A DNA stretch of 64,000 nt, taken from positions 124,001-188,000 of the forward strand of contig NZ_JAJQRG010000003.1 of the NCBI RefSeq assembly GCF_021228235.1, given 5' to 3'. The notes beneath the pieces are model-generated. The model ran no database searches, was not told the origin of the DNA, and was given only the letters and a program-made list of their open reading frames with translations. The DNA is from Pseudophaeobacter flagellatus. GTDB taxonomy: Bacteria > Pseudomonadota > Alphaproteobacteria > Rhodobacterales > Rhodobacteraceae. The first letter of the stretch is position 1; every line of letters begins with the position of its first letter. This document shows positions 1 to 64,000 of the stretch, one piece after another. Position numbers and translations under genes: made by a program.

Positions 1-305
1 CCCTTGATATGCAGATAGAATTTGAAAAAGTCGGCGGCTTTGACCCGGTGAAGTTCGACGAGACCTGCGTCACAGCAGTGCGTAGCGCGGCAGAGCGCCT
101 GGGCTATTCGCATCTGGATATCATTTCGGGTGCGGGTCATGATGCCTGCTGGATCAACCGGGTTGCGCCAACTGCGATGATCATGTGCCCCTGTGTTGAT
201 GGTTTGAGCCACAATGAGGCGGAAGAGATCAGCAAGGATTGGGCCGAGGCTGGCGGCAATGTATTGTTCCACGCAGTTGTTGAGACGGCTGAGATCGTTT
301 CCTGA
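1..305 (+). CDS. Zn-dependent amidohydrolase (M20/HyuC type), C-terminal end only
   Basis: Only the last ~100 residues are in the window; the reading frame is open to base 1, so the ATG at 9 is internal. The segment has the SGAGHDA motif and the CxDGLSHNEAE stretch typical of the C-terminal part of M20-family N-carbamoyl-amino-acid amidohydrolases and beta-ureidopropionases. These hydrolyse the N-carbamoyl product made by dihydropyrimidinase, and the next gene is a dihydropyrimidinase, so the role in reductive pyrimidine or hydantoin breakdown is well supported by context. Which carbamoyl compound is cleaved cannot be decided without the N-terminus. Confidence 0.85.
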   Translation, partial: LDMQIEFEKVGGFDPVKFDETCVTAVRSAAERLGYSHLDIISGAGHDACWINRVAPTAMIMCPCVDGLSHNEAEEISKDWAEAGGNVLFHAVVETAEIVS

Positions 306-320
306 TACCGTAAAAAGGGA

Positions 321-382
321 CGGGGCGCTGCCCCCGCGGCCCTGACGGGCCGCTCCCCCGGGATATTTTTGGCCAAATGAAG
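321..382. repeat. Rhodobacteraceae-type intergenic stem-loop repeat, copy 1
   Basis: The block begins GGGGCGCTGCCCCC, has a variable stem (GCGGCCC/GGGCCGC) and ends CTCCCCCGGGATATTT, GGCCAAATGAAG. A second copy at 3769-3828 keeps the flanks but has a different stem sequence. The stem followed by T5 could terminate transcription from the upstream amidohydrolase gene. It sits just before the dihydropyrimidinase ribosome-binding site. Confidence 0.7.
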
Positions 383-460
383 GGGGCCAAGAGAACAGGG
401 AACTGGTCCCGCAACCAGATAAAAGTGGCGCAAAATGCGCCCGAGACAGGGAGTTTTACC

Positions 461-1915
461 ATGACTAAAGTCATCAAGAACGGGACAATTGTCACCGCGG
501 ATCTTACCTATAAATCGGATGTCCTGATCGAAGATGGGGTGATCACTGCGATTGGCCCCAACCTCAAAGGTGATGAGGAGCTGGATGCAACTGGCTGCTA
601 TGTGATGCCGGGCGGGATTGATCCGCATACCCATCTGGAAATGCCCTTCATGGGCACCTATTCGACAGATGATTTCGAAAGCGGCACCCGTGCCGGGCTG
701 GCTGGCGGCACCACTATGGTCGTGGATTTTGCCCTGCCAAATCCGGGTGAAAGCTTGCTGGACGCGTTGAAGCGCTGGGATAACAAATCGACGCGCGCCA
801 ACTGCGATTATTCTTTCCACATGGCGGTGACCTGGTGGGGCGAGCAGGTCTTTGACGATATGAAGACCGTGATCGAAACCCGCGGCATCAATACCTTCAA
901 GCATTTCATGGCCTATAAGGGCGCGCTGATGGTCAATGATGACGAGCTGTATTCCAGCTTTCAGCGCCTGTCTGAACTGGGCGGCATTGCCATGGTCCAC
1001 GCCGAAAATGGTGATGTGGTGGCGGAGCTGTCGGCCAAGCTGCTGGCTGAGGGCAATACCGGCCCCGAGGCCCATGCCTATTCTCGCCCGCCACAGGTAG
1101 AAGGCGAGGCCACCAACCGTGCCATCATGATTGCCGATATGGCCGGGGTGCCGCTTTATGTGGTGCATACCTCTTGCGAGGACAGCCACGAGGCGATCCG
1201 ACGGGCCCGCCAGCAGGGCAAGCGGGTCTGGGGCGAGCCGCTCATCCAGCACCTGACGCTGGATGAGAGTGAGTATTTCAATCCCGATTGGGACCATGCT
1301 GCGCGCCGTGTGATGTCGCCGCCGTTCCGGAATAAACAGCATCAGGATAGCCTTTGGGCTGGGCTGCAGTCAGGTTCTCTCTCGGTTGTTGCCACCGATC
1401 ATTGCGCCTTTTCGACTGAGCAGAAACGCTATGGGCTTGGCGATTTCACCAAGATTCCCAATGGCACCGGCGGGCTGGAAGACCGGATGCCGATGCTTTG
1501 GACACATGGGGTTGCCACCGGGCGGATCACGCCAAATGAATTTGTTGCCGTGACCTCGACCAATATCGCCAAGATCTTGAATTGCTATCCTAGGAAGGGG
1601 GCCGTTCTGGTTGGCGCCGATGCCGATCTGGTGGTCTGGGATCCGGAAAAAACCAAGACCATCGCTGCCAGCACCCAGCAATCCGCCATTGACTATAATG
1701 TCTTTGAGGGCAAAGAGGTCAAAGGCTTGCCACGGTTCACCCTGACGCGCGGCCAGGTGGCGGTGCATGATGGCGAAATTCGTTGTCAGGAAGGCCATGG
1801 CCGCTTTGTTGAGCGCGAGGCCAACACGACGGTGAACAAGGCGCTTTCGACCTGGAAAGAGCTGAGCGCCCCGCGGCCTGTGCAGCGCACTGGCATTCCC
1901 GCAACCGGCGTCTAA
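461..1915 (+). CDS. hydA: Dihydropyrimidinase / D-hydantoinase
   Basis: The 484-residue protein belongs to the cyclic amidohydrolase superfamily and opens the ring of dihydrouracil, dihydrothymine or hydantoins in the cytoplasm. Visible metal-site elements are PHTH (His56, His58), the segment TFKHFMAYKG (residues 145-154) holding the lysine carboxylated in this family, VHAENGD (His180), VHTSCED and ATDHC. The frame is open upstream to 377, but the ATG at 461 has an AGGGAG box and matches the family start (MTKVIKNGTIVTAD). It lies between the carbamoyl-amidohydrolase fragment and an ABC importer, giving a pyd-like operon. The substrate could be pyrimidine or hydantoin; sequence alone does not separate them. 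Confidence 0.93.
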   Translation: MTKVIKNGTIVTADLTYKSDVLIEDGVITAIGPNLKGDEELDATGCYVMPGGIDPHTHLEMPFMGTYSTDDFESGTRAGLAGGTTMVVDFALPNPGESLLDALKRWDNKSTRANCDYSFHMAVTWWGEQVFDDMKTVIETRGINTFKHFMAYKGALMVNDDELYSSFQRLSELGGIAMVHAENGDVVAELSAKLLAEGNTGPEAHAYSRPPQVEGEATNRAIMIADMAGVPLYVVHTSCEDSHEAIRRARQQGKRVWGEPLIQHLTLDESEYFNPDWDHAARRVMSPPFRNKQHQDSLWAGLQSGSLSVVATDHCAFSTEQKRYGLGDFTKIPNGTGGLEDRMPMLWTHGVATGRITPNEFVAVTSTNIAKILNCYPRKGAVLVGADADLVVWDPEKTKTIAASTQQSAIDYNVFEGKEVKGLPRFTLTRGQVAVHDGEIRCQEGHGRFVEREANTTVNKALSTWKELSAPRPVQRTGIPATGV

Positions 1916-1978
1916 TGAGGGCCGGGCTGCGGTGGCATCTCTGCCGCGGCCCCCTCGCAGTCTGAGCAAGGCAACATT

Positions 1979-2800
1979 ATGAATACTCAAACGACTACCC
2001 AGGCCCATGCCCCGCAGGGTGCCCCCGAGGCCGTCGTCGAAGCGAAAAACCTGGATCTGGTTTTCCCGACAAATGATGGCCCCGTGCAGGCGCTGAAGGA
2101 TGTGAACCTGACGATCAACAAGGGCGACTTTGTTTCGTTCATCGGCCCCTCTGGCTGTGGCAAGACCACATTCCTGCGGGTGATGGCAGCGCTGGAACAT
2201 CCCACTGGCGGCAGCATTACCGTGAATGGCATGAGCCCGGATGAGGCCCGCAAACAGCGTGCCTATGGCTATGTGTTTCAGGCCGCTGGCCTGTACCCTT
2301 GGCGTACCATTGCCAAGAACATCAAGCTGCCGCTTGAAATCATGGGGTTTTCCCGCGCGGAACAGGACAAGCGGGTTGAGCAGGTGCTGGAACTCGTCGA
2401 GCTGTCCGGTTTCGGCGGCAAGTATCCCTGGCAGCTGTCTGGGGGGATGCAGCAGCGCGCCAGTATCGCCCGCGCGCTGGCCTTTGATGCGGATATCCTT
2501 TTGATGGATGAACCTTTTGGGGCGCTGGATGAGATCGTACGCGATCACCTGAATGAACAGCTATTGAAGTTATGGGCACGCACCAACAAAACAATCGGTT
2601 TTGTCACCCATTCGATCCCCGAGGCGGTTTATCTGTCGACAAAAATCGTGGTGATGTCACCGCGCCCTGGTCGAATTACCGATGTGATCGAAAGTACCCT
2701 GCCACATGAGCGCCCCTTGGACATTCGTGACAGTCAGGAGTTCATCGATATCGCTCATCGTGTGCGCGAAGGCCTGCGGGCAGGGCATGCCGATGACTAA
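1979..2800 (+). CDS. ABC importer ATPase, nitrate/sulfonate/pyrimidine-precursor type
   Basis: The 273-residue nucleotide-binding subunit has Walker A GPSGCGKT (56-63), signature LSGGMQQ (from 153), Walker B ILLMDEP (173-179) and switch His211. Its closest relatives by pattern are the SsuB/TauB/ThiZ ATPases that pair with NMT1/THI5-like binding proteins. Two permeases and such a binding protein follow on the same strand. Because the operon starts with pyrimidine-degrading enzymes, the transported compound is probably a pyrimidine, hydantoin or related heterocycle; that is inference from context. The start at 1979 lies 63 bp after the dihydropyrimidinase stop. Confidence 0.9.
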   Translation: MNTQTTTQAHAPQGAPEAVVEAKNLDLVFPTNDGPVQALKDVNLTINKGDFVSFIGPSGCGKTTFLRVMAALEHPTGGSITVNGMSPDEARKQRAYGYVFQAAGLYPWRTIAKNIKLPLEIMGFSRAEQDKRVEQVLELVELSGFGGKYPWQLSGGMQQRASIARALAFDADILLMDEPFGALDEIVRDHLNEQLLKLWARTNKTIGFVTHSIPEAVYLSTKIVVMSPRPGRITDVIESTLPHERPLDIRDSQEFIDIAHRVREGLRAGHADD

Positions 2801-2836
2801 GGGGAAAATCGCACACAAAACCAGGGAGGGGCGGCG

Positions 2837-3754
2837 ATGAGAACCTTTCTTTCCGTCCTGACCGTGCTGGCCGCGATTGTTGCCTTTTGGTATGCGGCCT
2901 GCGTGCCGATGAACATCAAAGGCGTGTTGGACACAGCTGAGCGGGCTGGGGCCGAAGTGACCCCTGTGACCTCAAAGGAGCGCCGAAATATGGGCAGCTT
3001 TGGTCTGGTGGCCAGTAACAGCTTTGCCATTGCAGCGACCTTTAGCCAGGATCGCCCCCGTCTGCCTGCACCGCATCAGGTGGTGCGTGAACTGTGGAAC
3101 ACCACGGTGATGAAGAAAGTCACCTCGAAGCGGTCCTTGGTGTACCACGGGCAGGTGACGCTGAAGGCGACGCTTTTGGGCTTTGTCATCGGCACCGGGC
3201 TTGGCATTTTGCTAGCGGTGGGTATCGTGCATTCACGGGTGATGGATATGTCGGTGATGCCCTGGGCGATTGTCAGCCAGACCATCCCTATTATCGCGCT
3301 GGCACCGATGATCATTGTGGTGCTTTATTCCATCGGGGTACAGGGGATCCTGCCCAAGGCGATCATCTCGGCCTATCTGAGCTTCTTTCCTGTGGTGGTA
3401 GGCATGGTCAAGGGGCTGCGCAGTCCTGATGCGATGCAGCTGGACCTGTTGAAAACCTATAGCGCCAGCACCAGCCAGGGGTTCTGGAAACTGCGGCTTC
3501 CCTCCTCGATGCCCTATCTCTTTACCTCATTGAAGATCGGCATTGCGGCCTCGCTGCTGGGGGCGATCGTCGGCGAGCTGCCTACCGGGGCGGTTTCTGG
3601 TCTGGGCGCGCGTCTATTGGCGGGCAGCTATTATGGTCAGACCGTGCAGATCTGGTCGGCGCTATTTGCTGCGGCCATTCTGGCGGGGCTTTTGGTGGCT
3701 TTGCTGGAAGTGATCGAGAAGACGCTGTTGAAACGGATGGGGATGAGCGGATGA
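2837..3754 (+). CDS. ABC importer permease 1, with N-terminal extension
   Basis: This 305-residue inner-membrane permease has the conserved cytoplasmic coupling segment around DLLKTYSAS and WKLRLPSSMPY, as in the SsuC/TauC/ThiX family. Ahead of the core it carries an extra N-terminal membrane helix (residues 1-22) and a ~60-residue mostly polar stretch, longer than typical family members (about 250-270). The start at 2837 has a strong GGAGGGG box. A second, clearly different permease follows, so the channel is probably a heterodimer of the two. Confidence 0.88.
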   Translation: MRTFLSVLTVLAAIVAFWYAACVPMNIKGVLDTAERAGAEVTPVTSKERRNMGSFGLVASNSFAIAATFSQDRPRLPAPHQVVRELWNTTVMKKVTSKRSLVYHGQVTLKATLLGFVIGTGLGILLAVGIVHSRVMDMSVMPWAIVSQTIPIIALAPMIIVVLYSIGVQGILPKAIISAYLSFFPVVVGMVKGLRSPDAMQLDLLKTYSASTSQGFWKLRLPSSMPYLFTSLKIGIAASLLGAIVGELPTGAVSGLGARLLAGSYYGQTVQIWSALFAAAILAGLLVALLEVIEKTLLKRMGMSG

Positions 3755-3768
3755 TGAGACTGTGCAAT

Positions 3769-3828
3769 GGGGGCGCTGCCCCCGCCGCGAAAGCGCGGCT
3801 CCCCCGGGATACTTGCGGCCAAATGAAG
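3769..3828. repeat. Rhodobacteraceae-type intergenic stem-loop repeat, copy 2
   Basis: This is the second copy of the element at 321-382. It has GGGGCGCTGCCCCCGC, then a shorter stem CCGCG/CGCGG around AAAG, then CTCCCCCGGGATA and GGCCAAATGAAG. The different but still paired stem implies that base pairing is what is conserved. It lies between two cotranscribed permease genes. Confidence 0.7.
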
Positions 3829-3878
3829 CGGGTAACGGGCGCGCCACTGTCAGCCTGGACCGGCAAGGGAGACCTGCA

Positions 3879-4724
3879 ATGATTTTGGTTGTTCTGGCGG
3901 TTCTTGTCTGGTGTGCCGGCTGGTGGTTGAACAGCCGTCTGGCCAATGGGGTCGGCGCTGACACGCGGGGGGTAAAACTGTTGGTGCCGGTGATTTTTGG
4001 TATCACGGTGCTCTTGGTGTGGGAGCTGTTGGTGCGGGGGCTTGAGGTGTCCCTGGTGATCCTGCCGGCCCCCAGCCTGATTGTGGAGCGCTTTGCGGTC
4101 TCTTTGCCGATCCTGTGGAAGGATCTGGCACAGACCTTTCTGAAGGGAGCCCTGTCTGGCTATATCATTGGCTGTGGCGCGGCCTTGTTGATGGCGGTGG
4201 CCGTGGATCGTAGTGATTTTCTGCGCCGCGGCTTGTTGCCGGTTGGCAATTTTGTTGCCGCCCTGCCTATCGTTGGCACCGCGCCCATTCTGGTGATGTG
4301 GTTTGGCTTTGACTGGCAGTCAAAGGCGGCGGTGGTTGTGGTTATGGTGTTTTTTCCCATGTTGGTGAATACCGTGGCGGGGCTGCGCGAGACCTCTGCC
4401 ATGCAGCGCGATCTTATGCAGACCTATGCGGCCAGCTATTGGCAGAGTTTCTTCAAGCTCCGCTTGCCTGCGGCTTTGCCTTTTATTTTCAATGGCCTGA
4501 AGATCTCGACCACGCTGGCGCTGGTGGGCGCAATTGTAGCAGAGTTCTTTGGCTCTCCGACTGTGGGGATGGGGTTTCGGATATCGACCAGCGTTGGCCA
4601 ACTGGCGCTTGATATGGTCTGGGCCGAAATCGTGGTGGCGGCGCTGGCCGGGTCTTTCTTTTACGGGGCAATTGCCTTGATCGAGAAAAGCCTGACCTTC
4701 TGGCATCCCTCGCAACGCGGATAG
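3879..4724 (+). CDS. ABC importer permease 2
   Basis: The 281-residue polytopic membrane protein carries the permease coupling motif (DLMQTYAAS followed by FKLRLPAALPF). It is homologous to, but distinct from, the preceding permease. The frame opens at 3762, but that would translate through the intergenic repeat; the ATG at 3879 has an AAGGGAGA box 8 bases upstream and begins directly with a membrane helix. It is presumed to form the translocation pore together with permease 1 and the ATPase at 1979. Confidence 0.9.
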   Translation: MILVVLAVLVWCAGWWLNSRLANGVGADTRGVKLLVPVIFGITVLLVWELLVRGLEVSLVILPAPSLIVERFAVSLPILWKDLAQTFLKGALSGYIIGCGAALLMAVAVDRSDFLRRGLLPVGNFVAALPIVGTAPILVMWFGFDWQSKAAVVVVMVFFPMLVNTVAGLRETSAMQRDLMQTYAASYWQSFFKLRLPAALPFIFNGLKISTTLALVGAIVAEFFGSPTVGMGFRISTSVGQLALDMVWAEIVVAALAGSFFYGAIALIEKSLTFWHPSQRG

Positions 4725-4735
4725 GAACCACTGGT

Positions 4736-4756
4736 CAGCGCGCGGTCTGCGCGCTG
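4736..4756. other. Perfect hairpin after permease 2
   Basis: Arms CAGCGCGC and GCGCGCTG (8 bp) enclose GGTCT directly after the permease stop codon. No T-run follows, so it is not a standard terminator. It could protect or attenuate the mRNA ahead of the binding-protein gene. Confidence 0.4.
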
Positions 4757-4883
4757 GCAGATCCTCCAAGGGGCGTTCTGGGGGGAGGCCATGGGGGTGG
4801 TGAAAAAACCATCACGGGCCCATCAACAACGCTCAATCGCTGCGCAAAAGGGCTAAGTTGCTCATAAAATTCTAATAATAATA

Positions 4884-4901
4884 TTTGATCGAAGGGTCAA
4901 A
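4884..4901. promoter_or_regulatory. Candidate RutR-like operator before the binding-protein gene
   Basis: The imperfect palindrome TTTGATCGAAGGGTCAAA lies in an AT-rich segment 42 bases before the binding-protein start. Its core agrees with the RutR consensus as I recall it (TTGACCANNTGGTCAA) at 11 of 14 defined bases. RutR is the TetR-family regulator of pyrimidine catabolism in proteobacteria. The match fits the gene content but has not been tested. Confidence 0.5.
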
Positions 4902-4942
4902 TTCGCGCAAGCTTTCGACATAACCAACGGGAGAACAATCTC

Positions 4943-5929
4943 ATGAAACACATTTTGACAGCCGCCGGTCTGGCGTTTGCATCTGTCGGCGCGGCTCAGG
5001 CTGCAGATGACGTGAAACTGCAGCTGAAATGGGTGACACAGGCACAGTTCGCTGGCTACTACGTAGCCCTGGACAAAGGGTTTTATAGCGAAGAGGATCT
5101 GAATGTCACCATTCTGCCAGGTGGCCCGGATATTGCGCCAACCCAGGTGATTGCAGGCGGCGGTGCCGATGTTACCGTAGAATGGATGCCAGCTGCCCTG
5201 GCCGCGCGCGAAAAGGGCCTGCCGCTGGTCAATATTGCCCAGCCTTACAAGAGCTCGGGGATGCAGCTGACCTGTTGGAACGATACCGGCATTGCCGCAC
5301 CTGAAGATCTGACAAACCGCACGCTGGGTGTATGGTTCTTTGGCAATGAATTCCCCTTCATGAGCTGGATGAGCAAGCTTGGCATTTCCACCGAAGCAAA
5401 GGGCGAGATGGGCGTCGAGGTTCTGAAGCAGGGCTTTAATGTTGATCCGCTGTTGCAGCGTCAGGCGGATTGTATTTCGACCATGACCTATAACGAATAT
5501 GGCCAGGTTCTTGATGCGGGCGTTTCTCCGGATGAGTTGATTACCTTCAAATATGAAGATCAGGGCGTCGCAACGCTGGAAGACGGTTTGTATGTTCTGG
5601 AAGAGAACCTGGAAGATCCCGCCTTTGTGGAGAAGATGGAACGCTTTGTGCGGGCCTCTATGAAGGGCTGGAAATACGCCGAAGCCAATCCGGATGAAGC
5701 TGCGGAAATCGTGCTGGACAACGATGCTTCTGGCGCGCAGACCGAACACCACCAGCAGCGCATGATGCGCGAGGTTGCCAAGCTGACTGCGGGCAGCAAT
5801 GGGGCGCTGGATGTTGCAGATTATGAGCGGACGGTGAAAACCCTGCTTGAAGGCGGCTCTACTCCGGTGATCACCAAGATGCCAGAAGGGGCATGGACCC
5901 ATGTCATTACCGATGCGGCTTTGAAATAG
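4943..5929 (+). CDS. ABC importer periplasmic binding protein, NMT1/THI5 family
   Basis: The 328-residue protein starts with a cleavable signal peptide ending AAQAADD (about residue 21). The mature part begins with the LQLKWVTQAQFAGYYVA segment and contains LPGGPDIAP, both characteristic of THI5/NMT1-like solute receptors for pyrimidine-type ligands. It closes the importer operon after the ATPase and two permeases. It has its own AT-rich leader with a RutR-like site, so it may be made in excess from an internal promoter. A bidirectional terminator follows. Confidence 0.9.
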   Translation: MKHILTAAGLAFASVGAAQAADDVKLQLKWVTQAQFAGYYVALDKGFYSEEDLNVTILPGGPDIAPTQVIAGGGADVTVEWMPAALAAREKGLPLVNIAQPYKSSGMQLTCWNDTGIAAPEDLTNRTLGVWFFGNEFPFMSWMSKLGISTEAKGEMGVEVLKQGFNVDPLLQRQADCISTMTYNEYGQVLDAGVSPDELITFKYEDQGVATLEDGLYVLEENLEDPAFVEKMERFVRASMKGWKYAEANPDEAAEIVLDNDASGAQTEHHQQRMMREVAKLTAGSNGALDVADYERTVKTLLEGGSTPVITKMPEGAWTHVITDAALK

Positions 5930-5979
5930 GCCCCATGACTGGGTGATCTGCACCATGTAGGGTGCTAGAAAAAATTAAG

Positions 5980-6015
5980 AACTCCGCCGAACATTCTGGT
6001 TTGGCGGAGTTTTTT
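5980..6015. terminator. Bidirectional rho-independent terminator
   Basis: AACTCCGCC pairs with GGCGGAGTT, and the stem extends inward with a G-T and further pairs to about 13 bp. T6 follows on the plus strand, and an A-run precedes it that serves the minus strand. It separates the convergent binding-protein and flavin reductase genes. Confidence 0.9.
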
Positions 6016-6045
6016 GTGGACGAACTCGAGAGGTCGGTCCAGAGG

Positions 6046-6546
6046 TCAGGGCTGTTGCAGAAAACCGCCGTATTGGCCGCGTTTGAACACCAATCCGTTG
6101 CCGGGGCGGGAGGTGACCTGGGTGACCTCGCCCAGGACGATGCTGTGATCTCCTGCCGGATGCACCTGGTACAGGCGGCAGTCAAAGCGGGCAATAGGGT
6201 TGCGCAGGGCCGGGGTCTGGGCTGGGCTTAGTTGCCAGTTGTCCTGGGTAAAGCCGTCGCCGTGCAGGGCAAAATGCTGCGCCATGTCGAACTGGTCTTC
6301 GGCCAGAACATGGATGGAAAACCGCTGTGCGGCCACAAAGGCATCATGGCGCAGAGAGCTGCGGTCCGGGCACCAGAGCAGCAGCGGTGGATCCATCGAG
6401 ACCGAGGTGAAGCTGTTGACAGTGATCGCCAGCGGGCCGTTTTTGGTCAGCGTCGTGACCACGGTTACACCGGTGGCAAATGATCCCAGCGCATCCCGAT
6501 AGGCCCGTAGGGTATCGGCGCCGGGCGTAAAACTGGTTTCGGACAT
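6046..6546 (-). CDS. Flavin reductase family protein (NAD(P)H:FMN oxidoreductase)
   Basis: The 166-residue protein has the flavin-reductase-like domain: an N-terminal GSFATGVTVVTT segment, TVNSFTSVSMDPPLLL, and later HFALHGDGF and NPIARFDCRLYQ. Such proteins bind FMN and supply reduced flavin to a monooxygenase or reduce small acceptors. No obvious two-component oxygenase is adjacent. It is the last gene of the minus-strand acetate block, 15 bp downstream of the exonuclease gene, and may simply be cotranscribed. Confidence 0.85.
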   Translation of the reverse strand: MSETSFTPGADTLRAYRDALGSFATGVTVVTTLTKNGPLAITVNSFTSVSMDPPLLLWCPDRSSLRHDAFVAAQRFSIHVLAEDQFDMAQHFALHGDGFTQDNWQLSPAQTPALRNPIARFDCRLYQVHPAGDHSIVLGEVTQVTSRPGNGLVFKRGQYGGFLQQP

Positions 6547-6561
6547 GTCGCGCGCCTCGCT

Positions 6562-8016
6562 TCAGGGCTTTTTGCCTGCCTGCCATGTGCCGCCGTGATT
6601 GTCCACTGGGTTCAGGTCTTCGAGCAGGCGCCCATGGCGTTGGGTCTGCTCGATAACATCGCGCAGGGTGAGAAAGCCGCGGGCCTGCAACAGCGGGATC
6701 ATTTTCACCAGAGCGGAAGCGGTGGCCTGGGCATCGCCCAATGCGGTATGACGCTGCGCTGCTGGTATGGTAATTTCCAGCCGCGCGCAAAGCGCGTCCA
6801 GCGTATGCGGCACCGAGGCGCCAAACAACACGGCGCTTAGCAAGACTGTATCAAGAATTGGGTGATCCCACTGCACCCCGGTGCCTTTGGCGTGGCGGCG
6901 CAGAAAGGCCATGTCAAACGGTGCGTTATGGGCGACGATCACCGCATCCGTTGCAAAGTGGTGAAAGGCGGCTGCGGCGGTGGTGATTTCTGGCGCATCG
7001 GCGACCATTGCGGGGCTGATGCCATGAATGCGGCTGGCAGATTCGGGAATCGGACGGCCGGGGTTTACCAAGGTGTCAAAGCGCTCGCCTGTGACCTGGC
7101 GCCCGTTCAGCACCCTCACCGCGCCGATCTGTACGATTTCGTCCCGGTGAGGCAACAGGCCGGTGGTTTCGGTGTCAAAGACCACAAAGCATTGCTGCTG
7201 CAGCGGGCGGTCTGCGATTTCATGCAGCGGGCGTACAATGAGGTCAAAATCAAAGACCAGTGGGTGGGCGTCTTGCGGTGTAAGGACGGTGGCGGGCGCG
7301 TCAAAGATCAGCACATAGCCGTCGCCCTGGCCCAGGGGTTTCAGGCAGATCGCAAAGTTCTGTGCCTTGTCGCGGCTTGCGACCTGTGCCCTGACCTCCT
7401 GCCCGGTTTTGTGCATCTTGGCCAGGGCGGTTTCCAGCGTGCTGCGGTCCAGATAGTCATACAGAGAGGCGTTGAGCCGTGGCTGGGCGATCCGGGACAG
7501 AACCGCGGCAGCCTGGGCATCATAGAGCACGATGCGATGATCCGGCCCCAGCATCACGGTGGCCACTGGGATTTCGCTTAATAGCTCTGTCAACCGTTGT
7601 TTTTCCGCTTCCAGCCGGGCGGTCTCTTTGGCAATGCTACGCGCAGTTTGCAGGGTGTTATCGCCCAATTGCCCCGCAAGCCCGGCCGCCGCCGGGGCGA
7701 GATCACCAAGATAGCGCGCAGTCTGTGCGTCGATGTCGCGCGAAATGCCGCCATGGGCCTGTAGACGCATTTCCGCTGCGAGCGTCTCGATCGGCTTGGC
7801 CACATGTTCATCAAACAGCAGCCATATTGCGGCGCAGATACCAAGACAGGCAAAGCTGCCGAGAAGCCCGGTGAAAACAAACGGATCCAGCAGCGCAGGC
7901 AGGCCAGCGCGTTGATACCCAAGCCAAAGGCCGCCGGTAAAGATCGCAATATTGCCCAGGGCAATCAGGCCAAAGAACAGGAAAATCCGCAGGCGCAGGC
8001 TCAGATGTGTCAGCAT
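6562..8016 (-). CDS. Membrane-anchored PAS-DnaQ 3'-5' exonuclease
   Basis: This 484-residue fusion has two N-terminal membrane helices (about 9-34 and 43-68), then a HAMP/coiled-coil-like linker (70-145), a PAS-like domain (about 145-245) and a C-terminal DnaQ exonuclease. The exonuclease has all DEDDh residues: Asp281 and Glu283 (FDTETTGL), Asp368 (NAPFD), His423 and Asp428 (HTALGD). The architecture looks like a histidine kinase whose catalytic half is replaced by a nuclease. It sits 1 bp after a small membrane-protein gene and downstream of a cNMP/CBS/DUF294 protein and an Na+ symporter, a grouping I recall from other proteobacteria. Its substrate is unknown; it is not the replicative epsilon subunit. 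Confidence 0.85.
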   Translation of the reverse strand: MLTHLSLRLRIFLFFGLIALGNIAIFTGGLWLGYQRAGLPALLDPFVFTGLLGSFACLGICAAIWLLFDEHVAKPIETLAAEMRLQAHGGISRDIDAQTARYLGDLAPAAAGLAGQLGDNTLQTARSIAKETARLEAEKQRLTELLSEIPVATVMLGPDHRIVLYDAQAAAVLSRIAQPRLNASLYDYLDRSTLETALAKMHKTGQEVRAQVASRDKAQNFAICLKPLGQGDGYVLIFDAPATVLTPQDAHPLVFDFDLIVRPLHEIADRPLQQQCFVVFDTETTGLLPHRDEIVQIGAVRVLNGRQVTGERFDTLVNPGRPIPESASRIHGISPAMVADAPEITTAAAAFHHFATDAVIVAHNAPFDMAFLRRHAKGTGVQWDHPILDTVLLSAVLFGASVPHTLDALCARLEITIPAAQRHTALGDAQATASALVKMIPLLQARGFLTLRDVIEQTQRHGRLLEDLNPVDNHGGTWQAGKKP

Positions 8017-8017
8017 C

Positions 8018-8539
8018 TCATCCCTCCCGGCATAGGGTGGTCAGTAGGCCGTCATCAGCCGGTGGTGACACCCAGTCGAACCCGCTTGTGTCGCCGTCCG
8101 GTAGAAAACCAGTCTCGCCGGAGATCACAGCGCGCTGCCAGCCTGCGCAGTCCATCAGGGTGCTGAGCTGGCCAATGGGGGCCCAGCGGCCAAAGAAATA
8201 GGTTTCAACCAAGTGCTGATCGGGCTGTGCCGGGTGGCTGCGCCGGGTGGTGCGGTCCAGGGCGACAAAACGTTCGGTATAGGGAAAGACATAGGTCCAG
8301 GGGCGATAGAGGCTGCGCCGCTCGACGGTTTCGGCAACCACTAGCCCGGCAGGAAGGCCGGCCACGGTACGGCTGTACCAGCCATATTCCGATGCCACAG
8401 TGACGCCGATCATCGCGAGTCCAGCCGCAACAGGGGCCAGCCAACGCGGCAGGCGCCCGCCGCTGGCGGCGTTCACCAACATCACCACGCCCGCAACGGC
8501 GATGCCGGCAAAAATCACTGCGATCAGTTCCAGAAACAT
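8018..8539 (-). CDS. Conserved membrane protein of unknown function
   Basis: The 173-residue protein has two N-terminal membrane helices (about 2-25 and 35-52). A soluble C-terminal domain follows with RRSLYRPWTYVFPYTERF, which points outside or to the membrane surface. The ATG at 8539 has an AGGAGT box five bases upstream; a TTG three bases earlier is less likely. It lies between the cNMP/CBS/DUF294 gene and the PAS-exonuclease gene with almost no spacing, so a joint function is plausible. I do not recognise its family. Confidence 0.7.
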   Translation of the reverse strand: MFLELIAVIFAGIAVAGVVMLVNAASGGRLPRWLAPVAAGLAMIGVTVASEYGWYSRTVAGLPAGLVVAETVERRSLYRPWTYVFPYTERFVALDRTTRRSHPAQPDQHLVETYFFGRWAPIGQLSTLMDCAGWQRAVISGETGFLPDGDTSGFDWVSPPADDGLLTTLCREG

Positions 8540-8565
8540 CAAAGACTCCTATGGCTGTTTGGGGC

Positions 8566-10389
8566 TCAGCTGAGCATTGCTTTACCGTGTCCTAGCGCCG
8601 ATTGCATCGTCTTTACGACGACAAAGGCATCGCGCAGGTGGCTGCGTTCAAAATCTGACAGGTCGGCAGGCGCCAAATAGTTGTCGGGCACTAGAGAGTG
8701 GCGCACCCGCCGGGCCTGATGTTCCAGCCGGGTCTGTGCAATCAGATCATAGGCATCCAGCAAATCTCGCCCACCTCGGGGGCTGACAGTGCCCGCCGTG
8801 GCAGCCGCCTTGAGCCGGGCGCGGGTATTGACCACATCTATCCCGGCCTGCAGCGCATAGATACGCGCCAGATCGGTCACCGGCACCACGCCGTTATGTT
8901 TCATGTCCAGCCTGTTGCGGTGCTCGCCAGAGCGCAGGGTCGCAAGGCCGCGCAACAGCCCGAGCGGCGGTGTGTGTTTCAGCGCGTTGGAGGTCATATG
9001 CGCAACAAAGATGGAATTGGCGCTGGCGGCTGCCAGCCCCTGGGCCTGAAGCGGGGCAAACAAGGCGGTATCACCGCCGATGGGACGCAGATCAAACATC
9101 ACCGAGGCCAGCATCTGTGCCTCGGGGCCGGGTTTGGCAATCCAATCCGCAAAATAGTCGTGCCAGACCTGCAGCGGCTGGCGCCAGCGTGGGGTGCTGG
9201 CCATCATGTCACCGGGGCAATAGACATAGCCGCATTGGTTCAATCCGTCGCAGACAAAATCGGCCAGTTTGGCAAAATAGCGCGTACCGTCGGCGGTGAT
9301 GCTATCGGCAAGGATCAGGCAGTTGTCCTGATCCGAGACACCAGTCTGTTCCTGCCGCCCCTGGCTGCCGCAGGCCAGCCACAGATAGGGCACCGGGGCA
9401 GGGCCCAGCCTGGCCTCTGCCAGTGCAAGTAGCCGCCGGGTAACGGTATCGGCAATATCGGTGATCAACCGGGTAACCACCTCGTGCCGGTTGCCGCCCG
9501 CCACCAGCTGCATCAGCAGTTGCGGAATATCGGCCGTGACCTGTGCCATTTCGGCAGCCGTATCGGCGCGTGCGATCCGTGCGACCAACTCGGCTGAGGT
9601 GATGGCCTGAAACCGGGTCAGGTCCGTCTGGGTGATCATGCCAAGCAGCTGGCCGTTCTGTGTCACCGGGATATGGCCGATATGATGTTCCATCATCGCG
9701 TGCAGCACATCCGAGCCAAGCGCCCCTGGCGGCAGGCTCTGGGGGGCAGGCGTCATGATCTGGTCAACAGGGGTGCTGGCCGGTAGCCCCTCTGCCAGCA
9801 GCTTTTCGGTCAGGTCCCGGGTGGTCAGAATGCCGAGCAGCCCGTGATCTTCGTGGATGCAGACACAGGAAATATGGTGCTGCCGCATCAGTTGCGCCGC
9901 GCTTTGGCAGCTTAGCCCCGGTGCGCAGGTCAGCGCCGGGGAGGCCATGATATCCTTGGCGCGCAGGGTGGTCAGCCCACTCTGGCGCGTGGCCTCGGGG
10001 CGGCGGCGATCAAAAAAACGTGCCACCGTAGGTTCATCCTGCATCAGCGCGTCAAAATCGGCGCGCGGCAGCAACAGCAGCAAGCTGTCCGTATTGGTCC
10101 GGGCAGAGGTTTCGGCCCGCCCGCCCCGCGTCAGCCCGCGTTCCCCAAAGGAATTGCACGGCCCCAGGATCGACAGGGTCATGTCGTTCTCATCGGTGAT
10201 TTCCACCTCGCCGTGATGCACCAGATAGAGCCCCTTCAGGTCTTCTCCCAGCGCATAGATCGGGGCATCTGCGGCCAGGGCCACCAGGCGAAACTTGGGG
10301 GCCAAAGCACGCAGGTCATCTGGTCCGAGGCTGTCATAGGGGTGCACAGAGGCAAGAAAGCGGAGCAGATCGGGTTCGGAAATCGGCAT
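8566..10389 (-). CDS. cNMP-binding / CBS-pair / DUF294 nucleotidyltransferase-like protein
   Basis: The 607-residue cytoplasmic protein contains, in order, a cyclic-nucleotide-binding domain (about 15-135), two CBS domains (about 145-265), a DUF294 putative nucleotidyltransferase domain with GSQGRQEQTGVSDQDN (about 340-360) and the DUF294 C-terminal domain (about 460-600). The GS...RxE...DxD pattern resembles GlnD-type nucleotidyltransferases, suggesting that it modifies a partner in response to nucleotide levels. It follows the Na+/acetate-type symporter genes, a known arrangement with no established function. Regulation of uptake by adenylate charge is a reasonable guess. Confidence 0.88.
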   Translation of the reverse strand: MPISEPDLLRFLASVHPYDSLGPDDLRALAPKFRLVALAADAPIYALGEDLKGLYLVHHGEVEITDENDMTLSILGPCNSFGERGLTRGGRAETSARTNTDSLLLLLPRADFDALMQDEPTVARFFDRRRPEATRQSGLTTLRAKDIMASPALTCAPGLSCQSAAQLMRQHHISCVCIHEDHGLLGILTTRDLTEKLLAEGLPASTPVDQIMTPAPQSLPPGALGSDVLHAMMEHHIGHIPVTQNGQLLGMITQTDLTRFQAITSAELVARIARADTAAEMAQVTADIPQLLMQLVAGGNRHEVVTRLITDIADTVTRRLLALAEARLGPAPVPYLWLACGSQGRQEQTGVSDQDNCLILADSITADGTRYFAKLADFVCDGLNQCGYVYCPGDMMASTPRWRQPLQVWHDYFADWIAKPGPEAQMLASVMFDLRPIGGDTALFAPLQAQGLAAASANSIFVAHMTSNALKHTPPLGLLRGLATLRSGEHRNRLDMKHNGVVPVTDLARIYALQAGIDVVNTRARLKAAATAGTVSPRGGRDLLDAYDLIAQTRLEHQARRVRHSLVPDNYLAPADLSDFERSHLRDAFVVVKTMQSALGHGKAMLS

Positions 10390-10430
10390 TGCACAGACCT
10401 GTTTAAAAAGGGCGACGGGAAAGAATGTTG

Positions 10431-10463
10431 ATGCCCGCCCGAGGGGCGACCCCGGGCGGGCAT
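10431..10463. other. Strong intercistronic stem-loop
   Basis: ATGCCCGCCCG pairs perfectly with CGGGCGGGCAT over 11 bp, between the symporter terminator and the DUF294-protein gene. No T-run follows on either strand. It could be a second pause or an mRNA-stabilising element. Confidence 0.5.
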
Positions 10464-10466
10464 AGG

Positions 10467-10514
10467 AATAAAAAGGAACGGGCCATCAGGATAGAACCTG
10501 AGGGAGAGGCCCGT
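10467..10514 (-). terminator. Terminator or attenuator after the symporter gene
   Basis: Read on the minus strand, ACGGGCC pairs with GGCCCGT around an inner TCAGG/CCTGA stem, followed by TTCCTTTTTATT. It lies 11 bases after the symporter stop. The DUF294 gene continues on the same strand, so this may only lower downstream expression. Confidence 0.7.
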
Positions 10515-10524
10515 CCAGTCGGGA

Positions 10525-12309
10525 TCAGTGATCCTGTGCAGCGCCTGCGCCACGTGGGATCCGCACGCTTTCGACCAGGTCTTTGATCTCTTGCGGGGTT
10601 TCCTTGGTGATGCTGGCCACCAGATAGGCCGTAGCGAAGTTGATCGCAGCGCCAATGGCCCCAAAGGAGGTTGACTTGATCGTGCCCAGCAGCGGGTCAG
10701 CATCGGTAAAGGAATTGGTCTCCGGAATGAACAACCAGCCCTTGTGCAGGAAGATGTAGATCAGGGTGACACCCAGACCGGCCAGCATACCAGCCACGGC
10801 CCCGGTGTTGTTGATCTTGGTCGAAAAGATCCCCATCATCAGCGCCGGGAAGATCGAGGCCGCCGCCAGACCAAAGGCCAGTGCCACGGTCTGCGCCGCA
10901 AAGCCGGGAGGGTTGAGGCCCAGATAGGTGGCAACTGCGATGGCAACCGCCATGGCAATACGCGCCGACAACAGCTCTCCTTTTTCCGAAATGCTCGGAT
11001 TGATCGAACCCTTGATCAGATCGTGCGACACCGCAGAAGAGATCGCCAGCAGCAGACCTGCCGCCGTGGACAGCGCCGCCGCCAGACCACCCGCCGCCAC
11101 CAGGCCAATAACCCAAGAGGGCAGGTTGGCGATTTCAGGGTTGGCCAACACCAGGATATCGCGGTTGAAGTTGGTCAGCTCGTTGCCGACCCAGCCCATT
11201 TCAGCCGCTTTGGCCTGCATATCCGCATTTTTGTCGTTGTAATACTGGATATGGCCGTCGCCGTTTTTGTCTTCCCAGGCCAAGAGTCCGGTTTTTTCCC
11301 AGGTGGCCATCCAGTCGTAGCGGGCATCGTTTTCGATCTGCTCGACTGAAACCGCCTGCGCATCGGTGCCATTGGGCCACATCATATCGGTGATATTCAG
11401 TCGTGCCATGGCACCAACAGCAGGCGCGGTGAGGTACAGCAATGCGATGAAAACAAGCGCCCAGCCAGCCGACCAGCGCGCATCTGCGACGCGTGGTACA
11501 GTGAAGAAGCGCATGATCACATGAGGCAGACCTGCGGTACCAATCATCAGCGACAGGGTAAACAGCACCATATTGAAGGTATCGGCATGGTGGGCGGTGT
11601 ATTCATTAAAGCCCAGTTCACGCACAATGGCGTCCAGCTTTTGCAGCAGAGGCTCACCGCTTGCGACGTGGTCGCCAAACAGGCCCAGTGCCGGGATTGG
11701 ATTGCCGGTCAGCTGCAGCGAGATGAAGATGGCCGGGATGGTATAGGCCATGATCAGCACGCAGTACTGTGCCACCTGGGTATAGGTCACGCCCTTCATG
11801 CCGCCGAACACCGCGTAGGCGAATACAACACAGGCGCCGATCAGCAGGCCAGTGGTATTGGAGACTTCCAGAAAGCGGCCAAAGGCAACGCCAACGCCGG
11901 TCATCTGGCCGATCACATAGGTGGTAGAGGCGACGATCAGGCAGATCACCGCCACGATACGCGCGGTTGGGCTGTAGAACCGATCACCGATGAACTCGGA
12001 CACGGTGAACTTGCCAAACTTGCGCAGATAGGGGGCGAGCAGCAGGGCCAGCAGCACATAGCCACCGGTCCAGCCCATCAGGAAGGAAGAGTTGTCATAG
12101 CCGGTAAAGGCGATGAGACCCGCCATCGAGATGAACGACGCCGCAGACATCCAGTCGGCCGCGGTGGCCATACCGTTGGTGACAGGGTGCACGCCGCGCC
12201 CCGCAGCATAGAATTCCGATGTAGAGCCCGCGCGGGCCCAGATCGCGATGCCGATGTAAAGCGCGAAAGAGGTGCCCACAAACAGCAGGTTGATGGTAAA
12301 CTGATCCAT
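10525..12309 (-). CDS. Na+/solute symporter large subunit (VC_2705 type, acetate-permease-like)
   Basis: The 594-residue SSS-family transporter has about 13 membrane helices. Family marks are FYAAGRGVHPVTNGMATAADWMSAASF and AAGGLAAALSTAAGLLLAISSAVSHD. It is next to a DUF4212 small subunit, which defines the VC_2705-type two-subunit symporters. Location downstream of acs suggests acetate or another short carboxylate as substrate. One extramembrane loop (about 305-390) is unusually long and contains DKNGDGHIQ (347-355), close to an EF-hand calcium loop although position 12 is Asn. The start is 3 bp after the small-subunit stop, so the two are translated together. Confidence 0.9.
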   Translation of the reverse strand: MDQFTINLLFVGTSFALYIGIAIWARAGSTSEFYAAGRGVHPVTNGMATAADWMSAASFISMAGLIAFTGYDNSSFLMGWTGGYVLLALLLAPYLRKFGKFTVSEFIGDRFYSPTARIVAVICLIVASTTYVIGQMTGVGVAFGRFLEVSNTTGLLIGACVVFAYAVFGGMKGVTYTQVAQYCVLIMAYTIPAIFISLQLTGNPIPALGLFGDHVASGEPLLQKLDAIVRELGFNEYTAHHADTFNMVLFTLSLMIGTAGLPHVIMRFFTVPRVADARWSAGWALVFIALLYLTAPAVGAMARLNITDMMWPNGTDAQAVSVEQIENDARYDWMATWEKTGLLAWEDKNGDGHIQYYNDKNADMQAKAAEMGWVGNELTNFNRDILVLANPEIANLPSWVIGLVAAGGLAAALSTAAGLLLAISSAVSHDLIKGSINPSISEKGELLSARIAMAVAIAVATYLGLNPPGFAAQTVALAFGLAAASIFPALMMGIFSTKINNTGAVAGMLAGLGVTLIYIFLHKGWLFIPETNSFTDADPLLGTIKSTSFGAIGAAINFATAYLVASITKETPQEIKDLVESVRIPRGAGAAQDH

Positions 12310-12312
12310 GGC

Positions 12313-12597
12313 CTATTCCTCCTCGACACCGAATTCACGGTCCAGTTTGTTCATCCGGAAGGCGTAGAAAAAGATCAGGCCCAGAAAGACCAGGATGGAT
12401 CCCTGCTGGGCAAACCAAAAGCCCAGGTCACTGCCGCCAACCGCAATGCCTGACAGCATCGGACGCAACAGAATGCCAAATCCAAATGAAACGACAGCCC
12501 AGATCACCAGGCTAACAAGAATGATCCGCACATTGGCCTGCCAATAGCCTTTATCGGCCTCGGCTGTCTGTGCAGCTTTTGTTTTATGGTCCGCCAT
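12313..12597 (-). CDS. DUF4212 symporter small subunit
   Basis: The 94-residue protein has two membrane helices (about 24-45 and 55-80) and matches the DUF4212 small subunit of VC_2705-type sodium:solute symporters, including YWQANVR at the start and FGILLRPMLSG between the helices. It is placed directly before the large subunit with a 3 bp gap, as in other genomes. The start has a GGAGG-type box. It is needed with the large subunit but its exact role in the complex is not established. Confidence 0.88.
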   Translation of the reverse strand: MADHKTKAAQTAEADKGYWQANVRIILVSLVIWAVVSFGFGILLRPMLSGIAVGGSDLGFWFAQQGSILVFLGLIFFYAFRMNKLDREFGVEEE

Positions 12598-12640
12598 GGC
12601 GGCTTCTCCTTCTTCCTCCAGGACCTGCGAGAGGGATCAA

Positions 12641-12666
12641 GCAGGCATACAAATTGGTTTGCCTGC
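12641..12666. promoter_or_regulatory. Inverted repeat upstream of the symporter genes
   Basis: GCAGGCA and TGCCTGC are separated by 12 bases, 44 bases before the small-subunit start on the minus strand. The size and spacing suit a dimeric repressor or an mRNA hairpin. No regulator gene is adjacent. Confidence 0.35.
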
Positions 12667-12806
12667 CGCCCGGATCTTCGCAAGAAAAAGGGGCATCAGG
12701 CATGGCTCCGCCCTGCTGCTGACACGAGCCAGCAGAATGGGTCGGGGTTTTTGGTAGATATGTTCAGACCCCGGCGAAGTCGGCCGGGGCCTTGGGCGCG
12801 AAGGCC

Positions 12807-13490
12807 TTAGGCAGTGGCAGCCTGGACAATTCTGGCAAGACCGCCGGAAATGTTGCTGATATCGCCCATGGCGTCGATCTTTTGCAGCGCGCCTTTGTCG
12901 CCGTAGTAGGCGATCAAGGGCGCGGTCTGTTGATGGTAGGCTGCCAGTCGGCTGGCAACGGTTTCGGCGGTGTCATCGGCGCGGCGGGTCATCTCGGTGC
13001 TGCCGCATTTGTCACAGGTGCCCGCCGTTGCGGGCTGTTTGAAACTGTCGTGGTAGCCTTCGCCACAGCCGCCACAGGTGTAGCGCCCGGAAATCCGGGT
13101 CACCATGGCATTATCATCCACCTCCAGGCTGATGGCTGCATTGATCTTCTGGCCGGTCTCGCCCAGCAAGACATCCAGCGCTTCGGCCTGAACCGTGGTG
13201 CGCGGAAAGCCATCCAGAATGACCCCCTTTGCGCAGTCGGGTTCGCCAAGACGGTCGCGCAGGATGTTGATCACGATCTCATCCGAGACCAGACCGCCCG
13301 CTGCCATCACCGCCTTGGCAGCCTTGCCGGCCTCGGTGCCTGCGGCCACAGCGGCGCGCAACAGATCGCCGGTCGACAGCTGCACCAGGCCGAAGGTCTC
13401 TTCGAGAATGCGGGCCTGGGTGCCCTTCCCGGCGCCGGGGGGGCCAAGAAGGATCAAGACAGCAGGGCGGGTTATTACGTCGGTTGTCAT
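12807..13490 (-). CDS. adk: Adenylate kinase with zinc-finger LID
   Basis: The 227-residue enzyme interconverts ATP + AMP and 2 ADP. It has the P-loop GPPGAGKGT (16-24), the NMP-binding STGDLLR (39-45), DGFPRT (93-98) and a long LID carrying four cysteines (139, 142, 159, 162) of a structural zinc site. The gene follows acs after 13 bp with an AAGGAGT box. Acetyl-CoA synthetase releases AMP, so a dedicated kinase here would recycle it. Alphaproteobacteria usually have adk beside secY in the ribosomal-protein operon; this is probably an additional copy, which the window cannot confirm. Confidence 0.92.
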   Translation of the reverse strand: MTTDVITRPAVLILLGPPGAGKGTQARILEETFGLVQLSTGDLLRAAVAAGTEAGKAAKAVMAAGGLVSDEIVINILRDRLGEPDCAKGVILDGFPRTTVQAEALDVLLGETGQKINAAISLEVDDNAMVTRISGRYTCGGCGEGYHDSFKQPATAGTCDKCGSTEMTRRADDTAETVASRLAAYHQQTAPLIAYYGDKGALQKIDAMGDISNISGGLARIVQAATA

Positions 13491-13503
13491 GCTGTGATAC
13501 TCC

Positions 13504-15459
13504 TTATTTCGTTCGGTTGGCGATTAGATCATCGACCACCGAAGGGTCGGCCAGGGTCGAGGTGTCGCCAAGCGCGCCAAAGTCGTTTTCGGCAATCTTG
13601 CGAAGGATCCGGCGCATGATCTTGCCCGAGCGGGTTTTTGGCAGGCCAGGGGCCCATTGGATCACATCAGGGCTGGCGATGGGGCCGATTTCGGTCCGCA
13701 CCCAGGTGCGCAGCTCTTTTACCAATTCATCAGATGGCTCGCGGTCGTTCATCAGGGTGACATAGCAATAGATGCCCTGGCCCTTGATCTCATGCGGATA
13801 GCCCACCACGGCGGCTTCGGCGACGGCGGAATGGGCCACCAGGGCGCTTTCGACTTCGGCGGTGCCCATCCGGTGCCCCGAGACATTGATCACATCATCA
13901 ACGCGGCCGGTGATCCAATAGTCGCCATCCTCGTCGCGGCGACAGCCATCCCCGGTAAAGTAATAACCTTTGTAATCCGCAAAATAGGTCTTCTGAAAGC
14001 GCTCGTGATCACCCCAGACGGTGCGCATCTGGCCAGGCCAGCTGTCCTTGATGCACAGCACCCCCTCAACCCCGTTGCCGCTGATCTCTTCGCCAGACTG
14101 CGGATCCAGAACCACGGGCTGGATGCCAAAGAAGGGCTTCATTGCCGAGCCGGGTTTGGTGGCATGGGCACCGGGCAGGGGGGTCATCAGATGGCCGCCG
14201 GTTTCGGTCTGCCACCAGGTGTCAACGATGGGGCAGCGACCGCCGCCGACAACGTCATTGTACCAGTTCCAGGCCTCGGGGTTTATTGGCTCACCCACGG
14301 TGCCCAGCAGGCGCAGCGAGGACAGGTCGCATTTTTCAACCCATTCATTGCCCTGACCCATCAAGGCGCGCAGTGCGGTAGGGGCGGTATAGAACTGGTT
14401 GACTTTGTGCTTTTCGCAGACCTGCCAAAACCGGCTGGCGTCTGGGTAGGTGGGGACGCCTTCGAACATCAGCGTGGTGGCCCCATTGGCCAGCGGACCA
14501 TAGACAATATAGCTGTGGCCGGTGACCCAGCCCACGTCAGCGGTACACCAGTAGATGTCGCCGTCGTGGTAATCAAAGGTGATCTCATGGGTCATCGCCG
14601 CATAGGCGAGATAGCCACCGGAGGTATGAACCACACCCTTGGGCTGGCCGGTGGAGCCAGAGGTATAAAGCACAAAGAGCGGGTCTTCGGCGTTGATCTC
14701 TGCGGGCTTGCAGTAGTCATTCGCCTCCAGCGCCATCTCGTTGTAGTCATAGTCGCGATCGGCAACCCAGGTGGTCTGGCCGCCGGTCCGTTTTACAACC
14801 AGGCATTTCACGGAATCCTTACAGTGCAGTAGCGCCGCATCCGCGTTGGACTTCAGTGGTGTCTTGCGACCGCCACGGGGGGCCTCATCCGCAGTGATCA
14901 GCACCTTGGCGTCAGAACCATTGATCCGAGCCGACAGCGCATCAGGGCTAAAGCCGGCAAAGACAATCGAATGGATCGCGCCGATCCGGGCGCAAGCCAG
15001 CATCGCATAGGCGGCCTCGGGGATCATCGGCAGGTAGATTACCACCCGGTCGCCTTTTCGAACGCCCATGGTTTCAAGGATATTGGCCATGCGGCAGGTG
15101 CGGCGGTGCAGCTCCTTGTAGGTAATATGCTGGGCCGCTTCATCCGGATCATCGGGTTCAAAGATAATCGCGGTTTGGTCGCCGCGGGTATCCAGATGGC
15201 GGTCAATACAGTTGGCCGATACGTTCAGCGTGCCATCGCTGTACCAGTTGATCGAGACCTCGCCAAAATTGAAATTGACATCCTTCACCGTGGTGAAGGG
15301 TTTGATCCAGTCGATGCGTTTGCCTTGCTCGGCCCAGAAGGCTTCGGGATCCTTGAGCGAGGCGGCATACATTTCCTCGTATTTTGCGCTGTCGACATGG
15401 GCGCGGGCGACGGTGTCCGCGGATGGCGCGTGGGGCTGAGCCTGGGGCTGCTGTGTCAT
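13504..15459 (-). CDS. acs: Acetyl-CoA synthetase (AMP-forming)
   Basis: The 651-residue enzyme activates acetate to acetyl-CoA through acetyl-AMP. It has the adenylate-forming core [14 protein letters not shown], the ACS-specific [14 protein letters not shown] and [10 protein letters not shown] segments, and the C-terminal lysine motif [11 protein letters not shown], whose lysine is acetylated in known enzymes. The frame opens at 15513, but the ATG at 15459 has AGGGAGG upstream and gives the usual length. It heads the minus-strand block with adk and the symporter. Confidence 0.96.
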
Positions 15460-16063
15460 GCTGTGTTCCTCCCTGATAGTCTGTCGGCGTATCGCCTGTC
15501 GGAATGACCCCACAACTGGTGGGCGTTACTGTCAAACCGTTTCCTTCCCTGGCGCTGATAATAGGGTGCGCAGAAAATAAGTGAATAAGATCTGGTAAAA
15601 TAACGGTTTGCTTGTAAATGAATTTCCGTGCAAGGGCGAGCGTTGAAAATTTGTCACCAAAGCGTCAGTAAAATCCGTTATGAATATGGGAATTATTAGT
15701 CAACGTTGCGGGGCTGCGGGATCTGAATATTTGTGAAATTTATCGACCAAATCACCTGCATTCGGATTCTTTCCGCCGCGACAGGCTGCGGCATTTTGTG
15801 CCCATGACCGATGTTTGCGCTAAAATTCCGGCCGGGTGGCGCAACTTTCTTGCGTCCAATAGTGAGGCGGTGAACGGATTATAGGCAGCCCGGCCTGCGC
15901 GGCTGGTGGAACCGGGCGGGGAAAGCGGCAATCTCTGTTTTGGGGGACGCTGCGGGCTTGGCAGTATTGTCAGATAGAGTTAGCGTACCGGCAAGCGCCT
16001 GCACCCTGGCCGCTGCCAATATGGCGGCTGGATGGCGACAGGCGCAACATGGGAGATGAATAT
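15460..16063. promoter_or_regulatory. Long divergent intergenic region between acs and the TRAP genes
   Basis: About 600 bp without a credible gene separate acs (minus) from the TRAP binding-protein gene (plus). The part next to acs (15560-15760) is clearly AT-richer than its surroundings and should hold the acs promoter; the half near the TRAP gene is GC-rich. A small CCCAC/GTGGG inverted repeat lies near 15512-15526. I could not assign a known operator. Confidence 0.5.
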
Positions 16064-17080
16064 ATGAAGACGATTTTGACTGCCGCTGTGACGGCTGCGG
16101 CTGGGTTTGCCCTGGTTGGTGAAGCCGCTGCGACAGAATGGAATGTTTCGGTCTGGGGCAAGCGCCGCGCCTTTACCGAGCACGTTGAAAAACTGGCAGA
16201 GCTGGTCAGCGCCAAAACGGATGGCGAGTTCACGCTCAACATCAGCTACGGTGGCCTGTCCAAAAATAAAGAGAACCTCGACGGGATCTCTATTGGTGCC
16301 TTTGAAATGGCGCAGTTCTGTGCCGGCTATCATCGTGATAAGAACCCCTCGATCACCGTGCTGGAACTGCCCTTCCTGGGCGTGAACACCCTGGAAGAGG
16401 AAGTCGCCGTCAGCCATGCGGTCTATGACCATCCTGCGGCGCAGAAAGATCTGGCGCGCTGGAATGCAAAGCTGCTGATGACCAGCCCAATGCCACAGTA
16501 TAACATCGTTGGTACTGGTGATCCCCGCGACACCGTGGCTGATTTCAAAGACATGCGGGTGCGTGCCACCGGCGGTATCGGTCAGGCCTTTTCCGCAGTT
16601 GGTGCGGTGCCCACCTCGGTGACAGCCACCGAAGCCTATAACGCGATGGAATCCGGTGTTGTCGATACCGTGGCCTTTGCACAGCACGCGCATCTGTCCT
16701 TTGGCACCATCAACCGCGCCGACTGGTGGACAGCCAACCTGAACCCCGGCACCGTGAACTGCCCGGTGGTCGTCAACACCGATGCCTATGACGCGCTGAG
16801 CGGCGCAGAGCGTGAGGCACTCGACAGTTCTGTTGATGAGGCCATCGCACATTACCTCGACAACTACGGGGCCTTGCTGGCAAAGTGGGACCAGGTTCTG
16901 GAAGAAAAGGGCGTCACCAAGGTGATGATGTCCGAGGAAGAGCTGGCGAAATTCCGCACCACGGCCGCTGATCCGATCCGCGAACAGTGGATCAAGGACA
17001 TGGAAGCCCAGGGAATTCCCGGTCAGGAGCTTTATGACCTGGTGATCAAGACCCTCACCGACACCCGCGCAGGCAACTAA
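16064..17080 (+). CDS. dctP: TRAP transporter periplasmic binding protein
   Basis: The 338-residue secreted receptor has a signal peptide ending GEAAATEW (about residue 22). It shows the DctP fold pattern, including the central MRVRATGGIGQAFSAVGA segment with the arginine that usually binds the ligand carboxylate, and YNAMESGVVDTVAF. The ATG at 16064 is preceded by GGGAGA. It is first in a dctPQM set. The ligand is probably an organic acid; the acs neighbour does not prove a two-carbon substrate. Confidence 0.9.
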   Translation: MKTILTAAVTAAAGFALVGEAAATEWNVSVWGKRRAFTEHVEKLAELVSAKTDGEFTLNISYGGLSKNKENLDGISIGAFEMAQFCAGYHRDKNPSITVLELPFLGVNTLEEEVAVSHAVYDHPAAQKDLARWNAKLLMTSPMPQYNIVGTGDPRDTVADFKDMRVRATGGIGQAFSAVGAVPTSVTATEAYNAMESGVVDTVAFAQHAHLSFGTINRADWWTANLNPGTVNCPVVVNTDAYDALSGAEREALDSSVDEAIAHYLDNYGALLAKWDQVLEEKGVTKVMMSEEELAKFRTTAADPIREQWIKDMEAQGIPGQELYDLVIKTLTDTRAGN

Positions 17081-17098
17081 GCCGGGTCGCTGGACGAT

Positions 17099-17134
17099 AC
17101 GGGGCTGAGAGACTTCTCTCTCGGCCCCGTTTTT
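17099..17134 (+). terminator. Terminator/attenuator between dctP and dctQ
   Basis: ACGGGGC and GCCCCGT, with inner GAGAGA/TCTCTC pairing, are followed by T5. Its place just after dctP fits the common pattern of higher binding-protein than permease expression in TRAP operons. Confidence 0.88.
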
Positions 17135-17170
17135 GGTGTTAGAAAACTCTCTTTATAGAAAGGTGAGCCC

Positions 17171-17827
17171 ATGGCGGGAAACGCCGCGGTGCTGGAAGAT
17201 GGCAGCCTGATCAGCCGTCTTGACCGCAAATTGCTACATGTCGAGCAGGTCTTGGCGCTGCTGAGCGGCCTGGCTGTCTTTTCACTCATGCTGCTGGCCG
17301 TTGTTTCGGTTGGCGGACGCAACGCGCTGAATGCGCCCTTGCCCGGCTATGTGGACTGGATCGAACAGGTCATGCCATTGATTGCCTTTATGGGCATTGC
17401 CTTTGTGCAGCGCGATGGCGGCCATATCCGCATGGATATCGTCATTGGTGCGCTGCGTGGTCGGGCGCTTTGGCTGTTTGAACTGGTTTCGATTCTGTTG
17501 ATTCTGCTGCTGATGCTGGCCCTGGTCTGGGGCAGTTGGTCGCATTTCACCCGGTCGTTTGATTTTGCCGCGCCTCTCTGGAGCCGCGACAGTTCAATTG
17601 ATATCGGCCTGCCGATCTGGCCCGCGAAACTGCTGGCACCGGTGGCCTTTTCAGTGCTGTGCCTGCGCCTTGTGCTGCAGGCTTGGGGCTATGGCCGGGC
17701 GATGGTGCTGGGATTGGAAAATCCCCCGGCGGTGCCAATGATTTTGGATGCGGCGGAACAGGCCGCAGCAGAGGCCGAACAGTTGGTTGGCCATGAAGAT
17801 GATGACGCTATGAGCGGGCAGGGGTAA
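17171..17827 (+). CDS. dctQ: TRAP transporter small permease subunit
   Basis: The 218-residue protein has four membrane helices in the DctQ pattern, with VDWIEQVMPLIAFMGIAFVQRDGGHIRMD as the family hallmark. A charged C-terminal tail of about 40 residues extends beyond the domain. It lies 5 bp before the large permease gene and acts with it in Na+-dependent uptake of the solute delivered by DctP. Confidence 0.9.
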   Translation: MAGNAAVLEDGSLISRLDRKLLHVEQVLALLSGLAVFSLMLLAVVSVGGRNALNAPLPGYVDWIEQVMPLIAFMGIAFVQRDGGHIRMDIVIGALRGRALWLFELVSILLILLLMLALVWGSWSHFTRSFDFAAPLWSRDSSIDIGLPIWPAKLLAPVAFSVLCLRLVLQAWGYGRAMVLGLENPPAVPMILDAAEQAAAEAEQLVGHEDDDAMSGQG

Positions 17828-17832
17828 CGGGC

Positions 17833-19236
17833 ATGGAACCAATTGAAATTGGCCTTTGGGTCACCAGCTTTTTGCTTGTGCTGGTTGTTGTTGGCATGCG
17901 GGTTGCCTTTGCCGCCGGTCTGGCGGGCCTGGTCGGGCTTATCTGGATCTTCTGGGCCAAATTCGGCTACAGCCCGGATAAATTTGGCAAGGCGCTGACC
18001 GTGTCGGTCAAGATTGCCGGGCAGGTGCCGCATTCCAAGGTTTCCAGCCAGGCGCTGAGCCTGATTCCCACCTTCATCCTGATCGGCTATCTGGCCTATT
18101 ATGCGGGCCTCACGCGGGCGCTGTTTGAAGCGGCCAAACGCTGGATCGCCTGGCTGCCGGGCGGGCTTGCGGTATCGACCGTTTTTGCCACTGCCGGTTT
18201 TGCAGCGGTGTCGGGGGCGTCGGTTGCGACCTCGGCGGTCTTTGCACGGATCGCCATCCCGGAAATGCTGGCGATTGGCTATAATAAACGATTTGCAGCG
18301 GGGGTTGTGGCAGCAGCCGGGACCCTGGCTTCGCTGATCCCGCCTTCGGCGATTCTGGTGATCTATGCCATTATCGTTGAACAGGACGTGGGCAAGCTGC
18401 TGCTGGCTGGCTTTATTCCCGGCGCCTTCAGCGCAGTGGTCTATGTGCTGCTGATTGTTGGCATTGCGATGGTCTTTAAGAATGTCGGCCCGCCCGTCAC
18501 TGGTTTCACCTGGCGTCAGCGTTTTGAAGCGCTGCCCGGGGCGCTGCCGATTGTCTTTGTTGTCGTGATCATCATCTGCTTTGTCTACAACCCCTTTGGC
18601 GGCGATGCCTGGGGCACCCCAACCGAGGGCGGCGCACTGGGGGCTTTTGTGGTCTTTTGCATGGCGCTCTGGCGCGGCATGCGCTGGGGGGAGTTCAAAT
18701 CGGCGCTGCTGGAGACGGCCAAGCTTACCGTGATGATCTTTACCATCATTTGGGGCGTGCTGATCTATGTGCGCTTTCTGGGCTTTGCCGATCTGCCGGG
18801 GGCCTTCTCTGACTGGATTACCAGCCTTGAGATGTCGCCTATGGTGATCCTGATCTGCATCCTGCTGGCCTATGCCGTGCTGGGGATGTTCATGGATGCC
18901 ATTGGCATGCTGTTGCTGACCCTGCCGGTGGTCTACCCGGCGGTGATGGCGTTGAATGGCGGCGAGAGCGTGGCGGCAGCAGACAGCGCCTTTGGCATGT
19001 CAGGGCCGATGTGTGCGATCTGGTTTGGCATTCTGGTGGTGAAAATGGCCGAGTTCTGCCTGATTACGCCGCCGATTGGTCTCAACTGTTTTGTTGTGGC
19101 CGGGGTGCGCGATGATCTGAGCGTGCAAGACGTATTCCGCGGCGTGATGCCCTTCTTTATCGCCGATGGCGTGACGATTGCGCTTCTGGTGGCCTTCCCC
19201 GCCATCGTGCTCTACCTGCCGAGCCTGGCACAGTAG
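17833..19236 (+). CDS. dctM: TRAP transporter large permease subunit
   Basis: The 467-residue DctM-type protein has about 12 membrane helices. Landmarks include the SGASVATSAVFARIAIPEM stretch, AGTLASLIPPSAILVIYAI and LGMFMDAIGMLLLTLPVVYP. It forms the ion-coupled channel with the DctQ subunit directly upstream. The gene closes the operon and a strong hairpin follows. Confidence 0.92.
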   Translation: MEPIEIGLWVTSFLLVLVVVGMRVAFAAGLAGLVGLIWIFWAKFGYSPDKFGKALTVSVKIAGQVPHSKVSSQALSLIPTFILIGYLAYYAGLTRALFEAAKRWIAWLPGGLAVSTVFATAGFAAVSGASVATSAVFARIAIPEMLAIGYNKRFAAGVVAAAGTLASLIPPSAILVIYAIIVEQDVGKLLLAGFIPGAFSAVVYVLLIVGIAMVFKNVGPPVTGFTWRQRFEALPGALPIVFVVVIIICFVYNPFGGDAWGTPTEGGALGAFVVFCMALWRGMRWGEFKSALLETAKLTVMIFTIIWGVLIYVRFLGFADLPGAFSDWITSLEMSPMVILICILLAYAVLGMFMDAIGMLLLTLPVVYPAVMALNGGESVAAADSAFGMSGPMCAIWFGILVVKMAEFCLITPPIGLNCFVVAGVRDDLSVQDVFRGVMPFFIADGVTIALLVAFPAIVLYLPSLAQ

Positions 19237-19260
19237 TAAGACCTCCCTTTTGGGGGAGGA

Positions 19261-19297
19261 AAAAGGGCGGCGCGGGTTTGTCCCATGCCGCCCTTTT
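19261..19297. terminator. Terminator after the TRAP operon
   Basis: AAAAGGGCGGC pairs perfectly with GCCGCCCTTTT over 11 bp with a 15-base loop. The symmetric A and T runs allow action on both strands. Confidence 0.85.
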
Positions 19298-19582
19298 CCA
19301 TGCGTATTGGTTTATGCGTATTGGACTGTTTTATGCACTGGGCTGCGCGGCCGCTGGCCCTACGTGACCATAGATGAGAAACGGACAGCAATAGATCAGG
19401 TTGCCTTCTTGCTGCCCATGTCAAAGGGGGCGTGAGGGGCTCTGGCTCGTTTTGATTTCTGCAAGCAGGTGTGAGGATCAAATCGCTATTGATCGATATG
19501 AAACATCACATCTTTCCCCTCTGTACAGAACGGGGTGAAAAATCCGGTGACAAGCCGAAACCATGACGGATATCACCCAGCC
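19298..19582. other. Non-coding stretch between the TRAP terminator and tRNA-Asn
   Basis: About 285 bp in which I see no gene with an acceptable start, ribosome-binding site and codon pattern, and no clear regulatory motif. Confidence 0.5.
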
Positions 19583-19619
19583 AAAAAAGCCACCAAGCTA
19601 TTGAGCTTGGTGGCTTTTT
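19583..19619 (-). terminator. Terminator of tRNA-Asn
   Basis: AAAGCCACCAAGC and GCTTGGTGGCTTT form a 13 bp stem with T6 on the minus strand, immediately beyond the CCA end of the tRNA gene. T5 on the plus strand makes it potentially bidirectional. Confidence 0.9.
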
Positions 19620-19620
19620 A

Positions 19621-19695
19621 TGGCTCCGGCGGTAGGGATCGAACCTACGACCAATTGATTAACAGTCAACTGCTCTACCGCTGAGCTACGCCGGA
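19621..19695 (-). tRNA. tRNA-Asn (anticodon GUU)
   Basis: On the minus strand the 75 bases fold as a complete tRNA: acceptor TCCGGCG with CGCCGGA, D-arm GCTCAGCGGTAGAGC, anticodon loop CTGTTAA with GTT (plus-strand 19661-19663), and T-loop GGTTCGATCC. The 3' CCA is encoded. I see no integration duplicate of its 3' end in the window. Confidence 0.97.
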
Positions 19696-20137
19696 ATACG
19701 GGTTCGATATAGCTTTGCGGTTTTTGCGCGTCCAGAGGAAAACCGCATATATCAAAAGTTTTTTTCCAGCCTCTTTACCAAGAGCTGCAGGAGAGGGGAG
19801 GGGCTTGAGGCGGAACCGCGAACGCGGTGGCTGTTTGGCAATCTCCTGCGGATGTGTCTCCTGAGGTCTGCGCCGTCCACTGCGCCGCCGTATTCCTTGT
19901 TCAATTGCATCATGGTTCAAGATAGGGTCTAACTAACCTGACCTCGCCGAGGGGATCTGTTATTGTAACCCTCTGAAAGCCGAGCAAGATAGTCGAGGCT
20001 TTGCCGCGTTGCGCGCGGCCGGGCCCCTGTAAACATAGCAATATCCGTCAACAGTATCCCGCCGATCTGGGACTGTTTTTGCTGAAAATACTGGCGAATC
20101 TGTCGCCATTCCATCTGCCAAGAGAAAGTTCTATGCC
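19696..20137. other. Non-coding region upstream of the NYN gene
   Basis: About 440 bp between tRNA-Asn and the NYN-domain gene. It should contain the tRNA promoter (minus) and the NYN-gene promoter (plus). Short open frames exist but none has convincing coding character. Confidence 0.5.
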
Positions 20138-20878
20138 GTGGTAATTGCACCCAAACCCCCGCTTCTGGCCGTCCTTATCGATGCGGACAATATCTCTGCC
20201 AAACATGCAGAGGTCATGTTCGAAGAGATCGCCTCGCTTGGCGAGGCCAGTATTCGTCGTATCTATGGCGATTTCTCTGGCAGCGGTGCGCAGGGCTGGA
20301 CCAAGGAAAAGCTGGCGGCTTTGGCCATTGTTCCGCACCAGCAGTTTGCCAATACCACAGGCAAGAATGCCTCGGATATTGCTTTGGTCATTGATGCAAT
20401 GGATATCCTGCATTCCGGTCGATTTGACGGCTTTGTCTTGATTTCCTCGGACAGTGATTTCACCCGGCTGGCCAGCCGCATACGCGAACAAGGGGTGGAT
20501 GTTTTTGGCATGGGAATGCGCAAAACCCCTGCTGCATTTGTAAAGGCCTGCAAGCGTTTCATCTATGTCGAGAACCTGATCCCCGAGCCGACAAAGACAC
20601 CACAAAAACCAAAGCTGCAAAAGGAAGAAGCCTTGGTTGGTGCTCCGGCGCAACTGGAAGACCCAAGCAAGCTGGTGAAGCGCGCCATGGATGCAATTAA
20701 TCAGGATGACGAATGGTTCACGCTGGGGCAGATTGGCCAGTACATCAGCGCCGCTGCGCCTGACTTTGACACCCGCAGCTATGGCAAACGTAAACTCAGC
20801 GATCTGATATCAACGTTGAAAACTTTCGAAACAAGACGCGGTGAGGGCAACCAGATTTTGGTGCGCCGGTTGGACTGA
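20138..20878 (+). CDS. NYN-domain nuclease-like protein with C-terminal OST-HTH/LOTUS domain
   Basis: The 246-residue protein starts with an NYN (LabA/DUF88) PIN-fold domain. Acidic residues expected at the metal site are present: Asp15 and Asp17 (LIDADN), Asp80 (NASD), Asp105 and Asp107 (SSDSD). After a proline/lysine linker (148-172) comes an OST-HTH-like domain (about 176-246), an RNA-binding module in related proteins. The likely role is RNA cleavage or recognition, with no established target. Translation starts at a GTG preceded by AGAGAAAG, because the nearby ATG frame stops at once. Confidence 0.85.
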   Translation: MVIAPKPPLLAVLIDADNISAKHAEVMFEEIASLGEASIRRIYGDFSGSGAQGWTKEKLAALAIVPHQQFANTTGKNASDIALVIDAMDILHSGRFDGFVLISSDSDFTRLASRIREQGVDVFGMGMRKTPAAFVKACKRFIYVENLIPEPTKTPQKPKLQKEEALVGAPAQLEDPSKLVKRAMDAINQDDEWFTLGQIGQYISAAAPDFDTRSYGKRKLSDLISTLKTFETRRGEGNQILVRRLD

Positions 20879-20910
20879 GTTTTTGACCGTTTTTTGCCTG
20901 CGCCAAGCTG

Positions 20911-21438
20911 TCAGTGCACCGTGACCACCGTGCAATCGGCCTGCTGACTGATTTTCTGCGACACGCTGCCTTGGAAAATGCGTTTTATCGGGCCCAGTCC
21001 TCGGTGGCCAATCACGATCATGTCTGCGCCGACCTCTTTGGCCATGCTGAGAATGCCTTCATCGTCACTGCCGTTCACCACACGGGTTGAGACGGTCTTG
21101 GCACCCAACTCTTTGGCACGGCTGGCAGCGCGGGCTGCGATTTCGTCACCGATCACAGAGATAACTCTCTCGCGGTCTGCTCCGGAGAGATCACCCGAGA
21201 ACAGGGCATCCATGTTGGACGGGATGTCCCCCAGATGAATAGGTTTCTGCGATTTGACATGGTGCACCAAGTGCTCAACCTCGGCCATGCGGCTCAATTC
21301 GTCTACCTGGGCACCATGCTGCAATACGTGACCGACAGTCAGCGGAACAGCGAGTTTGGCGGCAAGCTCGGCTGCCAGACTTACCGCCCGATCCGCCGTT
21401 TTCGAGCCGTCCGTTGCGACGAGGATACTGGAAATCAT
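20911..21438 (-). CDS. Universal stress protein (UspA family)
   Basis: The 175-residue single-domain protein begins MISSILVATDGSKTADRAV and ends with VIGHRGLGPIKRIFQGSVSQ, the G-x2-G-x9-GS ATP-binding signature of UspFG-type proteins. It is about 30 residues longer than typical because of an insertion around residues 55-95. The ATG at 21438 has an AAGGGAGAGGGAG leader; the longer frame to 21498 lacks support. It is convergent with the NYN gene. Confidence 0.9.
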   Translation of the reverse strand: MISSILVATDGSKTADRAVSLAAELAAKLAVPLTVGHVLQHGAQVDELSRMAEVEHLVHHVKSQKPIHLGDIPSNMDALFSGDLSGADRERVISVIGDEIAARAASRAKELGAKTVSTRVVNGSDDEGILSMAKEVGADMIVIGHRGLGPIKRIFQGSVSQKISQQADCTVVTVH

Positions 21439-21666
21439 GTCTCCCTCTCCCTTTTGTATGATGGGAGAGAGACTAAAGAGGGCGGTATTCAGGCGCATTG
21501 ACGCAAGTCAAGACCCGGCACATATTCCGATGCTCTGCTCTGGGAAATAGCCTATCCATCCATGATCTGTGGTTGGCGCACCGGCGGGGCTCAGATGTTC
21601 TTGCGCAGGCTGTGGCGCGTCAAAGCTGCCATTGATGGCTGGCAGTAGGGGCGGGCCAATCGACAA

Positions 21667-22215
21667 TCAGTGATCTGTGGTTTTCCATTTGTCTGGGGTC
21701 ACATAGACGATGCTATCATCAACACTGACCATCACCTCGCCGTCCTGAATATTGACCTGCAGCCGCATTGAACGACTTGCCAGTTTTTCCAGGTTGCGGG
21801 TGTCGGTCTCTGAAAAATTGATAACTTGAAGGTTATCAAACCGAGTGGTGCTGTTTTTGATCTTCTCCCACCACATTTCAGCGGTTTTTCCGCCGTAGCA
21901 ATAGATAATCACCTCGTTGGCCTTGCCGCAGGACTGGCGCACGATCTTCTCACTTGGCAGGCCTAACGCCACCCACAATTCAAGCTCGCCACTCAGGCTT
22001 TTTTGCCAAATGTCCGGTTCGTCATCCGTTGACAGGCCGCGTGTCAGTTCCAATTGCTCGTGGGCATTCAGCGCAAAAGCGAGAAGGCGCACCATTAGCC
22101 GTTCGTCCGTCTCGGACGGGTGTTTGGCAACGGTCAGTTTATGGGTCTCATAATAGTGACGGTCCATATCGCAAACGGAGAGTTCAACTTTATATATGGT
22201 GGATTTTTGCGCCAT
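21667..22215 (-). CDS. yaeQ: YaeQ family protein
   Basis: The 182-residue protein matches the YaeQ family in full length. It opens MAQKSTIYKVELSVCDMDRHYYE and has ETDERLMVRLLAFAL, GELELWVALGLPS and QVNIQDGEVMVS. The family adopts a PD-(D/E)xK-like fold but has no firmly assigned enzymatic role. The ATG at 22215 gives the family start; four extra codons upstream are unlikely to be used. Confidence 0.9.
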   Translation of the reverse strand: MAQKSTIYKVELSVCDMDRHYYETHKLTVAKHPSETDERLMVRLLAFALNAHEQLELTRGLSTDDEPDIWQKSLSGELELWVALGLPSEKIVRQSCGKANEVIIYCYGGKTAEMWWEKIKNSTTRFDNLQVINFSETDTRNLEKLASRSMRLQVNIQDGEVMVSVDDSIVYVTPDKWKTTDH

Positions 22216-22521
22216 GGTCTGTCCCAAATTTGCGAAGATAGGGATGCCTAGTGCGTCTGGTGGCTTTGTGAAAGCAGATAAATGATAGGATCGGCAGAGG
22301 GGGTGAAATAAGCCCTGCTAGCTGTCGCGCTTGTCGCGGCAGATAATATGCGCATTCTCCGGGTTTACCTTCTTGCGGGGGGGGCGGTGGGCTGGGCTAG
22401 CAGGCCCCTGCCAGGCCCGTATCATGCCCCGCGCCCAAGTGATGCGGCAGCGATGGGGTTTCGTTCGAATGGCATCGCTGCCATCTAGGTGCAGCCTAGG
22501 CCACCATGTTCTGGAAAATCA
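22216..22521. other. Non-coding gap upstream of yaeQ
   Basis: About 306 bp between the yaeQ start and the end of the ABM gene. It should contain the yaeQ promoter. No credible coding frame or structured RNA was recognised. Confidence 0.45.
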
Positions 22522-22863
22522 TCAATGTGCCGCCTTACTGTCAGTCGGCGCTTCGTCGCGGTCATACATACCATAGTCCCGGATGACACTGGCGATGCAC
22601 AGGCGATAGTTGGCAAAAACGCCGTCTCGTCCCTGCGACTGCGCAGCGCGATGCGCGTTAAGATTGCGCCAGCGTGCAATTGCGGCTTCATCCTCGAAAA
22701 ACGACAGGGACAGGATCTTATCCGCATTGGTCAGGCTCTGGAACCGCTCGACTGAGATGAAGCCTTCGATCTCGTCCAGCATTGGGCGCATCTTGGCAGC
22801 GATGTCTAGATAATCGCTTTTGCGACCCTGCGCCGGTTCAACCTCAAATATGACTGCAATCAT
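22522..22863 (-). CDS. ABM-domain monooxygenase-like protein
   Basis: The 113-residue protein is a dimeric alpha/beta-barrel (antibiotic biosynthesis monooxygenase) domain: MIAVIFEVEPAQGRKSDYLDIA, EGFISVERFQS and ILSLSFFEDEAAIARWR. Such proteins act as cofactor-free oxygenases or small-ligand-binding proteins. Its start codon overlaps the stop of the NIPSNAP gene (ATGA at 22860-22863), so the two are translationally coupled. The divergent ArsR-type gene is the probable regulator. Confidence 0.82.
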   Translation of the reverse strand: MIAVIFEVEPAQGRKSDYLDIAAKMRPMLDEIEGFISVERFQSLTNADKILSLSFFEDEAAIARWRNLNAHRAAQSQGRDGVFANYRLCIASVIRDYGMYDRDEAPTDSKAAH

Positions 22864-23189
22864 CTGGCCGCACCGGGTCCGTGTGGCGTTGATACGCACT
22901 TCAGGAATGTCCTGTCTTCGCGCAGCAGGAACTTTTCTTTCTGCGCGAATTCGTAGTTTTCCCGTCCGAGCGGGTCCGCTGCAAGACGCGCCCGGTAGGC
23001 TTCATAGTCTGCAAGGCTCGCCAGGTTGTAGATTCCATAGGCCAGCGTCGAAGATCCTTCATGGGGGGCGTAGTATCCGATCAGATCAGCGCCACAGCGG
23101 GGGATGGCCTGCCCCCAGTTTTTTGCGTATTGCGCAAATTGGGCCTTTTTTGTTGGGTCGATGTGGTAGCGAATTACACAGGTTAGCAT
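22860..23189 (-). CDS. NIPSNAP-family small protein
   Basis: The 109-residue protein has the NIPSNAP ferredoxin-like fold pattern: MLTCVIRYHIDPTKKAQFAQYAKNW, GYYAPHEGSSTLAYGIYNLASLADYEAYRARL, then REDRTFLK near the end. It is the first gene of a two-gene unit with the ABM protein. Two dimeric alpha/beta-barrel proteins under a divergent ArsR-type regulator suggest a small detoxification or catabolic module, substrate unknown. An earlier in-frame ATG at 23204 is possible. Confidence 0.82.
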   Translation of the reverse strand: MLTCVIRYHIDPTKKAQFAQYAKNWGQAIPRCGADLIGYYAPHEGSSTLAYGIYNLASLADYEAYRARLAADPLGRENYEFAQKEKFLLREDRTFLKCVSTPHGPGAAR

Positions 23190-23246
23190 GGGTGTCTCTT
23201 TCATAGGTATCGTGCCACCACGTTAGCCGATTGCATTGGCTGGATG

Positions 23247-23264
23247 CTTCGACTAGGGTCGAAG
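23247..23264. promoter_or_regulatory. Candidate operator of the ArsR-type regulator
   Basis: The perfect inverted repeat CTTCGAC-TAGG-GTCGAAG ends one base before the regulator start codon. It lies in the 76 bp divergent region shared with the NIPSNAP operon. It overlaps the place of the ribosome-binding site, so binding would repress the regulator itself. Confidence 0.55.
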
Positions 23265-23265
23265 T

Positions 23266-23955
23266 ATGAAGGAAGGTCCAGATATTGCCCAGGTCGCCAC
23301 ATTGATCGGCGACCCCGCGCGCGCCAACATGTTGACCGCCCTGATGAGCGGGAAGGCCCTGACGGTGAGCGAACTGGCGCAAGAGGCCGGTGTTACCATC
23401 CAGACGGCCAGTTCGCATTTGTCAAAACTTGATTCGGGCGGGCTGCTACGCCCGCGCAAGCAGGGGCGACACAAGTATTTTTCGCTTGCCAGTGATGACG
23501 TTGCCCATGTTTTAGAGGGGCTGATGGGGCTGGCGGCCGGTGCCGGGCATCTACGGAAACGCACGGGTCCGAAGGACGCGGAACTGCGCAAGGCGCGGGT
23601 TTGCTATAACCATCTCGCCGGAGACATGGGGACGCAGATGTTTGATAGTCTGATCGCTCAGGGACATCTTGTTCTGGAGGGCCCAGACTTGGCTCTGACC
23701 CAGTCGGGGCTGGCTTTTGTATCAGATTTTGAGATTGACGCAGCAGCGTTACAGCAGGCGCGTGCTCCGCTCTGCCGAGAATGCCTGGACTGGAGCGCGC
23801 GACGGTCGCATCTGGCGGGTAGCCTTGGCCGCGCGTTCCTTACCCGGTTTGAAGACCTGACCTGGGCTAAACGCGATCAAAAAACCCGTATCGTATCCTT
23901 TTCGGACTCTGGGGCTGCCGCCTTCCATCGCCTGTTTCCGACCGCTAGCACCTAG
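23266..23955 (+). CDS. ArsR-family winged-helix transcriptional regulator
   Basis: The 229-residue protein has an N-terminal ArsR-type winged helix (about 5-85; TVSELAQEAGVTIQTASSHLSKL is the recognition region). A C-terminal domain with CYNHLAGDMG and a CREC motif near residue 168 follows, as in a known subgroup of longer ArsR regulators. The classic arsenic-site CVC motif is absent. It is transcribed divergently from the NIPSNAP/ABM pair and most likely controls it and itself through the palindrome at 23247. Confidence 0.88.
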   Translation: MKEGPDIAQVATLIGDPARANMLTALMSGKALTVSELAQEAGVTIQTASSHLSKLDSGGLLRPRKQGRHKYFSLASDDVAHVLEGLMGLAAGAGHLRKRTGPKDAELRKARVCYNHLAGDMGTQMFDSLIAQGHLVLEGPDLALTQSGLAFVSDFEIDAAALQQARAPLCRECLDWSARRSHLAGSLGRAFLTRFEDLTWAKRDQKTRIVSFSDSGAAAFHRLFPTAST

Positions 23956-24216
23956 CGCTACCAGTCCAGTGGTGCTGGCGCAGCGCAGACAGCCCCAGCA
24001 CACGCGGCTCGACTCCCCCTGAAAATTCCCGGAGCCACAGAAAAATCACGGCAAACCCTGCTGCTCTATGCTTAGCGTATATAGACTAATGCGTTGAAAA
24101 TTATGTAAAAAGTGGTGCGTTCAAGTGTGGCACCGATGATGGTTTCGTGTGGCTGATCGTACCATTCTGATTTTGTGTTATTTTTGGGTCGTGCGCTCAA
24201 CTTGCCATTGGTCTCC
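23956..24216. other. Non-coding stretch before the dusA-repeat block
   Basis: About 260 bp, AT-richer toward 24060-24180. On the minus strand a 55-codon frame (24239 to 24072) starts inside the repeat block and runs out through here. It is probably the broken continuation of a divergent gene start, not a functional gene. Confidence 0.4.
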
Positions 24217-24592
24217 AGGCGTTTTGCGATCGCTCCCATAGGAGCTGCATTCAGTCACGGGGGGGCATGGCCGACCATCTGATCCTTCGGTTTTTCGCAA
24301 ACGAGCTTGGTTGGGCTTGACGCCAAACCGGCGGGACGGGCTGAATGGGGGAAAACCGATGGAGTAGGGGCGCGGCCCGGTAGTGCTCGAATGGGGTGCT
24401 GGAACTTGGTGCAAAAAAAGTGCTACACGGCGCCGTCGGTGCTGCATTCTGTAGCACTGCACTCAAAAACGGGGCTAAATCGGGCCGAAACGAGGAAAAC
24501 GCGCAAAATGGCGAAACCAGAAAATCGAGAAAAAACAGGATTTTCCGATGTTCGGCGCGCTGCCCGCCTCTCCATTGCACCCATGATGGATG
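24217..24592 (+). repeat. Left copy (A) of the dusA-region direct repeat
   Basis: About 376 bp aligned by eye with 27663-28044. It contains the first codons of a divergent minus-strand frame, the full intergenic region, and dusA codons 1-28. Similarity is highest over 24418-24592 (for example GTGCTACACGGCGCCGTCGG is identical in both), lower further upstream. Similarity ends right after the codon for Asp28 of the MMD motif. Confidence 0.9.
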
Positions 24593-24609
24593 GGGTGGTG
24601 CGCTTCTGA
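24508..24609 (+). pseudogene. dusA 5' remnant (33 codons)
   Basis: The frame starts MAKPENREKTGFSDVRR and continues ARLSIAPMMD, matching the N-terminus of the intact dusA at 27961 with a few substitutions. It then leaves homology and stops after GVVRF. It lacks the catalytic domain and cannot be functional. It marks the left junction of the inserted segment. Confidence 0.88.
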
Positions 24610-24727
24610 AAGCGCTTATTTTATTCCGGTTCCGTAATTCAGTTTCCATATCATGATTCACGCTTGAGCGTCGCAAGAAATACCATGCAATTTTGTGGCC
24701 GATGTCAAAAGCACAGGCAAATTGTGG

Positions 24728-24740
24728 GTTGGTGACCAAC
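24728..24740. promoter_or_regulatory. Small palindrome before the histidine-kinase gene
   Basis: GTTGGT-G-ACCAAC is a perfect inverted repeat 22 bases upstream of the kinase start. It could be a regulator site or a leader hairpin; no consensus was recognised. Confidence 0.35.
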
Positions 24741-24762
24741 GCTTAAATGGTAGCTTGCCGAT

Positions 24763-26301
24763 ATGAGCTTTATAGATCCAAACGCCAAGAGCCGAAGCGC
24801 CCGGCGCCGCAGCATGATCGGGTGGCTGGCGGCTGTGGCTGCGGGTGTCCTTACCTTGGCGGCGGTTCAGCGCAATATCCAATTCAACGAACTGGAGAAG
24901 GAAAGCGCTGAACTTCACCGGCTGGCTTCGCTTCGGGCCGGTCAGCATGACGCCCATCTTACGGCTTTGTCAGCCATTGCCGTTGCCAGCGCAGGGCTGC
25001 GGCCGGATCTTTTTCTTGATGTTGCGGCCACAATCTCGCGGTTCTATCCACGTATCGACGAGGTGCAACTGGTGCCGCTTGATCTTTCGGGCGGGGCTGT
25101 TGGCTCTGAACCTTTGCCCCCGGATACCGAGGCAATGATCCGTGCCACGGCGGGACGGTCTACCGGGTTGCCAGAGATTTTGGCTCACCCGTCGCGCAAA
25201 GAGCATTATCTTCTGGTCAAGCGCAGTCCAAATTCCAGCGACGCAATCTACGCCCTTGCTCTTGGAATTGATGCGACACAGCTGGTAGGGAGTGACGCTG
25301 AATTCTGGTCAAAAGACTCCGTCCATGCGCGGCTTTCTTTGCCTGAGGGGGCCGGTCTTGGTTCCGCAGTCGAGGAAACCCCTGCACAATTTGCGAAGCC
25401 ACTTGAAAGCATGTCCCAGCCGCTTTTGCTGGAAACCTCCCGGCAGACCCGGTTGGCGGATTTGCTTCCGCCCACGCAGGTTGCGGTTGTCATTCTGTTG
25501 GTCAGCCTGATCTATTATTCTGCGCGCGCCCTTGTTTTGCAGCGGGTTCGGGTGCGCACCGCCGAGCACGAGGCCGAAATGCGGCGGATGGAAGCGCAAT
25601 TGACCCATGCCGCGCGGGTGAATGCGATGGGTGAAATGGCCAGCGGTATGGCTCATGAACTCACCCAGCCCCTGACAGCCATCCTGGCCCAGGCGCAGGC
25701 CGGGCGGCGGTTGTTGGCGCGTGGGGATTCGGAGGCCGTTGATCGGGCTCTTGCCGACATCGGTTCGCAAGCCAAGCGCGCTTCGGCGATCCTTGAGCGA
25801 TTGCGCAATTGGTCGCGTCCCCAGCGGGGGCCAGTCGAGCAGAAGGATTTGCGCATAGCCATGAGGAACGTAGAGGCGCTTCTTGGCTCCGAAGCTGAAA
25901 AGCGGGGGGGCTTGCTGCATTTTGATGTGCCGGGGTGCGCAGTCGAGGTCCTGGCCGATCAGGTCGAAATGGAACAGGTTCTGCACAACCTCATCAGAAA
26001 TGCGTTCGAGGCGCTCGAGGGGCAGGCGGGTGGTGTAGTCAATGTTGTTGCATCGGTCACCTTGGGCAATGTCATTCTGGAAGTCGTCGACAACGGCCCC
26101 GGAATTGATGAAGCCCTGCGGCCAGGTCTGTTCACCCCGTTCATGACGACGCGGGAGAATGGTACGGGCCTCGGGCTGGCGCTTTGCCAAAGGCTGGTCG
26201 AACGTGCCGGTGGAGAGATTTCCTATCAGGAGACCGCCATCGGTGCCAAATTCCGTATTGTTCTGCCGTTGAGCGGACAACCAAGGGAGGCGGCGCAATG
26301 A
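24763..26301 (+). CDS. Membrane sensor histidine kinase
   Basis: The 512-residue kinase has two membrane helices (about 17-36 and 239-258) flanking a periplasmic sensor of about 200 residues. A coiled coil and dimerisation domain follow with phosphoacceptor His298 (MAHELTQPLTAI, FixL/DctB-like HPK4 pattern), then the HATPase with N box (Asn409/Asn413), G1 DNGPGI (443-448) and G2 GTGLGLA (467-473). It overlaps the response-regulator gene by ATGA at 26298-26301. A secreted HbpS-like protein follows, making a periplasmic sensing trio. It lies inside the segment flanked by dusA repeats. Confidence 0.92.
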   Translation: MSFIDPNAKSRSARRRSMIGWLAAVAAGVLTLAAVQRNIQFNELEKESAELHRLASLRAGQHDAHLTALSAIAVASAGLRPDLFLDVAATISRFYPRIDEVQLVPLDLSGGAVGSEPLPPDTEAMIRATAGRSTGLPEILAHPSRKEHYLLVKRSPNSSDAIYALALGIDATQLVGSDAEFWSKDSVHARLSLPEGAGLGSAVEETPAQFAKPLESMSQPLLLETSRQTRLADLLPPTQVAVVILLVSLIYYSARALVLQRVRVRTAEHEAEMRRMEAQLTHAARVNAMGEMASGMAHELTQPLTAILAQAQAGRRLLARGDSEAVDRALADIGSQAKRASAILERLRNWSRPQRGPVEQKDLRIAMRNVEALLGSEAEKRGGLLHFDVPGCAVEVLADQVEMEQVLHNLIRNAFEALEGQAGGVVNVVASVTLGNVILEVVDNGPGIDEALRPGLFTPFMTTRENGTGLGLALCQRLVERAGGEISYQETAIGAKFRIVLPLSGQPREAAQ

Positions 26302-26906
26302 GCCATCCCGTCTACTTGGTTGATGATGACGAAGCCGTTCGGTGCGCCCTGAGACTGCTGCTTTCGACGGTTGATATTGATGTCATCACCTTTTCCGATC
26401 CGCAGTCTTTTCTGGCGCAGCTTGGCGGACTTGCTCCGGGATGCCTGATCCTCGATATCCGAATGCCCCTGATTTCCGGTCTAAAGCTTCAAGAGAAATT
26501 GGCGGAAAAAGGAGTGGACTGGCCCACCGTCATCATTTCCGGGCATGGCGATATCGAGGCCTGCAGACGTGCGTTTCGCAATGGCGCCGTGGACTTCCTG
26601 TCAAAACCGGTGGACGAACAAGACCTGATCGACGCAATCCAGAAAGGCAGTGACGCCCTGGAAATGCAGTTGCGGGCCGATCTGGAGCAAGCCGAGGCCC
26701 GCAATCTTCTTGCGACGCTGACGGTGCGGGAGAGCGAAGTGCTGGACCGGATCGCCCAAGGGTTTACCACCAAGCAGATCGCCGAAGGGCTTGGGCTGTC
26801 GCCGCGGACCGTTGAAAGCCACCGTGCTGCAATCGGGGCCAAGCTGGGCACCACCTCGCAGGCGGAAATGACAAGGGCGTGGATCGAAGGGGGCGTTTCT
26901 CCGTAG
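26298..26906 (+). CDS. FixJ/NarL-type response regulator
   Basis: The 202-residue protein has a receiver domain with Asp10/Asp11, phosphoacceptor Asp53 (LILDIRMP) and Lys103 (LSKPVD), and a LuxR-type HTH (about 138-196; LTVRESEVLDRIAQG, LGLSPRTVESHRA). The frame opens at 26184, but the ATG at 26298 overlaps the kinase stop and follows AGGGAGG. Its partner is the upstream kinase. A perfect 20 bp palindrome at its own stop codon, before the hbpS-like gene, is a candidate binding site. Confidence 0.93.
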   Translation: MSHPVYLVDDDEAVRCALRLLLSTVDIDVITFSDPQSFLAQLGGLAPGCLILDIRMPLISGLKLQEKLAEKGVDWPTVIISGHGDIEACRRAFRNGAVDFLSKPVDEQDLIDAIQKGSDALEMQLRADLEQAEARNLLATLTVRESEVLDRIAQGFTTKQIAEGLGLSPRTVESHRAAIGAKLGTTSQAEMTRAWIEGGVSP

Positions 26907-26917
26907 AACTACGGAGA
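26898..26917. promoter_or_regulatory. 20 bp perfect palindrome ahead of the HbpS-like gene
   Basis: TCTCCGTAG-AA-CTACGGAGA spans the response-regulator stop codon, 76 bases before the HbpS-like start. A further CCTACG half-site lies at about 26928-26934. Symmetry and position suit a NarL/FixJ-type regulator operator; an mRNA hairpin is the alternative. Confidence 0.5.
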
Positions 26918-26992
26918 GGGCGGGGAACCCTACGAATTTTGCGGGTCCGTTTTGGATCTTAAACAGTCTTCATCAATCATGAGGAGACAAAC

Positions 26993-27475
26993 ATGATCCG
27001 CAAACTGACCCTTGCTGCTGCTTTTCTGGCTCCAGTTTCCGTTGCTGCCCAAGAGCTGCCGACCGCGCCTTATCTGCCGCTTGAACTGGCCACCCAGGCC
27101 GCCCAGACTGCCCTCGCGGCCTGTGCCGCTGATGGTTACAAAATCAGCGTTGCCATTGTTGCCCGGGATGGCGCGACCAAGGTGCATCTGAAGGCCGACA
27201 ATTCCGGCCCCCACACTGTGGGCAGCGCCCAGGGTAAAGCGTTTACTTCGGCCTCAATGGGGCGTGACACTGCAGGTTTGGCCAGTTTTATTGGCGAGAA
27301 CCCGCAGCATGATGGCCTGCGCTATATGGACAGCCGTATCGTCATCCAGGGCGGTGGTCTGCCCATCAAGATCGGTGGCGCGCTGGTTGGCGGCATCGGG
27401 GTAGGTGGCGCTCCTGGCGGCCACCTTGACGAAGCCTGCGCACGCGCCGGGCTGGATGCAATCGGCGCCGAATGA
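26993..27475 (+). CDS. Secreted HbpS/GlcG-like heme-binding family protein (DUF336)
   Basis: The 160-residue protein has a signal peptide ending VSVAAQ (about residue 20). The mature DUF336 domain shows AAQTALAACAADGYKISVAIVARDGATKV at its start and GGGLPIKIGGALVGGIGVGGAPGGHLDEACA near its end. In Streptomyces, HbpS of this family is secreted and modulates the SenS/SenR two-component system in response to heme and redox stress. Here it directly follows a kinase/regulator pair, a parallel arrangement. The start has a GAGGAG box. Heme binding itself is not evident from sequence. Confidence 0.88.
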   Translation: MIRKLTLAAAFLAPVSVAAQELPTAPYLPLELATQAAQTALAACAADGYKISVAIVARDGATKVHLKADNSGPHTVGSAQGKAFTSASMGRDTAGLASFIGENPQHDGLRYMDSRIVIQGGGLPIKIGGALVGGIGVGGAPGGHLDEACARAGLDAIGAE

Positions 27476-27480
27476 TCGGA

Positions 27481-27512
27481 GAGCAGCCTGCCGCTCTGGT
27501 AGCAGGCTGCTC
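27481..27512 (+). terminator. Stem-loop after the HbpS-like gene
   Basis: GAGCAGCCTGC pairs perfectly with GCAGGCTGCTC (11 bp) around a 10-base loop. No T-run follows, so it may be an attenuator or mRNA end-protecting hairpin before the truncated downstream gene. Confidence 0.5.
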
Positions 27513-27532
27513 TTAGGACAGAGAGGTCTGAT

Positions 27533-27662
27533 ATGATGAAATGTGTTCTGGCTCTGCTCCTGAGCGTCTTTTCAGCTTCGGCGCAGGCGCAGACTGCTCC
27601 CTCAGGGGCCGAGATCGCCAGCTATCGGGGATTGCATCGCACCGCCCATACTGGAGATCTTG
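27533..27662 (+). pseudogene. Ankyrin-like secreted protein, 5' fragment truncated at the repeat
   Basis: The fragment encodes a signal peptide (MMKCVLALLLSVFSASAQAQ) and a mature start TAPSGAEIASYRGLHRTAHTGDLEAF that resembles the entry into an ankyrin-repeat protein. Homology is lost exactly where the right dusA repeat begins (27663). The frame then runs on by chance to a stop at 27730. A complete ankyrin domain would need some 100-200 further residues. The family assignment rests on a short stretch. Confidence 0.65.
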
Positions 27663-28044
27663 AGGCGTTCTGTGATAGTTCCCATGGGAGTTCCTTTCAG
27701 TCACGGGTTTTCCATGGCCGGGACATCTGATCGTTCGGTTTTTTCGGAAGCGGGTTTGATTGGGGTTGAATCCCAAACCGGGGGCGATTGGGCTGAATGG
27801 GGGAAAACCAATGGGGTAGGATTGTTGCCCGGCAGCGCATAATTTGGAGTGCTGGAACTCAGGCGGAAAAAAGTGCTACACGGCGCCGTCGGTGCTACAT
27901 TCTGTAGCACTGCACTCAAAAACGGGGCTAAATCGAGCCGAAACGGGGATAACGCACAAAATGGCGAATCCAAATAATCAAGAAAAATCAGGATTTTCCG
28001 ACGTGCGGCGGGCTGCACGCCTATCCATTGCGCCCATGATGGAT
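27663..28044 (+). repeat. Right copy (B) of the dusA-region direct repeat
   Basis: About 382 bp homologous to 24217-24592, ending at codon 28 of the intact dusA. Both copies include a minus-strand start (ATG at 27685 here, 24239 in copy A) with similar first codons, MGTITERL here and MGAIAKRL in A. This implies that the duplicated unit spans the divergent intergenic region of dusA. Confidence 0.9.
27873..27910. promoter_or_regulatory. Three GTGCTACA half-sites upstream of dusA
   Basis: GTGCTACA occurs at 27873-27880 and 27892-27899 (19 bp repeat spacing) and inverted as TGTAGCAC at 27903-27910. The last two form a palindrome with a 3-base centre. An ACGGCGCCGT palindrome lies between the first two. 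Copy A keeps two sites, while the middle one is changed to GTGCTGCA. Probably a promoter operator; regulator unknown. Confidence 0.5.
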
Positions 28045-29001
28045 TGGACCGACCGCCATTGTCGGTATCTGCATCGTTTGCTCAGTCAGGAGGCGCTGCT
28101 TTATACTGAAATGGTGACCGCGCCTGCTCTGGTACGTGGTGGGGCGCTGCATTTGCTGGATCACAGCCCCGAAGAACACCCGGTTGCGTTGCAGCTTGGC
28201 GGCTCGGAGCCGGCAGAACTGGCGCGGGCGGCAGAGCTTGGCGGCGCGGCGGGCTATGATGAGATCAACCTCAATTGCGGCTGCCCCAGTGATCGGGTGC
28301 AGTCCGGCGCCTTTGGGGCAATCCTGATGCAAAGCCCGGATCTGGTCGCCGAGGCGGTTGCGGCCATGCGCGCCAAGGTTGGCGTGGAGGTCACGGTTAA
28401 ATGCCGCATCGGTGTCGATACACAAGAGCCGCGCGAAATTCTGCCGACGTTTCTGGAGAAGATCCGCGCAGCTGGCTGCCAGCGGGTCACCATCCATGCC
28501 CGCAAGGCCTGGCTGAAAGGGCTGTCGCCAAAGGAAAATCGCGATGTGCCGCCGCTGGACTATGATTTGGTGCACGCGATGAAGGCGGCTTTTCCGGATC
28601 TGCATATTTCGCTGAATGGCGGTATTGATACGCTAGACAGTGCGTTGGAACATCTTGAGCGGGGGCTGGACGGGGTCATGGTTGGCCGCGCGGCCTACCA
28701 TCAGCCGACAGATATCCTGGCGGCGGCGGATGTGCGGATCTTTGGCACTGGCGCGGTGCGGGATCCTTTTGATGTGGTAATGCAGATGCTGCCCTATATC
28801 GAGAGCCAGATGGCGCAGGGCGCCCGGCTGCACCAGATCACCCGGCATATGCTTGGCCTGTTTGCAGGCCGCCCTGGTGCGCGGGCCTGGCGCCGTGTCT
28901 TGTCCGAAGGGGCCAGCCGTCCGAGTGCGGGCCCTGATCTGGTGCTACAGGCGCTGTCACAGGTGCAGCAGGTGCCTCAGCCGGTGTTTTCCGCCAGCTA
29001 A
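27961..29001 (+). CDS. dusA: tRNA-dihydrouridine synthase A
   Basis: The 346-residue flavoenzyme reduces uridines in the tRNA D-loop. It begins with the DusA-type APMMDWTDRHCR motif (24-35) and has NCGCPSDRV with catalytic Cys108, plus HARKAWLKGLSPKENR and NGGI typical of DusA. The frame opens at 27844, but the ATG at 27961 is preceded by GGGGATAAC and yields the usual length; the longer start would translate the operator-like repeats. Its first 28 codons are duplicated at 24508. The 5' region of dusA is a known insertion target of integrative elements. Confidence 0.95.
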   Translation: MANPNNQEKSGFSDVRRAARLSIAPMMDWTDRHCRYLHRLLSQEALLYTEMVTAPALVRGGALHLLDHSPEEHPVALQLGGSEPAELARAAELGGAAGYDEINLNCGCPSDRVQSGAFGAILMQSPDLVAEAVAAMRAKVGVEVTVKCRIGVDTQEPREILPTFLEKIRAAGCQRVTIHARKAWLKGLSPKENRDVPPLDYDLVHAMKAAFPDLHISLNGGIDTLDSALEHLERGLDGVMVGRAAYHQPTDILAAADVRIFGTGAVRDPFDVVMQMLPYIESQMAQGARLHQITRHMLGLFAGRPGARAWRRVLSEGASRPSAGPDLVLQALSQVQQVPQPVFSAS

Positions 29002-29029
29002 AGGCCAGGGTTTGCGGGGGGATGCCTAC

Positions 29030-29272
29030 CTAGCGTTTAAGCCGGGCGGCGCGCCCGCCACGACGCTTGTTCAGCAGCGAGGCGCGCTGCGGCAGATCCG
29101 CCATGACTGCCGCCCGCGCCGATGCGGAGAGCTTGGACCATTTGGTGATTTCTTCGATCGAGCGGTAACAGCCGGTGCAGATGCGGGCCTCGGGGTGGAC
29201 CACACAGATATTGATGCAAGGCGATTGGATTTCATCGCGCTGCCAGACGTTTTTGCCGTTCTCTTCAGCCAT
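29030..29272 (-). CDS. DUF1289 small cysteine-rich protein
   Basis: The 80-residue protein contains the DUF1289 motif SPCINICVVHPEARICTGC followed by YRSIEEITKWSKLS. The conserved cysteines suggest metal binding; the function of the family is unknown. A basic C-terminal tail (KRRGGRAARLKR) follows. The gene overlaps the end of ruvX by 8 bp and is the last of the ccmI-ruvX unit, convergent with dusA. Confidence 0.88.
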   Translation of the reverse strand: MAEENGKNVWQRDEIQSPCINICVVHPEARICTGCYRSIEEITKWSKLSASARAAVMADLPQRASLLNKRRGGRAARLKR

Positions 29273-29738
29273 TTTTCAGATGCCTCATGCGATCCAATGC
29301 GCCCTGCAGAATATATGAGGCGGCGACATGGTCAATCACCTCGGCCCGGCGCTTGCGGGAGGTATCGGCCTCTAGCAGGGCACGTTCGGCGGCAACCGTG
29401 CTGAGCCGTTCATCCCAAAACCCGATGGGCAGCTCGGTCAGCCGCGATAGATTGCGGGCAAAGGCGCGGGTTTTCTGGCAGCGTGGCCCTTCGCTGCCGT
29501 CCATATTCCGCGGCAGCCCCAGAACCAGCCCACCGACTTCGCGTTTGGCGGTGATTTCGAACAGGCGCTCGGCATCGAGGGTGAATTTCTTGCGGCGGAT
29601 GGTTTCCAGCGGCGTGGCGACGGTGCCCATCCGATCGGAAATGGCAACGCCTACGGTTTTGTCCCCAAAATCCAGCCCCGCCAGCGCGCTGAAGCCAGGC
29701 AGGACAGAGGCGAACTCTTCGAAATCGTCGTAGATCAT
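29265..29738 (-). CDS. ruvX: Holliday junction resolvase-like protein RuvX/YqgF
   Basis: The 157-residue RNase H-fold protein has LAGLDFGDKTVGVAISD at the first acidic site, GLVLGLPRNMDGSEGPRC, and the C-terminal DERLSTVAAERAL and DHVAASYILQ segments of YqgF proteins. The family is linked to ribosomal RNA processing and possibly recombination. The true start is the ATG at 29738, overlapping the ccmI stop (ATGA); the longer frame upstream is a ccmI shadow. Confidence 0.92.
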   Translation of the reverse strand: MIYDDFEEFASVLPGFSALAGLDFGDKTVGVAISDRMGTVATPLETIRRKKFTLDAERLFEITAKREVGGLVLGLPRNMDGSEGPRCQKTRAFARNLSRLTELPIGFWDERLSTVAAERALLEADTSRKRRAEVIDHVAASYILQGALDRMRHLKNG

Positions 29739-30982
29739 GGGTTTAGCCCTGCCTGGCTGGCGGCAGCCTTCAACTGCGCCAGCGCGGTTTCGTCTTCTGC
29801 AAAGCGGGTCTTTGCCTCGCTGTAGATGGCGGCGGCGCGGGTGCCCTCGCCCAGAACGCCAAGTGCGCCAATCAGCTGCGCCCATTCTGCGGCGCTACCG
29901 CCTTCGGTGGCCAGACGGTCCGACAGGCGCGCAACCATGCCGCGGATCATTTCCTGGCGGTCCTGGCTGCCCATCTCTTGGGCGGCCTCTATGTCATCGG
30001 CGCTGGGGCCGACCACGGTAGGGGCCACAGCTGCGGGGCCAGCCGCAGGGGAAATGGGGCTGTATTCCACCCCGGCGCGAAAGGCGAGTTCTTCGATTTG
30101 GGACTCGATGCCAGTGATCCAAGGCGCACCCTTTGGCCCCATCCGCAGGGTGTCGGCCCAGATCCGATAGCCAATATCAGGCCGGTTCAGCTGCCCCTGC
30201 AGCAGGCCATAGTAATAGCGGGCCGGGCCGTTCTGCGGATCCAGCTGCAGTGTCCGGTCCAGCAGCTCTTCCGCCTCGGGAGAGACATAGCCACCAGCGG
30301 CCATGATCATCAACTCGGCCAATTCGCCATAGTCTTTGGGGTCCAAATCGCCGTTCATGATCCTGATGTAGGTCTCTTTTGCCTGATAGGCAGCGATAAA
30401 GTTGCCCAGGTTGGCTTCGTGCTGGGCCAAAAGCGCCTGTCCCTGGGCGTCCTGCGGACGTTTGGCGGCGGTCTGGCGCAGCTGCTCTACCAGTTCGGCA
30501 TAGCCGGGTTCGATCTCTTGCGGTGGCAGTGGTGGGATCTCGCTTTCCATCTCGGTCTGACTGGGGCGGTTTTGGGCATAGATATCGGCGGCCTGGATGC
30601 GGGCCTGCAGCCCCATGTCGCCATAGCCCGGTGCCCCGAGCTGCCAATAGAGCCCGATGGTGCCGAGCAGCAGGACGGCGCCGCTCAGCACCACTGCGAT
30701 CCCGCTTAGTGCTTTGGGCTGGGTGCCGCCCTGTGCCTGCTGCTGCAGTTGGGCATCGGCGGCAAGGATCCGGCGCGAGACCTCGGTCCGGATCCGCTGG
30801 GCATCGGATTCATTGATCACCCCGCGCTGAAGATCCTTGTCCACGTCGCTCAGTTGTTGGCGATAGACGCGCAGATCATAGGCAGCGGGTGGCTCATCCA
30901 GCGCATGGGCGCGCAACAAGACCAATCCCAGAAGGGCGGTCACCGCCAGCGCCACAAAGGAAATCAGGATCCAGAATACCAT
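29735..30982 (-). CDS. ccmI: c-type cytochrome biogenesis protein CcmI
   Basis: The 415-residue protein has two membrane helices (about 2-22 and 97-117) flanking a cytoplasmic loop that holds the CcmI pattern YDLRVYRQQLSDVDKDLQRG. A periplasmic TPR-type domain follows (from about 160; GQALLAQHEANLGN, LDRTLQLDPQNGPARYYYGLL). CcmI presents apocytochrome c to the heme lyase. An ATG at 30982 with GGAG spaced by five bases is preferred over the in-frame GTG at 30988. Other ccm genes are not in the window. Confidence 0.92.
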   Translation of the reverse strand: MVFWILISFVALAVTALLGLVLLRAHALDEPPAAYDLRVYRQQLSDVDKDLQRGVINESDAQRIRTEVSRRILAADAQLQQQAQGGTQPKALSGIAVVLSGAVLLLGTIGLYWQLGAPGYGDMGLQARIQAADIYAQNRPSQTEMESEIPPLPPQEIEPGYAELVEQLRQTAAKRPQDAQGQALLAQHEANLGNFIAAYQAKETYIRIMNGDLDPKDYGELAELMIMAAGGYVSPEAEELLDRTLQLDPQNGPARYYYGLLQGQLNRPDIGYRIWADTLRMGPKGAPWITGIESQIEELAFRAGVEYSPISPAAGPAAVAPTVVGPSADDIEAAQEMGSQDRQEMIRGMVARLSDRLATEGGSAAEWAQLIGALGVLGEGTRAAAIYSEAKTRFAEDETALAQLKAAASQAGLNP

Positions 30983-31245
30983 AGTCACTCCGCTTGTTTT
31001 CTTGCCGCCTTTTGCGCCCGGGCGCGCCTCTTCGCAGCTTCTTTTCCATCTATAGGCGCGGGGCGCGGGAAAAAAGGGCTAACTGAGGGGCTGCGCGCTC
31101 CTGTCCCAACAGGGAGGCGGCGTGCGGGGCGGGGTTCTGGCGCGCGGGCATGTCGCATGCATGCAAAAATGCGACGATAAACGGCGCAGGGTAGGCTAAC
31201 CTCTGGGGCATACCTGAGACCAGTCACGAACCATCGGATTCGCTC

Positions 31246-32490
31246 ATGAAACGCTATTCAGCCTTTGCTGTCGCGCGGGAAGCCCTGCGCTATCATACCG
31301 GATGGGAGCGCGCCTGGCGCTCGCCGGAACCCAAACGCCACTACGATGTGATCATCGTAGGCGCTGGCGGCCATGGTCTGGCCACCGCCTATTATCTTGG
31401 CAAGAACTTTGGCATCACCAATGTTGCGGTGATCGAAAAGGGCTGGCTTGGCGGCGGCAATACGGGTCGCAATACCACCATCATCCGCTCTAACTATCTG
31501 CAGGATCCGTCGGCGGCGATCTACGAGAAAGCCCGTAGCCTGTATGAAACCATGTCGCAGGATCTGAACTATAACGTCATGTTCAGCCCGCGCGGCGTGA
31601 TGATGCTGGCGCAGACCGAGCATGAAATCCGCGGTTACAAGCGCACCGCGCACGCCAATGCGCTGCAGGGGGTTCAGACCGAATGGATCGAACCTGCGCG
31701 GGTCAAGGAATTGGTGCCAATCATCAATCTGCACGGGCCGCGCTATCCGGTGTTGGGGGCGCTCTGGCAGGAACGCGCCGGCACCGCCCGTCACGATGCG
31801 GTGGCCTGGGGCTATGCCCGTGCCTGTTCCGACATGGGCATGGATATCATCCAGCAGTGCGAAGTTACCGGCGTGCGTGTCGAAAACGGCCGGGTTGCCG
31901 GGGTTGAGACCTCTAAGGGGGCGATCGACTGCGAAAAGATGGGCATGTTGGTTGCGGGCAACGCCTCGCATCTGGCTGATATGGCGGGCTTCCGGCTGCC
32001 GATGGAATCGGTTGCCCTGCAGGCGCTGGTGTCAGAGCCGATCAAACCCTGCATGGATGTGGTCGTGATGGCCAATACCGTGCATGGTTATATGTCCCAG
32101 TCCGACAAGGGCGAGATGGTGATTGGCGGCGGCACCGATGCTGCCAACAACTACACCCAGCGTGGCAGCTTCCATCATATCGAAGAAACCGTACGCGCCT
32201 TGGTGGAAACCTTCCCTATGGTGTCGCGTCTGAAGATGCTGCGCCAGTGGGGCGGCATTGTGGATGTGACCGGTGATCGCTCGCCGCTGATCTCCAAAAC
32301 GCCAGTGGACAACTGCTTTATCAACTGCGGCTGGGGCACCGGCGGGTTCAAATCCATTCCCGGTTCTGGCTGGGCCATGGCAGAGCTGATGGCCACAGGT
32401 CATTCGCCGCTGACCGAAGAGTTCAGTATGAACCGCTTCAAGGAAGGCAAGTTCATCGACGAGAGCGTCGCCGCTGGTGTGGCGCACTAG
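31246..32490 (+). CDS. soxB: Sarcosine oxidase subunit beta
   Basis: The 414-residue flavoprotein carries the FAD-binding motif VIIVGAGGHGLATAYYLG (residues 35-52) and GTARHDAVAWG, where His183 is probably the residue that binds FMN covalently in this family. It oxidises sarcosine to glycine, passing the methylene group to tetrahydrofolate through the alpha subunit. It heads the canonical order soxB-soxD-soxA-soxG. Length and start agree with known heterotetrameric enzymes. Confidence 0.96.
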   Translation: MKRYSAFAVAREALRYHTGWERAWRSPEPKRHYDVIIVGAGGHGLATAYYLGKNFGITNVAVIEKGWLGGGNTGRNTTIIRSNYLQDPSAAIYEKARSLYETMSQDLNYNVMFSPRGVMMLAQTEHEIRGYKRTAHANALQGVQTEWIEPARVKELVPIINLHGPRYPVLGALWQERAGTARHDAVAWGYARACSDMGMDIIQQCEVTGVRVENGRVAGVETSKGAIDCEKMGMLVAGNASHLADMAGFRLPMESVALQALVSEPIKPCMDVVVMANTVHGYMSQSDKGEMVIGGGTDAANNYTQRGSFHHIEETVRALVETFPMVSRLKMLRQWGGIVDVTGDRSPLISKTPVDNCFINCGWGTGGFKSIPGSGWAMAELMATGHSPLTEEFSMNRFKEGKFIDESVAAGVAH

Positions 32491-32523
32491 CGCTGCAAAA
32501 TTCAAAAGGACGGAGTAAGCACA

Positions 32524-32865
32524 ATGCTGATCCTTGAATGCCCCTACTGCGGTGTCAAAGCCGAAGAAACTGAACTGGCCGCCGGTGGCGAAGCGCATCT
32601 GAAGCGCTTTGGCCCCGGCTCGGATGAGGATCAGTTTCATGACTATCTGTTCATGCGTGAAAATCCCAAGGGCGTTCATTTTGAACGCTGGCGCCATGCC
32701 AATGGCTGCGGCAAGTGGTTCCACGCCGCGCGCTGCACCACCACGCTAGAGGTCTTTGGCACCTATAGCGCCCAGACCTATGAACCGCCGCAAGAGATCA
32801 AGGACAAGGTCACTGCCAAACGCCCCGGCTGGAGCTGGCGCGAGTTTTCGGACGGTGCCAAATGA
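32524..32865 (+). CDS. soxD: Sarcosine oxidase subunit delta
   Basis: The 113-residue subunit starts MLILECPYCGVKAEETE, with the CxxC half of the zinc site, and continues with DYLFMRENPKG, ERWRHANGCGKWFHAARCTTT, which supplies the remaining His and Cys ligands. It stabilises the heterotetramer. It lies 33 bp after soxB with GGAG in its leader. Confidence 0.95.
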   Translation: MLILECPYCGVKAEETELAAGGEAHLKRFGPGSDEDQFHDYLFMRENPKGVHFERWRHANGCGKWFHAARCTTTLEVFGTYSAQTYEPPQEIKDKVTAKRPGWSWREFSDGAK

Positions 32866-32911
32866 TCCGCCTCGCTGACACACACGCCTTTATTTTGAAA
32901 GGTCAGACCAC

Positions 32912-35900
32912 ATGAGCATGCGTCTCGCCAAACAGGGCCGGCTGATTGACCGGTCCAAACAGATCGAGTTCACCTTTAACGGTAAACGGATGCAGGGCTA
33001 CGCGGGCGATAGTCTCGCCTCGGCATTGCTGGCCAATGATCAGATGATGATGGGCCGGTCGTTCAAATATCACCGCCCGCGCGGCGTTGTTGCCTCTGGC
33101 TCGGAAGAGCCAAACGCGCTGATGCAGCTGGGGACGGGGGATCGCTATGAACCCAACCAGCGCGCCACCACGACCGAGCTGTTTTCTGGGCTGAGCGCGC
33201 AGTCGCAGAACCACTGGCCCAGCCTTGAATTTGACGTGCTGGCGATCAACAACAAGCTGACCCGGTTTTTGACCGCTGGCTTTTACTATAAGATGTTCAT
33301 CCATCCGCGCCCCTTCTGGAAACACGTCTATGAGCCGATCATTCGCAAATCTGCCGGTCTTGGTCAGGCGCCAGACGCCGAGCTGAAGGATGCCGACAGC
33401 TACGAGCACTTCTACTTCTTTGCGGATGTGGTGGTGATTGGTGGCGGTGTTGCTGGCCTGCAGGCGGCCAAGGCGGCTGCGCTTAGTGGTGCCAAGGTGC
33501 TGGTGCTGGAACAGAACAACCACTGGGGCGGACGTGCGCCGGTGGATGGCGGCCGCATTGATGGAGAGACACCAGACGCCTGGGTCGAGAAAACCCTGGC
33601 AGAGCTGCGCGGCATGAAGAACGTCACCCTGCGCGACCGCTGCATGGGCGCGGGCGTCTATGACCACGGCTATGTGCTGGGCTATGAGCGGCTGACCGAC
33701 CATGTGCCGGGGCAGGGTGGTCCACGCCACCGGCTGTGGCGCATTCGTGCGGCGCAGATTGTCACCGCGACTGGCGCGATTGAACGGCCGCTGTCTTTTG
33801 CCGGGAACGATGTGCCCGGGGTGATGCTGGCAGCCTCCATGCGTGACTATGTGGTCAACTGGGGCGTGACACCGGGCCAGCGCGTTGTCGTGGCCACCAA
33901 TAATGATGATGCCTATCGTACCGCCCTGGCGCTGCATGAGGCTGGCGTTGAAGTGGTCCGCGTGATCGATGCGCGCGACACTGGTGGCGGGGCCTTGATG
34001 GAACAGGTCCGCGAAAAAGGCATCCGGGTCGAACTGGGGCGTGCCATAGCCCGTGTCAAGGATGGCCCGCGTGTCACCAAGGTCGCGATCTGCGCCCAGA
34101 ACGGTGAAGGCGGCGCGCAGGAAGAGATCGAGGCAGATGCCGTCGCCATGTCGGGTGGCTGGTCGCCCGTGGTGCACCTGTGGTCGCACTGCGGTGGCAA
34201 GCTGACCTGGGACAAGGAACAGGCCTTTTTCCGCCCAGATTCCGCCCGCCCACCGCTTGGCGATAATGGTGCAGGCTTTGTGATTGCCGCTGGGTCCGCC
34301 AATGGCGCCCTGCAGCTGGATGCCGTTCTGGCAGATGCGACCCAGGCAGGGGCGCAGGCAGCAGAGGCCTCCGGCTACCCGGCCAAATCCATCCCAGCCC
34401 CCACAGGTGACAGCGAAAGCGAAACCCTGATGGAGCCAGTCTGGCTGATGCCCGCCAAGGCGGATATCAAGCTGCGGATGAAAACCTGGCTTGACTACCA
34501 GAACGACGTCAAGGTCTCGGATGTGCAGCTGGCAGCCCGCGAAGGCTATGAAAGCGTTGAACATACCAAACGTTACACCACGCTGGGCATGGCAACCGAT
34601 CAGGGCAAGCTGTCCAATATCAACGGTCTGGCAATTCTGGCAGATAGCCTGGGCGCGGAAATTCCGCAGGTCGGCACCACCACTTTCCGTCCGCCTTATC
34701 ATCCTATTTCCATGGGCGCGATTGGCGGCGAGGCCCGTGGCGAGATCTTCCAGCCGGTGCGTAAGACGCCGATCTATGACTGGAGCGACGCCAATGGTGC
34801 CGATTGGGAACCGGTCGGCCAGTGGCGCCGTCCTTTTGCCTATACCCGCGCCGGGGAAAGCCGCCATGATGCGGTGAACCGCGAGGTAAAGAACACCCGC
34901 GAAAACCTTGGTCTGCTGGATGCCTCCACTCTGGGCAAGTTGATCGTCAAAGGGCCGGATGCAGGCAAGTTCCTTGACATGCTGTATACGAACATGATGT
35001 CGACACTGAAGATCGGCAAATGTCGCTATGGTCTGATGTGTTCGGAAAATGGCTTCCTGATGGATGACGGTGTTGTTGTTCGCATAGATGAGGACACCTG
35101 GCTGTGCCACACCACCACTGGCGGTGCCGAAAGCATCCATGGCTGGATGGAAGAATGGCTACAGACCGAATGGTGGGACTGGAAAGTCTATGTTGCCAAT
35201 GTGACCGAACAATATGCCCAGGTTGCCGTGGTTGGCCCCAATGCCCGCAAGGTCTTGGAAAAGCTGAACGCGCAGGCCGGTGGCGGATTGGATCTGTCGA
35301 AAGAGGCGCTGCCCTTCATGGAATGGCGCGAGGGCCAGATCGGCGGCTTTGATGCCCGGGCCTTCCGTATTTCCTTCTCGGGAGAGCTGTCCTACGAGAT
35401 TGCGGTTGCCGCCTCGGAGGGTCAGGCGTTCTGGGATGCGCTGATGGAGGCAGGCGCTGAGTTCAATGTCATGCCCTATGGCACTGAAACCCTGCATATT
35501 TTGCGGGCGGAAAAGGGCTTTATCATGATCGGGGATGAAACCGACGGTACGGTCATTCCACAGGATCTGGGGCTGAACTGGGCGCTGTCGAAAAAGAAAG
35601 AGGACTACCTGGGCAAACGGGCGCAGCAGCGCTCGCATATGGTGGACCCGGATCGCTGGCAACTGGTGGGTTTGGAAACCACCGATGGGTCGGTGCTGCC
35701 CGATGGGGCCTATGCGCTTGGCAATGGTATCAATGCCAATGGCCAAAAGAATATGATCGGCCGGGTGACCTCGACCTATCATTCCGCCACGCTGGACCGC
35801 GGCATTGCGATGGGGCTGGTAAAACACGGACCCAAACGTATGGGCGAGGTGCTTGAGTTCCCCGGAACCGACGGCAAGGTCTATAGTGCAAAGATCGTCG

Positions 35901-35944
35901 ATCCGGTCTTCTACGATAAGGAAGGGGAGAAGCAGAATGTCTAA
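32912..35944 (+). CDS. soxA: Sarcosine oxidase subunit alpha
   Basis: The 1010-residue subunit begins with the ferredoxin-like segment (FTFNGKRMQGYAGDSLASALL). A dinucleotide-binding domain follows at about 170-185 (VVVIGGGVAGLQAAKAAALSG), and a C-terminal glycine-cleavage-T-like domain that binds folate occupies about 610-1000 (NLGLLDASTLGKLIVKGPDA, ISFSGELSYEI). NAD+ and folate sites in this subunit complete the reaction that yields methylene-THF and peroxide. It overlaps soxG by 8 bp. Confidence 0.96.
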   Translation: MSMRLAKQGRLIDRSKQIEFTFNGKRMQGYAGDSLASALLANDQMMMGRSFKYHRPRGVVASGSEEPNALMQLGTGDRYEPNQRATTTELFSGLSAQSQNHWPSLEFDVLAINNKLTRFLTAGFYYKMFIHPRPFWKHVYEPIIRKSAGLGQAPDAELKDADSYEHFYFFADVVVIGGGVAGLQAAKAAALSGAKVLVLEQNNHWGGRAPVDGGRIDGETPDAWVEKTLAELRGMKNVTLRDRCMGAGVYDHGYVLGYERLTDHVPGQGGPRHRLWRIRAAQIVTATGAIERPLSFAGNDVPGVMLAASMRDYVVNWGVTPGQRVVVATNNDDAYRTALALHEAGVEVVRVIDARDTGGGALMEQVREKGIRVELGRAIARVKDGPRVTKVAICAQNGEGGAQEEIEADAVAMSGGWSPVVHLWSHCGGKLTWDKEQAFFRPDSARPPLGDNGAGFVIAAGSANGALQLDAVLADATQAGAQAAEASGYPAKSIPAPTGDSESETLMEPVWLMPAKADIKLRMKTWLDYQNDVKVSDVQLAAREGYESVEHTKRYTTLGMATDQGKLSNINGLAILADSLGAEIPQVGTTTFRPPYHPISMGAIGGEARGEIFQPVRKTPIYDWSDANGADWEPVGQWRRPFAYTRAGESRHDAVNREVKNTRENLGLLDASTLGKLIVKGPDAGKFLDMLYTNMMSTLKIGKCRYGLMCSENGFLMDDGVVVRIDEDTWLCHTTTGGAESIHGWMEEWLQTEWWDWKVYVANVTEQYAQVAVVGPNARKVLEKLNAQAGGGLDLSKEALPFMEWREGQIGGFDARAFRISFSGELSYEIAVAASEGQAFWDALMEAGAEFNVMPYGTETLHILRAEKGFIMIGDETDGTVIPQDLGLNWALSKKKEDYLGKRAQQRSHMVDPDRWQLVGLETTDGSVLPDGAYALGNGINANGQKNMIGRVTSTYHSATLDRGIAMGLVKHGPKRMGEVLEFPGTDGKVYSAKIVDPVFYDKEGEKQNV

Positions 35945-36512
35945 TCCTGTCACTGCCACCAATGGTGCCCAGTTCACCGGAATCGCAACTGTCGAAGACG
36001 CGGGCCTGCAGGGGATGATCACCCTGCGCGGTGATCTTTCCTCGCAGGTGCTGAAGGCTGCCGTCAAGGCCGCCAGCGGCGCTGAGCTGCCTGCCCAGGG
36101 CAAGATCTCGGTCGGGGAAGACGGCGCTGCGGCCTGGATGTCCCCGGATGAGCTGCTGATCCTGGTGCCCTATGCCGAGGCCGTCGCCAAAACCGCCGCG
36201 CTGGCAGAGGCCCTGAAGGGGGAGCATGCCCTGGCCGCCAATGTGTCGGATGCGCGCTCTTACTTCCGTATATCGGGGGCGGGCGCGCGTGAGGTGCTGG
36301 CCAAAATCAGCCCGGTTGATCTGTCGCCACAGGCCTTTACGCCAGGCGATTTCCGCCGCAGCCGCACCGCCCAGGTGGCGGCGGCCTTCTGGCTGGAAGA
36401 CGGCGGCGAAGAAGACAGTTTCCGCCTTGTCTGCTTCCGTTCTGTTGGCGGCTATATGTTCCAGCTTTTGGCTGGTGCAGCCCATCCACAGTCTGCTGTG
36501 GGGGTCTATTGA
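35937..36512 (+). CDS. soxG: Sarcosine oxidase subunit gamma
   Basis: The 191-residue subunit contains SPDELLILVPY, NVSDARSYFRISGAGAREVLAKISPVDLSP and FRRSRTAQVAAAFWLED, matching the gamma-subunit pattern. The start at 35937 overlaps the soxA stop and follows GGGGAG; the frame further upstream is a soxA shadow. It completes the soxBDAG operon, and a terminator lies 75 bp downstream. Confidence 0.93.
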   Translation: MSNPVTATNGAQFTGIATVEDAGLQGMITLRGDLSSQVLKAAVKAASGAELPAQGKISVGEDGAAAWMSPDELLILVPYAEAVAKTAALAEALKGEHALAANVSDARSYFRISGAGAREVLAKISPVDLSPQAFTPGDFRRSRTAQVAAAFWLEDGGEEDSFRLVCFRSVGGYMFQLLAGAAHPQSAVGVY

Positions 36513-36585
36513 CCTGACGCTGCCCAACGCCTGGGCGGCAGCTGCTGTCTGGGGCTATCTGGGCGGTGAAGATGAAAACCCTGTG

Positions 36586-36621
36586 GTGCCGTCAAATCAA
36601 ATTTGGCGGCACTCAGTTTTT
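36586..36621 (+). terminator. Terminator of the sox operon
   Basis: GTGCCGTCAAAT pairs with ATTTGGCGGCAC (12 bp, one G-T) around CAA, followed by TCAGTTTTTG. Confidence 0.85.
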
Positions 36622-36901
36622 GTAGTTTTGACAGTTCGCACAGTTTGACTGTCGGACCCTCGGCGCAGGGCTGATCACTGCGCAGGGGATGTAGCCTGCG
36701 CTGTTGGAGGCTTGCGGCGGCTTGGGATGGGCCGACCGTACAGTGCTACATGTTCAAAATGCAAATCTTTCCGGTTTTTTCTTTGCGTTGAATGCTTCCC
36801 ATGCTAGTCAGCGAAAGACGGAGTTTCGGCATAGGATTTACCTTGGTCATCGGCAGGTGTTGTGCGATGACAGCTGCCTGGCTTCGCTTGGTTGATTGTT
36901 T
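36622..36901. other. Non-coding gap before the secreted-protein gene
   Basis: About 280 bp after the sox terminator with no convincing coding frame. It should contain the promoter of the following gene; GTGCTACA occurs once near 36742, which may be coincidence. Confidence 0.4.
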
Positions 36902-37381
36902 ATGGGTCGTATGAGCGTGTATTTACGCAGTCTATTTGTTGTTTTTCTGGCCCTGCTTAGTGGCCAATCCTCTGCTTCGGAAATCTATGTCTGCACCTTC
37001 AGGCCGCTGGGTGATGCCACAGGGCAGGTGGTGCGTAAAATCCCGCTGCGGGTCTCTATGCGCTTTTCCCGAAATGGCACTTCCGCCCGGGTCAAGGCAA
37101 CGCGAGAGGGCAGCGCTTTCTTTGCGAATTTGGAACAACGCGGCGCAGGGTCTTATTTACTGGACTGGAGCATGGATCAGCACGCACAGACCCATAGCAG
37201 TGCGACGACGGGCAGTTTTCAGGATCGCTACAGGATTGTTTTGAACCTGAAGAATATGAAGGTCGCGCTGCAGTTGCTGACAAGTCTGTCGCACGATGAG
37301 GTTGCGCCGCGCGCCTTTGGGACCTGTTCTTTGGTCGAGCAGATGCCCCGGTCTTGGCGAAATTATTATGCGCCGTCTTAG
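36902..37381 (+). CDS. Secreted protein of unknown function
   Basis: The 159-residue protein has a signal peptide (VYLRSLFVVFLALLSGQSSAS, cleavage near residue 28) and a mature domain with two cysteines (EIYVCTF near the start and FGTCSL near the end) that could form a disulfide. I do not recognise the family. No clear Shine-Dalgarno decides between ATG 36902 and ATG 36911. It is convergent with the FkbM methyltransferase gene, with only 67 bp between them. Confidence 0.6.
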   Translation: MGRMSVYLRSLFVVFLALLSGQSSASEIYVCTFRPLGDATGQVVRKIPLRVSMRFSRNGTSARVKATREGSAFFANLEQRGAGSYLLDWSMDQHAQTHSSATTGSFQDRYRIVLNLKNMKVALQLLTSLSHDEVAPRAFGTCSLVEQMPRSWRNYYAPS

Positions 37382-37448
37382 GCGGCGTTGATCCGGCCCT
37401 GGCAGGGGCCCGTGTTGGCGCTGGTGCCAAACCGAGCCGCGCGCACAA

Positions 37449-38222
37449 TCAGTCCTTGAACAAGAAGGTTGGAAACTGTGTCAAGGCGCGCTGTTGCGTT
37501 AGGGTGTCAAAGCCGGATGCCCGACCGTTATCTTCCAGGCAGGTGTCATAGAAGGACAGGCTATCGGCCAGCTCTTGCATGCGCTGCTGCCGGGTCTCCG
37601 CATCCAGAAAGGGGGCGTGGGTCGACAGGTAGAGGGCAGGTCGATGTGCTTTCAGCCAGGGCAGCAGGCTGGGCAGCACATCAAATTCTGCACCCTCAAT
37701 ATCCATTTTTACCAGCGAGACCTTGCTCAGATCGGTGGCATCGGAAAAATTTTTCCAGCCCAGGGTTATCACATCAGACCCATGGTCGCCGTCGGTCAAC
37801 AGACTGGTCATGCTATCGCCGGCCTCGCCCCCAAAAGAGGCCATGCGGGCAATACCGACACCCTGGCTGAGCGCGACGGAAAAGGCGGAAACGTTCTGCA
37901 CGCCGTTCAGCTCTAGATTCCACGCGAGATAGCGAAATGCCACTGGATCGGGTTCGAAGCAATAGACGCGGCGGGCGCGCGCGGCCCCATATAGGGTGGT
38001 TGGGCCGATCCAGGCCCCGATATCCAGATAATCCTGTTCCTTGTTCAGGTGGGCATCTAAAACCGCAAAGGTGTCCGGTTCCCATCTGCCGGCAGAGGCC
38101 TTGCGCCAGAATTTGGAATGATAGGGATCCAGCCGAAAGGGCAGCCCGTTGAGAGAACCGGCATAGTAGCCACGGGCGCGGTAGAACATCTTGCGCGCGG
38201 CCGTCCAGGTCTTGGCGATCAT
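37449..38222 (-). CDS. FkbM-family methyltransferase
   Basis: The 257-residue protein has the SAM-binding segment DYLDIGAWIGPTTLYGA, YCFEPDPVAFRYLAWNLELN and VSLVKMDIEGAEFDVLPSLL, typical of FkbM methyltransferases acting on sugars or lipids. The frame extends to 38381, overlapping the sodB start on the other strand. I chose the ATG at 38222 because GAGGG lies eight bases upstream; 38237 is also possible. No polysaccharide genes are nearby to name the substrate. Confidence 0.85.
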   Translation of the reverse strand: MIAKTWTAARKMFYRARGYYAGSLNGLPFRLDPYHSKFWRKASAGRWEPDTFAVLDAHLNKEQDYLDIGAWIGPTTLYGAARARRVYCFEPDPVAFRYLAWNLELNGVQNVSAFSVALSQGVGIARMASFGGEAGDSMTSLLTDGDHGSDVITLGWKNFSDATDLSKVSLVKMDIEGAEFDVLPSLLPWLKAHRPALYLSTHAPFLDAETRQQRMQELADSLSFYDTCLEDNGRASGFDTLTQQRALTQFPTFLFKD

Positions 38223-38347
38223 CTCGAATACCCTCATTTTTGCACATCGACCATGCGCGGTTTTCTTGTCTTGGCCCTTGACCTGCCTGCCGCCGCGCCG
38301 CATGTATCTGCACAGGAACGCAACACTTTTTATGACAGGGGTCCAAT

Positions 38348-38950
38348 ATGGCTTTTGAACTTCCCGATCTTCCTTATGCACATGACGCGCTGGCCGCCAA
38401 GGGCATGTCGGCAGAAACCCTGGAATACCACCACGATCTGCACCACAAGGCCTATGTCGACAACGGCAACAAGCTGATTGCCGGCACCGAATGGGACGGC
38501 AAGTCGCTGGAAGAGATCATCAAGGGCACCTATGACGCATCGTCTGTGGCGCAAAATGGTATCTTCAACAATATCTCTCAACTGTGGAACCACAACCAGT
38601 TCTGGGAAATGATGGGCCCCGGTGTATCCGCCATGCCTGGTGAGCTGGAAAAAGCACTTGTTGAAAGCTTTGGTTCGGTTGACGAATTCAAGTCGCAGTT
38701 CTCGGCTGCCGGCGCGGGCCAGTTCGGCTCTGGCTGGGCCTGGCTGGTGAAGAACGCTGACGGTTCGCTGGCGGTGACCAAGACCGAAAACGGTGTGAAC
38801 CCACTGTGCTTTGATCAGACCGCGCTGTTGGGCTGTGACGTATGGGAACACTCTTACTACATCGATTTCCGCAATAAGCGCCCGGCTTACCTGACCAACT
38901 TCCTTGATAACCTGGTCAACTGGGAAAACGTTGCATCGCGTCTGGGCTAA
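38348..38950 (+). CDS. sodB: Superoxide dismutase (Fe type)
   Basis: The 200-residue enzyme has FELPDLPYAHDALA, the ligand region LEYHHDLHHKAYVDN, NHNQFWEMM, and the C-terminal CDVWEHSYYIDFRNKRPAYL, which supplies Asp and His metal ligands. It removes superoxide in the cytoplasm. The pattern is that of Fe-superoxide dismutase; Mn use cannot be excluded. A hairpin follows 28 bp after the stop. Confidence 0.94.
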   Translation: MAFELPDLPYAHDALAAKGMSAETLEYHHDLHHKAYVDNGNKLIAGTEWDGKSLEEIIKGTYDASSVAQNGIFNNISQLWNHNQFWEMMGPGVSAMPGELEKALVESFGSVDEFKSQFSAAGAGQFGSGWAWLVKNADGSLAVTKTENGVNPLCFDQTALLGCDVWEHSYYIDFRNKRPAYLTNFLDNLVNWENVASRLG

Positions 38951-38978
38951 GCCCAAGAGCGATCAGATTTGTGACGAT

Positions 38979-39014
38979 AGCGCCCGGCCATTTGGTCGGG
39001 CGCTGTTGGTTTGG
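38979..39014 (+). terminator. Probable terminator of sodB
   Basis: AGCGCCCGGCCA pairs with TGGTCGGGCGCT (12 bp with one G-T) and is followed by a T-rich GTTGGTTTGG. It also argues against the upstream GTG start of the following transporter frame. Confidence 0.7.
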
Positions 39015-39057
39015 GGGGATCCTGACGAAAGTTGGGCGCAGCAAGAGGGCCGCTGGG

Positions 39058-39951
39058 ATGACTGAAGCGACAAAGGGCGTTTTTGCCATGATTGCAGCCT
39101 GCTGCATCTGGGGCCTGTCGGGGCTGTTTTATAAGCAGTTGGCGCATGTGCCGCCCGAACAGGTGCTGTCGCATCGTATCCTGTGGTCGGGGGTGTTTTT
39201 TGCCTCTGTGCTGGCAGTGCAGGGGCGGCTGCCCCAGTTGATAGAAGTGCTGCGCGATTGGGCGAGGGTGCGGGTGCTGCTGCTGGCCACAGCGATGATT
39301 TCGCTGAACTGGTTCATCTTTATCACCTCGGTCCAGATAGAACGCGCCACCGAGGCCTCCTTGGGCTATTATATCTTCCCACTGGTGAGCGTGGTTCTGG
39401 GCCGTCTGTTTTTTGGCGAGCAGCTGAGCCGGGCGCAGATCCTGGCGTTTGGTCTGGCGGCGCTGGCCGTTGTGGTGCTGACCTATGGGCTGGGCGTCGC
39501 ACCCTGGATCGCCCTGGTACTGGGGATAAGCTTTGCCATCTATGGTGTGATCAAGAAACGCCTCGATACCGGGCCGGTGGTCTCTGTCACCGCTGAGGTC
39601 ATGTTGCTTTGTCCGCTTGCGCTTTTGGTGATTGTGGCGACGGGCGGCGGCGGTTTTCAAAACAGTTGGCATGATGCGGCGCTGATGATGGTTTCCGGCC
39701 CCTTGACGGGGATGCCGCTGATCCTGTTCAGCTTTGCGGCGCGGCGGGTGGCCCTGGGCAGCGTCGGAGTGTTGCAGTACCTCAATCCAACGCTGCAGGC
39801 CTTTGTGGCAACAGTGATTTTTGGTGAACTCTTCACCCCCTGGCACGGCGCGGCCTTTGGCTTGATCTGGGCGGCGGTGTTGATTTTCTCTTTCGGGGCG
39901 TTGCGGAAATCGCGTCTCAGCGCCCAAGAGACACAGCGCGCTGCCCTTTAG
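39058..39951 (+). CDS. rarD: EamA/RarD-family drug-metabolite transporter
   Basis: The 297-residue protein has about ten membrane helices and the RarD-type opening KGVFAMIAACCIWGLSGLFYKQLAHVPPEQVLSHRILWS, then LNWFIFI and a repeat-half ending in LQYLNPTLQAFVA. The frame opens at 38971 through the sodB terminator, so ATG 39058 is preferred. The family is annotated as chloramphenicol-sensitive RarD-like exporters; the substrate is unknown. It overlaps the convergent LOG gene by 4 bp. Confidence 0.88.
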   Translation: MTEATKGVFAMIAACCIWGLSGLFYKQLAHVPPEQVLSHRILWSGVFFASVLAVQGRLPQLIEVLRDWARVRVLLLATAMISLNWFIFITSVQIERATEASLGYYIFPLVSVVLGRLFFGEQLSRAQILAFGLAALAVVVLTYGLGVAPWIALVLGISFAIYGVIKKRLDTGPVVSVTAEVMLLCPLALLVIVATGGGGFQNSWHDAALMMVSGPLTGMPLILFSFAARRVALGSVGVLQYLNPTLQAFVATVIFGELFTPWHGAAFGLIWAAVLIFSFGALRKSRLSAQETQRAAL

Positions 39952-40490
39952 CCGTTCAGCAGGTCCAGCGCCTGTTCTGGGGTGTCGACCCAGTTGAGCA
40001 AGGCGCCCATGGAGGCGTCGGCAAAGCCCTGCGCCAGCATGTGATCGATCAGGTCGCGCAGCCTGTCCCAGTAGCCTTCGACATTCAGGATCACGATGGG
40101 TTTGTCATGCAGCCCCAGCTGGCGCCAGGTCAGGGCTTCGAACAGCTCATCCAGCGACCCGGGTCCGCCGGGCAGTACGATTACCGCATCGGCATTGTAC
40201 AGCATTACCTTTTTGCGTTCGTGCATGGTTTCGGTGACGACATAGGTGCTGAGATCGGATTTCCCCACCTCGCGCTTGACAAGATGTTCGGGGATGACGC
40301 CAAATGTCTCGCCGCCGGCCTGTTGGGCGGCACGGGCGACCGTGCCCATCAGGCCGACATCTCCGGCGCCGTAAACCAGCCGCAACCCGCGTGCTGCGAG
40401 CAACGCTCCCAGAGTTTCGGCGGCGCTTGCATAGGCGGGCATTGCTCCGGATCGGGATCCGCAATACACACAGACGGATTTTATGCTCAT
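39948..40490 (-). CDS. LOG-family phosphoribohydrolase-like protein
   Basis: The 180-residue protein has VCVYCGSR, YGAGDVGLMGTVARAA and the active-site LPGGPGSLDELFEALTWRQLG (PGGxG[ST]xxE). LOG proteins release cytokinin-type bases from nucleoside monophosphates; bacterial members may simply be AMP/nucleotide hydrolases. The ATG at 40490 has GAAAGG upstream; the frame extends 13 codons further without support. Confidence 0.9.
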   Translation of the reverse strand: MSIKSVCVYCGSRSGAMPAYASAAETLGALLAARGLRLVYGAGDVGLMGTVARAAQQAGGETFGVIPEHLVKREVGKSDLSTYVVTETMHERKKVMLYNADAVIVLPGGPGSLDELFEALTWRQLGLHDKPIVILNVEGYWDRLRDLIDHMLAQGFADASMGALLNWVDTPEQALDLLNG

Positions 40491-40632
40491 GTCGGCGCCT
40501 TTCGCTGATATTTCAAGGGGAAACACCACTGGTGTTTTGACCCTTGATAGCGGGATTGATAGGCTGCCTCAACCGGGCGCGTGATGCGGGGCCGACATCT
40601 GGTATGTCGGAGGCGCTGAAGGAAGGAAAAAG

Positions 40633-42228
40633 ATGGCTGAGACGGGTGTAACAGGCGGGCTGAGTGCCTCGGCGCTGGGGGGCATTGCCGCGACAGTTGT
40701 GGTGCTGGGCGGTGCTGCCATTCTGTGGCTGGGTGTTTTTGACCCCACGACAGAGGACGATCTAGCGGCAGAGCAGGGGATACCTGCGGGGCAGCCTGTG
40801 ACGATCTCACCTTCCGCGCAGCCGCCAGCGGTGATCAAGGGGCTGTCTCAGCAGCCGGATCCGGCAGAACCTGCCGAGTCGGGGCAAGTCGCCACAGCAC
40901 AGGGTACGACCACGGCGGCGGTGACTGCGTCGGAGGCGACCACAGCCCCAGAGGCCGTTGCCGAGACTGCCGCCGCGCTGTTTGACGCGCCGCAGCTTGA
41001 TCTGGTGCGGGTCGATCCCACAGGCGATACCGTCATTGCCGGGCGCGCCGTTGCCGGGGGGCAGGTCGCCATTTTGCTGGACGGAGAGGTCCTGCAGCAG
41101 GTCGAGGTGCAGGCAGGCGGTGATTTTGTCGCGTTTGCCCAGATTCCGCCCAGCCATCAGGCGCGGGTCATTTCCCTGCGCGCCGAGTCCGCAGGGCAGC
41201 AACGCCTGTCAGACACCAGTTTTATTCTGGCACCCGCCAGCCCTGTTCCAGCCAGCGCTCCAGCCATCCCGGTTCCCGACACTGCGCCACAGCTGGCAGA
41301 ATCCGAGACCGCATCAGGTGGTATGACCGGCAGCACAACGGGCGACATAACGGAGACCAGTATCGCTGCAAACCGTTCAGGCGAAACCTCTGATCCCAAT
41401 GTCCGTGCGGATGCAGATGCTGGCTCTGTTCAGGGGGGCGCGATCCAGATCGCCGCTACATCGGGCTTGGCGCAGGCACCTGAAGGCATCGCAAGCACTG
41501 CACCCCAGACCGCCAGCCCATCGCAAGCCGCAGCTTTGGCCCCCGAACCCACAAGCCAGACCGCAGACACGCCCCCCGAACCAGCGCAACCAGAGGCCAG
41601 GGACGTGGCGGGGCAAGCGGCGGTGGCCGGGACAGAGCCAACGATGGCGGTTGAAACCCGGCCTGCGCCCCAGCCCCAGCCCGCCCAGGTGGCGGTTCTG
41701 CGGGCCGATGCGGAGGGCGTGACCCTGGTGCAACCCGCCACACAGCAGCCACAGGATAAGGTGGTGCTGGATACCATCAGTTATTCGGATAGCGGAGAGG
41801 TGCAGCTGGCAGGCCGCGCCCGTGCGGCGACCGAGGTGCGGGTTTATCTGGACAATAGCGCGGCAGGGGCCTTCACAGCAGCGCAAAACGGCACCTGGGC
41901 CGGGCGTCTGCTGGCGATCAGGCCGGGTGTCTATACGCTGCGCCTGGATGAAGTCAGTGCCGAAGGTGTAGTGCTCAGCCGTTTGGAAACACCCTTTAAA
42001 CGCGAAGCCCCAGAGCGCTTGCAAGCACCGGCCAGCGAGGCTGGCATCAGTACAGAGACACCGCTGGTGCGGGCCGTTACCGTGCAGGAAGGCGATACGC
42101 TCTGGGCGATCTCGCAGGAACGCTACGGCAGCGGGTTCTTGTATGTGCGGGTGTTTGAGGCCAACCAGGCGGCCATTCGCGACCCGGACCTGATCTATCC
42201 CGGCCAGGTTTTTTCCATTCCCGACTGA
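40633..42228 (+). CDS. Membrane-anchored LysM protein with two Ig-like domains
   Basis: The 531-residue protein has one membrane helix near the N-terminus (about 13-36). A long Ala/Pro/Thr-rich region holds two similar beta-domains: about 114-190 (TVIAGRAVAGGQVAILLDGE) and about 378-445 (EVQLAGRARAATEVRVYLDN). A C-terminal LysM motif follows (about 480-531; VTVQEGDTLWAISQERYG, DLIYPGQVFSIPD). It should bind peptidoglycan from the inner membrane. The repeats suggest internal duplication. Confidence 0.87.
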   Translation: MAETGVTGGLSASALGGIAATVVVLGGAAILWLGVFDPTTEDDLAAEQGIPAGQPVTISPSAQPPAVIKGLSQQPDPAEPAESGQVATAQGTTTAAVTASEATTAPEAVAETAAALFDAPQLDLVRVDPTGDTVIAGRAVAGGQVAILLDGEVLQQVEVQAGGDFVAFAQIPPSHQARVISLRAESAGQQRLSDTSFILAPASPVPASAPAIPVPDTAPQLAESETASGGMTGSTTGDITETSIAANRSGETSDPNVRADADAGSVQGGAIQIAATSGLAQAPEGIASTAPQTASPSQAAALAPEPTSQTADTPPEPAQPEARDVAGQAAVAGTEPTMAVETRPAPQPQPAQVAVLRADAEGVTLVQPATQQPQDKVVLDTISYSDSGEVQLAGRARAATEVRVYLDNSAAGAFTAAQNGTWAGRLLAIRPGVYTLRLDEVSAEGVVLSRLETPFKREAPERLQAPASEAGISTETPLVRAVTVQEGDTLWAISQERYGSGFLYVRVFEANQAAIRDPDLIYPGQVFSIPD

Positions 42229-42450
42229 TAAGGCGCAGTGCCTTTCTCTGGGCCAGGGGGCGGCAGCGCAAGACCCCACCTGCCTGGCCAATGACCGGGC
42301 AGCCGGGCCATTAGCGGCTGCGGCACTGGTGTTTCCGGGTTCTGGCCTCTATCTGTCAGGCTTGACCATGCCTAACCCCGCCCCTGTGCCGATGTCGGCG
42401 GATGGGCGGCGCAGGCCGACGACCCGGGGCGAGCCAAGGAAGCGTGACCA

Positions 42451-44292
42451 ATGACCCAAGCTGATACGCCAACAGATAGGCAGGCAGACGGCCCAACGGC
42501 CCGCGAAGAGCGCCGGTCGGGCCTGCGAACCCTGCGCCGGGTGGGGCCCTATCTGTGGCCAAGCGAACATCTCTGGGTGAAACGACGGGTGGTTCTGGCC
42601 CTTGTGGTTCTGGTTCTGGCCAAGTTGATCGCGGTCTATACGCCGATGCTCTACAAGGGGGCGGTGGATAGTCTCGCGGCTGAAGGTGTTCCGCCCCTGG
42701 CTCTGGGCGCGGTGGGGCTGACAGTCGCCTATGGCGTGGCGCGGATCCTTACCACCGGGTTCCAGCAGCTGCGTGACGCGATCTTTGCGCCGGTGGGGCA
42801 GCGCGCCCTGCGGCATCTGGCGCTGGAAACCTTTACCCATATTCACCGTCTGTCGATGCGCTACCATCTGACCCGTAAGACCGGCGGCCTTAGCCGGATC
42901 ATTGAGCGCGGCGTCAAGGGGGTTGAATTCCTGCTGCGCTTTTTGCTGTTTTCCATCGGGCCGCTGGTGCTGGAGCTGACGCTGGTTGCGGTGATCCTGA
43001 CAGTTCTGTTTGATGCCCGCTATCTGGCGGCAGTTGTCATCACCATCGGGCTCTATGTCTGGTTTACCTTTGCCATCACCGAATGGCGGGTCAAGCTGCG
43101 CCGCGAAATGAACCGCCAGGATACCGACGCCAACCAAAAGGCCATCGACAGTCTGCTCAACTATGAAACGGTGAAGTATTTTGGCGCTGAGGCCCGCGAG
43201 GCGGCGCGCTATGATGGCGCTATGCGGGCCTATGCCAATGCGGCGTTGAAAACCGCCTATTCGCTGGCCTTCCTGAACTTTGGCCAAAGCCTATTCATCA
43301 CCGCCGGGCTGGTTGCCGTGATGGTGATGGCGGCCATGGGGGTGCAGGACGGCAGCCTGACCGTCGGAGATTTTGTCATGGTGAATGCCTATATGATCCA
43401 GATCACCGTGCCGCTGAATTTTCTGGGCACTGTCTACCGCGAAATCCGCCAGAGCCTGGTGGATATGGCCGAAATGTTTGACCTGCTGGAACAGCCCGCC
43501 GATGTGAGCGACAAGATGGGTGCCAAGCCGCTGCAGGTGAATGGTGGCGAGATCCGGCTGCAGGATGTGCGTTTTGGCTATGACAGCGATCGCGAGATCC
43601 TGAAAGGGATCTCACTGACCGCAGCGGCTGGCCAGACCGTGGCCATTGTAGGGGCAACAGGATCAGGAAAATCCACCATCGGGCGGCTGCTGTTTCGGTT
43701 TTACGATATCACCGATGGCAGCCTGACCATTGATGGCCAGGATATCCGCGATGTAACCCAGGACAGCCTGCATGCTGCCATTGGCGTGGTGCCGCAGGAT
43801 ACCGTGCTGTTCAACGACAGCATCGGCTACAACATTGCCTATGGCAAATCCAACGCCAGCCAGGCCGAGGTCGAACAGGCTGCCCGCGACGCCCAGATCC
43901 ACGACTTTATCATGAGCCTGCCCGCCGGCTATGCGACCCCGGTCGGAGAGCGCGGGCTGAAGCTATCGGGCGGAGAGAAACAGCGGGTGGGCATTGCCCG
44001 GACCCTGCTGAAGAACCCGCCGATCCTGATCCTGGACGAGGCCACCTCGGCGTTGGATACCAATACGGAGCAAGAGATCAAGGACGCGCTGGAGCGGGCC
44101 GGGGAGGGGCGCACGGTGCTAACCATTGCCCACCGCCTGTCGACGGTTGCCGAGGCCGATCTTATTGTGGTGTTGGAGAAGGGCGAAATCGCCGAACAGG
44201 GCAGCCATGATATGCTCTTGGCGCAGGGGGGGCGCTACGCGCATCTTTGGCAAGGCCAGCAATCTGAAGACCCTGCCGGGCAGGTTGGCTAG
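42451..44292 (+). CDS. Atm1/HMT1-type ABC exporter (fused membrane and ATPase domains)
   Basis: The 613-residue half-transporter has six membrane helices (about 45-330) and a nucleotide-binding domain with Walker A GATGSGKST, GVVPQDTVLFNDSIGYNIAYG, signature LSGGEKQR and Walker B ILILDEATSALD. The membrane part carries the Atm1-type YFGAEAREA and LTRKTGGLSRIIERG segments. Bacterial Atm1 homologues export glutathione derivatives and metal-thiol conjugates. It works as a homodimer. The leader has AAGGAAG nine bases before the start. Confidence 0.93.
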   Translation: MTQADTPTDRQADGPTAREERRSGLRTLRRVGPYLWPSEHLWVKRRVVLALVVLVLAKLIAVYTPMLYKGAVDSLAAEGVPPLALGAVGLTVAYGVARILTTGFQQLRDAIFAPVGQRALRHLALETFTHIHRLSMRYHLTRKTGGLSRIIERGVKGVEFLLRFLLFSIGPLVLELTLVAVILTVLFDARYLAAVVITIGLYVWFTFAITEWRVKLRREMNRQDTDANQKAIDSLLNYETVKYFGAEAREAARYDGAMRAYANAALKTAYSLAFLNFGQSLFITAGLVAVMVMAAMGVQDGSLTVGDFVMVNAYMIQITVPLNFLGTVYREIRQSLVDMAEMFDLLEQPADVSDKMGAKPLQVNGGEIRLQDVRFGYDSDREILKGISLTAAAGQTVAIVGATGSGKSTIGRLLFRFYDITDGSLTIDGQDIRDVTQDSLHAAIGVVPQDTVLFNDSIGYNIAYGKSNASQAEVEQAARDAQIHDFIMSLPAGYATPVGERGLKLSGGEKQRVGIARTLLKNPPILILDEATSALDTNTEQEIKDALERAGEGRTVLTIAHRLSTVAEADLIVVLEKGEIAEQGSHDMLLAQGGRYAHLWQGQQSEDPAGQVG

Positions 44293-44372
44293 GGTGAGAG
44301 CTGCCTGACTGGCGCTCTGCTGCTGCGGGTGGGGCCAGGGGTGCCATCCTGGCCATAAGACAGGAGGCCGGT

Positions 44373-45449
44373 ATGGCTGAAACGCTGGCGATGTTGTTGC
44401 TGATTGGCCTGGTGGCGCTGTTGACCCTGGTGCCATTGATCAAGCACGACGGGTGGTGGGTGCGCGGTGTCGAGTTTCCGGCGCTGCAAATCACGGTGCT
44501 TAGCTGGGGGACACTGCCCATCTATGTGGCGCTGTTTGGCTGGGACAACATTTGGGACAGGGCCGCTTTGGCGGTGCTCGGCGGCTGTAGCCTGCTGCAA
44601 CTCGCCCGTATTCTGCGCTATACCCCGTTTTTTCCCAAACAGATTCAGAGGGCACGCCAGAGGCGCCCCAAAGATCAGCTGAGCATGATCGTCGCCAATG
44701 TTCTGACACCCAACAGGCAATCACAGGCGGTGCTTGCGATGGTGCGTCAGGCCCAGCCAGATCTGTTCCTGGCGGTGGAAACGGATGATTGGTGGCAAGC
44801 TGAGCTGGAAAGCCTGCTGCCGGACTATCCGTATATGGTGAAACACCCCTTGGATAATCTCTATGGTATCGTGCTGTTTTCCCGGTTGGAGCTGCAAAAC
44901 ACACGGGTGCGGTTTCTGGTCGAAGAGGCGGTGCCTTCGATCCATGGTGATGTGATCCTAGACTCTGGCCATCGGGTGGCGTTGCACTGTCTGCATCCCG
45001 CACCGCCCAGCCCCAGCGAAAACCCAACCTCCGCTGAACGCGACGGAGAGCTGCTCTTGGTGGCCAAGATGCTGGATCCTGCGGCGGGCAGCGTGGTGGT
45101 GATGGGGGATCTGAACGATGTGCCCTGGTCGCCAAGCCTGCGGCTGTTTCAAAAGGTGAGTGGCCTGCTGGATCCACGGGTCGGGCGCGGGTTGTTCAAT
45201 ACCTTCCATGCCGGGATCCCGCCATTGCGCTGGCCTTTGGATCATGTGTTTTGCTCGGGCGATTTCACCCTCGTTTCGTTTGAGCGCCTGGGCCATATCG
45301 GGTCAGATCACTTTCCGATCCAGGTGGTGTTGCAGCACACGCCAAGGGCGCAGAAGGTGCACCCGGAACTGGTGGCCAGCATCACAGAGACAGCAGAGGC
45401 GCAGGGCAAGATCGATAAGGTCGGCGCAGATGAGATGGCCCTGAGGTAG
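44373..45449 (+). CDS. Membrane-anchored endonuclease/exonuclease/phosphatase-family protein
   Basis: The 358-residue protein has three N-terminal membrane helices (about 5-22, 37-53 and 60-78) and an EEP domain from about 100. Metal and catalytic elements visible are LSMIVANVLTPN, FLAVETDDWW, VVVMGDLNDVPWS and IGSDHFPIQV. Substrate could be phosphodiesters or phospholipids; the family includes YafD-like proteins. It lies 80 bp after the ABC exporter and may be in the same transcript. Confidence 0.88.
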   Translation: MAETLAMLLLIGLVALLTLVPLIKHDGWWVRGVEFPALQITVLSWGTLPIYVALFGWDNIWDRAALAVLGGCSLLQLARILRYTPFFPKQIQRARQRRPKDQLSMIVANVLTPNRQSQAVLAMVRQAQPDLFLAVETDDWWQAELESLLPDYPYMVKHPLDNLYGIVLFSRLELQNTRVRFLVEEAVPSIHGDVILDSGHRVALHCLHPAPPSPSENPTSAERDGELLLVAKMLDPAAGSVVVMGDLNDVPWSPSLRLFQKVSGLLDPRVGRGLFNTFHAGIPPLRWPLDHVFCSGDFTLVSFERLGHIGSDHFPIQVVLQHTPRAQKVHPELVASITETAEAQGKIDKVGADEMALR

Positions 45450-45560
45450 CCTGTTTGTCGCTTGTGCAACTGCCCCTGTTGCTGCATCCAGCGCCGCGAG
45501 ACTCGGAAAGCAATCGCCACCCCGAGCCCGATGTTGCCGATGCGGCGTTTTGATTGAAGA

Positions 45561-46127
45561 TCAGCCCTGCAGTCTGGCAACACATTCCGAAGCGCGCTGG
45601 ACCTCGGCGTAGCTGGCTGCCAGGGGGGCCATGATTGCAGCCTGAACCATATCAGAGGATGCAGTCACGCCATCGTGCTCTACCGTTGCGGCGGCGCAGG
45701 CATCATGCGCCAGGGTGACCTTGAAGCCAAGATCGACAGCAGCCCGTACGGTTGCATCGATGCACATCTGGCTCATGGCGCCACAGATGGTAAGATGTTC
45801 AACCTGCGCCTCGCGCAGCAGCTCTTGCAGCTTTGTTCCAACAAAACTGTTCGGCCGGGTCTTCTCAATCACTGTTTCTTCAGACTGTGGTGCAACGCTT
45901 TCATGAAGCTCTGAGCCGGGGGTGCCTGGATGGAAGAACGGAGCGGCATCTGATGCCATTACATGTTTGACATGGATCACTATTGTCCCGCTGCGGCGCG
46001 CCGCAGCGAGTAAATGTGCCGCCTGCGCAGACGCCGCGTCCATGTGCGGCAGGGGCATCTTTGCCCTCGTAAAGCTGGGAAAATAGTCGTTTTGGATATC
46101 AATCAAGAGCAGGGCAGAGACGGTCAT
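45561..46127 (-). CDS. Isochorismatase-like cysteine hydrolase
   Basis: The 188-residue enzyme has the catalytic Asp in LLIDIQNDYF, Lys in EKTRPNSFVGT and the Cys region ICGAMSQMCIDATVRAA. Members hydrolyse amides such as nicotinamide, or isochorismate; the substrate here is not evident. It is divergent from the GlxA-type regulator with a 76 bp gap, a common pairing in which the regulator controls the hydrolase. Confidence 0.9.
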   Translation of the reverse strand: MTVSALLLIDIQNDYFPSFTRAKMPLPHMDAASAQAAHLLAAARRSGTIVIHVKHVMASDAAPFFHPGTPGSELHESVAPQSEETVIEKTRPNSFVGTKLQELLREAQVEHLTICGAMSQMCIDATVRAAVDLGFKVTLAHDACAAATVEHDGVTASSDMVQAAIMAPLAASYAEVQRASECVARLQG

Positions 46128-46203
46128 AGGGTTCTCATTTCATCTGTGGTTCTATTGCATTCCAAGTTTACAGCCTCGCCCGCCCCAAATACGATTGGCG
46201 GAT

Positions 46204-47178
46204 ATGACAACTAATGTGCCAAATACGCCAAATGTCGCAATCATCGCCTATGAGGGTGTTCAACAATCCGCGCTGCATGGATTGGGTGAAATGTTTGATG
46301 TGGCCAACAGGCATGTCGACGAAGCCGCCGGGCGCAGGATCAGCCACGGGGTTGTGACATCACCCTCGGCCGATGTTTCCGAAGGCCTCGACGCGATCAT
46401 CCTGCCGCCCAACCTAGTGGGGGCAAGAGGGGAGAACGCGCTGAGCCTGCACAACTGGCTTCGAAAGCAGCATCTTGCAGGTACGATTATGTGTTCGGTC
46501 TGTGCAGGTGGGTACTGGCTGGGCCATGCGGGTATTCTGGATGGCCGACCTGCCACGACGCATTGGGCACTTGAGGCGGATTTCAAATCGACCTTCCCCA
46601 AGGTGCAACTCAACCCTGAACGTATCTTGTTGGACGACAACGATATTGTAACGGCCGGGGGCGTCATGGCCTGGGTGGATCTGGGAATTCATCTAATCGG
46701 TCGCTGGCTTGGCCCGAATGCCGTGTCGCGCACCTGCCGCCAGATGTTGATTGATCCGACAGGACGGGAACAGCGCAACTATCGTTCCTTTCGCCCGAAT
46801 ATGAGACACGGTGATCAGACCATTCGCGCCCTGCAAATCTGGATGGAAGGCAACCCGGATGCAGATCAGTCCGTGCACGCCCTTTCGCTTCAGGCGGGGC
46901 TTTCCGAGCGGTCACTGCATCGCAAATTTTCAAACAGCACAGGCTATTCTGTAAACCGGTATGTGCAGGAGCTTAGAGTTGAAAAGGCAAAGGGGCTGCT
47001 TGAACTCACAACACTACCAGTGACAGAGATTTGCTGGCGGGTCGGTTATCAGGATGTTTCCGCTTTCAACCGACTGTTCAAGGCTCATTCAGGTCTGAGC
47101 GCAGGGGAATATCGAAATCGTTTCAGGATCAATCCCCTGCAAGCTGACCAAAGTGGACACAGCACCCAAAGCCGATAA
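46204..47178 (+). CDS. GlxA-type transcriptional regulator (DJ-1/PfpI plus AraC domain)
   Basis: The 324-residue regulator has an N-terminal DJ-1/PfpI-like amidotransferase fold (about 10-180; CSVCAGGYWLGHAGILDG holds the nucleophile-elbow Cys) and a C-terminal AraC HTH (about 220-315; LSLQAGLSERSLHRKFSN, WRVGYQDVSAFNRLFKAHSG). It probably regulates the divergent isochorismatase-like gene. ATG 46204 is preferred over the in-frame TTG at 46195. Confidence 0.92.
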   Translation: MTTNVPNTPNVAIIAYEGVQQSALHGLGEMFDVANRHVDEAAGRRISHGVVTSPSADVSEGLDAIILPPNLVGARGENALSLHNWLRKQHLAGTIMCSVCAGGYWLGHAGILDGRPATTHWALEADFKSTFPKVQLNPERILLDDNDIVTAGGVMAWVDLGIHLIGRWLGPNAVSRTCRQMLIDPTGREQRNYRSFRPNMRHGDQTIRALQIWMEGNPDADQSVHALSLQAGLSERSLHRKFSNSTGYSVNRYVQELRVEKAKGLLELTTLPVTEICWRVGYQDVSAFNRLFKAHSGLSAGEYRNRFRINPLQADQSGHSTQSR

Positions 47179-47368
47179 CCTCAATAAAATGCGCTGAGCC
47201 GACATATGGTAACCACCGCTTGCGAAAACCTCTTGCCGACGCCATCGTTCGACCTGGCGGGATAGGTATCAGGAAGTTCGGCCAAGCAGAGGCCACGAAA
47301 TGAAAAGGCCCCAGTGGACGCCAGCCCTTTGCAGAAAAGTGCGCGATCGCAGCAAACGGCAGCTTAGA
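47179..47368. other. Unassigned segment between the regulator and the IS element
   Basis: About 190 bp. On the minus strand an open frame reads FAAIAHFSAKGWRPLGPF and onward to YVGSAHFIEV with reasonable codon character but no start. It may be the end of a gene cut off by the insertion sequence. No function can be assigned. Confidence 0.35.
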
Positions 47369-48927
47369 GCCGATGTTGTTGAAAAACTCGTTGGTTTTGG
47401 CGGCGTGCCCGCGACTAATGGTCTGATTATTCGCGTCAAACTGTGACCATACCGCCTTTCTACGGTAAGGCTGGCACCATCGGCTTGAGCTTGGCCAGTT
47501 TCCGGAGGTTTTGGGCGGTGGCTGCGAGGGTGAACTCATGTTGGACGCCGCATGGCCCTCGTAATCGGAGGCGGGCTAACCCTAGGATGCGTTTGAGATG
47601 GGCAAACAGCATCTCGACCTTTTTTCGTCGCCTCTGCGCCGTTGGATTGAAGTCGGAGGCCGTGCACATCCGCGCGAAGTCTCTCACGATCTCGTATTCC
47701 TCTCGATTGACGCTGCGCGTCGCGGTGTTTGGGCAGCATTTTGGTTTCGATGGGCATGCCTGGCAATCGAGCTTCAGGCTGCGATACTGGCGGCGGCCAG
47801 CCTTGGGTTTGTGTCTCTTGGGGTTGGAGTAGTTTCGCCGGGTATGACGAAGCTCTTTTCCTTCCGGGAAAATGTATCGATCATTGTCTTCGTCCCAGGT
47901 GAAGTCGGACCGCGACCAAGTGCCATCCTTGCGCTTTGAATGGTCAAAGACAGGGATGAACGGGAGGATTTTCCGTTTGAGCGTCAACCAGACGAGATTG
48001 TCAGACGAACCGTAAGCCGTATCCGCCGCCACCCAATCAGGCTTCAAACCAAAGCGCTCCTCGGTGCGGTCAATCATCTTGCGCATGGCGCCGACCTCTG
48101 CCTGCCGGATCGACCGGCTGGCGTCCACATCCATGATGATCCCGTGATCTGTGTCGATCAGGTAATTGTCTGAATACGCAAAGACTGCAGGCCCTTTGCG
48201 AGCTGCAGTCCATTGACTGGCTGGGTCAGCATGGGCGGTGAACTTAGGCTTCACCTCGCTAGCCGAACCAAAGGCTGCGTCGTCAAGAACGTCGAGGTAT
48301 TCACGCACCGCCCTTGGCGCATCTGCTGCTTTGACCGCGCGATCCTCCCAGTCTTTAGGGTTGCTGGAGTTCTGCTTCTGGACATCCGCGAAGATCAAAC
48401 TGGCGTCGACGGCGAAGCCTTCGCCACCAACAAGGCCCTCTTCTACGCAGCGCGTAACGGTTGTCTCGAAAACATGGCGCAGCAGGTCACTCTCGCGGAA
48501 ACGGCCATGGCGGTTCTTTGAAAAAGTAGAATGATCTGGAATGCGGTCACTCAGATCGAGGCGGCAAAACCAGCGATACGCCAGGTTCAGATGCACTTCT
48601 TCACAAAGGCGGCGTTCGGATCGGATGCCGAAGCAATAGCCGACCAATAACATCCGGATCAGCAGTTCTGGATCAATCGACGGACGGCCTGTGTGGCTAT
48701 AGAAATCTGCCAAATGCCCTCGGATTCTGCTTAGATCGAGATGCCTTTCAATCGACCGCAGCAGATGGTTTTGCGGGATATGATCTTCCAGCGAGAATTC
48801 GTAGAACAGCGCCGCTTGCGCTTCCTGCTTCGGTCCCATCATCGCTAATCCTCCCGCTCAATACAGAAATTGAATCAGCCACTTGCCTACGGATCAAGGA
48901 ATAGCTTTTCAACAAAATCGGCGTAGA
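47365..48927 (-). mobile_element. IS1182-family insertion sequence
   Basis: A transposase gene is bounded by inverted ends GCCGATGTTGTTGAAAAACT (47369-47388) and, on the other strand, GCCGATTTTGTTGAAAAGCT (complement of 48903-48922). TAGA sits directly outside the left end and one base outside the right end, possibly a degraded target duplication. The element looks complete. The exact outer limits are uncertain by a few bases. Confidence 0.8.
47460..48842 (-). CDS. IS1182-family transposase
   Basis: The 460-residue protein has the N-terminal IS1182 pattern NHLLRSIERHLDLSRIR, IDPELLIRMLLVGYCFGIRSERRL, and DDE-type segments GGEGFAVDASLIFAD, VAADTAYGSSDNL and RRRKKVEMLFAHLKRILGLARLRLRG. A zinc-like CQACPSKPKCCP stretch precedes the last motif. 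The frame is intact, so the element may be active. The start at 48842 has GGGAGG upstream. Confidence 0.94.
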   Translation of the reverse strand: MMGPKQEAQAALFYEFSLEDHIPQNHLLRSIERHLDLSRIRGHLADFYSHTGRPSIDPELLIRMLLVGYCFGIRSERRLCEEVHLNLAYRWFCRLDLSDRIPDHSTFSKNRHGRFRESDLLRHVFETTVTRCVEEGLVGGEGFAVDASLIFADVQKQNSSNPKDWEDRAVKAADAPRAVREYLDVLDDAAFGSASEVKPKFTAHADPASQWTAARKGPAVFAYSDNYLIDTDHGIIMDVDASRSIRQAEVGAMRKMIDRTEERFGLKPDWVAADTAYGSSDNLVWLTLKRKILPFIPVFDHSKRKDGTWSRSDFTWDEDNDRYIFPEGKELRHTRRNYSNPKRHKPKAGRRQYRSLKLDCQACPSKPKCCPNTATRSVNREEYEIVRDFARMCTASDFNPTAQRRRKKVEMLFAHLKRILGLARLRLRGPCGVQHEFTLAATAQNLRKLAKLKPMVPALP

Positions 48928-49013
48928 GCGGACAGATCCGTGAAAAAGTGATATGATAGAAAAGCAAGAGGCGCTTATACATCCAAGGACCGCACTTTAA
49001 GGAGGGCGAATGG

Positions 49014-49316
49014 ATGATCATGCGCATTTTCCAAGTCGTTACACGGCCTGGCAAAGAGGAAGAGTTCAGTAAATTTTTTCATGAAATCGCGATCCCTTTG
49101 ATGAGGAGCACGAAGGGTATCGTTCAGGTGCTGCCTGGCGCCCCTCGTGAAGATTCACCAAGGGAGTTCAGCTTTGTGATGCTGTGGGAAAGCCTTGAGG
49201 CGCTAAAGGCTTTTGTCGGCGAAGACTACGAGAGCCCGCACATAGATCCGGCGGAGGTTGAGTTGGTGGAGTCGCGTTCGATCAAGCACTATGAACTGGT
49301 CGAGGAAACTGAATAG
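49014..49316 (+). CDS. Small ABM-type monooxygenase-like protein
   Basis: The 100-residue protein fits the antibiotic biosynthesis monooxygenase fold: MRIFQVVTRPGKEEEFSKFFHEIAIPLM, STKGIVQVLPGAP, FSFVMLWESLEALKAFVGEDY. The start follows AAGGAGGG by seven bases. It sits just outside the IS1182 right end, followed by a probable SDR fragment, so it may belong to an operon disrupted by rearrangement. Confidence 0.78.
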   Translation: MIMRIFQVVTRPGKEEEFSKFFHEIAIPLMRSTKGIVQVLPGAPREDSPREFSFVMLWESLEALKAFVGEDYESPHIDPAEVELVESRSIKHYELVEETE

Positions 49317-49332
49317 GCTGGATGCGGAGCTT

Positions 49333-49473
49333 ACAGAATTCCACAGATTTAATGAGCTGGCCGCGGATGTCATTTGGACGCTTGAAGACCGCTCCCGCCT
49401 GACGGGTCAGGTGCCGATGCGTAACGACGGCTTCGTCCGCTCAGCCGCCATTGGGATGTTCCTAAAAAAATAG
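49333..49473 (+). pseudogene. Probable C-terminal fragment of a short-chain dehydrogenase
   Basis: The last ~47 codons of a frame read FNELAADVIWTLEDRSRLTG, then QVPMRNDGFVRSA, and resemble the C-terminal LTGQ...DGGF region of SDR enzymes. No N-terminal NAD-binding half is present upstream. It is most likely a remnant; the match is short. Confidence 0.45.
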
Positions 49474-49480
49474 CTCTTGT

Positions 49481-49512
49481 CACATCTCCCGAATATTCTT
49501 TCGGGAGATGTG
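49481..49512. terminator. Inverted repeat, probable terminator of the RND operon
   Basis: CACATCTCCCGAA pairs perfectly with TTCGGGAGATGTG (13 bp, loop of 6). On the minus strand a T7 run follows about 10 bases later, so it probably ends transcription from the efflux genes. Confidence 0.65.
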
Positions 49513-49626
49513 TGTCTTCTGTTCACCTTTGTTGCCAGTTCTCACCATTCGATTGGCACCAGTTCCTGCAAAGGACGGGCAGTGGACTGGGGCCTTTCTT
49601 ATCTGGATGGCAATTGCCGCCGACCA

Positions 49627-52600
49627 CTATTCCGCAGCTTGCAGGCGGCGGTCATCCGGTTCTGACTTGGCCGGTTTATCCGCGCTCTCGCTGGTGGTGT
49701 CAGCGGGTGGGTTGTCCAGCTGGCCCCATTGGATTTCGCTGGTTGGCAGCTTGCGAGCTTTCTTTTCCAGTAGCATGTCTTGTGCAACCTGGCCGGAACG
49801 CCCGCCAGTCAGACGCGCGAGCAGCCGTCCCAGCCAGCTCAGATAGGTTGACAGCCAGACCCGGATCGACAGCAGGGAAGGTGTCACCACCAGGGTCAGC
49901 ACCGTGGCAATGCCAAGGCCAAAGACCACTGCGGTTGCCAGCTGTTTCCACCACAGCGCCGTGGGGCTGTCGATGGAATAGCCGCCGTCGATGAAATCGA
50001 GACTGATGCCGAACATCATCGGTGCCAGGCCCGCCATGGTGGTCACGGTGGTCAGCAGAACTGGCCGAATCCGTGCCTCGGCGGTGCGAATGATCGCTTC
50101 GATCCGGGGCATCTGCTGGCTGAATTCCTGATAGGTATCAATCAGAACAATGTTGTTGTTCACCACAATCCCCGCCAGGGCAACAATGCCCGTCCCGGTC
50201 ATGATGATCGAAAAGGGCTGCTGCATTACCATCATGCCGATCAGCACACCCGTGGTGGACAGCACCACCGCCAGCAGCACCAGAACAGCGTTGTAGAAAG
50301 AGTTGAACTGCGCTAGCAGGATCACGAACATCAAGGCAAGCGCCCCGGCAAAGGCCTTGGACAGGAAAGCTCCGGATTCGGCCTGTTCGTCCTGATCGCC
50401 AGTCCATTCCCAGGTGACCCGGCGATCCAGCGGATCGGTTTCCAGCCATTCAGTGATCTTTGCGATGCGCTCGTTTGCGTTGACCAGCGTCAGCTTGGCC
50501 CCCTCATCCAGGGCCGCTTGCAGGGCGTCGGTACTGTCGGCATCGACAAGTTCATAGAGGGTATAATCAGTGCCATTGGCTGCGGTCACGATTTCGCCCT
50601 TGGCCTCCATCCCCTCGGGAATGGCCTTGATCAGCGCCAGGGTGATCAGCCCGGTGTTGTTTGCGTTGGGGACCTGAACACTGCTGAGCCCCGGTTCCAC
50701 ATCCGCTTTGACGTCGTAGTAGCGTTCCTGGTCGACGCGGCTGATCTGCGCCAGTTTCGGCACCGGTTTGCGGGTGATAAAGTTGGAGAGCGGGATAAGA
50801 CCGTCCTCGGTACGTACCTTCAGCGTATCCAGCGTTGACAACACCCGGTCAGCATCGGGCAGGCGGACGCGGATCTCGATCTCCTCGTCCGAGCTGTCGA
50901 CCCGCATGGAATCCAGCAGGATACCACGCGTCACCAGCTGCACCATGGCACCCACCGTGGCGACATCGGCACCGTAGCGGCCGGCTTTTTCCACATCGAC
51001 ATCAATTTGCCAGTCTATACCGGGCAGCGGCAGGCTGTCTTCCACCAGGGTCAGGCCGGGGGTGGCATCAAACTGTGCGCGTGCAGTCAGGGTCGAAGTG
51101 GTAAGGGCCTCCCAGCTGTCGCCGCGAATACGCAGATGCAGTGGCTTCCCCGATCCGGGACCCTGTTCCAGGGCGTTGATTTCAACAAAGAAACCGGGGA
51201 TTTTTGCCAGCTCTGCGTTCAGTTCGTCGATCACCGTATTGCCATCAAACTTGGTGGCGGTGACCTCGCGGGTGAGCAGCCCAAAGAACCAGGTTTCTCT
51301 TTGGGTTGGGCGATCTTCCCAGGGGATGATTTCAAACTGCACCTGGCCCACGGTATCGGCCGGGGCCTGGTTATTGCTTGGTCCGCCGGTGGCCAGGCCG
51401 CCTTCGCCGGCAAAGGAGAACACATTGATCACCGCCGGATGCGCCATGATGGTCTGTTCGGCCCGTTGCACCATCAGATCCTGTTCCGTCAGGCTGAGGT
51501 TACCGCGCGCCCGCACATAGGCGGTGGCTTGCTCGGGTTCGGATTCAACAAAGAATTCTACGCCATAGTTGTTTTCGCTGAACTTTCCAAAGACAGTCAC
51601 AATGCCAAAGGCAACAACCGCCAGCGTGACAAGTGGCATCACCGGATTGCCGGCGATGAACTTGATCACATAGCCAAATGGCGTGTGGTGATAGCCCGCC
51701 TGAACGCTGCGTTGCTTGCGGGTGATCTTGGTGGCACCCAGGGTGATAGAGGCCGCAAAGGCAGAGGCGATGAACACCACACCGCCAGCGGCAAGCCCCA
51801 TCAGCGGCAGGGTGCCATCTGGCAGCAGATAGCTCGGGTTCAGCATCTGCATGGCACCGGCAAACATGCCCCAGAGGGTTGGTGGCACCAGAAGCGCCCG
51901 CAGCCACCACCATGGCGCAATGGCGCGCAGCCCGGCAGAGCTGTGATCAAACACCCGACTGATGCGCCCCGACAACCCGCCCATGACCGGCAGGTAGATC
52001 AGTGCGACCACCAGCGAGGCCGACAGAACAAAGATCAGGGTGACCGGCAGCATGCCCATGAACTGCCCAGGCACACCGGGCCAGAACAGCATCGGCAAAA
52101 AGGCACAAAGCGTGGTCGCCGTCGAGGATACGATCGGCCAGAACATGCGCTGCGCTGCCTCAACATAGGCATGCATCGGGCCAGTGCCCTCGCTGATGCG
52201 TTTGTCGGCATATTCCACCACCACGATGGCGCCATCCACCAGCATCCCCACCGCCAGGATCAGGCCAAACATCACGATGTTGGAGATCGAGACCCCCATT
52301 ACGGCCAGAAAGGCAAAGCACAACAGGAAGGATGTCGGGATGGCAAAGCCCACCAGCAGTGCCGCTCGGCTGCCAAGCGAGCCCAGCACCACGATCATCA
52401 CCAGCGCCACAGCGGTCAGGACTGAGCCTTCCAGCTGGCTCACCATGGATCCGACAACCCGGCTCTGGTCGTTCGAGGTGCCAAGGGTCACCGCAGCCTG
52501 CAATTCGGGGGGCCATTTGGTCTTGGCCTTTGCCAGGGTTTGCTTGACGAGATCAACGGTGTCGATCAGGTTGAAACCCTTGCGTTTGACCACCTGCAGG

Positions 52601-53439
52601 GCGACGGTATCATGGCCATCAAACCGGGCGGTTCCGGCTCGGTCTTCAAAGGTGAAATTGATCTGGGCCAGTTCCCCCAGTGTAACGATGCGATCGCCGT
52701 TGGTTTTCACTGGTAGCCCGTAGATGTCTTGCACATCATCAAACGAAGAGGGGATCTTGACCGAGAAAGTGCCCTGTTCGGTTTCGACCTCGCCAGCGGC
52801 AATCAGCTGGTTGTTGTTCTGCACCACGTTGATCAGCTCTACCGCTGTGATGTTGTAGGATTCCAGCCGCAGCGGGTCTATCACTACCTCCACCATCTCA
52901 TCACGGTTGCCGGCGATACCAGCCTCCAGCACCGCATCCAGGGCTTCAATCTCATCCTGCAGATCTTTGGCGATCCGCGCCATGGTGCGTTCGGGTACAT
53001 CACCAGTCAGGTTGATGATGACGATCGGGAATTCAGAGAAGTTGATTTCGTTCAGCGAATAGGTTTCGGCCCCATCGGGGAATTCAGCCTCGGCGCGGGT
53101 CATGGCGTCGCGCACATCCGCCATCACGGCGGTCTTGTCCCAACCAAAGTCGAATTCCAGCGCCACCCCGGCATAGCCTTCGGCGGCGGTTGCGCTCATC
53201 TTGTCGAGCCCGTCCAGATCGGCCAGTTCTGTTTCCATCACCTTCACCAGCAGGCTCTCGGCGTCTTCGGCAGAAATGCCGGGAAACGACACCGAGATGA
53301 ACAGAGCCGGGATTTCGATATCCGGTTCGCCCTCTTTGGGTAGGCTGGAATAGGCAAAGCCGCCGACCAGAATGGAGATCATAATAAACGCTATGACCAT
53401 GCGAGCCCTATCAGCGGCCCAGGAGACGACGCCGATCAT
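49627..53439 (-). CDS. RND efflux permease
   Basis: The 1270-residue protein has the AcrB-like duplicated topology of 12 helices and two large periplasmic loops. It is about 200 residues longer than AcrB, through a longer middle segment (around 540-600) and a charged C-terminal tail. TM4 reads LILAVGMLVDGAIVVVEYAD: Asp402 corresponds to AcrB Asp407, but AcrB Asp408 is Gly403. TM10 reads GIVVNNNIVLID, with Asn where AcrB has Lys940. Energy coupling may therefore differ. It overlaps the adaptor gene by ATGA. No outer-membrane factor is adjacent. Confidence 0.93.
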   Translation of the reverse strand: MIGVVSWAADRARMVIAFIMISILVGGFAYSSLPKEGEPDIEIPALFISVSFPGISAEDAESLLVKVMETELADLDGLDKMSATAAEGYAGVALEFDFGWDKTAVMADVRDAMTRAEAEFPDGAETYSLNEINFSEFPIVIINLTGDVPERTMARIAKDLQDEIEALDAVLEAGIAGNRDEMVEVVIDPLRLESYNITAVELINVVQNNNQLIAAGEVETEQGTFSVKIPSSFDDVQDIYGLPVKTNGDRIVTLGELAQINFTFEDRAGTARFDGHDTVALQVVKRKGFNLIDTVDLVKQTLAKAKTKWPPELQAAVTLGTSNDQSRVVGSMVSQLEGSVLTAVALVMIVVLGSLGSRAALLVGFAIPTSFLLCFAFLAVMGVSISNIVMFGLILAVGMLVDGAIVVVEYADKRISEGTGPMHAYVEAAQRMFWPIVSSTATTLCAFLPMLFWPGVPGQFMGMLPVTLIFVLSASLVVALIYLPVMGGLSGRISRVFDHSSAGLRAIAPWWWLRALLVPPTLWGMFAGAMQMLNPSYLLPDGTLPLMGLAAGGVVFIASAFAASITLGATKITRKQRSVQAGYHHTPFGYVIKFIAGNPVMPLVTLAVVAFGIVTVFGKFSENNYGVEFFVESEPEQATAYVRARGNLSLTEQDLMVQRAEQTIMAHPAVINVFSFAGEGGLATGGPSNNQAPADTVGQVQFEIIPWEDRPTQRETWFFGLLTREVTATKFDGNTVIDELNAELAKIPGFFVEINALEQGPGSGKPLHLRIRGDSWEALTTSTLTARAQFDATPGLTLVEDSLPLPGIDWQIDVDVEKAGRYGADVATVGAMVQLVTRGILLDSMRVDSSDEEIEIRVRLPDADRVLSTLDTLKVRTEDGLIPLSNFITRKPVPKLAQISRVDQERYYDVKADVEPGLSSVQVPNANNTGLITLALIKAIPEGMEAKGEIVTAANGTDYTLYELVDADSTDALQAALDEGAKLTLVNANERIAKITEWLETDPLDRRVTWEWTGDQDEQAESGAFLSKAFAGALALMFVILLAQFNSFYNAVLVLLAVVLSTTGVLIGMMVMQQPFSIIMTGTGIVALAGIVVNNNIVLIDTYQEFSQQMPRIEAIIRTAEARIRPVLLTTVTTMAGLAPMMFGISLDFIDGGYSIDSPTALWWKQLATAVVFGLGIATVLTLVVTPSLLSIRVWLSTYLSWLGRLLARLTGGRSGQVAQDMLLEKKARKLPTSEIQWGQLDNPPADTTSESADKPAKSEPDDRRLQAAE

Positions 53440-54683
53440 TGGTTGGCCTCAATGTAGCTGGGGGCGACAGCGACACCCGAGATGACATAATCCTGCCCGG
53501 TGATGATGACATCTGCGGTCTCGGGCAGTCCGGCCACCCAGACGCCATCGGCCTCATCGCGCAACAGCCTGACGGGGACAAAGCCGACGGTTTGGTCCGC
53601 GCGCACAATACGCAGACCCAGCTGACCATTCTTGTTCAGGGTCAGCGCAGATTGCGGCAGTTTATGCGCGCTAGATCCCTGGGCGGAAATGGCAATATTG
53701 GCGGTCTGGCCGTCGCGGATGGCCAGATCAGGATTGGCGACCGAGATTTCAACTTCAAAGGTACGGGTCGCCTGATCGGCCGAGCGGCTGACAAAGGTGA
53801 CCTTGCCCTGGACCTGTGCACCGGTGGCCAGTTCGGCCTTGGCCGGTGCGCCAAGGATCACTCGGTTGACCTGGGTTTCGGGGACAAAGCCAACAACCTT
53901 GATGGTGTCAAGCTGGATCACGGTGGCGCAATGATCTCCTGGCAGCACCAGGCTGCCCAATTCAGCCGTGTCGCTTTCCAGTAGGCCATCAAAGGGCGCC
54001 AGAATGGTCAGTCGTTCGATTTCTTTGCGCGCGGTGGCAACTGCGGCAATGGCCGATTCAATACCTGCACGGGCGGTTTCCAGCCCGCCCTTGGCGCTGG
54101 CCACCCCAGCAACAGCGGCCCGTTCCGCCGCGCGAGAGGCTGCAAGCTTGGTGTCAGAGGTATAGCCCCCCGCCGAGAGTTTCTCAGAGGCGGTAAGGTT
54201 CATCTTGGCTTCGTTCAGCTTGGCGTATGCCTCGTCCAGGCGGGCCTCGGATACGGGCATATTGGCACGGGCTTCGCTCAGCCGGGCCTGCGCTTCAAGC
54301 AGCGCGGCAGGCCGGGTGCCGGGATCCAGCTTGCACAGCACATCGCCCTTGGCGACCTGCACGCCCTTGCGCAGGGGCTCAGAAATCACGGTCGAGGAGG
54401 TCTCGGCCCGCAGATCCACCTGACGGACCGCCTGGGTCATGCCGCGCAGAATTACCGCGCTGTCAAAGACCTGCGCCTTGCTGTGCAGGGCCACCACGCC
54501 AATTCGGTGTTCACCGGGCTCCACCTCTGCCTGTGCCACCTGTTCGGAGGCCGTCGCGGCGGACTCTATCGGTGCCTGCGCCGCTTCTCCGCGCGCAAAG
54601 GCAAGCAGGGTGTCGCGCTGGATGACAAGATAATAAAGTCCAAGTGACACCAAAATCGCAGTTATCAGGGGGATCAATTTCAT
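53436..54683 (-). CDS. RND efflux periplasmic adaptor (membrane fusion protein)
   Basis: The 415-residue protein has an N-terminal membrane anchor (about 3-19), a lipoyl-like half LRKGVQVAKGDVLCKLDP, an alpha-hairpin coiled coil (about 105-200; ARANMPVSEARLDEAYAKLNEAK) and the second half ILAPFDGLLESDTAELGSLV, then the beta-barrel and proximal domains. It bridges the permease to an outer-membrane channel encoded elsewhere. ATG 54683 is chosen over the longer frame to 54776, which is unsupported. Confidence 0.92.
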   Translation of the reverse strand: MKLIPLITAILVSLGLYYLVIQRDTLLAFARGEAAQAPIESAATASEQVAQAEVEPGEHRIGVVALHSKAQVFDSAVILRGMTQAVRQVDLRAETSSTVISEPLRKGVQVAKGDVLCKLDPGTRPAALLEAQARLSEARANMPVSEARLDEAYAKLNEAKMNLTASEKLSAGGYTSDTKLAASRAAERAAVAGVASAKGGLETARAGIESAIAAVATARKEIERLTILAPFDGLLESDTAELGSLVLPGDHCATVIQLDTIKVVGFVPETQVNRVILGAPAKAELATGAQVQGKVTFVSRSADQATRTFEVEISVANPDLAIRDGQTANIAISAQGSSAHKLPQSALTLNKNGQLGLRIVRADQTVGFVPVRLLRDEADGVWVAGLPETADVIITGQDYVISGVAVAPSYIEANQ

Positions 54684-54792
54684 CTCGGGCCTTTCAAATG
54701 GATTTAGTTTAGCAAAGCGCAGGTGCAGAAAACACCAGAGATCCCGCCAGATCTGCTGTGACTTGATAATGGCCATCTAGGCATTGTCCACA

Positions 54793-54810
54793 CTAAACGG
54801 AACAGTTTAG
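54793..54810. promoter_or_regulatory. Candidate TetR-like operator of the RND operon
   Basis: CTAAAC-GGAACA-GTTTAG is a perfect inverted repeat 110 bases upstream of the adaptor start, in the divergent region shared with the TPR gene. Size and spacing resemble efflux-pump repressor sites. No regulator is encoded next to it. Confidence 0.45.
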
Positions 54811-54962
54811 ATCATATTTATTGCGGAAATGTACCGGTTTGCGCCAATTTCCCCCGCAATGGGGCACTTGGCTTGGTGCTACAGGCAGGATATGAGGGGC
54901 AAAAGAGATTATACGTCTGGTCCAAATTTGGCTGCCAGGCGCGCACTTCAGGGGCAAATACC

Positions 54963-55637
54963 ATGAGCGACACTGACAGCTTTATTGATGAGGTTACGGA
55001 AGAGGTGCGCCGCGACCGCCTGTTCGTGATGCTGAAGCGCTATGGCTGGATCGGTGGTTTGGCGGTGGTGATGATCGTCGGCGGCGCGGCCTACCGAGAA
55101 TATTCCAAGGCGCAGGAATTGGCGGCTGCGCAGGCGTTGGGGGATGGCATGATTGCTGCCCTTTCTGCCGATGACGATGCCGCCGCCCGCGCAACGGCTC
55201 TGTCTGGGCTGTCTGCAGAAACGCCGGGTGGTGCTGCGATTCTGGCGATGTTGCAGGCTGGTGCCTTGGCCGAGGCCGATCAGCTTGAGGAGGCAGTCGC
55301 CCGTCTTCAGTCGGTGGCGGTCAATGCAGATCTGCCACTGATTTATCGCCATGTCGCCAGCTTCAAGGCGCTTGGACTGCAACACGACAGTCTGGAAATC
55401 GCCGAGCGGCGCATACAGTTTGAAGCCCTGGCCCAGCCCGGCGCACCGCTTGCGTTGCTGGCGACAGAGCAGTTGGCGCTGCTGGATATCGAAGAGGGTA
55501 ATGCTGATGCGGCACTTGCGCGGCTGAAAGGCATTGTCGAGGACGCAGGTGTTACTGCAGACTTGAAAGAGCGGGCGTCGCAAGTGATTGTGGCTCTGGG
55601 TGGGGTGCTGGACACAGGCGCAGCATCTGAAGGTTAA
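54963..55637 (+). CDS. TPR-like membrane protein (YfgM type)
   Basis: The 224-residue protein has a short cytoplasmic N-terminus (FIDEVTEEVRRDRLF), one membrane helix (about 28-45) and a periplasmic helical-repeat region of about 170 residues, with AILAMLQAGALAEADQLEEAV and LIYRHVASFKALGLQ. It precedes bamB and der, as yfgM does in many proteobacteria. A role near the Sec/outer-membrane assembly machinery is inferred from that order. The frame upstream of ATG 54963 is not supported. Confidence 0.87.
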   Translation: MSDTDSFIDEVTEEVRRDRLFVMLKRYGWIGGLAVVMIVGGAAYREYSKAQELAAAQALGDGMIAALSADDDAAARATALSGLSAETPGGAAILAMLQAGALAEADQLEEAVARLQSVAVNADLPLIYRHVASFKALGLQHDSLEIAERRIQFEALAQPGAPLALLATEQLALLDIEEGNADAALARLKGIVEDAGVTADLKERASQVIVALGGVLDTGAASEG

Positions 55638-55691
55638 CAATAACCGCAGGGGTAATCCTGTGGAAACAAACAACGGGTACGGGGCAGGGTC

Positions 55692-57014
55692 ATGACGGCA
55701 GCTAACTCCTTTTCTTTGGTTCGGGTCTTGCTGTGCAGCAGCGCCCTGGCGCTTGGGCTTACAGCCTGCACCGAGCCAGAGGTGATTTTGCCTGGCAAGC
55801 GCGAAGCGATCCGGCCCGAGCTTGAGGCGGATGTGGTCAATCAGTCGGTGGCGATTTCATTGCCGCGCCAAGTTGCAAATACCACCTGGGCGCAGGGGCA
55901 TGGCAATTCTGAATACCGCACCACGAACCCAGCCCTGGGGGCCGCGCTGCAGCTTGCCTGGTCCGCGCCGATTGGCGCAGGTGATTCCCGCAAGCAGCGC
56001 ATCACCACCCGGCCGGTTGTTGCGGCGGGACGCATCTACACCCTGGACAGCGCCGCGCGGGTTTCTGCCGTGTCGCCTGCGGGGCAGGTGCTTTGGGCCA
56101 GTGATCTGCTGCCTGCACGGGATTCAGAAGGCCAGGCCACCGGTGGCGGTATGGCCTATGCCGACGGGGTTCTTTATATTTCTTCCGGCTATGGGGTGTT
56201 GACTGCTCTGGATGCTGCAAGCGGCAAACAGATCTGGCGGCAGGAACTGGACGCGACCGGTTCGGGTGAACCCAGGGTCAGCGATGGTCTGGTTTATCTG
56301 GTGGCCGGGGATGATACCGGCTGGGCAGTCCATGCCAAGGATGGCCGGATTGCCTGGCAGGTCGAAGGTGCGCCAAGCCCATCGAATGTGCTGGGTGCCC
56401 CGGCGCCGGTGCTGACCAAGGATCTGGTGATCTTTGCCTTTGGATCGGGTGATCTGGTGGCGACCTTCCGCCGTGGCGGGTTGCGCCGTTGGAGCGCCTC
56501 TGTCGCCGGGCAGCGCACCGGGTCTACTCTGGCTCGGATCAGCGATGTTACCGGATCGCCGGTTCTGGTGGGGCAGCGCGCCTATGTGGGTAACCATTCT
56601 GGCCGTACCGTCGCCTTTGACACGGCCAGCGGTGACCGGATCTGGACCGCACAGCAGGGCGCGATCGGCCCGGTTTGGCCAGTGGGCAACAGCCTGTTCC
56701 AGATCAGCGACCGCAACCAGCTGCTGCGGCTAAACGCTGACAGTGGGGAAACTCTCTGGGCGGTTGACTTGCCGGGCTATCTGAAAGACAAACCCGGCAA
56801 GCGCAGCGAAATCGTTGCCCATTATGGGCCACTGCTGGCAGGCGGGCAGATTGTTGTCGCGTCGAATGACGGATTGCTGCGTTTCTTTGATCCGCGCGAT
56901 GGCAGCCAGATCCGCAGCGTCGAAGTGCCCGGTGGTGCCACCGCTGCGCCGGTTGTCGCGGGCAATACTCTTTACGTGGTGACGAGCAAGGGTAACCTGC
57001 TCGCTTATCGCTAA
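55692..57014 (+). CDS. bamB: BamB-type outer-membrane lipoprotein (PQQ-like beta-propeller)
   Basis: The 440-residue lipoprotein has a signal sequence with lipobox LTAC (Cys about residue 25) and then beta-propeller repeats: GRIYTLDSAARVSAVSPAGQVLWASDL, GVLTALDAASGKQIWRQ, GRTVAFDTASGDRIWTAQQG, NGLLRFFDPRDG-like segment near 400. It should act in outer-membrane protein assembly. An extension of about 60 residues precedes the propeller. It lies 54 bp after the TPR gene and 73 bp before der. Confidence 0.9.
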   Translation: MTAANSFSLVRVLLCSSALALGLTACTEPEVILPGKREAIRPELEADVVNQSVAISLPRQVANTTWAQGHGNSEYRTTNPALGAALQLAWSAPIGAGDSRKQRITTRPVVAAGRIYTLDSAARVSAVSPAGQVLWASDLLPARDSEGQATGGGMAYADGVLYISSGYGVLTALDAASGKQIWRQELDATGSGEPRVSDGLVYLVAGDDTGWAVHAKDGRIAWQVEGAPSPSNVLGAPAPVLTKDLVIFAFGSGDLVATFRRGGLRRWSASVAGQRTGSTLARISDVTGSPVLVGQRAYVGNHSGRTVAFDTASGDRIWTAQQGAIGPVWPVGNSLFQISDRNQLLRLNADSGETLWAVDLPGYLKDKPGKRSEIVAHYGPLLAGGQIVVASNDGLLRFFDPRDGSQIRSVEVPGGATAAPVVAGNTLYVVTSKGNLLAYR

Positions 57015-57087
57015 TGCGCAATCGGCTCTAGCCGTGGCCGCATAGATGCGCTATGGGGCGCGTCTCAAACGCTGAAAGTTGGGTCCG

Positions 57088-58557
57088 ATGTCTTTTACCC
57101 TCGCTATTGTGGGCCGTCCAAATGTGGGCAAGTCCACCCTGTTCAATCGCCTTGTAGGCAAAAAGCTGGCGCTGGTTGATGACCAGCCCGGTGTAACGCG
57201 CGATCTGCGCGAGGGCGAAGCCCGTCTGGGGGACCTGCGCTTTACCGTGATTGATACCGCAGGTCTGGAAGATGTCACCGACAATTCCCTCGAAGGGCGC
57301 ATGCGGCGCCTGACCGAGCGGGCGGTCGATATGGCGGATATCTGCCTCTTCATGATTGACGCCCGCACCGGGGTCACCCCGGTTGACGAGATGTTTGCCG
57401 AAATCCTGCGCCGTAAATCGGCTCATGTGATCCTGGCTGCCAACAAGGCGGAAGGCAATGCCGCCGAGGCTGGCGTGATCGAAGCCTATGGCCTTGGCCT
57501 GGGGGAACCTTTGCGCCTGTCCGGGGAACACGGCGAAGGCATGACCGATCTCTATGCTGAACTGGTGCCCCTGGCGGACCAATTCGAGGCGGATGCAGTG
57601 GATCATTCGCCAGTTGTTGATCTCGATATCGAAGAAGACGCAGACTGGGACGAGGAAAACGCCCCGCCAGTGCCGGTGCCAACGCGGGAAAAACCGCTGC
57701 AAGTGGCGGTGGTTGGCCGACCAAATGCCGGGAAATCAACGCTGATCAACAAGATCCTCGGAGAGGACCGCCTGCTGACGGGCCCCGAGGCCGGCATCAC
57801 CCGCGATGCCATTTCACTGCAGATTGACTGGGCCGGTACGCCGATGCGTATCTTTGATACTGCTGGCATGCGCAAAAAGGCCAAGGTGCAGGAAAAGCTG
57901 GAAAAGCTATCTGTCTCTGACGGGCTACGCGCGGTGAAGTTTGCCGAGGTCGTGGTGATCCTGCTGGATGCCGAAATCCCGTTTGAACAGCAGGATTTAC
58001 GGATCGCAGACCTGGCTGAACGCGAGGGGCGCGCCGTGGTGGTTGCTGTCAACAAGTGGGATGTGGAGGGCAACAAGCAAGAAAAGCTCGCCGCCCTCAA
58101 GGAAAGCTTTACCCGGCTGCTGCCGCAGCTGCGCGGTGCGCCGCTGGTGACGGTTTCGGCCAAGACCGGCAAGGGGCTGGACCGTCTGCACGCGGCTGTG
58201 ATGCGGGCGCATGATGTCTGGAACCGGCGTATTCCCACGGCGGCGCTGAACCGCTGGCTGACGGGGATGCTGGAACAGCACCCGCCGCCAGCGCCGCAGG
58301 GCAAGCGGATCAAGCTGCGCTATATGACACAGGCCAAGACCCGGCCACCGGGCTTTGTGGTGATGTGTTCGCATCCCGACAAAATTCCCGCAAGTTATAC
58401 CCGCTATCTGGTCAATGGGTTGCGGCAGGATTTTGACATGCCGGGCACGCCAATCCGCCTGACGATGCGTGGCCAAAACGATAAGAACCCCTTTAAGGGG
58501 CGCAAAAAGGCACCGCCCTCCAAGCTGCGCAAACATATTTCCGGACGCCGCGTCTGA
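57088..58557 (+). CDS. der: Ribosome-assembly GTPase Der (EngA)
   Basis: The 489-residue protein has two GTPase domains: GRPNVGKST (first P-loop, near residue 9) with DTAGLED and NKAEG, and GRPNAGKST (near 212) with [10 protein letters not shown] and NKWD. A C-terminal KH-like domain (about 395-480; [20 protein letters not shown]) follows. It acts in 50S subunit maturation. An acidic linker separates the G domains. The ATG at 57088 is chosen because [12 protein letters not shown] is the usual start. Confidence 0.96.
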
Positions 58558-58600
58558 TTCTGCGCACAGGGCCAGTAACGCGCCTGCATTTGCCTTTTGA

Positions 58601-58640
58601 AAAATCCCCCGGACCCTTTTGGGTGCGGGGGATTTTGTTT
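58601..58640 (+). terminator. Terminator of der
   Basis: AAAATCCCCC pairs with GGGGGATTTT (10 bp) with additional GGACCC/GGGTGC pairing inside, followed by GTTTTC. Confidence 0.82.
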
Positions 58641-58850
58641 TCACGGCATCAGACCGGGGGGGAGGTAGGTGGGGCTCTCCCCGAAGTTGATTGAATTAAT
58701 CTTTTGCTTTGCTAGGTTAACTCTTGATGCCGAGTGCCGCCGGGCCAGCCTTGGGCGGTATAAGGGGCAGGGGTGTCGATACGACTGTTTTGAATTTTCT
58801 TCGCCTGCATATTTTATCCAGGCGTTACAATGAATATTTATGAGGGCCGC

Positions 58851-59804
58851 ATGGACCTGAGAACCTATACCCGGCGCTATGCCCAGTCGGACAACCGATG
58901 GGCGATTTGCAACTTTCTGGGCACCTTTGCGGTCTATTTTGCCGCGTTATTCCTAGCGATCCGCTTTGCATCCACCTGGTATGTGCTGCTGCCTGCCGGG
59001 GTGGTCTTTGCTTTTGCCGCAGTGCGGCTTTATGTGCTGCAGCATGACACCGGTCACCATTCGCTGTTTGAAACCCGGCGCCAGAATGAATTGGCGGGCC
59101 ATCTGTTGTCGCCCTTCACCTTTGCGCCCTTTGAGGTGATGAAGCAGAATCACAACCTGCATCATGCCAATATCGGCAACCTGGAGCACCGCGAGACCGG
59201 TGAGATTCATACCATGACCCTGGCAGAATGGCAGAAGGCTGGGCTCTGGCAGCGGCTTTGCTATCGGCTATATCGTAATCCCGTGGTGTTGGTGCCGCTG
59301 GGGGCCGCTTTCACCTATTTCATTCGCTATCGCTGGCCCAAGAACAGCAGCCAGTTTGGCGCCCTTGGCGTGATCCTGCACAATATCGCCATCGTGCTGC
59401 TGCTTGGCCTGTTGTACCAGATGGCGGGCAAGCAGGGGGTGGTGATCTGGTTCGGCTTTTCCTTTCTGGGGGGCATGATCGGGGTGTTTCTGGTCTATCT
59501 GCAACATAATTTCGAAGACACATACTGGGACCGACGGCCCGATCTGAACCCGGCAGAGGCTGCCTTGCAGGGCTCTTCCTGTTTGGATTTTGGCTGGTTC
59601 TTCGACTTCGCCGTGGCCAATATTACGCTGCATGATATTCACCATTTCAACGCCCGAATCCCCTGCTATCGGCTGCGAGAGTGCCATTACGGGCTGCCTG
59701 CGGAATATGCGCTGCGGCGGATCAAGTTTGGCGAAGCGCTGCATGCGCTTTCGCTCAAGCTCTGGGATGAAGACAGCAAACGGTTGGTTCCCTTTCCTGC
59801 GTGA
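58851..59804 (+). CDS. Membrane fatty acid desaturase
   Basis: The 317-residue protein has about four membrane helices and three histidine boxes: HDTGHH (about 66-71), HNLHHANIGN (about 100-109) and HDIHHFN (about 257-263). It belongs to the acyl-lipid desaturase/hydroxylase superfamily; the position of the double bond is not predictable. The ATG at 58851 follows GAGGG; an ATG at 58830 is in frame but without a comparable box. The leader region is AT-rich, consistent with its own promoter. Confidence 0.9.
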   Translation: MDLRTYTRRYAQSDNRWAICNFLGTFAVYFAALFLAIRFASTWYVLLPAGVVFAFAAVRLYVLQHDTGHHSLFETRRQNELAGHLLSPFTFAPFEVMKQNHNLHHANIGNLEHRETGEIHTMTLAEWQKAGLWQRLCYRLYRNPVVLVPLGAAFTYFIRYRWPKNSSQFGALGVILHNIAIVLLLGLLYQMAGKQGVVIWFGFSFLGGMIGVFLVYLQHNFEDTYWDRRPDLNPAEAALQGSSCLDFGWFFDFAVANITLHDIHHFNARIPCYRLRECHYGLPAEYALRRIKFGEALHALSLKLWDEDSKRLVPFPA

Positions 59805-59870
59805 TTTTCGGACTAACAGATCGTCCGGCTGGGCGGGGAAGACTGATTTTTGATGAGGAGTACCGCAACT

Positions 59871-60500
59871 ATGCGCGATGTGACCAAATTGTCCGGGGTT
59901 GGCCCGGCCTTGGCAAAAACCTTGCAGGACCATGGGCTGGCAACAATCGACGCGGTTTTGTCAGCCCCCTTGGCGAGCCTGACAACCGTTCCCGGCATCG
60001 GTACCGCCCGTGCTGCGCGATTGAAACGGGCGGCCGAGGCGCATTCGGCAGACGATAGCCCGGTGCAACCCGGCGCAGGGCGTGTTGCGGAAGAGGCGGC
60101 AAAACCGGCAGATAGGCCGGACGCACGGGCCAAGGTACAGCAACAGCTAGGCGAAGAAGATCTAAGCGCAGCCCTGGCGGCTGCCGAAGCCGCGCGCGTT
60201 GTCGCCGAGCAAAAGGCCGCCAAGGCCAAGGCAAAGGCCAAGAAGGCTGCGCGCAAGGCCGAAAGCCTGATGGCGGACTTTGCTGCGGCCAAGGAAAAGG
60301 CCCGTGCCAAGGCGAAAAAGATGAAGGCCGACGCGCGCCGGGCAATCGAGCAAGAGAAAGCCAATGCCAAGGCTGCCCTGGCCAAGCTGGAGCGAAAGGC
60401 GAAGGACAAACCAAAAGAAAAGGACAAGGACAAGAAATCCAAATCCGGGTCCAATAAAACCGGGTCAAAATCGGCAAGCAAAAAGAAATCAAAGAAATAA
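59871..60500 (+). CDS. Helix-hairpin-helix protein with long basic coiled coil
   Basis: The 209-residue protein has an N-terminal helix-hairpin-helix pair (LSGVGPALAKTLQDHGLATI and TTVPGIGTARAARLKRA, residues 5-57), a short linker, then a highly Ala/Lys-rich predicted coiled coil (about 95-180) and a Ser/Lys tail. This combines non-specific DNA-binding modules with a histone-H1-like tail. A nucleoid-associated role is possible but unproven. ATG 59871 is preceded by GAGGAG, and the earlier in-frame ATG at 59850 is not. Confidence 0.78.
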   Translation: MRDVTKLSGVGPALAKTLQDHGLATIDAVLSAPLASLTTVPGIGTARAARLKRAAEAHSADDSPVQPGAGRVAEEAAKPADRPDARAKVQQQLGEEDLSAALAAAEAARVVAEQKAAKAKAKAKKAARKAESLMADFAAAKEKARAKAKKMKADARRAIEQEKANAKAALAKLERKAKDKPKEKDKDKKSKSGSNKTGSKSASKKKSKK

Positions 60501-60592
60501 CGCCCTGATACAGGGCCGCAGCGACAGGCCCCGCCTGGCAATTTTTTCCAGATTTGAACCGGATCATCCCCCCCCTGCAAAGGGGGAAATGC

Positions 60593-60633
60593 AAAGCCGA
60601 GGGTCACCCAGTCCCCTCGGCTTTGTCAATTTT
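60593..60633 (+). terminator. Terminator between the HhH gene and serS
   Basis: AAAGCCGAGGG pairs with CCCTCGGCTTT (11 bp), followed by GTCAATTTT. With the flanking A-rich side it may serve both convergent genes. Confidence 0.8.
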
Positions 60634-60677
60634 ATCTAGGCGGGCTGCGTTCACCCAACGGCATCAGCGCCCCTGGA

Positions 60678-61970
60678 TCAAACCAGATCACCCTCGGCGG
60701 TGAGGGTCAGTCTGTTTCGCAGATATGGGGCCAGAACCTCTGGCAGGATGACAGAGCCATCCGCTTGTTGGCCGTTTTCCAGCACGGCAATCAGGCAGCG
60801 CCCCACTGCCAGACCAGAACCATTGAGGCTATGCACAAACTCTGGTTTGCCACCATCCGCCGGACGGAACCGTGCGTTCATGCGGCGTGCCTGAAAGGCC
60901 CCGGTGGTGGAGACAGAGGAGATCTCGCGGTAGGTATCCTGTCCCGGCAGCCAGGCTTCAATGTCATAGGTGCGCCGCGCGCCAAAGCCCATGTCGCCCG
61001 TGCAGAGCACCACGGTGCGATAGGGTACGCCCAGTTTTTCCAGTAGGCCTTCGGCGCAGCGCAGCATGCGCTTTTGCTCGGCGTCCGATTCCTCTGGGTG
61101 GGTGATCGAAACCATCTCGACCTTTTCAAACTGGTGCTGACGCAGCATGCCGGATGTGTCACGGCCCGCCGAGCCCGCTTCGGAGCGGAAGCACTGGGTA
61201 TGGGCGGTCATGCGGATTGGCAGATCGCTGGCCTCCAGAACATCACCCGCCACCGAATAGGTCAGCGTGACTTCGGAGGTTGGCACCAGCCACCAGCCAT
61301 TGGTGGTTTGATAGCTGTCATCGCCAAATTTGGGCAGCTTATCGGTGCCATACATTGCCTCATCGCGTACCAGAACTGGGGTTTGCACCTCGGTCAGGCC
61401 ATTTTCGTCCACATGGGTATCGACCATGAACTGAGCCAGGGCGCGGTGAATGCGGGCAACCCCGCCTTTAAGGAAAACAAAGCGCGCGCCAGATGTCTTG
61501 GCGGCGGTTTCAAAATCCATCGCGCCTGCGACGCCTTTGATTTCAAAGTGTTCCTTGGGGGTGAAATGCAATTCCCGTGGGGTGCCCCAGCGGTTCACTT
61601 CGACATTGTCATCTTCATCAGCGCCATCGGGCACATCATCGGCGGGCAGGTTGGCAATCCGGGCCAGCATATCTGTCTGCTTGGCCACCAGCTCTTTGGC
61701 TTCTGCCTGCAGGGCGGCAACCATGGCCTTTTTCTCGGCGACTTCGGCGCGCAGGCGTTCAAAGGTTTCAGTGTCGCCCTTGGCCTTGGCGGCGCCAATT
61801 TCCTTGGCCGCCTTGTTCTGTGCGGCCTGGGCCTCTTCGGCAGCCTGGATCTTGGCGCGGCGCGCCTCGTCCAGTTCCAGGATCTGGGAGGACACACCGG
61901 CATCGCCACGCCGCGCCAAAGCGGCGTCAAAAGCGGATGGATTCTCGCGAATTGCACGGATGTCATGCAT
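60678..61970 (-). CDS. serS: Seryl-tRNA synthetase
   Basis: The 430-residue class II synthetase has the N-terminal tRNA-binding coiled coil ([22 protein letters not shown] at its start, then long Ala/Lys/Glu helices to about 110), motif 2 [27 protein letters not shown] and motif 3 [19 protein letters not shown]. The open frame extends far upstream, but ATG 61970 with GAGGAG nine bases before it gives the family length. Confidence 0.97.
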
Positions 61971-62225
61971 GGTGTCGGCTCCTCGACGGTTTTTTGAATC
62001 AATAGCCAACCTATGCCGTAGGTGGTGCCAAAGAGGAAGAGGCCAGGGCCAGGGCAGGGGGTAAAAGGCAGGAATTGTTGTCGCAAGTCCCAAAAACGCG
62101 GGTTCTGTCCAGTCCCGGCTTTGCCGCTGCCTTGCATTGCAGGGGGCGAGCGCATAGGTTCGCGCCAAATTCACAGCCAGCCCGATAGGGGCGCTGAACA
62201 GACAAAAGGAAAACCCCCCTTGGAT
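61971..62225. other. Divergent promoter region of serS and yajC
   Basis: About 255 bp without a gene between serS (minus) and yajC (plus). No T-box or other recognisable leader structure was seen. Confidence 0.45.
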
Positions 62226-62504
62226 ATGAACCAGATTGGCCAGTTCCTCCCGCTTATTCTGATCTTTGCGATCATGTATTTCCTGCTGATCCGTCCGCAG
62301 CAGAAAAAGATGAAAGAGCACCAGACCATGGTGTCGAATGTGCGTCGTGGCGATCAGGTGGTCACCCAGGGTGGCCTGATTGGCAAGATTGCCAAGGTCA
62401 AGGACGACAACGAAGTCGAAGTTGAACTGGCCGAAGGCGTCAAGGTGCGCGTGGTGAAATCCACCATTGCCCAGGTTCTGACTAAGACTGAACCGGCAGC
62501 TTAA
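62226..62504 (+). CDS. yajC: Preprotein translocase accessory subunit YajC
   Basis: The 92-residue protein has one membrane helix (about 5-22; [20 protein letters not shown]) and the YajC cytoplasmic domain [30 protein letters not shown]. It associates with SecDF and precedes secD by 33 bp, the usual order. Confidence 0.96.
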
Positions 62505-62537
62505 TAGGCCCCCTTAACAAACTGAAAAGGCAGGGCA

Positions 62538-64000
62538 ATGCTTCAAATTGATCTCTGGAAAAGGGTTCTCATCTGGCTGGTCTGCGTGACCGGCCTTTTG
62601 CTTGCCCTGCCAAATGGGTTCTACACCCGTGTCGAGCAGTCAAACGATGCTGCGGCAGAAATTATCGCCAAGGGGGATAGCCCTGAACGGCAAGAGGTCG
62701 TGGCACAATGGCCATCCTACCTGCCGTCATCCTTGGTGAACCTGGGCCTCGATCTGCGCGGTGGCGCGCATCTTCTGGCCGAAGTCAAAGTGGCGGACGT
62801 CTATGCCGCCCGTATGGATGCGCTCTGGCCTGAAGTGCGCGATGCACTGCGCCCCGAGCGCGACACGGTTGGCAGCTTTCGCCGACAGCAGGCACCGGAC
62901 GGGCAGATTCGCCTGAAGATTTCTAAACCCGACGGTATGAGCCGAGCGCTGCAGATCCTGCGTGGGCTGGCCAACCCGATCACTACCCTGACCGGTGCCG
63001 GGGCCTCTGATATTACGGTCTCGGGAAGCGGCGACCTGATTACCGTGGAATTGTCCGAAGCAGAGCGCCTAGCATCCGATGATCGCACCGTGCGCCAGTC
63101 GCTGGAAATTGTGCGTCGCCGGATCGACGAGGTTGGCACCCGTGAACCCACCATCCAGCGTCAAGGGGCAGATCGGATCCTGATCCAGGTGCCGGGCATT
63201 GGATCGGCCTCTGAGCTGAAGGCCATTATCGGCACGACAGCGCAACTGACCTTTAACCCGGTTGTTGGTCGTGGCTCTGACGCGGATGCGTCGGCGGGTG
63301 TGGGCAATAAGGTGATCCCATCGCTGGATGAACCAGGCACCTATTACACGGTCGAAGCTGCGCCTGTGGTCACTGGCGAACAACTGGTTGACGCTCAACC
63401 TGCCTTTGATCAGAACGGCCGCCCGGCGGTGAACTTCCGGTTCAATACCTCCGGTGCGCGCAAGTTTGGCGACTACACTGCCGAAAATATCGGCTCTCCC
63501 TTTGCGATTGTGCTGGATGACGAGGTGGTCTCGGCCCCGGTGATCCAGTCGCATATCCCAGGTGGCTCTGGCATAATCACTGGCAATTTCACCATCGAGG
63601 AAAGCACCCATCTGGCCATCCTGCTGCGCGCAGGTGCCCTGCCTGCGGGGCTTGAGTTCCTGGAAGAGCGCACCATTGGCCCAGAACTTGGCCAGGACAG
63701 CATTGATGCCGGCAAGGTCGCAACGATTGTCGCCTTTATCGGCGTGCTGGTCTTCATGGCGCTGAGCTACGGACTGTTTGGCATCTTTGCCAATGTAGCG
63801 CTGGTGCTGAACGTGGCGCTGATCTTTGGCTTTCTCAGCCTGATTGGGGCAACGCTGACCCTACCTGGAATCGCCGGGATCGTGCTGACGGTTGGCATGG
63901 CGGTGGATGCTAATGTGCTGATCTTTGAACGGATCCGCGAAGAGCTGAAAGCAGGCCGGGGGCCAGCCCGCGCCATTGACGAGGGCTATTCCAAGGCGCT
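62538..64000 (+). CDS. secD: Protein translocase subunit SecD (3' end beyond window)
   Basis: The visible 487 codons begin MLQIDLWKRVLIWLVCVTG and include NLGLDLRGGAHLLAEV in the first periplasmic segment, the P1 domain with IVRRRIDEVGTREPTIQRQG, AILLRAGALPAGLEFLEERTIGPELGQDSI and GMAVDANVLIFERIREEL, which is the conserved TM4 region. SecD uses the proton gradient to help release secreted proteins. Only the last part of the membrane domain is missing because the window ends. Confidence 0.96.
   Translation, partial: MLQIDLWKRVLIWLVCVTGLLLALPNGFYTRVEQSNDAAAEIIAKGDSPERQEVVAQWPSYLPSSLVNLGLDLRGGAHLLAEVKVADVYAARMDALWPEVRDALRPERDTVGSFRRQQAPDGQIRLKISKPDGMSRALQILRGLANPITTLTGAGASDITVSGSGDLITVELSEAERLASDDRTVRQSLEIVRRRIDEVGTREPTIQRQGADRILIQVPGIGSASELKAIIGTTAQLTFNPVVGRGSDADASAGVGNKVIPSLDEPGTYYTVEAAPVVTGEQLVDAQPAFDQNGRPAVNFRFNTSGARKFGDYTAENIGSPFAIVLDDEVVSAPVIQSHIPGGSGIITGNFTIEESTHLAILLRAGALPAGLEFLEERTIGPELGQDSIDAGKVATIVAFIGVLVFMALSYGLFGIFANVALVLNVALIFGFLSLIGATLTLPGIAGIVLTVGMAVDANVLIFERIREELKAGRGPARAIDEGYSKA

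Follow-up and report, generated by a model that had tools for sequence, protein, structure and literature searches.

The dusA locus of Pseudophaeobacter flagellatus is very probably what is left of decayed dusA-specific genomic islands that used one attachment site twice. The remnant belongs to a known type of element, going by the excerpted text of Farrugia 2015 (PMC4482086), and its history is unusually readable. The locus lies within a stretch of 64,000 nucleotides (the window), whose positions are used throughout; comparison genomes carry G-numbers, with the P. flagellatus genome itself as G000. In this single lineage, islands would have replaced the beginning of a core tRNA-modification gene more than once. 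Without the island reading, the repeat at this locus would pass for an odd promoter duplication.

Direct repeats at the start of dusA

Two direct repeats enclose 3.07 kb of DNA. The left block (24217-24594) aligns with the right block (27663-28047) at 82% identity (E 1.4e-101, pairwise alignment), and the longest identical run between them is 38 bp. The pair scores 359 bits, and 464 random pieces of the window reach at most 24.7 bits; a chance origin of the repeat is thus ruled out. When the P. flagellatus genome is searched with the left block at E 0.001, only the two blocks match. On the forward strand, each block (24217-24590 and 27663-28043) consists of an integrase start, an intergenic region, the dusA promoter region, and dusA codons 1-28. 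The most conserved part contains an inverted repeat, GTGCTACA...TGTAGCAC, at positions 27873-27910 of the right block, with its counterpart at 24420-24457. An Rfam search of 24000-28200 gives a single match, InvR (22 bits versus a gathering score of 60, E 0.55), which is taken as chance.

The left copy ends as a 33-codon dusA remnant with a stop (open reading frame 24508-24609, forward strand). Only the right copy continues into an intact dusA (27961-29001, forward strand), which exceeds the cut-offs of two NCBIfam DusA models. An earlier, sequence-only reading of this DNA had described two diverged repeats of about 380 bp with the dusA 5' end, a remnant on the left and the intact gene on the right, and the alignment, with similarity far beyond that of random window pieces, bears this out. 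The same reading had placed a "divergent frame" in each block; the frame is present in both, but it is really the start of a DAI (dusA-associated integrase) gene.

Integrase stubs and the attachment core

The DAI integrase gene remains here only as its first 15 and its first 8 codons, both on the reverse strand, which marks the locus as a remnant and not a working island. Stub 1 (MGAIAKRLETNGK..., about 15 codons) occupies 24195-24239 with its ATG at 24239, and stub 2 (MGTITERL, about 8 codons) occupies 27663-27685 with its ATG at 27685. According to the excerpted survey of 94 dusA islands, this integrase is the sole gene common to all of them (PMC4482086). DAI lies beside dusA and divergent from it in 12/12 fetched family loci, which were drawn from 72 genomes with a DAI match among 295, six of them picked because dusA had already been found there. 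DAI remnants are present upstream of dusA in five of ten congener loci and, at the same threshold, are not found there in the other five or in G000. In genome G005, the position of the integrase stubs is taken by a long DAI fragment. Judged from the sequence, both blocks are built like the right end of a DAI island and terminate at the core CCxATGATGGA.

An attachment repeat pair with a common core lies at 24577-24594 and 28030-28047 on the forward strand; these are the putative attL (core CCCATGATGGA at 24580-24590) and attR of a younger island. The core is shared by both ends of intact family islands in G108, G020, and G136, and is present at one end only in G004. An attL was located in three of the seven islands examined; those of G020 (23/36) and G136 (24/36) are at or barely above noise by count and were recognised via the reading frame. 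A pattern search for the core yields 14 sites versus 10.6 expected, no excess over chance. Whether compared with five congeners or with the right block, the left block loses homology at 24590-24594. G004 alone aligns on to 24625, and there another insert is found at the same base. The putative island arm adjoining attL spans 24591-24719; over its first ~35 bases it is similar to the insert arm in G004, and the homology to the operon described below begins at 24720.

The right block is 92-93% like G004 and G005. It matches G005 at 354/381 positions and the dusA body does so at 745/949 (p 2.8e-11), although the identity of the block may partly reflect a constrained intergenic region, codons 1-28 matching at only 72/83. 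Sequence comparison and the DusA models together point to a chimeric dusA, in which codons 1-28 would be island-derived and the remainder native. The sequence-only reading had also allowed for an unequal duplication. In that case the dusA promoter region would have been doubled and the kinase operon captured later. This would produce an operon flanked by two direct repeats; however, the blocks are 17% apart and differ in age and relatives, both contain an integrase start, and the left copy stops at the attachment core used by other islands. Since it also leaves the arm shared with G004 and a third dusA fragment (see below) unexplained, this origin is highly improbable.

A probable older island at the dusA site

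Directly upstream of the left block lies a third dusA-start fragment (VRSSVAPMM-VSCG-stop; 24107-24145, forward strand), which was absent from the sequence-only reading. The fragment is short: it is 82% identical over 39 bases to the dusA starts of G006 and G108 and 83% identical over 36 bases to that of G010. Its score is 40.1 bits, compared with 28.3 bits for the best control. It ends in the core, and an in-frame stop comes next, like the arrangement in other attL remnants. Thus, the fragment probably represents the distal attL of an older island that is now almost erased, and the locus probably records two successive insertions. The ~50 bases between the fragment and integrase stub 1 (24146-24194) would be what remains of the interior of this older island. 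Another candidate dusA fragment, at 21402-21432, was rejected; its 29.2 bits are at control level (28.3).

An alternative is a single insertion, in which the left block is the host dusA start and its integrase stub arrived when the promoter region was exchanged, for instance through gene conversion with an island. The shortness of the third fragment and its position only ~50 bases from the integrase stub are in keeping with such a history. However, the left block is complete in its arrangement, with every part between the integrase start and the core, and the third fragment, at 40.1 versus 28.3 bits, ends in the core and an in-frame stop like other attL remnants; a single insertion is therefore considered unlikely.

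The DNA farther upstream contains a TRAP transporter large-permease gene region (18157-19236, forward strand, by sequence comparison), a tRNA-Asn gene (19621-19695, reverse strand), and, upstream of the oldest dusA fragment, a set of variable genes at 20138-23955 (NYN/LOTUS, USP by eye, YaeQ, ABM, NIPSNAP, and an ArsR-like HTH). The TRAP permease region is also less than ~12 kb from dusA in G002, G003, G004, G005, G007, and G008, and is elsewhere or farther from dusA in G001, G006, G009, and G010. Congener matches to the variable genes sit away from dusA. These genes were considered as cargo of the older island and rejected, as they lie outside the fragment at 24107-24145.

Proposed insertion history

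In the double-insertion reading, the older island would have entered the dusA start now left at 24107-24145 and supplied the left block to dusA; the left block would then be both the right end of the older island and the attB side of the younger one. The older island would later have shrunk to ~50 bases and the 15-codon integrase stub. The younger island would have recombined at the core of the rebuilt dusA, with its junction at ATGATGGA, stranding the left block as a 33-codon pseudo-start; the right block that it brought would now start dusA. A deletion would then have joined the ankyrin gene at codon 44 to the integrase gene at codon 8, and the kinase-regulator-HbpS operon would have been left behind, unable to move.

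Comparison with relatives favors insertion. Nine congeners contain an intact dusA with a single 5' region and lack the cassette. Together with the homology break at the core and the core shared by intact islands, these cassette-free sites give good support to the earlier proposal that a circle carrying the dusA 5' region had integrated. The opposing pattern, the same cassette between two dusA 5' copies throughout relatives, is absent: neither dusA nor DAI is found in the DNA flanking the related kinase loci, of which the best 80 were examined.

Such a circle, possibly after loss of its integrase, might instead have integrated through homologous recombination within the dusA 5' sequence that it shared with the chromosome. 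The final structure would be identical, and the blocks now share enough identity for RecA (the 38-bp run). However, no obvious identity switch is seen along the blocks, and a circle with attP beside the dusA 5' region is a DAI island, for which the known route is site-specific integration (PMC4482086). Integration by this means is thus rated slightly less likely still than a single insertion.

The earlier suggestion that excision could restore a single dusA fares less well for the island itself. Because the integrase is an 8-codon stub and no intact DAI was found in the P. flagellatus genome, excision by the element is not expected; a search with one G006 query gave only overlapping partial matches at C26:190408-190929, one with a stop. 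No recognisable intact integrase or RdfN/PrtN-like gene is present in the cassette. If the ankyrin gene and the integrase gene were fused by deletion, the cassette would therefore be unable to excise by its own enzyme. RecA exchange across the 38-bp identical run is possible.

The cargo

The sequence-only reading had listed a histidine kinase, a response regulator, an HbpS-like gene, and a truncated ankyrin-like gene between the blocks. All are confirmed on the forward strand, the first three as open frames. The kinase (24763-26301, domain search and predicted structure) has two membrane helices, a periplasmic dCache-like domain, HisKA, and HATPase_c; its sensor domain was predicted alone, since structure matches of the whole kinase were filled by kinase cores. 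It is followed by a FixJ-like regulator with REC and GerE domains (26298-26906) and an HbpS-like protein (26993-27475), both identified by domain search; the latter has a signal peptide (by eye), and Streptomyces HbpS is among its best PDB matches. The ankyrin-repeat gene retains its first 43-44 codons (27533-27662) and is cut at the junction, its frame continuing to 27730. Homology to an intact operon of Tritonibacter aquimaris spans 24720-27663, breaking off exactly where the right block begins.

Among the 80 best-matching related kinase loci, which, by record titles, include alpha-, beta-, and gammaproteobacteria, 79 have regulator and HbpS genes after the kinase. A related kinase is present in 23 plasmid records. 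No further conserved operon neighbour beyond kinase, regulator, HbpS, and ankyrin was found among real gene clusters; other neighbour clusters were discarded as coming from few related genomes or as reverse-strand overlaps. The sole candidate for a phage link of the cargo is one unannotated record, MT837918.1 (50% identity). On the gene-order and plasmid evidence, the cargo is a travelling kinase-regulator-HbpS module.

There is about an even chance that the exported HbpS is a sensor of haem, iron, or redox stress that controls how active the kinase is, and that the kinase would in turn phosphorylate the FixJ-like regulator; the predicted extracytoplasmic sensor domain is consistent with HbpS binding and control of autophosphorylation. 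Equally balanced is the broader idea that the cargo represents a widespread proteobacterial kinase-regulator-HbpS sensor with an optional ankyrin protein, independent of actinobacterial HbpS-SenS-SenR and moved on plasmids and islands. A proteobacterial HbpS two-component cluster was not recognised in the literature searched, mostly at listing level, and the locus points to such a conserved module. If an independent three-component sensor is indeed present, it would have outlived its carrier island, on a site already scarred by an older one. Island cargo can outlive its own mobility genes, as the island reading of this locus shows.

Comparison with known systems

The locus resembles the dusA-specific DAI islands, as described in the excerpted report, in its site at the dusA 5' end, the new dusA start, the integrase gene beside dusA, of which only stubs remain here, and att repeats at both ends (PMC4482086). 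Accretion, considered by the authors in the same excerpts, is similar to the double insertion proposed here. However, the islands described so far measure 4.8 to 185 kb (PMC4482086, in part), whereas this locus has a 3.07-kb remnant and an integrase stub, and its attachment site bears a further, older scar. Among the matches listed for DAI in roseobacters, no mention of dusA was found. Unlike the IMEVchUSA3-type dusA elements of Vibrio, as portrayed in the available portion of PMC8409611, the locus has no recognised RdfN-like directionality factor or transfer genes.

The kinase and regulator score best with the TtrS/FixL and FixJ/TtrR models (NCBIfam), all below the curated cut-offs. They differ from FixL/FixJ and TtrS/TtrR also in that the sensor is periplasmic and dCache-like and that HbpS is added. 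In Streptomyces HbpS-SenS-SenR, as in the cargo, the gene for an exported HbpS accompanies those for a membrane-bound kinase and a regulator that binds DNA (excerpts of PMC4991794, PMC3184428, and PMC8153426). This likeness is one of design; in the NCBIfam comparison, the kinase and regulator come out as FixL/FixJ- or TtrS/TtrR-like. In the excerpted text of PMC4991794, clustering with senS/senR is stated only for actinobacterial hbpS-like genes, and the order there is hbpS-senS-senR, in contrast to kinase-regulator-HbpS(-ankyrin) here.

The repeated dusA 5' region and its integrase start

Two copies of the dusA 5' region, at 24217-24594 (left block) and 27663-28047 (right block), flank the sensor cassette. 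As the sequence-only reading had proposed, this repeat is real: the blocks align at 82% identity (E 1.4e-101) and 359 bits, compared with at most 24.7 bits when the left block is set against 464 pieces taken at random from the window, and the left block has only two matches in its own 4.29 Mb genome at E 0.001. The gene content proposed for the interval also holds, with an intact histidine kinase (24763..26301, + strand), response regulator (26298..26906, +), and HbpS-like gene (26993..27475, +), followed by the opening codons of an ankyrin gene; dusA itself lies at 27961..29001 (+). Identity of the left block to the right block and to the corresponding regions of congeners G005 and G004 is 82-84%, while the latter three share 92-93% with one another. 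Both blocks contain an inverted repeat, GTGCTACA...TGTAGCAC, within their dusA promoter region (24420-24457 and 27873-27910), in a stretch where 59 of 60 bases are identical between them. It is also discernible in congeners G002 and G007; in its own genome, with up to 3 mismatches allowed, it occurs at just these two sites.

Comparison with other genomes identifies the divergent frame of the blocks as an integrase start. G005 has a single copy of the same 5' region ahead of an intact dusA, and its minus strand contains, at the same place, a long frame (RGTITERLKTNGKSSFTAQIRKK...) in which the usual ATG is AGG. This frame matches a 384-aa integrase of another family member, G020, at 56% over 251 residues, and the G020 protein matches the Pfam Phage_integrase and PHROG integrase families. 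At the integrase-start position the left block reads MGAIAKRLETNGK and the right block MGTITERL. A tblastn search detects remnants of a dusA-associated integrase (DAI) close to dusA at five of the 10 congener loci fetched (G003, G005, G006, G009, and G010). None is detected near dusA in G001, G002, G004, G008, or G007, the last having a 26-residue match (E 0.001) far from dusA, and none at the same threshold in the window's own genome.

DAI islands in the family

With the G006 integrase fragment as query, matches are found in 72 of 295 family genomes, the weaker ones being other tyrosine recombinases. The integrase adjoins dusA and diverges from it in all 12 loci fetched from these genomes; six had been selected since dusA was already placed there, and six were high-scoring matches chosen without prior knowledge of dusA. 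The far island end was sought in seven of the 12. G108 has a clear second copy of the attachment core, CCxATGATGGA (32/36 bases, 36.9 kb away). Candidate far ends in G020 (23/36, 15.3 kb away) and G136 (24/36, 23.1 kb away) have base counts that alone are at or near noise; both read as dusA starts (LSVAPMMD) with ATGATGGA. G024 has no second core within 60 kb, and in G018, G031, and G296 the search was restricted by contig ends. ATGATGGA is common to the G108, G020, and G136 pairs and to the window pair, and the sequences diverge beyond it. The 15.3-kb G020 island (L158-L160) has two PrtN/RdfN-like frames, named by eye, next to attL, and its cargo includes large unidentified proteins.

Within the genus, the left block aligns with five of the nine congener loci besides G004 (G001, G002, G003, G005, and G007). 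All five alignments, and likewise that with the right block, stop at 24590 or 24594. The G008 and G009 loci have no match to the left block, and those of G006 and G010 match farther upstream only, at 24107-24145. At the same base, an insert is present in G004; the alignment of this genome is the sole one to continue to 24625, into the island arm, and the G004 and G020 arms are alike further on (TGGTGCCGAGGGA). Since this insert (L080, G004:C119, about 0.7-6 kb) carries PtuA/PtuB genes of Septu-type defence, different cargoes use one site within the genus. The PtuA-like gene is split over two frames, and the dusA beside the insert is known from its first codons only.

Empty sites and a mosaic dusA

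The dusA start and body were searched in all 12 genus genomes and matched in 11, with two matches in the window's genome only. G011, a 93% complete draft, is the sole congener of 11 with no DusA match, and G004 matches up to the core only; thus, nine congeners have an intact dusA with a single 5' region, the empty site anticipated if the cassette had been inserted. No regulator or HbpS gene lies near dusA in any of the 10 fetched congener loci, of which that of G010 extends just about 0.5 kb upstream to the end of its contig; G001 has an unrelated kinase there (26%). Cassette matches occur in five of the 12 genomes, including the window's own, and in the other four are never at dusA: they are partial (68-77%) in G003 and G009, where they lie on other contigs, and 41-42 bases long in G007 and G011.

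In six congeners (G001, G003, G006, G008, G009, and G010), DNA homology to the window's genome starts only at about dusA codon 17-24. This late start is consistent with repeated replacement of the dusA start, which PMC4482086 reports for dusA islands. The right block is identical to G005 at 354/381 positions, compared with 745/949 for the dusA body (Fisher p 2.8e-11), or 727/913 without gaps; in the body, identity at third codon positions is 57%. Across 27663-27962, taken as five 60-base bins, identity to G005 is 90-98%. Since dusA codons 1-28 match at just 72/83, the high identity of the right block may be due in part to constraint on its intergenic region.

Two probable layers and a probable deletion scar

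Because the left block comes with an integrase start of its own, an island had probably rebuilt dusA before the younger one inserted. A short distance upstream, the segment 24107-24145 aligns with dusA starts, those of G006 and G108 at 82% over 39 bases and that of G010 at 83% over 36 bases. It reads VRSSVAPMM, finishes in the core, has a stop four codons later, and scores 40.1 bits compared with 28.3 for the best control. This fragment, with matches of a short 36-39 bases, is likely the attL that an older island should have left; that island would have shrunk to about 50 bases plus 15 integrase codons. Variable genes at 20138-23955 (NYN/LOTUS, USP, YaeQ, ABM, NIPSNAP, ArsR-like) lie upstream of the fragment and outside it, and their congener matches sit away from dusA; a tRNA-Asn and a TRAP gene are farther upstream.

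Among the matches listed, the closest cargo relative is Tritonibacter aquimaris (kinase 70%, regulator 87%, HbpS 91%), whose alignment spans 24720 to 27663, ending where the right block starts. At this junction, codon 44 of the ankyrin gene abuts codon 8 of the integrase. A deletion would have taken the remainder of both genes and anything between. With the integrase deleted, the island is not expected to excise with an enzyme of its own; exchange by RecA across the 38-base identical run between the blocks could remove the cassette, leaving dusA in frame. Overall, the locus holds decayed representatives of a mobile-element type already known, and its layered history can be read unusually well. 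Its novelty resides mostly in the cargo module rather than in the repeat.

The cargo module

A scan with five kinases gave at least 173 relatives, of which the best 80 were retained. Behind the kinase, all 80 loci have a regulator, 79 have HbpS, and 37 have the ankyrin gene. The same genes between dusA 5' copies elsewhere would have spoken against insertion; none of the 80 has dusA or a DAI in its flanks (at most 6 kb per side). At E 1e-40, 23 plasmid records contain the kinase. Seven plasmid regions were opened, that of Ensifer adhaerens being without annotation, and HbpS stands behind the regulator in five of the six annotated ones, the exception being Leisingera thetidis. There (L139), a kinase and regulator of the same family occur close to quinohemoprotein amine dehydrogenase genes, with HbpS absent. 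G003 and G009 contain a distant version of the module on other contigs (kinase 47%), and the G003 stretch with it includes 12,809 bp 100% identical to Roseobacter sp. MED193.

By hydropathy scan, two strong hydrophobic stretches of the kinase flank a 200-residue domain, and a third window falls within the ATPase domain. Predicted alone (mean pLDDT 89.2), the 200-residue domain is similar to sensor domains of the dCache type (best 3lif_B, Z 14.6, rmsd 3.3, 196 residues). The HbpS-like protein is closest to the extracellular haem-binding proteins 4bmw and 3fpv; its putative signal peptide was judged by eye, the 19-residue-window hydropathy scan having given no flag. The genome contains a second HbpS-like gene, which lies beyond the window (G000:C1:221018-221410, L256). 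By analogy with HbpS-SenS-SenR, as portrayed in PMC4991794 and PMC3184428, the cargo may sense haem, iron, or redox stress. Its genes stand in another order than in that system, and the top-scoring models are TtrS/FixL for the kinase and FixJ/TtrR for the regulator, all below cut-offs.
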